A DNA stretch of 23,436 nt, from positions 1-23,436 of IMG/VR virus record IMGVR_UViG_3300045119_000115, one strand, 5' to 3'. The translations under genes were made by a program, and so were the position numbers. Origin of the DNA: a virus. The first letter of the stretch is position 1, and the number at the start of each line of letters is the position of its first letter. This document shows positions 1-23,436 of this stretch, in pieces. The notes beneath the pieces were generated by a model that saw nothing but the letters and a program-made list of their open reading frames with translations, did not search any database and was not told the DNA's origin.

Positions 1-1027
1 GCGGGGCGTTCGACGAGATGTCCAGGTCGATCCTGATGAACTTGCTCTTGTTGGGAAAGGTACCGATCGACGTGAACTTACGCTGAGTAGTGTCGAAGGT
101 CTCATTCATATCACCGATCCGTCGGGCGACGTAGTTCGGTGAGGAGGGATCCATAGAGCATCCAATGAACGACTCCAGGATGATCTGGTGCTGATCGGTG
201 TCAGTGAAGCTCCTCACGATGACATCGAACGTACCGAATGGAGTCGCTGTCGGAGAAGGTGATGGCTTGATGTTCGAGATCATCACCTTGACGTCGGTCA
301 CGGTCGAACGACCGTGGGCCAGGGTGAAGAATCGGAACATGTTAAAGTCGATGCCGCCGATGGGCTGTGACTTCACCCAGGCACTCACACCTCCCTCAAA
401 GTCTCGTGCGAAGCTGTTGACACCCGACTGGATCGCGGCGACAGACCACGAGGCCGACGCGGCCGGAGTGACATAGCTGAAGTTTCGCTCCAGGAAGTGA
501 CCGTAGGTCGAATACTTGGTCGGATCGGTGTTGAGAACCTTCTCGATGTAGTTGGCAGACGAGGTCAGGAAGCTGGCCGTCGCGCCGAAGAGCGTTCCGA
601 CCCGGAAGACGAAGTTGTTCGCATCACCGGCGACACCCACCACCGAGACATTGGAGACGCTTCCTGTGTGCTCGATGACGGCGAGGACCTGACCGTTCGA
701 GCCGGAGTCGACGATGGCCGTGATCCCGCCGACCGTGTATCCGTTCGTCGTGCTCGTCCCGTCCCCGTGACCGAGGACCCGGACGACAGTCAGGGCCGTG
801 GAGTTCTTCAGGTAGTTGCGAGCCGCATACGGCATCTGCATCGTCGGATCGACATTTCCGAAGCGCGCCGCGAAGTCATCGAATCCTCGCACGATGATCG
901 GGACGAATGCTGGACCCTTCGCTGCTCGACCGATGACGGATCCACCGATGCCTGCGACTCCTTGAGCGAGGAACGAGAGGTCGGTCTCCGTCGTGAAGAC
1001 ACCTGGTGAGAGGAACTTTGAGGCCAT
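1..1027 (-). CDS. Tail sheath protein (gp18-like), C-terminus cut off by window edge
   Basis: This is the contractile tail sheath subunit, the protein that surrounds the tail tube and contracts to drive infection. I translated 342 residues from the ATG at 1025-1027 to the left edge with no stop. The N-terminus MASKFLSPGVFTTETD carries the SPGV..xE signature found at the start of sheath proteins. Residues 60-85 (PYAARNYLKNS, then TVVRVLG) and the segment GTFPNKSKFIRIDLD near residue 325 also match the T4-like sheath family. T4 gp18 is about 659 residues, so roughly half is missing here. An AGGAG ribosome-binding site lies at 1037-1041. The gene follows the neck-like genes, as expected for a tail module. 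The family assignment is from recognised motifs, not from a search. Confidence 0.93.
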   Translation of the reverse strand, partial: MASKFLSPGVFTTETDLSFLAQGVAGIGGSVIGRAAKGPAFVPIIVRGFDDFAARFGNVDPTMQMPYAARNYLKNSTALTVVRVLGHGDGTSTTNGYTVGGITAIVDSGSNGQVLAVIEHTGSVSNVSVVGVAGDANNFVFRVGTLFGATASFLTSSANYIEKVLNTDPTKYSTYGHFLERNFSYVTPAASASWSVAAIQSGVNSFARDFEGGVSAWVKSQPIGGIDFNMFRFFTLAHGRSTVTDVKVMISNIKPSPSPTATPFGTFDVIVRSFTDTDQHQIILESFIGCSMDPSSPNYVARRIGDMNETFDTTQRKFTSIGTFPNKSKFIRIDLDISSNAP

Positions 1028-1088
1028 CGTCTAGATCTCCTAAGTGGGTTCGCCGTGCGTTCTTTGCGTGACCGGGCGGGGACCCCCG

Positions 1089-1364
1089 TCAGTCTTTAAA
1101 TAGACCACGGTCCGCGGGAGTTCCCAAAAACATGAAACTATTCGAGATAGAGGCGCTCAGAAAATTGACCATGAACACTAGCGCGTCGTGATATCCTCGG
1201 GCATAACCGTCAGAGTATCCCTGGCAATCGTACTCTCCTGTCACAGTCGGAGGCTCATGCTCATCCGAGACATGTTCCACCATTGGCACCGGACCGAGGT
1301 CACACTCGGATGTGATCTGTGTGGGCGGAGCATCATCGAACTCGTGTTCCCAATCATCAGGCAA
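1089..1364 (-). CDS. Small acidic hypothetical protein with TTG start
   Basis: This is a 91-residue protein of unknown function between the gp14-like neck gene and the sheath gene. It begins with TTG at 1362-1364, three bases after the stop of the preceding gene, with AAGGATGAG just upstream as a likely ribosome-binding site. The first in-frame ATG (residue 28) would give a much shorter product. The N-terminal half is rich in Asp and Glu. The middle holds a GYSDGYARGYHDA stretch of the kind often seen in small phage proteins, followed by a hydrophobic segment (FMVNFLSASISNSFMFLG). That segment could be a membrane or packing helix, but is only moderately hydrophobic. The tight packing and open frame support a real gene. 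Confidence 0.6.
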   Translation of the reverse strand: MPDDWEHEFDDAPPTQITSECDLGPVPMVEHVSDEHEPPTVTGEYDCQGYSDGYARGYHDALVFMVNFLSASISNSFMFLGTPADRGLFKD

Positions 1365-1367
1365 GGA

Positions 1368-1880
1368 TCACTCATCCTTGCACACGGAGTTCTCGATCGG
1401 ATGGGTATTGTCGACACCGTGTGATGAATCGGCTCCTGCCTGAAACTGTCCCTCACGGGCCTGGGTACAGACGCACTTCGTCATGATTCGATCCTGCACC
1501 TGACCGAAGACGAGCTGCGGCTTGGTGACGCTCGAGATCTCAAAGAAGATCTGTCCGAACTCGATGAAGTCACCCTCCTTGGGCACGACGTTCCTTTCGA
1601 TCAGCTCATGAGTGTGGAACTCGACCTCCATGAGGTACTTTGAGTCCTGACCGAACTGGGTAGAGGTCGTGTTCTCGTTCTGAAATCGAACACGAGCATT
1701 GATCGAGACAGGTGCGTTCCACGTCTTCCTGATCGACTCATTATAGATGTCGACGACCCGGGTACTCTCGGTGGAGATGGCATAATAGAACACCTCCTGT
1801 CCGACGACACGCTGGATCAATTCATTGTTGATCCGGTGGATGAAGTCGAGTTCGAGAGACGTGATGAACTTGCGAGCCAT
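1368..1880 (-). CDS. Probable neck / head-tail connector protein (gp14-like)
   Basis: This 170-residue protein probably sits at the head-tail interface. The segment VPKEGDFIEFGQIFFEI (residues 99-115) closely resembles the EPKEGDLIYF...FEI region of T4 gp14, the neck protein that closes the filled head. The preceding DIYNESIRKTW and PVSI stretch (about residues 44-60) also fits members of this group that I recall from marine T4-like phages. It is shorter than T4 gp14 (256 residues). It starts with ATG at 1880 directly after the stop of the PcfJ-like gene. Its position between a gp13-like gene and the sheath supports a neck role. A different head-completion or tail-completion protein of similar fold is possible. 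Confidence 0.55.
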   Translation of the reverse strand: MARKFITSLELDFIHRINNELIQRVVGQEVFYYAISTESTRVVDIYNESIRKTWNAPVSINARVRFQNENTTSTQFGQDSKYLMEVEFHTHELIERNVVPKEGDFIEFGQIFFEISSVTKPQLVFGQVQDRIMTKCVCTQAREGQFQAGADSSHGVDNTHPIENSVCKDE

Positions 1881-2714
1881 TTACACGTGTCCCCATCCAG
1901 CCGGCGCACGCTTTGATCCTGGAATGCTCTTGATCTTATCGACTGCTTTCGCAAGTTCAAGATCATCTGTCCTGTTCCAATCGACAAACGTCACATCCTT
2001 CTTCTTGCAAAATTCCTCGATGTACTTCCAATACTTTCGATCAGGATCGGAGTTTTGCTTCCCCCGACACTGCAAGATGTTTCCTTTATTCACGTAGTTC
2101 TTATCGGCCAACTCAATCGTCACATGCGGTTTGTTCTTCTGACCGCAATGTTGCATGAGAGTTCCCTCACGCCCACATTCCTTGGAACTTAACAACTGAA
2201 CCCAGTAAAAACCATCTGAAAAGCTGATATCTGCACGGTGAGACAAACGATCTTCGGCACCAACGTCCATCAAGTCCATGAGCTTTTCAAGACAAGATGA
2301 CAATCCTTCCTCAGGATCGGACGATAAAATTGAAAGGAACTGACCTCTCATCGCTGGCTTCCTCTTGAGGAATTCGGAGATTTCCCTTCCCGGACGAGAG
2401 ACAGCCCGTGGACCCAGGTATAGACCCTCTTCCCAAAAATCATCAAACAAGGTCCGCCAGACACTCAACGAGTGCGCGTCCTCATTTTGATCATCTGAGG
2501 ATTTTTCGAGTGAATCGTCGGGATGTCTTCTAGTATAAGATCGTATCAAGTTATCGATACTCTTCCTCGTGAAAATGTTCATGAGGATGTCGGCGTTCTT
2601 CCGATCCTTCCCATTCACGTACTCAGCAAACTTCGATGGCACCTTGTACTGGTTCACCAGAGTGGTGACGTTCACCTCTCGGATCACGAACACTGAGTCT
2701 AAACTCGGAATCAT
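1881..2714 (-). CDS. PcfJ-like domain protein of unknown function
   Basis: This is a 277-residue protein. The C-terminal half resembles PcfJ-type domains of mobile elements and phages: a DGFYWVQL strand (residues 167-174), a Cys/His motif TLMQHCG (185-191), a strand PHVTIEL (196-202), and ILQCRGKQNSDP (213-224) followed by KYWKYIEEF. In related phage proteins this reads roughly as M.HCG...V.TIE...I.Q.KG..N..P. The molecular role of the domain is not established. The N-terminal 160 residues are helical and unremarkable. The gene lies between a lipoprotein gene (one base upstream) and a neck gene, an odd place for a non-virion protein. It looks more A/T-rich than its neighbours, which may mean it was acquired separately. 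Confidence 0.6.
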   Translation of the reverse strand: MIPSLDSVFVIREVNVTTLVNQYKVPSKFAEYVNGKDRKNADILMNIFTRKSIDNLIRSYTRRHPDDSLEKSSDDQNEDAHSLSVWRTLFDDFWEEGLYLGPRAVSRPGREISEFLKRKPAMRGQFLSILSSDPEEGLSSCLEKLMDLMDVGAEDRLSHRADISFSDGFYWVQLLSSKECGREGTLMQHCGQKNKPHVTIELADKNYVNKGNILQCRGKQNSDPDRKYWKYIEEFCKKKDVTFVDWNRTDDLELAKAVDKIKSIPGSKRAPAGWGHV

Positions 2715-2715
2715 G

Positions 2716-3174
2716 TCAAGATGTCTTGATGTAGTAACCGACGAACGGACCGCTCTCGATGAGCAGGGTGGAACCGCTGATCAAGATCAAAGAGTCAAGG
2801 ATCACGATCCCGTCATCGTCGACCCCGACCAGCTCCCCACCGTTCCTGGTCCAGCAACCGTCGAGCCACGTCCCATAGGCATTCCCTCCGGAAGCATCGA
2901 TCCCGATGGCGATGACACCGTTCTCATTGAACCAGATCTCGCCTCCCGGACCGATCCACGATCCCACGAGATCGCACGGATAGCTGAACCTGGTCGAAGG
3001 ATCGACGCAAAGCGTGCTCGGGCATGTCGGGACGAACCCGGGCGGCGCAGGCGGAGGGTTCTGGATCACGTTCACGATCCCGGGATCGAGCTCCGTGCGT
3101 CCGCATCCTCCGAACGTGATGGCGGCGATGATCCCCATTGAAACGGCGATTCGACTGATGACAGAGGCTCTCAT
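2716..3174 (-). CDS. Exported lipoprotein (probable outer-membrane type)
   Basis: This 152-residue protein has an N-terminal signal peptide: basic MRASVISR, then a hydrophobic core (IAVSMGIIAAITF), then FGGC with the lipidation cysteine at residue 24. The lipobox is slightly non-canonical (F-G-G-C) but convincing in context. Residue +2 is Gly, not Asp, which favours outer-membrane sorting in Gram-negative hosts. The mature part has a proline-rich linker (NPPPAPPG), four further cysteines that could form disulfides in the periplasm, and a Gly/Ile/Val-rich beta-type domain (GSWIGPGGEIWF... GTWLDGC). A strong AAGGAGAG ribosome-binding site precedes the ATG. Phage lipoproteins often block receptors or exclude other phages, but that role is only inferred here. 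Confidence 0.72.
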   Translation of the reverse strand: MRASVISRIAVSMGIIAAITFGGCGRTELDPGIVNVIQNPPPAPPGFVPTCPSTLCVDPSTRFSYPCDLVGSWIGPGGEIWFNENGVIAIGIDASGGNAYGTWLDGCWTRNGGELVGVDDDGIVILDSLILISGSTLLIESGPFVGYYIKTS

Positions 3175-3229
3175 GATCTCTCCTTACACCCAGACAGACG
3201 TTTTCGATAGATAGTGTCTCAACGTGGAC

Positions 3230-3634
3230 TCACAGTTGCTCGATCAGGGGACGCACGATCCTGAACAGGTCCCCTAGATCCCGATTGGAAACCTTACCGA
3301 TCAGGTCGAACTGATCGATCCAATAGTCAACGATTGACTTGAATAGGATTCCAGCCGGATGCACCTTCTCACTCCTCGATGAACGTCTCGACAATTTCGT
3401 GAACATCTCAGCGATTCCCTTTTCGTAGTGTTCCCAATCTCGAGAGATGATGCAGTCTCGAAAACCGCCCAAGTAAGCGGCCAGCTCAGAGGCCTCCTCA
3501 TCTCCGATCCCGTCACGCGCGAACGCATTGGACTGTGACCACTTCTGCACGATACGCTGACCCCACTTCAATGACATGTCGTTGGTCCCATTGTCGACTG
3601 GGACGAACTTGAAGATCTCGAGGATGCTTGTCAT
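3230..3634 (-). CDS. Hypothetical protein in neck gene cluster
   Basis: I do not recognise this protein of about 134 residues. It looks helical with mixed charge, and has no signal peptide, membrane segment or catalytic motif that I can see. I chose the ATG at 3632-3634. A TTG three codons upstream (3641-3643) overlaps the stop of the preceding gene and has AGGAA at a usable distance, so it is an equally possible start. The gene lies between the gp13-like neck gene and the lipoprotein gene, so a head-completion or tail-assembly role is plausible. It is followed by a 55-base intergenic gap. Confidence 0.7.
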   Translation of the reverse strand: MTSILEIFKFVPVDNGTNDMSLKWGQRIVQKWSQSNAFARDGIGDEEASELAAYLGGFRDCIISRDWEHYEKGIAEMFTKLSRRSSRSEKVHPAGILFKSIVDYWIDQFDLIGKVSNRDLGDLFRIVRPLIEQL

Positions 3635-3639
3635 CGTGT

Positions 3640-4764
3640 TCAACCCACGTAGATTCCTAGCGGCACTCGCTTGATCGTCTCCTCGACCGAGGCGGCCAGG
3701 CTGGCCTCCCGCTCGGCAAGCTTGTCGTAGGTTGTCTCATCCAAGATCTCCTTCAGCTCACTCCGCAACTGCTCCATGTCCGAGCGGGCATCAGTGATCA
3801 GCTCCGGTCCATTGAGCTGCAGGTCGCCGTCCGGGATCGGGACGCTGGCAAACTTGCTGCGGATCTGTCCCTCGACCTCCTTCGACAGGCAAAATGTGAA
3901 CCTCCTGATCCACTGCTTTCCCATCGAGTTGAGACGTGAGTACTGGATGTTGCCGAAGGGAATGTTCGACAGGTTTGAGACGCCGCTGAACTCGGCCGAG
4001 TCAAACGTGCCTGGCTTGGTCGGATCAGGTGTGACCCGGTACGTGAAGTACAGGGCCATGTCCTGGGTAGGAGTCGGAAAGAGCATCAGCTCATTGTTCC
4101 GGAGGTTGTAGCTGTAGTTCGAGCGCCTCACTCTGTTGCTCATCTCGAACTGCATGCCGCGCAGGACGTCCTCCCAGATCGGGAGAAGGTAGAAGATGGT
4201 CTCTGGAGTGAACGACTCGAATCCGAACTGGCTGTTGAGATAGTTCAGCGACGAGTTTGTCCCAAAGAATCGGTAGGCAGAGAGCGGGCTGTAGTGGAAG
4301 ATCTCCTTGACGTAGATGCGCTTGTTCGCGAGCGATCCGGTCAGCTGATCGGCAAGGAGCTCCTGCAGGTTGTACTTCTGCTGTCCCGAGTGCAGGGTGA
4401 TGCTGCCCGAGAGCAGCGGGTGGGTCCCCCCGACATTGGCCTCCTCCCCGTATGGATCGGCCATCCGCTTCTGGAACTCGATGAGACGCTGCGGATAGGT
4501 CTGCTCAGAACCTGCGAGGCTGCCCGTCGGTCCACCGAGGAATTGGGTGAGCGTCGACTTGGCCTGGTACGAGTTGATGATCGCACTGTACTCGAGACAG
4601 GCCTCTTCGAAAGAGGCATACACCTGGGATGAGCTGAGGTGGACGCACATGACAGGCTCCCCCAGCTTCTTCCGGGTGAAATCGACCAGACGATCGGCAT
4701 CGGCCTGGAAGTCGGGATCTGAGTCGAAGATGCCGAAGGGCGTAGATCCGGTGACGAATGACAT
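3640..4764 (-). CDS. Probable neck / head completion protein (gp13-like)
   Basis: This is a 374-residue virion-assembly protein. Its N-terminus (TPFGIFDSDPDFQADADR, then KKLGEPVMCVHLSSSQVYASFEEA) follows the layout I recall for gp13-type neck proteins of marine T4-like phages: an FGxFDSD start, then a short strand, then an F-E-E-A helix. Further conserved-looking patches are IYVKEIFHYSPLSAYRFFG (near residue 150) and ELMLFPTPTQDMALYFTYRV (near 230). The C-terminal quarter is helical and charged, ending in RVPLGIYVG. T4 gp13 is 309 residues. The gene is upstream of the gp14-like gene, the same relative order as 13-14 in T4. The assignment rests on pattern recognition and could be confused with another connector protein. 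Confidence 0.55.
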   Translation of the reverse strand: MSFVTGSTPFGIFDSDPDFQADADRLVDFTRKKLGEPVMCVHLSSSQVYASFEEACLEYSAIINSYQAKSTLTQFLGGPTGSLAGSEQTYPQRLIEFQKRMADPYGEEANVGGTHPLLSGSITLHSGQQKYNLQELLADQLTGSLANKRIYVKEIFHYSPLSAYRFFGTNSSLNYLNSQFGFESFTPETIFYLLPIWEDVLRGMQFEMSNRVRRSNYSYNLRNNELMLFPTPTQDMALYFTYRVTPDPTKPGTFDSAEFSGVSNLSNIPFGNIQYSRLNSMGKQWIRRFTFCLSKEVEGQIRSKFASVPIPDGDLQLNGPELITDARSDMEQLRSELKEILDETTYDKLAEREASLAASVEETIKRVPLGIYVG

Positions 4765-4803
4765 GTCAGTTTCCCAGTTTCGACTTCCTCTCTCTCAGTG
4801 ATG

Positions 4804-5043
4804 TCACTTTCCATTCCTCACGCGCAGGGCGAACTCCCGCAACAGTCCATCGACATCCTCCTGCTTGGAGGATGGGATGTGGAGCTCCGCCAGGAAACGT
4901 GTGCCGAACTCCTCCACCAGCTCCTCGATGTCCGCCGCGACCTGCTCTCCCGGGTCCCCATTGGACATACCTTCCTGGAGCGTCTGGAGCCCTCGCAGCG
5001 TTCGGCGATGGTCCTGGACGAGGAAGAACTCTCTCAGTCTCAT
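4804..5043 (-). CDS. Small hypothetical protein, translationally coupled
   Basis: This is a 79-residue charged, helical protein with no recognised domain. The ATG at 5041-5043 overlaps the TGA stop of the preceding gene (TGATG), which suggests translational coupling. A GTG one codon earlier is an alternative start. The sequence (MRLREFFLVQDHRRT... EELVEEFGTRFLAELHIP) predicts two or three amphipathic helices. It sits between a Ser/Gly-rich structural-looking protein and the gp13-like neck gene, so a small virion or assembly role is possible but unproven. The 39 bases downstream hold a GAGAGGAAG stretch but no clear terminator. Confidence 0.65.
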   Translation of the reverse strand: MRLREFFLVQDHRRTLRGLQTLQEGMSNGDPGEQVAADIEELVEEFGTRFLAELHIPSSKQEDVDGLLREFALRVRNGK

Positions 5044-5615
5044 CACGTGCCGTACGATCCCGACGGCTTCGCGAACACGTGGACGAAGAGTCCGTACTGA
5101 CCGGACCCGCCGCCCGCTGCTCCCGCCGCAGTCTCCACGACGACCTGTGCGACCGTGTACGCGCTCCAGGAGGATGTCCGGAAGGTCGACGCGCGCGCGA
5201 CCCCGTAGTTTCCTGCGGACGATGAGAGCGCCAGCTTGAAGGCATTGTTGCCGAAGATCGAGTTGAACGTGCCGTTGCTGTCGGGCACCCTGACGTCGAT
5301 GCGGGTCACGCCACCCGATCCTGACTGGGCCGCGAAGGCGACGATCTCTTGGAAGATCATCGGCACGCGAGTGTACTCGGCTCCCATGACTCCGGTGACA
5401 GGTGTCGATGAGGCGAGAAAGTCGGACACGGAGCTCGATCCCAGTGAGAAGACGGAGACCAGGGATCCGGTCAGGCTGCCGGCGAACACGTCGACCTTCG
5501 AGAGAGAGGCATCTAGGTTCGTGTCGGCATCAAGACGGGCAGTGTACGCCCGTGGATCGAATCCCGGGGCGGCGAGGTCGGTCGATGAGAGCTGTAGGTT
5601 CGGTGTCGTCGGCAT
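5043..5615 (-). CDS. Ser/Gly/Ala-rich probable virion protein
   Basis: I cannot assign a family to this 190-residue protein. It is unusually rich in Ser, Gly, Ala, Thr and Val and low in Lys and Cys, with repeated beta-strand-like stretches (VTRIDVRVP, AYTVAQVVVETAAG, GLFVHVFAKP). That composition is typical of phage capsid decoration, head-fibre or tail-fibre domains. It has no signal peptide. An AGGAGAAG ribosome-binding site sits just upstream of the ATG. The gene lies in the short transcript that follows the terminator after the capsid gene, ahead of the neck proteins. A capsid decoration role is an inference from composition and position. Confidence 0.7.
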   Translation of the reverse strand: MPTTPNLQLSSTDLAAPGFDPRAYTARLDADTNLDASLSKVDVFAGSLTGSLVSVFSLGSSSVSDFLASSTPVTGVMGAEYTRVPMIFQEIVAFAAQSGSGGVTRIDVRVPDSNGTFNSIFGNNAFKLALSSSAGNYGVARASTFRTSSWSAYTVAQVVVETAAGAAGGGSGQYGLFVHVFAKPSGSYGT

Positions 5616-5632
5616 CTTCTTCTCCTGTTACT

Positions 5633-5950
5633 TTACTTCTGTGTTCCAGTCGTTCCCGGCTTGGGTCCACCCGGATCAAGCTCGGCAGGATCCTCACCCT
5701 CTTCCAGTTCGATGATCCTGACCATGCTCCTCAAGATCTTCAAGATCTCCTCCCTCCTCTGGGCCGCGAGCATGTCCTTCTGTCTGTTGTAGAGCTGCAT
5801 GATCTGCTCTGAGGCCGTGTGCAGGGTCTTCTCGAACTCCGATCTCAGTTTCTTCGAACCGTCAGGAAGTGTCGACGAGATCGTGAAGTCTCCCTTCGAC
5901 GGACCCGCCTCTCTCAACATCTTCGCAGCCAGCTCCCATGCGGTTCCCAT
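5633..5950 (-). CDS. Small helical hypothetical protein, first gene after terminator
   Basis: This is a 105-residue protein with no recognised family. The N-terminus MGTAWELAAKMLREAGPSK resembles that of the protein at 11100-11444 (MKSAWILAESMLEADSPK), so the two may share a targeting or core-binding helix. The middle (about residues 35-85) is a long charged helix that could form a coiled coil. The tail is Gly/Pro-rich and probably disordered. The ATG has a strong AAAGGAGAAC ribosome-binding site. It is the first gene downstream of the intrinsic terminator of the capsid gene, so its expression depends on read-through or on a promoter I could not identify in the short gap. Confidence 0.75.
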   Translation of the reverse strand: MGTAWELAAKMLREAGPSKGDFTISSTLPDGSKKLRSEFEKTLHTASEQIMQLYNRQKDMLAAQRREEILKILRSMVRIIELEEGEDPAELDPGGPKPGTTGTQK

Positions 5951-5981
5951 GCTCGTTCTCCTTTAATAGGACGTAGCAGCT

Positions 5982-6021
5982 CAAAAGAAAAAGGGGACCC
6001 AGCTGATCAGCTGGGTCCCCT
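5982..6021 (-). terminator. Intrinsic terminator after major capsid gene
   Basis: Positions 5992-6021 form a perfect 30-base inverted repeat (two 15-base arms centred between 6006 and 6007). As RNA this gives a GC-rich stem of about 13 pairs with a GATC loop. On the minus strand it is followed at once by TTTTTCTTTT (5991 down to 5984), the usual U-tract. It begins about 30 bases past the stop of the capsid gene, which fits a terminator for the head operon. It is the only strong terminator I found in the window. Confidence 0.9.
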
Positions 6022-6050
6022 CTCAGGATCTCTTCAGGACCCGGTCAGGA

Positions 6051-7742
6051 TCAGATGACGTTCATGTCCTGCACGGTGACGGTCCCGTAGAAGTCGCTCC
6101 TGACGAGCTGCGTCGCGTACCGGGTCATGACGCCCTTGCGAGGAGTGAAGTCCTCCGGAGCGTAGATGGTCGGGGTGACGATGAGCGGCACGTACGGGGC
6201 GTAGACGAAGCCGGTCTCGAGGAACGATCCGCCCTTGTACCCGACGAGGATGCGGTTCCTCGGGAAGTACGGGTCCTTGTAGACCGTGAAGCGGTTGTTC
6301 AGCGATCCCATCTTCTCGGTTCCGACGGAGAACATGGTCTCTTTCGGATCCATCGACAGGTTCGGCTTGTAGAGCACCGATGCCTCGAGGATGGTCGAGA
6401 CGTCCGGAGACGTGACAATCCAGTTCGCGGCACCGCGGAGCGTCTTGCGGTGGATGGTGTTAGCCACATCGATGATGGTCTCGATGAGGGTCTCGTACCA
6501 CTCGCGGACGGTACCGGTGAAGCTGGCACCTGAGGCAGTGTTGCCCGTGGTCTTGTCCACGAAGTTGCCCGGCTTGCGGCTCCAGTAGTAGTTGGCGCCG
6601 GTCGCATTGTAGAGCAGATCTCCGAGGATCTCCCGATCGATCTCGAGGGCGATCGCCTCCGAGAGCACCTGGGTCAGTTCGACCTCGGCGTCCAGGTTCT
6701 GGTAAGCGGCCAGGTCCTGGGCGAGCTCCGGGGTCCAGCGAGCCTTCAGCTTGCGGGTGTTGGCGGTGACCGCCACGCTCTGCAGCCTGAAGTCGATCTC
6801 TGGAATGACCGGCACGGGCGGCGAGCCCATGTCCGACTCCCACTCCGGGAGCACCAGGGTGCCCGAGGTTCCACCGCGCAGCGAGCTGGCGACGATGTAC
6901 GAGACCTTGATCGACTCGACTCCGACCGCGGCACCGTCGGTGTTGTCGACGATGAACTGCAGGTCAGTGCTGCCAGTCCTCCTAGTGTGACGACGGAGGA
7001 CGGTCAGACCACCGATCCGGACCGGAGTGCCGTCCGTGGTCGAGCTGTTCGAGGTCGAAGAGCCGGAGACCGGGACCCACTGCTTCAGGCCGCTCGTCGA
7101 AGAATCGGCACCAGAGACTGCTGCCGACAGCTGGGTGTAGGCCTGGGAAAGGACCAGCTTCTGCAGAGTACCGGCACCGATCGATCCAGAGATCTCCGGA
7201 TCCCAGTTGATGTCCTGGAGAGTCGGAGTCGACAGCGTCCCCGAGAATGTCGCGATCGACACCTTCTCTCGCTGTGAGAAGGAGGTTCCCAGGTTGTAGA
7301 GACCGTTCGTCGCCAAGTTCTCGACACCCGGCGCCGTCTGATCACCGAAGAGCGATCCGCCTGCCGCGAAGTCCTTGGCTCGGTTACCGGCCTTGACCGT
7401 GTCGAACCTGTAGTCGAGATAGAAGATGAGTCCCGAGGGGAGGCTCATCGGCTGGACCGAAACCAGCTCATTGGCGATCAGTCCGCCGAAGACCCGACGG
7501 ACGATCGGGAAGGCGACGTTCTGGAAACCGGCGAGGTCACCGGTGCTCGAGGCCTCCGTGAGCATCTGGGCCGCCTGGCTCTCCAGGAGCCGCGCCATGT
7601 TGGTGCGGGCCTGGTGCTTCGGCGAGTCCTTCAGTCCGTTGAGGAGTCCCGTCTTGTCCCACTTCTTGACCAGTCGAGCGCGGGCCGCACGCTCATCGTG
7701 CTGGGTGATGCCCTCGGTCAGCTGCTTCATGTCAAATCCCAT
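6051..7742 (-). CDS. Major capsid protein (gp23-like)
   Basis: This 563-residue protein is the main shell subunit of the head. Residues 60-110 (MLTEASSTGD, then PIVRRVFGGLIANELVSVQP and PSGLIFYLDYRF) align by eye with the T4 gp23 region FLTE/AEIGGD ... MVRRAIPNLIAFDICGVQPM. A second hallmark, ANTRKLKARWTPELAQDL, followed by LDAEVELTQVLSEAIALEIDREI, lies in the central part. Residues 1-63 form a likely prohead-cleaved N-terminus ending in L-T-E. It is slightly longer than T4 gp23 (521 residues), with a Ser/Thr/Gly-rich stretch near residues 200-310 that may be an inserted surface domain. AAGGAGAAC precedes the ATG. The gene follows the scaffold gene and ends before a strong terminator, which fits high expression. 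Confidence 0.95.
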   Translation of the reverse strand: MGFDMKQLTEGITQHDERAARARLVKKWDKTGLLNGLKDSPKHQARTNMARLLESQAAQMLTEASSTGDLAGFQNVAFPIVRRVFGGLIANELVSVQPMSLPSGLIFYLDYRFDTVKAGNRAKDFAAGGSLFGDQTAPGVENLATNGLYNLGTSFSQREKVSIATFSGTLSTPTLQDINWDPEISGSIGAGTLQKLVLSQAYTQLSAAVSGADSSTSGLKQWVPVSGSSTSNSSTTDGTPVRIGGLTVLRRHTRRTGSTDLQFIVDNTDGAAVGVESIKVSYIVASSLRGGTSGTLVLPEWESDMGSPPVPVIPEIDFRLQSVAVTANTRKLKARWTPELAQDLAAYQNLDAEVELTQVLSEAIALEIDREILGDLLYNATGANYYWSRKPGNFVDKTTGNTASGASFTGTVREWYETLIETIIDVANTIHRKTLRGAANWIVTSPDVSTILEASVLYKPNLSMDPKETMFSVGTEKMGSLNNRFTVYKDPYFPRNRILVGYKGGSFLETGFVYAPYVPLIVTPTIYAPEDFTPRKGVMTRYATQLVRSDFYGTVTVQDMNVI

Positions 7743-7771
7743 TTTCTGTTCTCCTTGTTCCTGCGGTTCGA

Positions 7772-8896
7772 TTAACCGTTCGCGTCCAGACCTGCGAGCT
7801 GCTGCAGTCTCAGGAACGCTTCGTTGGTCTCCCGATCCACAGATTCACTGAGGACTTTCGGGTCAGGTGATGACTTGGCGCGGAATCGCTGGGCGTTGAC
7901 CGACGGAACCCGACGGCCCTCGCTGAGCGACTTCGTTGAGCTGGACTTGAATGACTTGATGATCGATTCGTAGACCAGCTTGACCTCCTTGATCGTGGAG
8001 GCCTTGTCGAGAGACTCGATGACGACGTCTCTCTGCTCACGGGTGAGCTTCGTACGACCGTTGAAGATCTTGTTGACGTGGAGGACCTTCGAATTGAACA
8101 GGTTCACCTCATGGAGCTGGGTGCCCAGCTTCTCGATGATCTTGCGTGCCGTCCCCAACTGGGAGCGGAGGAACTTGTTCTCCTGGATGCCGCGAGCAAT
8201 CAGGGTGCGGACCTCTTTCACGGTGAAATCCTGCTTGGCGGGCGGGGTCTCCTTCTCCCAGTCATGCTCGCCCTTCTTGACATCGACGATTCCTGCGCCG
8301 GGATCGACCTCGTCAAGCTCACCAGACTTCGTCATGTCGCCGAAGCTCTTGGTGACGGACGCCTCGGTCTGGAGGGACTCGTTGTAGATCTTCATGAGCT
8401 GAGCCTCGGAGATCTCGATCTCTTCATCGAGACCGTCCTCGTCCTTCTTCTCCTTCTTCTCATAGACCTCATCCTTCGCGTCCCTGTCCTCTCCCTCGCC
8501 GAGAGATGGGATCCCCATGCCCTCATCTTCCATCGAAGGTCCGTCGTCCTTGGTCTCCTCCTCCTCGCTCATCGCAGGAAAGTAGCCACCAAGGCCCTCG
8601 TCCACGTCAGCAGCAGCGTCCTTTCCCTTTGATCCCATCTTCGTATCTCCTTTTTCAGCGCTCTCTTCAAAACCGGTGTGTGATTCTCCAGGTGCATTGT
8701 CTTCGATTCCTCGCCTCAATCGATCGGAATCCTCAGAAACCCTCGTCTTTCTCTTGAGACGTTCCTCGACAAAAGATCTGACAGCAGGAGTGAGCTCTTC
8801 GATGAGCTGTTGCTTGGCAGCCTCCATGGCCGCCTCCTTGAGCTCGTTCGCATCAGAGATGGCCGCGCTCATCAGTGTTCTTCCTTCTGTTGCCAT
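7772..8896 (-). CDS. Prohead core scaffold protein (gp22-like)
   Basis: This 374-residue protein probably forms the internal core on which the capsid assembles. It is strongly acidic and low in complexity between residues about 70 and 240 (runs such as EEEETKDDG and EKKEKKDEDG). A more conserved C-terminal domain (about residues 230-330) contains EVNLFNSKVLHVNKIF and KLTREQRDVVIESLDKA, a pattern I associate with gp22-type scaffolds. Several L-x-E and I-x-E sites are present, the type cut by gp21-family proteases, so the protein may be degraded during maturation. It sits directly upstream of the capsid gene, as gene 22 does in T4. GGAGAG at 8907-8912 is the ribosome-binding site. Confidence 0.82.
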   Translation of the reverse strand: MATEGRTLMSAAISDANELKEAAMEAAKQQLIEELTPAVRSFVEERLKRKTRVSEDSDRLRRGIEDNAPGESHTGFEESAEKGDTKMGSKGKDAAADVDEGLGGYFPAMSEEEETKDDGPSMEDEGMGIPSLGEGEDRDAKDEVYEKKEKKDEDGLDEEIEISEAQLMKIYNESLQTEASVTKSFGDMTKSGELDEVDPGAGIVDVKKGEHDWEKETPPAKQDFTVKEVRTLIARGIQENKFLRSQLGTARKIIEKLGTQLHEVNLFNSKVLHVNKIFNGRTKLTREQRDVVIESLDKASTIKEVKLVYESIIKSFKSSSTKSLSEGRRVPSVNAQRFRAKSSPDPKVLSESVDRETNEAFLRLQQLAGLDANG

Positions 8897-8920
8897 GTTC
8901 TAAATACTCTCCGTTCTTTT

Positions 8921-8950
8921 TTTAGATTATTTTTCGATCTTACTCGTCAA
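8921..8950 (-). promoter_or_regulatory. Possible sigma70-like promoter ahead of scaffold and capsid genes
   Basis: On the minus strand TTGACG (8950-8945) and TCTAAA (8926-8921) are separated by 18 bases and lie in an unusually A/T-rich gap just upstream of the scaffold ribosome-binding site. The -35 box matches the consensus at 5 of 6 bases and the -10 box at 4 of 6. It overlaps the end of the preceding gene. An extra promoter here would raise expression of the two most abundant head proteins. The evidence is only a weak consensus match. Confidence 0.3.
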
Positions 8951-9290
8951 CAAGTCTCTCGATGAGAGACCAGACACCTGAGATCGGAGGAGGTGGGACG
9001 AACTTCTGCCACTCAGATGGAGTGAGAAGAGACTCCTTGATTTGCTCCTTGATGGCCTCCTCATCAACATCGGCGCTCGAAGGCGCGTGATCGACGTTGC
9101 TGAACGAGTCAGAGGTCAGAGGTCCGAAGCTGGCCGCGCCCTGCCTCTTATAAGGATTGTCGTCACCGAGTGCAGGAGAGAAATCGAGGGCGGCGCTGAA
9201 GCGATATTCTCCCGGATGAGGAGTCCTCTCTGCCCGCTCCTTCTTCTTTCGAGATGCCTCGACCTGCAGTTCTTTTGATGTGTTTGCCAT
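8940..9290 (-). CDS. Hypothetical head-cluster protein
   Basis: This is a 116-residue protein of unknown function. The first 70 residues are polar and probably disordered (KKKERAERTPHPGEYRFSAA). The C-terminus (AIKEQIKESLLTPSEWQKF, then GVWSLIERLVDE) is helical and resembles short helices found in other proteins of this head cluster. The ATG at 9288-9290 has no clear ribosome-binding site, and a 10-base palindrome CTTAGCTAAG lies just upstream. It is placed between the protease/core genes and the scaffold gene, which suggests a minor capsid or core component. Confidence 0.65.
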   Translation of the reverse strand: MANTSKELQVEASRKKKERAERTPHPGEYRFSAALDFSPALGDDNPYKRQGAASFGPLTSDSFSNVDHAPSSADVDEEAIKEQIKESLLTPSEWQKFVPPPPISGVWSLIERLVDE

Positions 9291-9324
9291 CGAGTCTTAG
9301 CTAAGTTAGGAGAGTGAACACTCT

Positions 9325-9909
9325 TCAGACCGAAGTGTCGGAAATTTTAGACCAGAGCACCTGCCACGGTGATTCTTTCTGCACCAGTCCCAGGGCAGAG
9401 AGGACTCTCGAGATCTCCGAGTCTCCGTCTTTCCTAGATGCAAGCTCAGGATCGACTCCCAGGAGGATCAGGATGTCTCTCCTCTTTCCGATCGGCACAG
9501 AGATCCCCTCGGCGCACCTCTGGAGCTCATCGTCATCGACCTCGTTGGCATCCCATGACCCCATGCCAGAGGCCCACGCTCCGTTCGTTCCGAGTGGTCC
9601 TGCAGTGGACTGAGACGCGGCTCCACGAGAAGTAGAGATCGGTGTACCCTGGGCCTCAGTGACATCGTCATCGAATGTCGTGTGAGACGTGTCTTTGGGA
9701 ACGATCGTATTGAACGACCTGTCCTGCTGACTTCCGATGTCGTAATTACGTGGATTGCCGTAATCGACAGGAAGATCGTATGGAAAGTTCGATGGACGCT
9801 GCTCAGGACCCAGATCTCGTCCGTGATCCCTCTCTCCTGATGAGTCAGGACGGGAAAATGTCGAAGAAAATTCTCTCAGATCGTCACGAGACGACGACGG
9901 CTGGGACAT
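9325..9909 (-). CDS. Hypothetical polar protein downstream of prohead protease
   Basis: I do not recognise this 194-residue protein. Residues 1-120 are very polar (Ser, Asp, Arg, Gly, Pro) and probably disordered. The C-terminal 70 residues form a small folded or helical unit (KRRDILILLGVDPELASRK, then SRVLSALGLVQKESPWQVLW). It overlaps the end of the upstream gene by 26 bases and has GGAAGG eight bases ahead of the ATG. The layout of a long disordered arm plus a small C-terminal domain is common in minor head or core proteins, but the role is inferred from its position between protease and scaffold. Confidence 0.68.
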   Translation of the reverse strand: MSQPSSSRDDLREFSSTFSRPDSSGERDHGRDLGPEQRPSNFPYDLPVDYGNPRNYDIGSQQDRSFNTIVPKDTSHTTFDDDVTEAQGTPISTSRGAASQSTAGPLGTNGAWASGMGSWDANEVDDDELQRCAEGISVPIGKRRDILILLGVDPELASRKDGDSEISRVLSALGLVQKESPWQVLWSKISDTSV

Positions 9910-10486
9910 CGAGAGCCTTCCTTCGAGCTTCGATCTCTCTCAGCTTGAGTGTCGCATTCGGATGTGACTCGGAGACGGGAGATGTCTGCTGCAGTATCTC
10001 GTTCATCTTGTTGAAGTCGTATCCCTTGATCGGTGCGTCGATGTTTCCCGGCGTGGACGCCGACTCAGAAATCGGTTTCACTCCCTCGAACATGTCTCCG
10101 AACACTCCTGCACGCAGTTTCTTGACGGACTCATTCATGTCCTTGTCATCATTGGACGTAGAGCCGCGTGCAGCACGAGAGTTAGAGTCGGTATAGATTC
10201 CTTCTGCGTCAATGGGCTCAGGAGGATCTGGCTGGATCTCTTCCTCGGATTCTAAGTCAGTGGCCAGGAGTTCTTTCAGTGCGGAACCCTTAAACTTCCT
10301 TTGGAATGTCTCGTTGCTTTTCTGAACCCAGCTCGGAACAGAAGATCGTGCTCTGTTCTCGGCGATCATCTTCCTCAGGTATGTCTCGGTGAGGGTCTTC
10401 TCCACGATCGAAGGAAGAGTCCTCGCGATCTCTTTTCGAACAATCTCCTTGACGACGCTCATGAGAGCACGAAGCGAAACATCCAT
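9884..10486 (-). CDS. Hypothetical head-cluster protein (possible core component)
   Basis: This 200-residue protein directly follows the prohead protease. I chose the ATG at 10484-10486 because AGAGGTGA (10498-10491), which includes the protease stop codon, lies four bases upstream. An in-frame ATG eight codons earlier (10508-10510) has no such site. The N-terminus (SLRALMSVVKEIVRKEIART) is a long amphipathic helix like those of other proteins in the cluster. The remainder is charged and probably partly disordered, ending in a helix (TLKLREIEARRKALDVP). No known domain is visible. A prohead core or minor capsid role is an inference from its neighbours. Confidence 0.7.
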   Translation of the reverse strand: MDVSLRALMSVVKEIVRKEIARTLPSIVEKTLTETYLRKMIAENRARSSVPSWVQKSNETFQRKFKGSALKELLATDLESEEEIQPDPPEPIDAEGIYTDSNSRAARGSTSNDDKDMNESVKKLRAGVFGDMFEGVKPISESASTPGNIDAPIKGYDFNKMNEILQQTSPVSESHPNATLKLREIEARRKALDVPAVVVS

Positions 10487-10490
10487 CAGA

Positions 10491-10498
10491 TCACCTCT
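10491..10498 (-). promoter_or_regulatory. Ribosome-binding site deciding the start of the gene after the protease
   Basis: The minus strand reads AGAGGTGA over these positions, including the TGA stop of the prohead protease, and is followed four bases later by the ATG at 10484-10486. The alternative ATG at 10508-10510 lies upstream with no such site. This supports the shorter, translationally coupled start. Confidence 0.6.
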
Positions 10499-11081
10499 GT
10501 GTGATTGCATTCAGAGCACGAAAGATCCTATCAGAACGACTGAGAGAGGGAGCCAGACCGATCTGTCTTCCCTCATAAAGGTATGCTCCCGGAGTCGATG
10601 GCTCACTGACGATGTCCCAGCAGACGATCTGGTAATCGTCCTGCACGAGATCGAGTCCTTCGTTATTCTTCTCGGTGCTACCGACCCCTCGACTGGAGAT
10701 GCCGATCCTCACCCCTGACTCCAACAGGTTCTCGAGTATCTTTCCACGAGGAGTGGGCAGGACCTCGATCTTTCCGACGACATCGTTTCCGTTCCAACCC
10801 ATCTCTCGGATGATGTGCGAAACCCTCTCGAGGGAGACGGATGAGGAATCGGGATGATCGAGCTCACCGACCGCGCGGCTCTCTCTCACGGCCTTCTGGT
10901 AATTCTCAACCTCTCGACGGAGGATGGCAGAGGGATAAATGCGCTTGTTCTGATTCGGACACTCTGCTTTCTGGATGATCCCTCTGAGGATGATCTTTCC
11001 GCCGTTACTGTCCCGAGATTCCTTGAGCAGATCGGGAGTATATTCCAATCCGATCCACTCCCTCAAGAGCTGCTTTGCCAT
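10491..11081 (-). CDS. Prohead maturation protease (gp21-like serine protease)
   Basis: This 196-residue protease cleaves scaffold and capsid proteins inside the prohead. Its layout matches T4 gp21: N-terminal QLLREWIG, then AECPNQNKRIYP (T4: AEVVNRNKRLYP), the histidine motif GELDHP (residues 72-77, H76), then GWNGNDVVGK, then the serine motif GISSRGVGS (127-135, catalytic Ser at 129 or 130), followed by a conserved DD/D region near 146-155. T4 gp21 is about 212 residues, so the length fits. AGAGG lies upstream of the ATG. The gene stands between three uncharacterised head-cluster genes and the scaffold/capsid genes, the same order as T4 21-22-23 but with extra genes in between. Confidence 0.92.
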   Translation of the reverse strand: MAKQLLREWIGLEYTPDLLKESRDSNGGKIILRGIIQKAECPNQNKRIYPSAILRREVENYQKAVRESRAVGELDHPDSSSVSLERVSHIIREMGWNGNDVVGKIEVLPTPRGKILENLLESGVRIGISSRGVGSTEKNNEGLDLVQDDYQIVCWDIVSEPSTPGAYLYEGRQIGLAPSLSRSDRIFRALNAITQR

Positions 11082-11099
11082 CTTCGTTAAGAACCTCTA

Positions 11100-11444
11100 T
11101 TACTGAGAACCGTACACGTCATGAATGGCAGTGAGCATGTCTTTCCATGCCTTTGTCAATGGACCGAGATCTTCACTTTGACCTGCGAGATCCTTGTCAA
11201 ACTCCCTCGCGAGAGTGTAGAGTCCATCCTTTACCCTGTTCGTGAGCATCCCCGACCGCTCACCGCTCTTCATCGCCTGATCAATGGCACGCTTGAATTG
11301 TCCACCAGCACCAGACTGATTTCCGCTAGAACTTCCTTTCGGAGGACCTCTCAGTCCAGAAAACTCTCCTGGACGATCTGGATTGATCTGCTTCGGAGAA
11401 TCAGCTTCCAGCATAGACTCTGCCAAGATCCAAGCGCTCTTCAT
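11100..11444 (-). CDS. Small hypothetical protein with AWxLA..ML N-terminal motif
   Basis: This is a 114-residue protein with no recognised family. The N-terminus MKSAWILAESMLEADSPK resembles the start of the 105-residue protein at 5633-5950. The motif contains L-A-E and M-L-E, both possible prohead protease sites. Residues 25-50 are Gly/Ser/Pro-rich and likely disordered. The C-terminal 60 residues look helical. The ATG overlaps the upstream stop (ATGA), and a strong AGGAGGAGAAC ribosome-binding site lies within the 3' end of the upstream gene, so the two are translationally coupled. The position just before the protease gene suggests a head-core component. Confidence 0.75.
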   Translation of the reverse strand: MKSAWILAESMLEADSPKQINPDRPGEFSGLRGPPKGSSSGNQSGAGGQFKRAIDQAMKSGERSGMLTNRVKDGLYTLAREFDKDLAGQSEDLGPLTKAWKDMLTAIHDVYGSQ

Positions 11445-12574
11445 TGTCGTTCTCCTCCTGAAACCTTCCGATATTTCTTCACGAGCAATGACTTAAGCAA
11501 CGAAATCTGCAGAGGACTGAGCTCAGAGATGATGTCGTCGATGTCTTCCTCTGCTCCCGTCAGATACTTGTCCCTGCTGGCGATTGCTTTCGAAAGATCC
11601 TCCATCTTATCGAGGACACGTTCTTGGACCGTGATCAGTTCAGCTCGAAATGACTTTGCCAGATCAGGGTCTGATTTCGTCAGTGATGATTTCGCCTGCT
11701 CAGAGACTTCGATCTTTGGAACGCCCTTCTCACAGTAAATGTAAATCGGCTCGACGGTGATGTCTCCCAGGTGTGCACTGAATGAAAGGTACGTCTTTCC
11801 CTTCTCGGAAGAATGTTTTACCCCATGATCTTTCAGTTTCACTTTTCCCCTGACAGCTTTCTGGATAGACGCAAGCGCATCCTTCAGAACACCCTCGGTC
11901 TTCTTTGCGATGTTCTTCTGAAGAGACTGGAACTTCTTATCGGAAGAGAGGGCCTGAGACGGGATCCTCGAAAGATTCTCATCCCACTCACTGCCAGTAC
12001 GCTCTTCGCTGAAAAGAGATTCCTTGATGAGCTGTCTCAGCGCAGATCGCAGGATTGACTCTGACTTTACTGCGGGTCCCGTTTTCACAGTTCCCTTCTG
12101 CTTGCGTGCGGCGCGCTCTTTCTCAGCCTGCTTCTTGGGATCCTTGAGAGCACGATCGATCTCTTTTCGGAGCCTCTTCAACTTTCCCGGATCTTTCGGA
12201 GGAAAGCGTGCAAGCTCAGCTTTCTTGGCAGCGAGCTTCGTCGGAAAGTTTCCCACCGACTTGGAGGGCTTCTTCTTTCCCTTGTTCGGACTATAGAGAA
12301 CGTACCCTCCTCCTCCAGACTTCTTACGAACAACCTCCTTGATCCTGCTCCTGATGAGTTCTCTCAAGGCATGCGATTGCACCATATCGGCGAGGGTCGA
12401 AAATTCTTGCTGATCGAGCGCATTCTCGACTCCAGGAAGAGTCGACTCAGACAAGGACGAAAAATAGCTCAGGACATGAAATGGATGCAGGGAGGGATTC
12501 CTCTTGATCAGCTCATCGATCTTGTCTTTCCTCTGCTTGATAGAGAGGGGAATCTGAAATCCTGCGACGCTCAT
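11441..12574 (-). CDS. Lysine-rich hypothetical head-cluster protein
   Basis: This 377-residue protein has a striking basic central region (about residues 80-170) with many Lys and Arg (for example NKGKKKPSKSVG, then KLKRLRKEIDRALKDPKKQ). It is flanked by two similar helices, ALRELIRSRIKEVV (69-82) and ALRQLIKESLF (near 178-190). The C-terminal half has a possible beta domain (GKTYLSFSAHLGDITVEPIYIY) and ends in helices. No enzyme motif is visible. The basic region could bind DNA or the acidic scaffold. It overlaps its neighbours by four bases on both sides (ATGA), so it belongs to one coupled operon between portal and protease. In T4 this interval encodes the small core proteins gp67 and gp68. 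Function unknown. Confidence 0.78.
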   Translation of the reverse strand: MSVAGFQIPLSIKQRKDKIDELIKRNPSLHPFHVLSYFSSLSESTLPGVENALDQQEFSTLADMVQSHALRELIRSRIKEVVRKKSGGGGYVLYSPNKGKKKPSKSVGNFPTKLAAKKAELARFPPKDPGKLKRLRKEIDRALKDPKKQAEKERAARKQKGTVKTGPAVKSESILRSALRQLIKESLFSEERTGSEWDENLSRIPSQALSSDKKFQSLQKNIAKKTEGVLKDALASIQKAVRGKVKLKDHGVKHSSEKGKTYLSFSAHLGDITVEPIYIYCEKGVPKIEVSEQAKSSLTKSDPDLAKSFRAELITVQERVLDKMEDLSKAIASRDKYLTGAEEDIDDIISELSPLQISLLKSLLVKKYRKVSGGERQ

Positions 12575-13437
12575 GACGACTCCAATTGTTCGCAGAGTCC
12601 ATGATATAGCATCACGTCCTGCACAGACGATTCGACATCTGTCGAGAGCTCAATCTTTCGAAGAGATGAGAGAGCATCTTTCATCCTATCAGACATGATC
12701 TTGTCATCTCGTACCTCCTGCAAGAGCATTCCCTTTTCGATCTTCTTTTCGATGATCGAGACGTCCCTCTTCAAGTGAGCAAGAAGACGAGTCCTATCGG
12801 ACCTCATGATCGACTTGATGTATGATCCCAGCAAGGATCGCTGAGACTCGTTGAGCGATCCATATCGTTCCTTGAAACGAGAGATCGCCATGGCACAGGC
12901 AAGATCATCGATCTTCTGTTGCTGCTGAGTCTCAGGTTCACAGTCTGACAACATGTATCGGACGATCGACTCCTCGAGTCTCAACACATCGACACTCTCT
13001 GAGATGACCGGAGACCTCTTTCGAAATGACTCAATGAGCATGCAGATGGATGCCAGCAGCTTATACTCAGAGATGTTATAACGAGAGTAGATGTCTTTTC
13101 CGAACGAGTGATTCACATCATGCAGCATGAGGTCTCTCTTCTCATTGAGAAGATGAACATCGGTCGCGCGGGCCTGCGCCTTGACCTCACCGAGTATTTT
13201 GCGAGCGATCTGCTCGGAGGAGCTCCTGTTCTCTCTGATGACATCGAAAAGTTCCTTCTCGGCAAAGATCGGATTTCCTGGCGAAAAGTACTTCTGGATG
13301 AGAGAGAATGTCCTCTTCGAACCATCAGAGTCTTCTGATATGATCTTGGAGGAGAGGTGTCTGACGAGCAGCTCATAGACAAGAGCTACGTTCCTCTTCT
13401 TGTTGTGCTTCAAGGAAACTTGTCGATCGTTCGACAT
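12571..13437 (-). CDS. Hypothetical head-cluster protein downstream of portal
   Basis: This 288-residue protein is almost entirely helical and charged, with no recognised catalytic motif. The N-terminus (NKKRNVALVYELLVRHLSSK) resembles the K-R-N-x-A-L-x-Y-E-x-L-V-R start of uncharacterised proteins I recall from other environmental myoviruses at the same position. It has a Gln run (ETQQQQKIDDLA, near residue 170) and ends with a coiled-coil-like stretch. AAAGGG precedes the ATG. It follows the portal gene by 16 bases and overlaps the next gene by four. A role in prohead core assembly or portal attachment is a guess from position. Confidence 0.75.
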   Translation of the reverse strand: MSNDRQVSLKHNKKRNVALVYELLVRHLSSKIISEDSDGSKRTFSLIQKYFSPGNPIFAEKELFDVIRENRSSSEQIARKILGEVKAQARATDVHLLNEKRDLMLHDVNHSFGKDIYSRYNISEYKLLASICMLIESFRKRSPVISESVDVLRLEESIVRYMLSDCEPETQQQQKIDDLACAMAISRFKERYGSLNESQRSLLGSYIKSIMRSDRTRLLAHLKRDVSIIEKKIEKGMLLQEVRDDKIMSDRMKDALSSLRKIELSTDVESSVQDVMLYHGLCEQLESS

Positions 13438-13453
13438 TGCATGACCCTTTACG

Positions 13454-15337
13454 TTAAGTAGAGGAGAGAATACTTCTCGAGTCTATTTTCAAGATCTGAT
13501 CCAGCTCCCTATCGACATTCTCGACCATGAGTCTTCCCCTCTCAAACATCATGTCAGATCCGTTCTTCTTGCTGCCGACTCCGTCCGAGAACGGCCTCGA
13601 GATCAATCGAGAAAGAGCCCGAAGATCGTAAGGATCGGATGCAGTCTGTTTCTCGGTCCCGAAGACCAACTTCGAAGGATCTTCTCCCGTAGAGAAGAGG
13701 TCCTTTCCTCTGGAGACGGACAGCTCGGCACGATCTCCCTCCGATCCCCGATTCCTCTTCTCACGGGTCACCGACTCAGGTTGAGTCCCTGGCTGTTCAC
13801 TTGAGCTCTCGGCTCCCTCGCCGCCAGGTTCCCCACCCAAGGTGTTAGGTAACTCATCCTCTCCGGGAAGAGCACCTTCGGTGCCCCCGCCCTCCCCTTC
13901 CGGGGTGGTAGGCTGGGACTCGTCGACTGGCAATTGCATGGCCTCGAGCTGAAGATCCTCGAGCTTATCGATCCTCTTTCCTTCTCGAATCTTCTCGATA
14001 TCGTCATCAGTCATGTCAAAGATCTTCTTATAGACCGTCGATCTATCGAGCACTCCCTCCTGGGCAGTCCCTGCGATCTCGAACCTCGTCCTCCAGAGCT
14101 CCAGCTTCTGCTGCTCGGCGACACTCGAAGCACTGGCCATGTCAATCGTAAAGTTGACGAGATCCGATCCACTGTATCCGAGCAGAAAGAGATGGATGAT
14201 GGCGATCTTATTGAGTTCTGAGATCACGATCTTCTGGATGCGCTCGATCGTCCTAGCAAACCTGACATCCTGCTGGGCCAAGGTCGACTTGCTCCCGACC
14301 TCACCCTCGTATCCGAGATAGGCCTTGGGGATCTTGAGAGCGGCGAACAGCTTGTTCTGGATGTATTGGACGTCGTCGATGTCTCCTGTGAACTGTCCTC
14401 CCTGGAGAGTATCGATCTGAGATCCCTTGTCTCCTCTCATCGGGATGAAATAATCCTCGTCCACAGAGAGCGGATTATACCTCAAGTCGACTCGACCAGA
14501 TTGAGGATCGACGATCTGATTTCGACGGAGCTTGTTCTTGACCTGCTCCATGTACGACTCGATCTCTCCAGGAGGGATATTTCCCACATCGATACGGAAG
14601 ACACGACGCTCAGGAGAGCGCACGATCCTGTAGACCATCATCGCATCCTCGATCAGGATCAACTGTCTCCAGATCCTCCTGGCAGGCTCGATGATTGACG
14701 AGCCGTAGGGAAGGAAGTTGTCGACTCCCAACAGTCTGAAATGGATGACCTGCCAGTTCTCGAGGATCATGTTTCCCTGAGTCAGCCACCTGAAGCGTAC
14801 CGAGAAGGGATCTTTCGGATCGTATCCTTCCTCTCTCTCGATCTCGTTGATCGGGATGGGAAGCAGGTTCAGGATGCCGTTCGAGTCGCTGGCATCAACG
14901 AAGAGGACAAAGTCTCCGTACTTCACCAGGTTCCGCACCCATGACCACACATTGAACTCTATGTTCAAGATGTCAAAGAAGAGGGTCTGGAGGATCTCTC
15001 GGATCTCATCGTCAGGACTGACGATATTGAGGATCTGACCATCCTCATTGTAGGCCGTCGTCTCATCAGCATAGATGTCTAGAGCTGACGCGAGCTCAGG
15101 AGTGAACTCCATCTCAGAGTAGTCGGCATATCGACTGAGGCGCTCGTACTGACCGTACGATGCCATCGAATGGACGTACAGGCTCGACAGCTCTCTCTTG
15201 TATGCGCGAGCCGTTCCCTGAGGCTCACGCATCTGCTCACCTGTCGCAATCTTATGACGGACGACAGGTCCCGATCTGAAGAGACGTGTCAGTCGCTTCC
15301 AGATGCTTTCTTTCTCTCTGTCAACTAGATCAGCCAT
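13454..15337 (-). CDS. Portal vertex protein (gp20-like)
   Basis: This 627-residue protein forms the ring at one capsid vertex through which DNA is packaged and to which the neck binds. The diagnostic segment is the clip/stem region DAMMVYRIVRSPERRVFRID (231-250) followed by VGNIPPGEIE, characteristic of gp20-type portals. The N-terminal domain (ELASALDIYADETTA, 81-95) and the region KIPKAYLGYEGEVGSKSTLA (335-354) also match the family. It is longer than T4 gp20 (524 residues) because of a Gly/Glu/Pro-rich, probably disordered stretch at about 470-535 and a charged C-terminal tail. The gene starts four bases after the terminase stop codon. Confidence 0.94.
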   Translation of the reverse strand: MADLVDREKESIWKRLTRLFRSGPVVRHKIATGEQMREPQGTARAYKRELSSLYVHSMASYGQYERLSRYADYSEMEFTPELASALDIYADETTAYNEDGQILNIVSPDDEIREILQTLFFDILNIEFNVWSWVRNLVKYGDFVLFVDASDSNGILNLLPIPINEIEREEGYDPKDPFSVRFRWLTQGNMILENWQVIHFRLLGVDNFLPYGSSIIEPARRIWRQLILIEDAMMVYRIVRSPERRVFRIDVGNIPPGEIESYMEQVKNKLRRNQIVDPQSGRVDLRYNPLSVDEDYFIPMRGDKGSQIDTLQGGQFTGDIDDVQYIQNKLFAALKIPKAYLGYEGEVGSKSTLAQQDVRFARTIERIQKIVISELNKIAIIHLFLLGYSGSDLVNFTIDMASASSVAEQQKLELWRTRFEIAGTAQEGVLDRSTVYKKIFDMTDDDIEKIREGKRIDKLEDLQLEAMQLPVDESQPTTPEGEGGGTEGALPGEDELPNTLGGEPGGEGAESSSEQPGTQPESVTREKRNRGSEGDRAELSVSRGKDLFSTGEDPSKLVFGTEKQTASDPYDLRALSRLISRPFSDGVGSKKNGSDMMFERGRLMVENVDRELDQILKIDSRSILSST

Positions 15338-15341
15338 TTAT

Positions 15342-17009
15342 TCAACCTGTGCTCATGAGCCATGAGAGATCGAGAGTGATGTTCCCTGGAAGCTTGAGCT
15401 GATGATTCTGACGGGCGAGTGAATTGGCACCAGTCTTAGAGATGAACCTCGGATCTTTCGAGGCTCCCTCGATCTGAGTGTTGTCACGATGGACGATGCT
15501 TATTCCATCGATGATGTTCTTCTGTACATCGACGTTGGCCGTCCTCGGGATGAGGAACGTATCTTTGATCCATGCCGCGAGCGCGGTCATCATGACGAGA
15601 TCGTCGTTCCTTCCATTCATCGCAGCTGCACGACCTGAAGACCAGACGAATGTCTTGATCTCGTATAGGAACCTCTTCGAACGGATGTTCATGTTCCGAT
15701 TCCTGATGTATTCCTCGAGCTTCGCGATGATCAGTGGACGATTCTTCTGGTTCGTGGTGAATCCAGGAATGAGCTCAGAATCAAGTTCAGGCTTTCCCCA
15801 TGAAAGGTTGACAATCTCTCCGGGTTTCATGTCTCCACGACGAGAGTAGTACACTGCTTTGTACTCGTTGAGTCTGATGTGTTCAAGACATGTCATGCCG
15901 ATGTTGTTGTTTTCCACGACGACGATCGCATCATTGTATCTCTTTCCGAGATCGCAGATCACGTCAGCGAACTCCTCGGGCGGGATCTTCCCATAGTACT
16001 CAGCGACCTCGGACATGTCAGAGATACGAAACACTCCTGCTGCCGAGTTGTCAGAAGAGTCCCCACGTGCGACGTCTGCAGTCAATAAATATCTTTCGTC
16101 ACGCTCAGGTCGAAACCAGATGAACTCGTTCCTATCCCAATGCTCCCTGTAGGACGGATCGATGCATGATTCCTCGATCCACTTGATACCATCCGCAGCG
16201 ATGACCGTATCTCCAGAGGCATTGAAGTTGCACTCCAGTTCCTGGGCGATCTCTCTCGGACCGTAGTTCGAGCTCTTGATCTCTGCTCGGTACCAGGAGC
16301 TCGTCTTGAATCCCGGTCGTGCCTCATCATCCTCGAGATCTGAGATGTGCTCGGGATGGACCCACCACATGAGCTTCGAAAACTTGAACTCGTTCGTTCC
16401 AGCGACAGCCTCGGTGTAGATCTGGTGGAACTTGTTTCCGACGCCATTCGGTGTCGAGAGGACGACGATGCTTCCTCCCGCGTTGATCGTCGGAAAGAGA
16501 CCCGTCCAGAGCTCATCGAGGTTCTTGATGAACGCCGCCTCGTCGATGATGAGAAGTGAGAGAGCCTCTGAGCGACCCGCATCATCTGATGTCGCAATCG
16601 CCTTGATCTGAGAACCATTGCTCAATTCGATCGAAAGCTTATTGTCGGTGGTGATGTCGGCGAGCAGGAGCCACTTCGGTATCTTCTTGAGGGCCGTAGC
16701 AACCTTCTTGATGATGTTCTTAGCGGTCTCAGACTTCGTCGCCATGACGAGGATGTTTTTATCTCGATGAAAGAGCATCAACCAACAGGCATAGGCAGCC
16801 GTGATCTCTGAGATCCCCAGCTGCCGAGCTTTCAAGATGACATTGAACCTATTCTGCTGATATCCTCGGATCAGCTCTTCCTGATAGGTGAATGTCTGGA
16901 ATGGGATCAACCCCCGCTTGGGATGCTTGATCTTCACATATCTCTTGATGAAATAGATCGGATCGCGACCACAAAGGATGATCTCTTTCTTGAGATCATC
17001 CTTGATCAT
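15342..17009 (-). CDS. Terminase large subunit (gp17-like ATPase/nuclease)
   Basis: This is the 555-residue DNA-packaging motor. The N-terminal ATPase has an adenine-binding-like region (QTFTYQEELI), a divergent Walker A KARQLGIS (60-67), Walker B LLIIDEAAF (152-160, D156/E157) and the coupling motif STP (185-187). The C-terminal RNase H-type nuclease shows LTADVARGDSSDNSAAG (D312), VVVENNNIG (E366) and NDDLVMM (D469/D470), matching the acidic triad of T4 gp17. It is slightly shorter than T4 gp17 (610 residues). The ATG overlaps the stop of the upstream gene (ATGA), and the portal gene follows closely. All key residues appear intact, so it should be functional. Confidence 0.95.
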   Translation of the reverse strand: MIKDDLKKEIILCGRDPIYFIKRYVKIKHPKRGLIPFQTFTYQEELIRGYQQNRFNVILKARQLGISEITAAYACWLMLFHRDKNILVMATKSETAKNIIKKVATALKKIPKWLLLADITTDNKLSIELSNGSQIKAIATSDDAGRSEALSLLIIDEAAFIKNLDELWTGLFPTINAGGSIVVLSTPNGVGNKFHQIYTEAVAGTNEFKFSKLMWWVHPEHISDLEDDEARPGFKTSSWYRAEIKSSNYGPREIAQELECNFNASGDTVIAADGIKWIEESCIDPSYREHWDRNEFIWFRPERDERYLLTADVARGDSSDNSAAGVFRISDMSEVAEYYGKIPPEEFADVICDLGKRYNDAIVVVENNNIGMTCLEHIRLNEYKAVYYSRRGDMKPGEIVNLSWGKPELDSELIPGFTTNQKNRPLIIAKLEEYIRNRNMNIRSKRFLYEIKTFVWSSGRAAAMNGRNDDLVMMTALAAWIKDTFLIPRTANVDVQKNIIDGISIVHRDNTQIEGASKDPRFISKTGANSLARQNHQLKLPGNITLDLSWLMSTG

Positions 17010-17398
17010 TTATCTGTCTCGTAGAGGCACCATGCCACGTACATGTACCTCTCATTCATCGACACTTTCTGGATCATGTAGTTCGAAGAATCCTTGATCT
17101 CCTTGATCTTCAGTCTCTTCCCATACCTCTTTGTGAACTCCTTCTTCAAGTATGACACGGCCTCCTTGATGGACGTGCGAGATTGCTCGCGCACCTGAGC
17201 GATCTTCCTCGGCAAGTGCATCTCATATGTCTGATAGACGACTTTGAGATGGTGTCCTTCCTGGGCGAATCTCACAGACGACGTGGGAACATCTTTTGGC
17301 ATGTCTGAAGAAATCTGAGCGATTCCTGAGAAGATGTCTTTCGAGTCATCTCCATCGTACTCAGTGACCTCAAAGCCTTGTGGTTCAGGTTTCTTCAT
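17006..17398 (-). CDS. Hypothetical protein in small-terminase position
   Basis: This 130-residue protein overlaps the start of the large terminase gene by four bases. A small terminase subunit would be expected here (gene 16 precedes 17 in T4), but I see no clear helix-turn-helix or TerS motif. The first 35 residues are acidic and polar. The rest looks alpha/beta, with VRFAQEGHHLKVVYQTYEMH, a basic helical stretch (SYLKKEFTKRYGKRLKIKEI), and YMYVAWCLYE near the end. GGAGGGG lies upstream of the ATG. The 58-base gap before it (17399-17456) is A/T-rich and might hold a promoter. Either it is a divergent TerS or an unrelated accessory protein. Confidence 0.7.
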   Translation of the reverse strand: MKKPEPQGFEVTEYDGDDSKDIFSGIAQISSDMPKDVPTSSVRFAQEGHHLKVVYQTYEMHLPRKIAQVREQSRTSIKEAVSYLKKEFTKRYGKRLKIKEIKDSSNYMIQKVSMNERYMYVAWCLYETDK

Positions 17399-17456
17399 CT
17401 AAGGACCCCTCCGATGGGAACAGATCTCAAATCATATCCAGATCATAAAATAGATA

Positions 17457-17669
17457 TCAGGATCCAGATTCAGACTCTTTCTCTGCTTCCTGGATCTGTT
17501 CCTGGGTCGGCCTCCATCCTGACTTCCATCGATCCTCCCTATGTTCCACGAAATTGATGAAACACATGACGCAGACGCCCCAATCGTAGAATGAGTTGGT
17601 CGATTTTCCCTTCATGAGACCCTGGCAGAGAGGACACCAGGCAGGAACTCTTAGAGATGTGTTCGGCAT
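17457..17669 (-). CDS. Small zinc-ribbon protein
   Basis: This is a 70-residue protein with two CxxC pairs: CPLC (residues 12-15) and CVMC (33-36), spaced as in zinc ribbons. The C-terminus is a charged helix (PTQEQIQEAEKESESGS). I chose the ATG at 17667-17669. A TTG four codons upstream (17679-17681) is an alternative that would give 74 residues. It lies between two unrecognised small genes just ahead of the terminase genes. Such proteins may bind DNA or other proteins, but nothing here fixes its partner or function. Confidence 0.7.
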   Translation of the reverse strand: MPNTSLRVPAWCPLCQGLMKGKSTNSFYDWGVCVMCFINFVEHREDRWKSGWRPTQEQIQEAEKESESGS

Positions 17670-17687
17670 GAATTTATCCAATCGTAA

Positions 17688-18002
17688 TCAAGGTTTGATG
17701 ACCCAGAACTTCACGAAATGTTGCTGTTCTTTTTTTCGAGAATCACGTAAGATGATCTTCACGACAGAGACTCCGTCAGGAATGCTCTCATCGATCTTGA
17801 AGTTACACCTCATCTTGCGTCCCCATCTTTCGATCGAGCAAGAGATCTCTTTCCCATCGGGATCGAAAATCGAGATGTCGGACGTGTGACTATTCTCGAA
17901 TCCCCTAGGATCGAGGACGATCTTGAATTCATAGTCTCCGAGCTCATGATACGTCTCTCGAAGATTGTAAATGACGTACTTCGATGAGTTCCCCTTTTTC
18001 AT
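17688..18002 (-). CDS. Small beta-rich hypothetical protein
   Basis: This 104-residue protein appears to be a single small beta-sandwich or Ig-like domain: alternating strands such as YEFKIVLDP, SDISIFDPDGKEI, KMRCNFKID and DGVSVVKIILRDS, ending in FVKFWVIKP. It has no signal peptide and only two cysteines. The ATG follows the Mre11-Rad50 gene stop by six bases, with GGAGG just upstream inside that gene's 3' end, so the two are likely co-translated. Ig-like phage proteins are often virion-associated, but this one lies among DNA-processing genes, so its role is open. Confidence 0.7.
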   Translation of the reverse strand: MKKGNSSKYVIYNLRETYHELGDYEFKIVLDPRGFENSHTSDISIFDPDGKEISCSIERWGRKMRCNFKIDESIPDGVSVVKIILRDSRKKEQQHFVKFWVIKP

Positions 18003-18008
18003 CAGACC

Positions 18009-21000
18009 TTATCCTCCGATCTCGACATGCGCATATCCCTCAGCATCTACAGTGATCTCGATCATGTTGTCAACAAGATCCTTCATGGTCTCAAGATGAC
18101 TGATGACGATCACGTGATCAAAGATCGTCCTCAGATAGTCGAACATCCTGTTCACATTCTCGAGGTTCTGAGAATCGAGTTTTCCGAAACCTTCATCGAT
18201 GATGAACATGTTCGACTTGGGAAGGTTCGAGATGTTCAGCAGGGCAGTCCGAATAGCGACAGACGCCAGCATCTTCTCGGCCCCGCTGCCGAGCTCAATG
18301 AGACGAGGTTTATACTCACCGTACTGGAGATAAATCCTGATCGATTGTTCATCTGCATCATGCTCTATCAAAACTCCGAACTCGGCAGTCCCCGTGAGGA
18401 TCTTATTGATCTCACTGTTGATCAATGGAAGGTTCTGAGTAAGGATCTGATACGCTATTCCATCCTTGCCCATCGCATCGATGTAATGCTCATAGGCAGT
18501 ACAGATGGCTCGAGACTCGACCAGCGATTGTGAACGCTCACAGGCAATATCTAGCATCCCCTGGTCTGATCCAATCTTCCTATCGATGTCAGAGATGGAC
18601 GACTGGATCTCGTCCGCTTCTTTTTCTAGAGATTTTTGACATCGACTGACGTCAGACAGCTGTCTGTCTATCTCTAGATTTTTCAAAATGTCTTCCTTCG
18701 ACTTCTCAAGACGTTGCATCATCGATCGAAGAGAATCTGACTCGACAATGAGAGCATCGATCTTGAGTTTCAGATTCTCTTTCTGCAGACGAGTCGTCGC
18801 TCGTTTTTCCAGAAGAGAAGCCTTCCTGCCAGTGGACTCCTCGTATTCCCTCATCTTATCTCTGTGAACGGCCAGAGATGACGCATCTGCCTGCAGTGAA
18901 GTCGATTGAGAATTGAGCTCGTCAATCTTTGACCGAAGACTTTCAGCAGAAGACTTTGCAGAGAACGCATTCACGAGAAATCTGCACGTCGGAAATTGAT
19001 CCCCGCACGGAACGACTTTCAAGAGAGAGATCTCTCTCTCTCCATCAGACTGACTCTTCATCAATCGTTCGACATTTTTCGAATTCTCAATAAGAGATAA
19101 CTCAATCTTTTCCAATGAATCGATCTGATCGGTATGAAAGACAACATCGAATGATTTCTGAAACTCTTCGATCAAATCGATGTCAGTTAAAACCTCTCGA
19201 AGAAGATCATCTTTCTCAGACAAGGTGACTTTGAGACGATCGATCTCTCTCTCGCACTTCGAAATGCGATCAGAGACACTGTCAGACATTTCGATCTTAT
19301 CTACTGGAATCTTCCTCGTGGCAAGTCTTAACGACTCTTCCTGGAGCGATGTGATCTTTGCTCGAGACGAGACCAGATCATCTTTTAGTGAATTCAATTT
19401 TTCAGCGTGAGAGTCGATCGACTGTCTCAACGAAGAGATCTTAGAATCGATATCTGACTCTTCAAGCTCATGAAGACGGTTCCAATGCTCTTTGGCGTCT
19501 TCTTTGGCCAAGATGCACTTCTGTTCGAAGATGTCCAGATCAAGAAACCTGTATAAAATCTCTTTCCTTCGAGTCTCCTTACAGGAAATGATGTCGAGCG
19601 GATTCCACTGGGCGCTCAATCCGGTCAACATGAAATCCTCAAAGGAACCCACTCGTAGACGCAAGCTCCTCTCTGTCTCAGGACGAGACACTCCCAGCAG
19701 CGGTTCACGGGATCCTGCCAGATCGACCTTGAAAAATCCGCAGCTGGTCTTTCCCCACTCCTTGGCCTCTCCCTTTCGATGTCCGTATTTAATCCGTTCT
19801 ATACATCTCTCGACAGAGTAATCCTGACCGTTCGCGGTGAAGTCTGCCACCATCACAGACGATTCCTTATTGTCGTTGATCAACGAGATGTTCTTGCTGA
19901 CCCCACGGGTCGTAGAGTCAAAGAGAGTCTCCAGCATCACATCGATGAGGTTTGATTTTCCTGATGCGTTCGGTGCAAATATTCCCGTGAGTCCTCCGAG
20001 TGAGGAAAAATCGATGTAATTGTTTTCTCCGTAATTGAACAGATTGCTCCACCCGATCTTGTTGATCTGCCAGGAGACATTTCGAGATACATCATCGACC
20101 TGATCGACATGTATCTGATATTTCCTATTCAGATCAAAGATCCTGTCCATGACGACAATGGGAAGGTTCTTCTCAGAGAGATACTTCTTCAGCAGTCTCT
20201 CTTGGACAGAGATGTGCCTGAGATTGTCAAAGTCAGAATGAGCGATCGGAGACAACTGGGCGTGTCCCTTGCTCAAGCTCACAGGAGCGAGCGTGATGAC
20301 ATCGTACGGTTGAAATTTCTGCTTGATCGACTTTTCGAGCGCTTTCTGTTCGACAAGAGTCAGAGATCTCGGAGGACTCACCCTGATCCTTGAGTCAGGC
20401 TCAATGATAAGATCGGGGATAGAAAGATCCTCTCCCACCTTGACAGTATGAAATTTCCTGCTTCCGTGAAGCATCACGGATGAGACAGTGTGTTTCTTCT
20501 TTCCTTGGATATCCCAGAGAAGAAATCCCTTGTCTATCTCTTCTCCAAAGTTCTGCTGGATCAGGGACCCAGCATATGCGATTGTCCTATCTCTGAAGAA
20601 CTGTTGCTTGTGAATGTCTCCAAGCATGGCATAGTCTAGTCCGTCGAAGATGGAGACGTCATGCTCAGTGTTGTTCATCCTCCAATTCGAATCGGTCACG
20701 CAAGTGGAGATTGAACCGTGAAAGAGACCGATGTTGATGTCGGAAGAATCTTTCCACTGCAAGGGAGTCGGATAGTTTTCGACATCGGCCAGAGAGAATA
20801 CCCAGAGCGTGACTCCTAGATCGAATATCTTGACAGGTCCTGACTTCTTGTGAAGGTGTACACGAGAATCCCTGATGGAATCGACGATGGGAGTGATGGC
20901 ATCCTGCCTATCGAGATTCATCAAATTCAGGTCGTGATTTCCGAGGATGATGTGATATCCAGCGTATTCGATAACTCTTCTGATGTGCTCAGATTCCATC

Positions 21001-21173
21001 TCAACGAACTCTGGAGAGATGTTCACTTTCGTGTGTGCCGAGTCACCAGTGTTGATGATCAGGTCAGGCTTGATCTCATCAAGTTTCCTGTAGAGGTTTT
21101 CAAAGACGCGCCTGTAATCAGCGTGGTACTTGAGATTCCTCAAGTGGACATCGGATATGTGCACGATCTTCAA
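18009..21173 (-). CDS. Fused Mre11/SbcD nuclease - Rad50/SbcC ATPase (gp47-gp46 fusion)
   Basis: This is a single protein of about 1054 residues. The N-terminal part is a calcineurin-type nuclease: MKIVHISDVH (D8, H10), INTGD (D44), LGNHD (77-81), FHG (H152) and GDIH (185-188). From about residue 375 comes an SMC-type ATPase: Walker A FAPNASGKSN (398-407), coiled coils on both sides of a two-cysteine hook C-x6-C (723 and 730), signature LGSGAEK (961-967), Walker B MFIIDEGFG (D993/E994) and H-loop VISHLE. In T4 these are separate genes 47 and 46, which resect DNA ends for recombination. I chose TTG at 21171-21173 because AGAGG lies seven bases upstream and it gives the usual MKIVHISD start. 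GTG at 21179 or 21197 is possible. Confidence 0.93.
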   Translation of the reverse strand: MKIVHISDVHLRNLKYHADYRRVFENLYRKLDEIKPDLIINTGDSAHTKVNISPEFVEMESEHIRRVIEYAGYHIILGNHDLNLMNLDRQDAITPIVDSIRDSRVHLHKKSGPVKIFDLGVTLWVFSLADVENYPTPLQWKDSSDINIGLFHGSISTCVTDSNWRMNNTEHDVSIFDGLDYAMLGDIHKQQFFRDRTIAYAGSLIQQNFGEEIDKGFLLWDIQGKKKHTVSSVMLHGSRKFHTVKVGEDLSIPDLIIEPDSRIRVSPPRSLTLVEQKALEKSIKQKFQPYDVITLAPVSLSKGHAQLSPIAHSDFDNLRHISVQERLLKKYLSEKNLPIVVMDRIFDLNRKYQIHVDQVDDVSRNVSWQINKIGWSNLFNYGENNYIDFSSLGGLTGIFAPNASGKSNLIDVMLETLFDSTTRGVSKNISLINDNKESSVMVADFTANGQDYSVERCIERIKYGHRKGEAKEWGKTSCGFFKVDLAGSREPLLGVSRPETERSLRLRVGSFEDFMLTGLSAQWNPLDIISCKETRRKEILYRFLDLDIFEQKCILAKEDAKEHWNRLHELEESDIDSKISSLRQSIDSHAEKLNSLKDDLVSSRAKITSLQEESLRLATRKIPVDKIEMSDSVSDRISKCEREIDRLKVTLSEKDDLLREVLTDIDLIEEFQKSFDVVFHTDQIDSLEKIELSLIENSKNVERLMKSQSDGEREISLLKVVPCGDQFPTCRFLVNAFSAKSSAESLRSKIDELNSQSTSLQADASSLAVHRDKMREYEESTGRKASLLEKRATTRLQKENLKLKIDALIVESDSLRSMMQRLEKSKEDILKNLEIDRQLSDVSRCQKSLEKEADEIQSSISDIDRKIGSDQGMLDIACERSQSLVESRAICTAYEHYIDAMGKDGIAYQILTQNLPLINSEINKILTGTAEFGVLIEHDADEQSIRIYLQYGEYKPRLIELGSGAEKMLASVAIRTALLNISNLPKSNMFIIDEGFGKLDSQNLENVNRMFDYLRTIFDHVIVISHLETMKDLVDNMIEITVDAEGYAHVEIGG

Positions 21174-21175
21174 GT

Positions 21176-22099
21176 TCACACCTCTTTCAGACGACACCTG
21201 ATCAAGTCTAGATCAGAACCGATCGCTGTCGCAGACTTCTTGGCTCGGATGAACTCTTCGCGATCCATCTCGGCGACATCCCTACGTGTGCCCAGGTCTA
21301 TGTAATAACAGTTCACTCCGAACATGAGGAACTTCTTGATGATCCTCAGCTGCTTCTCAAAAGCGTCCGAGTCCATCGCGAAGAACGTGTCACAGTCATG
21401 CTTGACGATCTTCGAAAATAAACGTGAGCCCTCATTCAAGATCGAACCCTGCAACGGGATTCCGTTGTGATCGATCTTGACAAGATCAAAAAATCCCTCG
21501 GTGATCGTGACGGGCCTCGACCAGTCCACCATGTACTCATCGAAGATGATGTCTTTACAAAAATTTCCATGCATGTACCTGTGTCTCATGCTCGGATAAA
21601 ATGAGCGTCCCGTGAAAAAATTCAACTCTCCAAACTCATCGAATGACGGGATGATGATCCGATATCGATAGTCTCCATCCTCACAATACCCAAGCTTCCA
21701 ATGTACGATGTCATCGGAGCTCACTCCCCTGCTTGACAGGTACTCCATGGCATTGTGGTAATAGGGTGTCCCCCAATCACTCGTGAGTGACCTGAACTCC
21801 TTTGGTAGGATGGGCTCATCATACTTTTTCTCAGGTATCCTCGTCTCACTCGATCCTGACAGCTTCGACTTGTACTCACGAGATATCTCGGTCGGTCCTT
21901 TCAGCTCCAATATCGGAAGAAGACTCCTATCCTTCCAGTCACAGAACCAGCAGTGCATGTTGTCCGTCTTGACATTCACACTCAACTTTGGTTTATGGTG
22001 CTTGTGACGAGGACAGAAGAAAACAAGTTCGTCACCTTTCCTGATCTCTTCCCTGCCGAGAATCGATCGAAGGACCCTTATCTTCTCAGTCAGATCCAC
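21176..22099 (-). CDS. DNA primase (DnaG/gp61-type, zinc finger plus TOPRIM)
   Basis: This 307-residue primase makes RNA primers for lagging-strand synthesis. The N-terminal zinc-binding domain has C29-x2-H32 (FCPRHKHHKP) and C50-x2-C53 (MHCWFCDW). The middle matches the DnaG core (SSRGVSSDDIVHWKLGYCED, then YRIIIPSFDEFGELNFFTGR). The TOPRIM metal residues are E201 in VTITEGFFDLV and D243/D245 in FFAMDSDAF. It starts with GTG at 22097-22099 three bases after the RuvC-like stop, with no obvious ribosome-binding site. Its end overlaps the upstream start options of the Mre11-Rad50 gene. T4 gp61 is 342 residues, so the length is reasonable. No helicase partner (gp41-like) lies in the window. Confidence 0.9.
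   Translation of the reverse strand: MDLTEKIRVLRSILGREEIRKGDELVFFCPRHKHHKPKLSVNVKTDNMHCWFCDWKDRSLLPILELKGPTEISREYKSKLSGSSETRIPEKKYDEPILPKEFRSLTSDWGTPYYHNAMEYLSSRGVSSDDIVHWKLGYCEDGDYRYRIIIPSFDEFGELNFFTGRSFYPSMRHRYMHGNFCKDIIFDEYMVDWSRPVTITEGFFDLVKIDHNGIPLQGSILNEGSRLFSKIVKHDCDTFFAMDSDAFEKQLRIIKKFLMFGVNCYYIDLGTRRDVAEMDREEFIRAKKSATAIGSDLDLIRCRLKEV
21181..21185 (-). promoter_or_regulatory. Ribosome-binding site deciding the start of the Mre11-Rad50 fusion
   Basis: The minus strand carries AGAGG here, within the last codons of the primase gene. It is seven bases ahead of the TTG at 21171-21173 and almost touches the GTG at 21179, so spacing favours the TTG. That start gives the N-terminus MKIVHISD, usual for this nuclease family. 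Confidence 0.5.
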
Positions 22100-22102
22100 C
22101 GA

Positions 22103-22663
22103 TTATAACTTCGACATTCCTGCAAGAGCGATGATGTACGCGTCAGCCTGATCATAGCACCACGGCTGATCTTTGCCGTTCTTGTTCAGGAATGGAGCGA
22201 ATCCTTTCTCTCTGGTCCTGACAAAGTCCAGAGTCAATTGCTTCTTCTGATCGGAACCTTTCGGAATTACGAGTCCGAGTCTCTTCATCGCGGCCTTCAC
22301 TGTGCTGGGATGCATATGGGAGATCTTCCCGTGTGCCGCATCTCCTCCCATGCACTCTCTCCAGATCATCCAAGAGACCAGAGCGTTGAAGGCGGTCAGC
22401 TTAAGCAATGTCTCCTTGCTCGTACGACCGAAACTGAAGCTTTTAAGCCTGTCTTCGACAAAGTGATGTTGGACCTTCGGTTTGGACGTTAGCTCAAAAT
22501 CATCGTTCACTCTCTTGACGAACTTCAGAGCGACGTCCGCCTTGGTGATCAGGTCGATCTTGAACTTCCTCAAGTCACAATATCTTGACTCGATGAAGAT
22601 TCCAGAAGAATCGAAAGCTGCAAATCCGATGATACTAGTGCTGATATCCCACCCGAATTTCAC
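22103..22663 (-). CDS. RuvC-like Holliday junction resolvase / RNase H-fold nuclease
   Basis: This 186-residue nuclease probably cuts branched DNA during replication and before packaging. It shows the RuvC layout: D6 in FGWDISTSIIGFAAFD, E70 in HHFVEDRL, and D171/D174 in CYDQADAYIIALAG, the four acidic residues of a two-metal RNase H-fold active site. The region KVQHHFVEDRLKSFSFGRTS, followed by a helix with LLKLTAFNALVSW, is typical of phage RuvC-like proteins. It begins with GTG at 22661-22663 and has no clear ribosome-binding site. The T4 equivalent task is done by the unrelated endonuclease VII (gp49), of which I see no copy here. Confidence 0.85.
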   Translation of the reverse strand: MKFGWDISTSIIGFAAFDSSGIFIESRYCDLRKFKIDLITKADVALKFVKRVNDDFELTSKPKVQHHFVEDRLKSFSFGRTSKETLLKLTAFNALVSWMIWRECMGGDAAHGKISHMHPSTVKAAMKRLGLVIPKGSDQKKQLTLDFVRTREKGFAPFLNKNGKDQPWCYDQADAYIIALAGMSKL

Positions 22664-22680
22664 AGGTGATAACTAGTTCA

Positions 22681-23436
22681 TCAAAAGTCCATACGCAACT
22701 TGAAATTCAGCCTATCTCTCTCACGTTTCCTGATAGGCTGCGCGAGCTTGGCAACGGCGACCAGATTCCTGAAATCGTCATACAATCCGATCGCTGAGAT
22801 GTACGTGACAGGCTCTTCCTGGACGATCATCTTCTGTGATGCTGGATCTCCAGGATCCACCTGAGAGAATGTAGAGTTGTTCGAGGCATTACACGCTCCG
22901 GCATCCATCCTGCACATGAAAGTCTTTGTGGCGATCCTCTGAGAACCCACGAATTCCAACTCAAGTGGTGACGGAGACCCTATTCCAGCGATGTATTGAG
23001 GGGCAAATGCGATGCTCGCATTAAAGTTTCCTATACCTGTGAGTCCGAACTCCGAGATGACGATGAGTCCCTCGCTATAAAACACATTTCCCACCCTGTT
23101 CCATGAGACTCCAGTGTAATCCTCGCCTCCCAATGGTCGAGTCAAAGAACCAGAGATATACAACTGTCCTCGACCATCGTCGACTATCACTCTTTGTAGG
23201 TCCAATACGCTGTACGAGTTATCGGTCAGACGCACGCTTCCTGTCGCGATCTGTCGACCATAGTACATGCTAGGAATGTGCATGACCATGAGAGTGTCTA
23301 TGCTTGATTGGTCCAGGGTCTTAGGAGTCACAAAGTTAGGATTGTCGTTCGGTTGCCAAAATGGAGGCAGTGGAGAATTAGCATCAAACGAAATGAGAGA
23401 GCCGTGGACTCCCCTGTGACTGTAGTCGAATAGACC
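22681..23436 (-). CDS. Virion structural protein, N-terminus beyond window edge
   Basis: The reading frame is open from the right edge to the stop at 22681, giving 251 residues of the C-terminus. The segment IPSMYYGRQIATGSVRLTD, the central cysteine stretch (MCRMDAGACNASNNSTFSQ) and the ending ISAIGLYDDFRNLVAVAKLA then QPIRKRERDRLNFKLRMDF fit a family of large structural proteins from marine myoviruses, which I recall as having IPSxxYGxxIxxGSV and IGLYND..LLAVAKLSQP motifs. These are probably baseplate or tail proteins. A GTG at 23331 could start a shorter product, but the 35 residues upstream (GLFDYSHRGVHGSLISFDAN...) read as real protein, so I treat the gene as continuing past the edge. Confidence 0.82.
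   Translation of the reverse strand, partial: GLFDYSHRGVHGSLISFDANSPLPPFWQPNDNPNFVTPKTLDQSSIDTLMVMHIPSMYYGRQIATGSVRLTDNSYSVLDLQRVIVDDGRGQLYISGSLTRPLGGEDYTGVSWNRVGNVFYSEGLIVISEFGLTGIGNFNASIAFAPQYIAGIGSPSPLELEFVGSQRIATKTFMCRMDAGACNASNNSTFSQVDPGDPASQKMIVQEEPVTYISAIGLYDDFRNLVAVAKLAQPIRKRERDRLNFKLRMDF

Follow-up and report, generated by a model that had tools for sequence, protein, structure and literature searches.

The window analysed here, a linear virus fragment of 23,436 bases taken at its whole length, carries on its minus strand a gene whose product is very probably a phage single-chain Mre11-Rad50 (SbcD-SbcC, gp47-gp46) of the R555 type, with a role in DNA end processing and tethering during replication and recombination like that of gp46/gp47. 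The fusion itself is not new: this architecture was first reported in 2011, and it is frequent among uncultivated phages. It was described for e.g., Mimivirus R555, Bacillus phage 0305phi8-36, plasmids, bacteria and eukaryotes (Yoshida, Claverie and Ogata, PMC3175470), and the same study concluded from short metagenome reads that the fused form is abundant in aquatic phages and lies near primases, while it could confirm the fusion in just a few long metagenome sequences (PMC3175470). In a limited literature search, we found no later paper extending single-chain Mre11/Rad50 to cultured phages. Full-length genes, their neighbourhoods and an isolated phage now stand behind this short-read inference of 2011 (PMC3175470), and the interest of the present gene lies mainly in its full-length phage context and in an apparently exchangeable hook. 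The gene, the parts of its product and its neighbours are as follows:

18009..21173, minus strand: complete gene of the Mre11-Rad50 (SbcD-SbcC) fusion, 1054 codons and a stop, likely TTG start, alternative GTG at 21197
20469..21173, minus strand: Mre11/SbcD phosphoesterase core, residues 1-235 (Pfam PF00149, invariant or nearly invariant columns, model, Foldseek)
20286..20468, minus strand: capping domain, residues 236-296 (model; Foldseek to SbcD 7dog)
20097..20285, minus strand: flexible stretch (residues 297-320) and two-helix Rad50-binding (HLH) domain (residues 321-359) (model)
20076..20096, minus strand: fusion join, residues 360-366 (model; codon-position substitution pattern like that of the flanking domains)
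19536..20075, minus strand: Rad50/SbcC ATPase lobe I, residues 367-546 (Pfam AAA_23, invariant columns, model)
19017..19535, minus strand: ascending coiled coil, residues 547-719 (model helices)
18984..19016, minus strand: coiled-coil apex (hook), residues 720-730, PCGDQFPTC (sequence and model)
18471..18983, minus strand: descending coiled coil, residues 731-901 (model)
18012..18470, minus strand: Rad50/SbcC ATPase lobe II, residues 902-1054 (PHROG 77, invariant columns, weak Pfam)
21176..22099, minus strand: DnaG-like primase, directly upstream of the fused gene (PHROG 47, E 7e-34)
22103..22663, minus strand: conserved gene upstream of the primase, without Pfam or PHROG match, homologues in 50 loci
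15342..17009, minus strand: T4-type large terminase, downstream neighbour (Pfam and PHROG)

The initial annotation had placed a Mre11-Rad50 frame at 18009-21173 without naming a strand; the frame is real and lies on the minus strand, where it runs stop-free from 21173 to 18009 over 1054 codons (1062 if counted from an upstream GTG). A plus-strand reading of the same interval was ruled out by the many stops there. The likely start is the TTG at 21173, which is preceded by the Shine-Dalgarno-like AAAGAGGTG, lies 2 bases past the primase stop and corresponds to about the residue at which the homologues begin. The in-frame GTG at 21197, chosen in the mechanical list of open reading frames, is possible, but the TTG has the better ribosome-binding context and the better agreement with the homologues.

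That a Mre11 nuclease and a Rad50 ATPase share one chain, as initially proposed, is borne out by the uninterrupted frame together with domain, structure and model matches. Pfam recognised Metallophos (PF00149) at residues 9-196 (E 5e-10) and AAA_23 at residues 384-621 (E 4e-7), PHROG 77 ("SbcC-like") matched residues 336-1054 (E 1e-44), and comparison with PDB sequences returned Rad50 and Mre11/SbcD chains, while the SMC_N and SbcC_Walker_B matches on lobe II were weak and below the cut-off. An AlphaFold model of the single chain, built from a 61-sequence input, reached a pLDDT of 84 and a pTM of only 0.50, for which reason the relative placement of the domains in it should be regarded as not settled. 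A Foldseek comparison paired the N-terminal part of the model with the solved Mre11/SbcD structure 7dog, comprising nuclease plus capping domain (TM normalised by the length of the target, 0.69), and the C-terminal part with the solved Rad50 structure 5dny (TM 0.70–0.71); the domain names used above were assigned by comparison with known Mre11-Rad50 structures. The ATPase is complete and contains coiled coils, again as proposed: lobe I provides Walker A (N402, G405, K406) and the Q-loop (Q522), lobe II the signature SGAE (963-966), Walker B (D993, E994), the D-loop (L999, D1000) and the H-loop (H1026), with the coiled coil between them, in agreement with the invariant columns, the model and the PDB matches. 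Over the 61 aligned sequences, all these motifs vary little or not at all. Between the two enzymes, the model shows a poorly ordered stretch (pLDDT <50 at residues 298-313), the two HLH helices (321-335 and 339-359) and a join of about seven residues (360-366) that is neither helix nor strand. The junction, which had been put near residue 375 and base 20060, thus exists but lies slightly upstream, at bases 20076-20096.

The minus strand of the window also encodes T4-type head and packaging proteins, namely the major capsid protein gp23, a prohead protease, the portal gp20 and the large terminase, and the fused gene sits between terminase and DnaG-like primase. The T4-type large terminase downstream places it in a T4-like phage. 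Among homologues at 89 loci, the primase was found upstream of the fused gene at 72, the terminase at 68, the portal at 50 and the counterpart of 22103-22663, a conserved gene that by eye appears RuvC/RNase H-like, likewise at 50, giving a recurring order of RuvC-like gene, primase, fused enzyme, terminase and portal. The conserved position of the primase agrees with the phage primases reported beside R555-like genes in marine metagenomes (PMC3175470). Elsewhere in the window (1881-2714), a gene situated among those for virion proteins encodes a product with weak similarity to PcfJ, below the Pfam cut-off.

The relatives were collected from public virus contigs, where more than 570 matches were confirmed and the best 80 kept; altogether, 178 virus loci were examined, some of which are overlapping fetches of one contig, and 146 distinct full-length fused proteins were recovered, including a few from phage and genome collections. 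Of the 178 loci, 171 possess the nuclease part together with the two ATPase lobes, and in 170 of these 171 all three lie in one frame, with Walker A at a nearly constant distance from the start throughout the fused homologues. The same fusion occurs in an isolated phage, Microcystis phage Mel-JY01 (WWT39521, 1066 aa), and in a phage genome of 735 kb. Single-chain homologues with both domains hence exist in abundance, and the finding named beforehand as a refutation, halves that are always separate genes, was not encountered. Single-chain Mre11-Rad50 is no rarity and belongs to the regular equipment of a large lineage of T4-like phages. The one complete locus lacking a single open frame (L147, 4001-7132) keeps its three parts in a shared reading frame, and the break is probably an in-frame stop or a sequencing error.

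An assembly or frameshift artefact, in which adjacent sbcD and sbcC genes were joined through a lost stop, deserved consideration, as the two genes of split phage relatives lie near each other in the same order, so that one error could mimic a fusion. However, 170 of 171 viral loci and the isolated phage are fused with the join at the same place, and across the join it is the third codon position that differs most (0.60–0.68, vs. 0.20–0.39 at positions 1 and 2), a pattern identical to that in the flanking domains. Since the join evolves as coding sequence and independent homologues are fused, an assembly error is excluded even without reads, and the chance of such an artefact is practically negligible. 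In other phages the two genes are separate and follow the same order, plausibly the precursor arrangement of the fusion. In a tree of fused and split phage pairs, the split pairs fell on one side with a support of 99, but on very long branches, and we therefore make no claim of a single fusion event.

Candidate relatives on plasmids and in cellular genomes did not hold up. The plasmid matches listed were short metallophosphatase stretches, none of them covering 80% of the protein. Fused copies in cells were likewise rejected: the strongest genome matches are metagenome bins, nearly all with a phage primase homologue adjoining and several also with phage terminase or portal genes, and were for this reason read as phage pieces, while the two weakest genome matches extend over no more than a short segment of the nuclease. 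Contigs with phage primase and fused gene occurred e.g., in metagenome-assembled genomes assigned to Acidiferrobacteraceae, Flavobacteriales, Methylococcaceae, Nitrosopelagicus, Chloroflexi and others (L094-L104), and these are most likely phage contigs binned with cells. In a chromosome labelled "candidate division WOR-3" (L097, CP070664.1), a phage piece holding primase and fused gene is linked to bacterial sequence via a run of N (at about 6900-7050 of L097), so that in this metagenome-derived chromosome the fused gene is apparently an artefact of scaffolding.

Besides the reality of the fusion, the state of its nuclease half had to be considered. The metal ligands are D8, H10, D44, N79, H80, H152, D186 and H188, seven of which are canonical for Mre11, whereas D186 replaces the first His of motif V (GDIH instead of GHxH). 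The initial statement that all five metal-binding motifs are present was consequently right for seven of the eight ligands and slightly overstated for motif V, in which the change runs across the family. It could be argued that the nuclease is dead or altered and that the protein mainly serves as an ATP-driven DNA tether or clamp, given that a GDIH-type motif with Asp for the first His occurs in 80 of the 81 relatives checked and that Mimivirus R555 has the same Asp at the position of Pyrococcus Mre11 His206 (PMC3175470). Asp is, however, a normal metal ligand, the 61-sequence alignment shows little or no variation at the other metal ligands, and the split SbcD of Vibrio phage D239 has a GD as well (AGDLH). 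Conservation across such divergence suggests an active site, and we regard loss of the nuclease as improbable. Equally doubtful is a specialised role apart from replication, for instance in counter-defence or in the breakdown of DNA from the host or a rival. Such a role would be compatible with the cleavage of hairpins and blocked ends by SbcCD-type enzymes in a wide range of settings, but the constant primase and the conserved upstream gene fit a replication-recombination block, and no defence gene was recognised beside the fused gene.

In a homologous fused gene of a 484-kb phage (LR756508.1; positions 5620-6640 of locus L007), an insertion of about 1 kb lies just past motif V and holds an endonuclease-like reading frame with a TnsA-like N domain and zinc-ribbon-like cysteines. 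It is probably a mobile intron or a similar element within the region of the active site; an Rfam search of this insertion for group I or II introns returned nothing convincing.

For the phage end-processing enzyme that we favour, we infer the dimeric state, the activity and the role in replication, and no biochemistry was found for the fused family. Two chains would pair as in M2R2, via their Mre11 domains, the Rad50 heads sandwiching ATP and the tips of the arms. Binding of ATP would close the clamp on a DNA end, hydrolysis would expose this end to the Mn-dependent nuclease, and the processed ends could then serve the repair of the phage genome or its recombination-dependent replication, in the manner of T4 gp46/gp47. 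The seven-residue join would tether the Mre11 HLH domain beside the root of the Rad50 coil. In two-chain complexes, the HLH domain sits on this root about 28 Å from the Rad50 N-terminus, so that a short linker suffices (PMC3175470). As the HLH domain is already beside the coil root there, the fusion preserves the canonical geometry and mainly guarantees co-synthesis while giving a short tether; a fixation of the stoichiometry at 1:1, as had been suggested, is of little consequence, given the 1:1 ratio that M2R2 already has. A chain of 1054 residues, in which both partners always come together, lends itself to structural studies of Mre11-Rad50.

Compared with the published description of R555, the protein shares the order of N-terminal Mre11 and C-terminal Rad50, the Asp at the position of Pyrococcus His206, a short linker past the HLH domain, the occurrence in aquatic viruses and the adjoining primase. 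R555, however, has 1351 aa and a cell-like arm length, and a linker of 9–12 residues is expected for this type (PMC3175470) vs. seven here; capping domain, HLH domain and short linker are all present. T4 gp47/gp46 and the pairs of Kyanoviridae, Herelleviridae, Vibrio phage D239 and Moorella phage MTATph1 comprise the same two enzymes in the same order, but as two separate genes, whereas the window encodes them in a single frame. Most split phage pairs examined have C-X2-C hooks and a GHxH motif V, with the C-X7-C of Moorella SbcC and the GD of D239 SbcD as exceptions. Fold and catalytic motifs of both halves are also shared with E. coli SbcCD and archaeal Mre11-Rad50, which differ from the fused protein in having two chains, a canonical motif V and a CXXC hook. 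The fused protein of phage Mel-JY01 is divergent (28.6% identical over 98% of the query) and has a primase-like gene upstream and a C-X2-C tip (CKHC); its annotation, "AAA domain containing protein", omits the nuclease half.

Rad50 hooks are described as CXXC (PMC9569753; PMC6969161). The apex of the present protein lacks this canonical zinc hook and has its cysteines, C723 and C730, in a C-X6-C spacing (PCGDQFPTC); the assignment as ATPase rests on the other features, and we class the protein as an Mre11/Rad50 fusion whose hook is non-canonical. Among the 146 full-length fused proteins, 102 (this one included) have C-X6/7-C, 42 have C-X2-C and two no Cys pair. The extended spacing is not unique to fusions, as shown by the split C-X7-C SbcC of Moorella phage MTATph1. 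Zinc would presumably be bound at the long-form tip as well.

We lean towards the view that the hook is an exchangeable cassette, the types of which have been swapped repeatedly by recombination in mid-gene, and such swaps may alter which chains pair at the tip. On the family tree, hook type requires nine changes, at least eight of which are forced by well-supported branches, and apex identity is lower in pairs with different hooks than in pairs with the same hook at every level of head identity (medians 0.20–0.29 vs. 0.47–0.82). As the coil is variable anyway, fast divergence and exchange look alike in most pairs, and L030 and L075 appear to be the clearest case of exchange. These two share 97% of their head residues. 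Compared in 180-base windows, their genes are 88% identical (SD 2.9%) away from the apex region but only 50% identical in a stretch of about 180 bases at the apex itself, and the left edge of this drop is sharp. The heads of L030 are nearest to L075, but its apex is nearest to L112 (apex 61%, heads 78%), and the apex of L075 is nearest to L110.

An exchangeable arm tip was not found described in the literature; the hook-hinge swap engineered in yeast Rad50 (PMC6969161) would have its natural counterpart here. If true, hook swaps could prevent or permit the formation of mixed dimers with co-infecting relatives, and exchange between near-identical proteins would offer natural chimaeras for studying hook function and pairing specificity. 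A second contig, L109, matches L030 without a difference across 7,195 bases and so confirms its sequence, and the same pattern recurs on a broader scale between L028 and each of L050, L123 and L124 (heads 0.96–0.97, apex 0.29).
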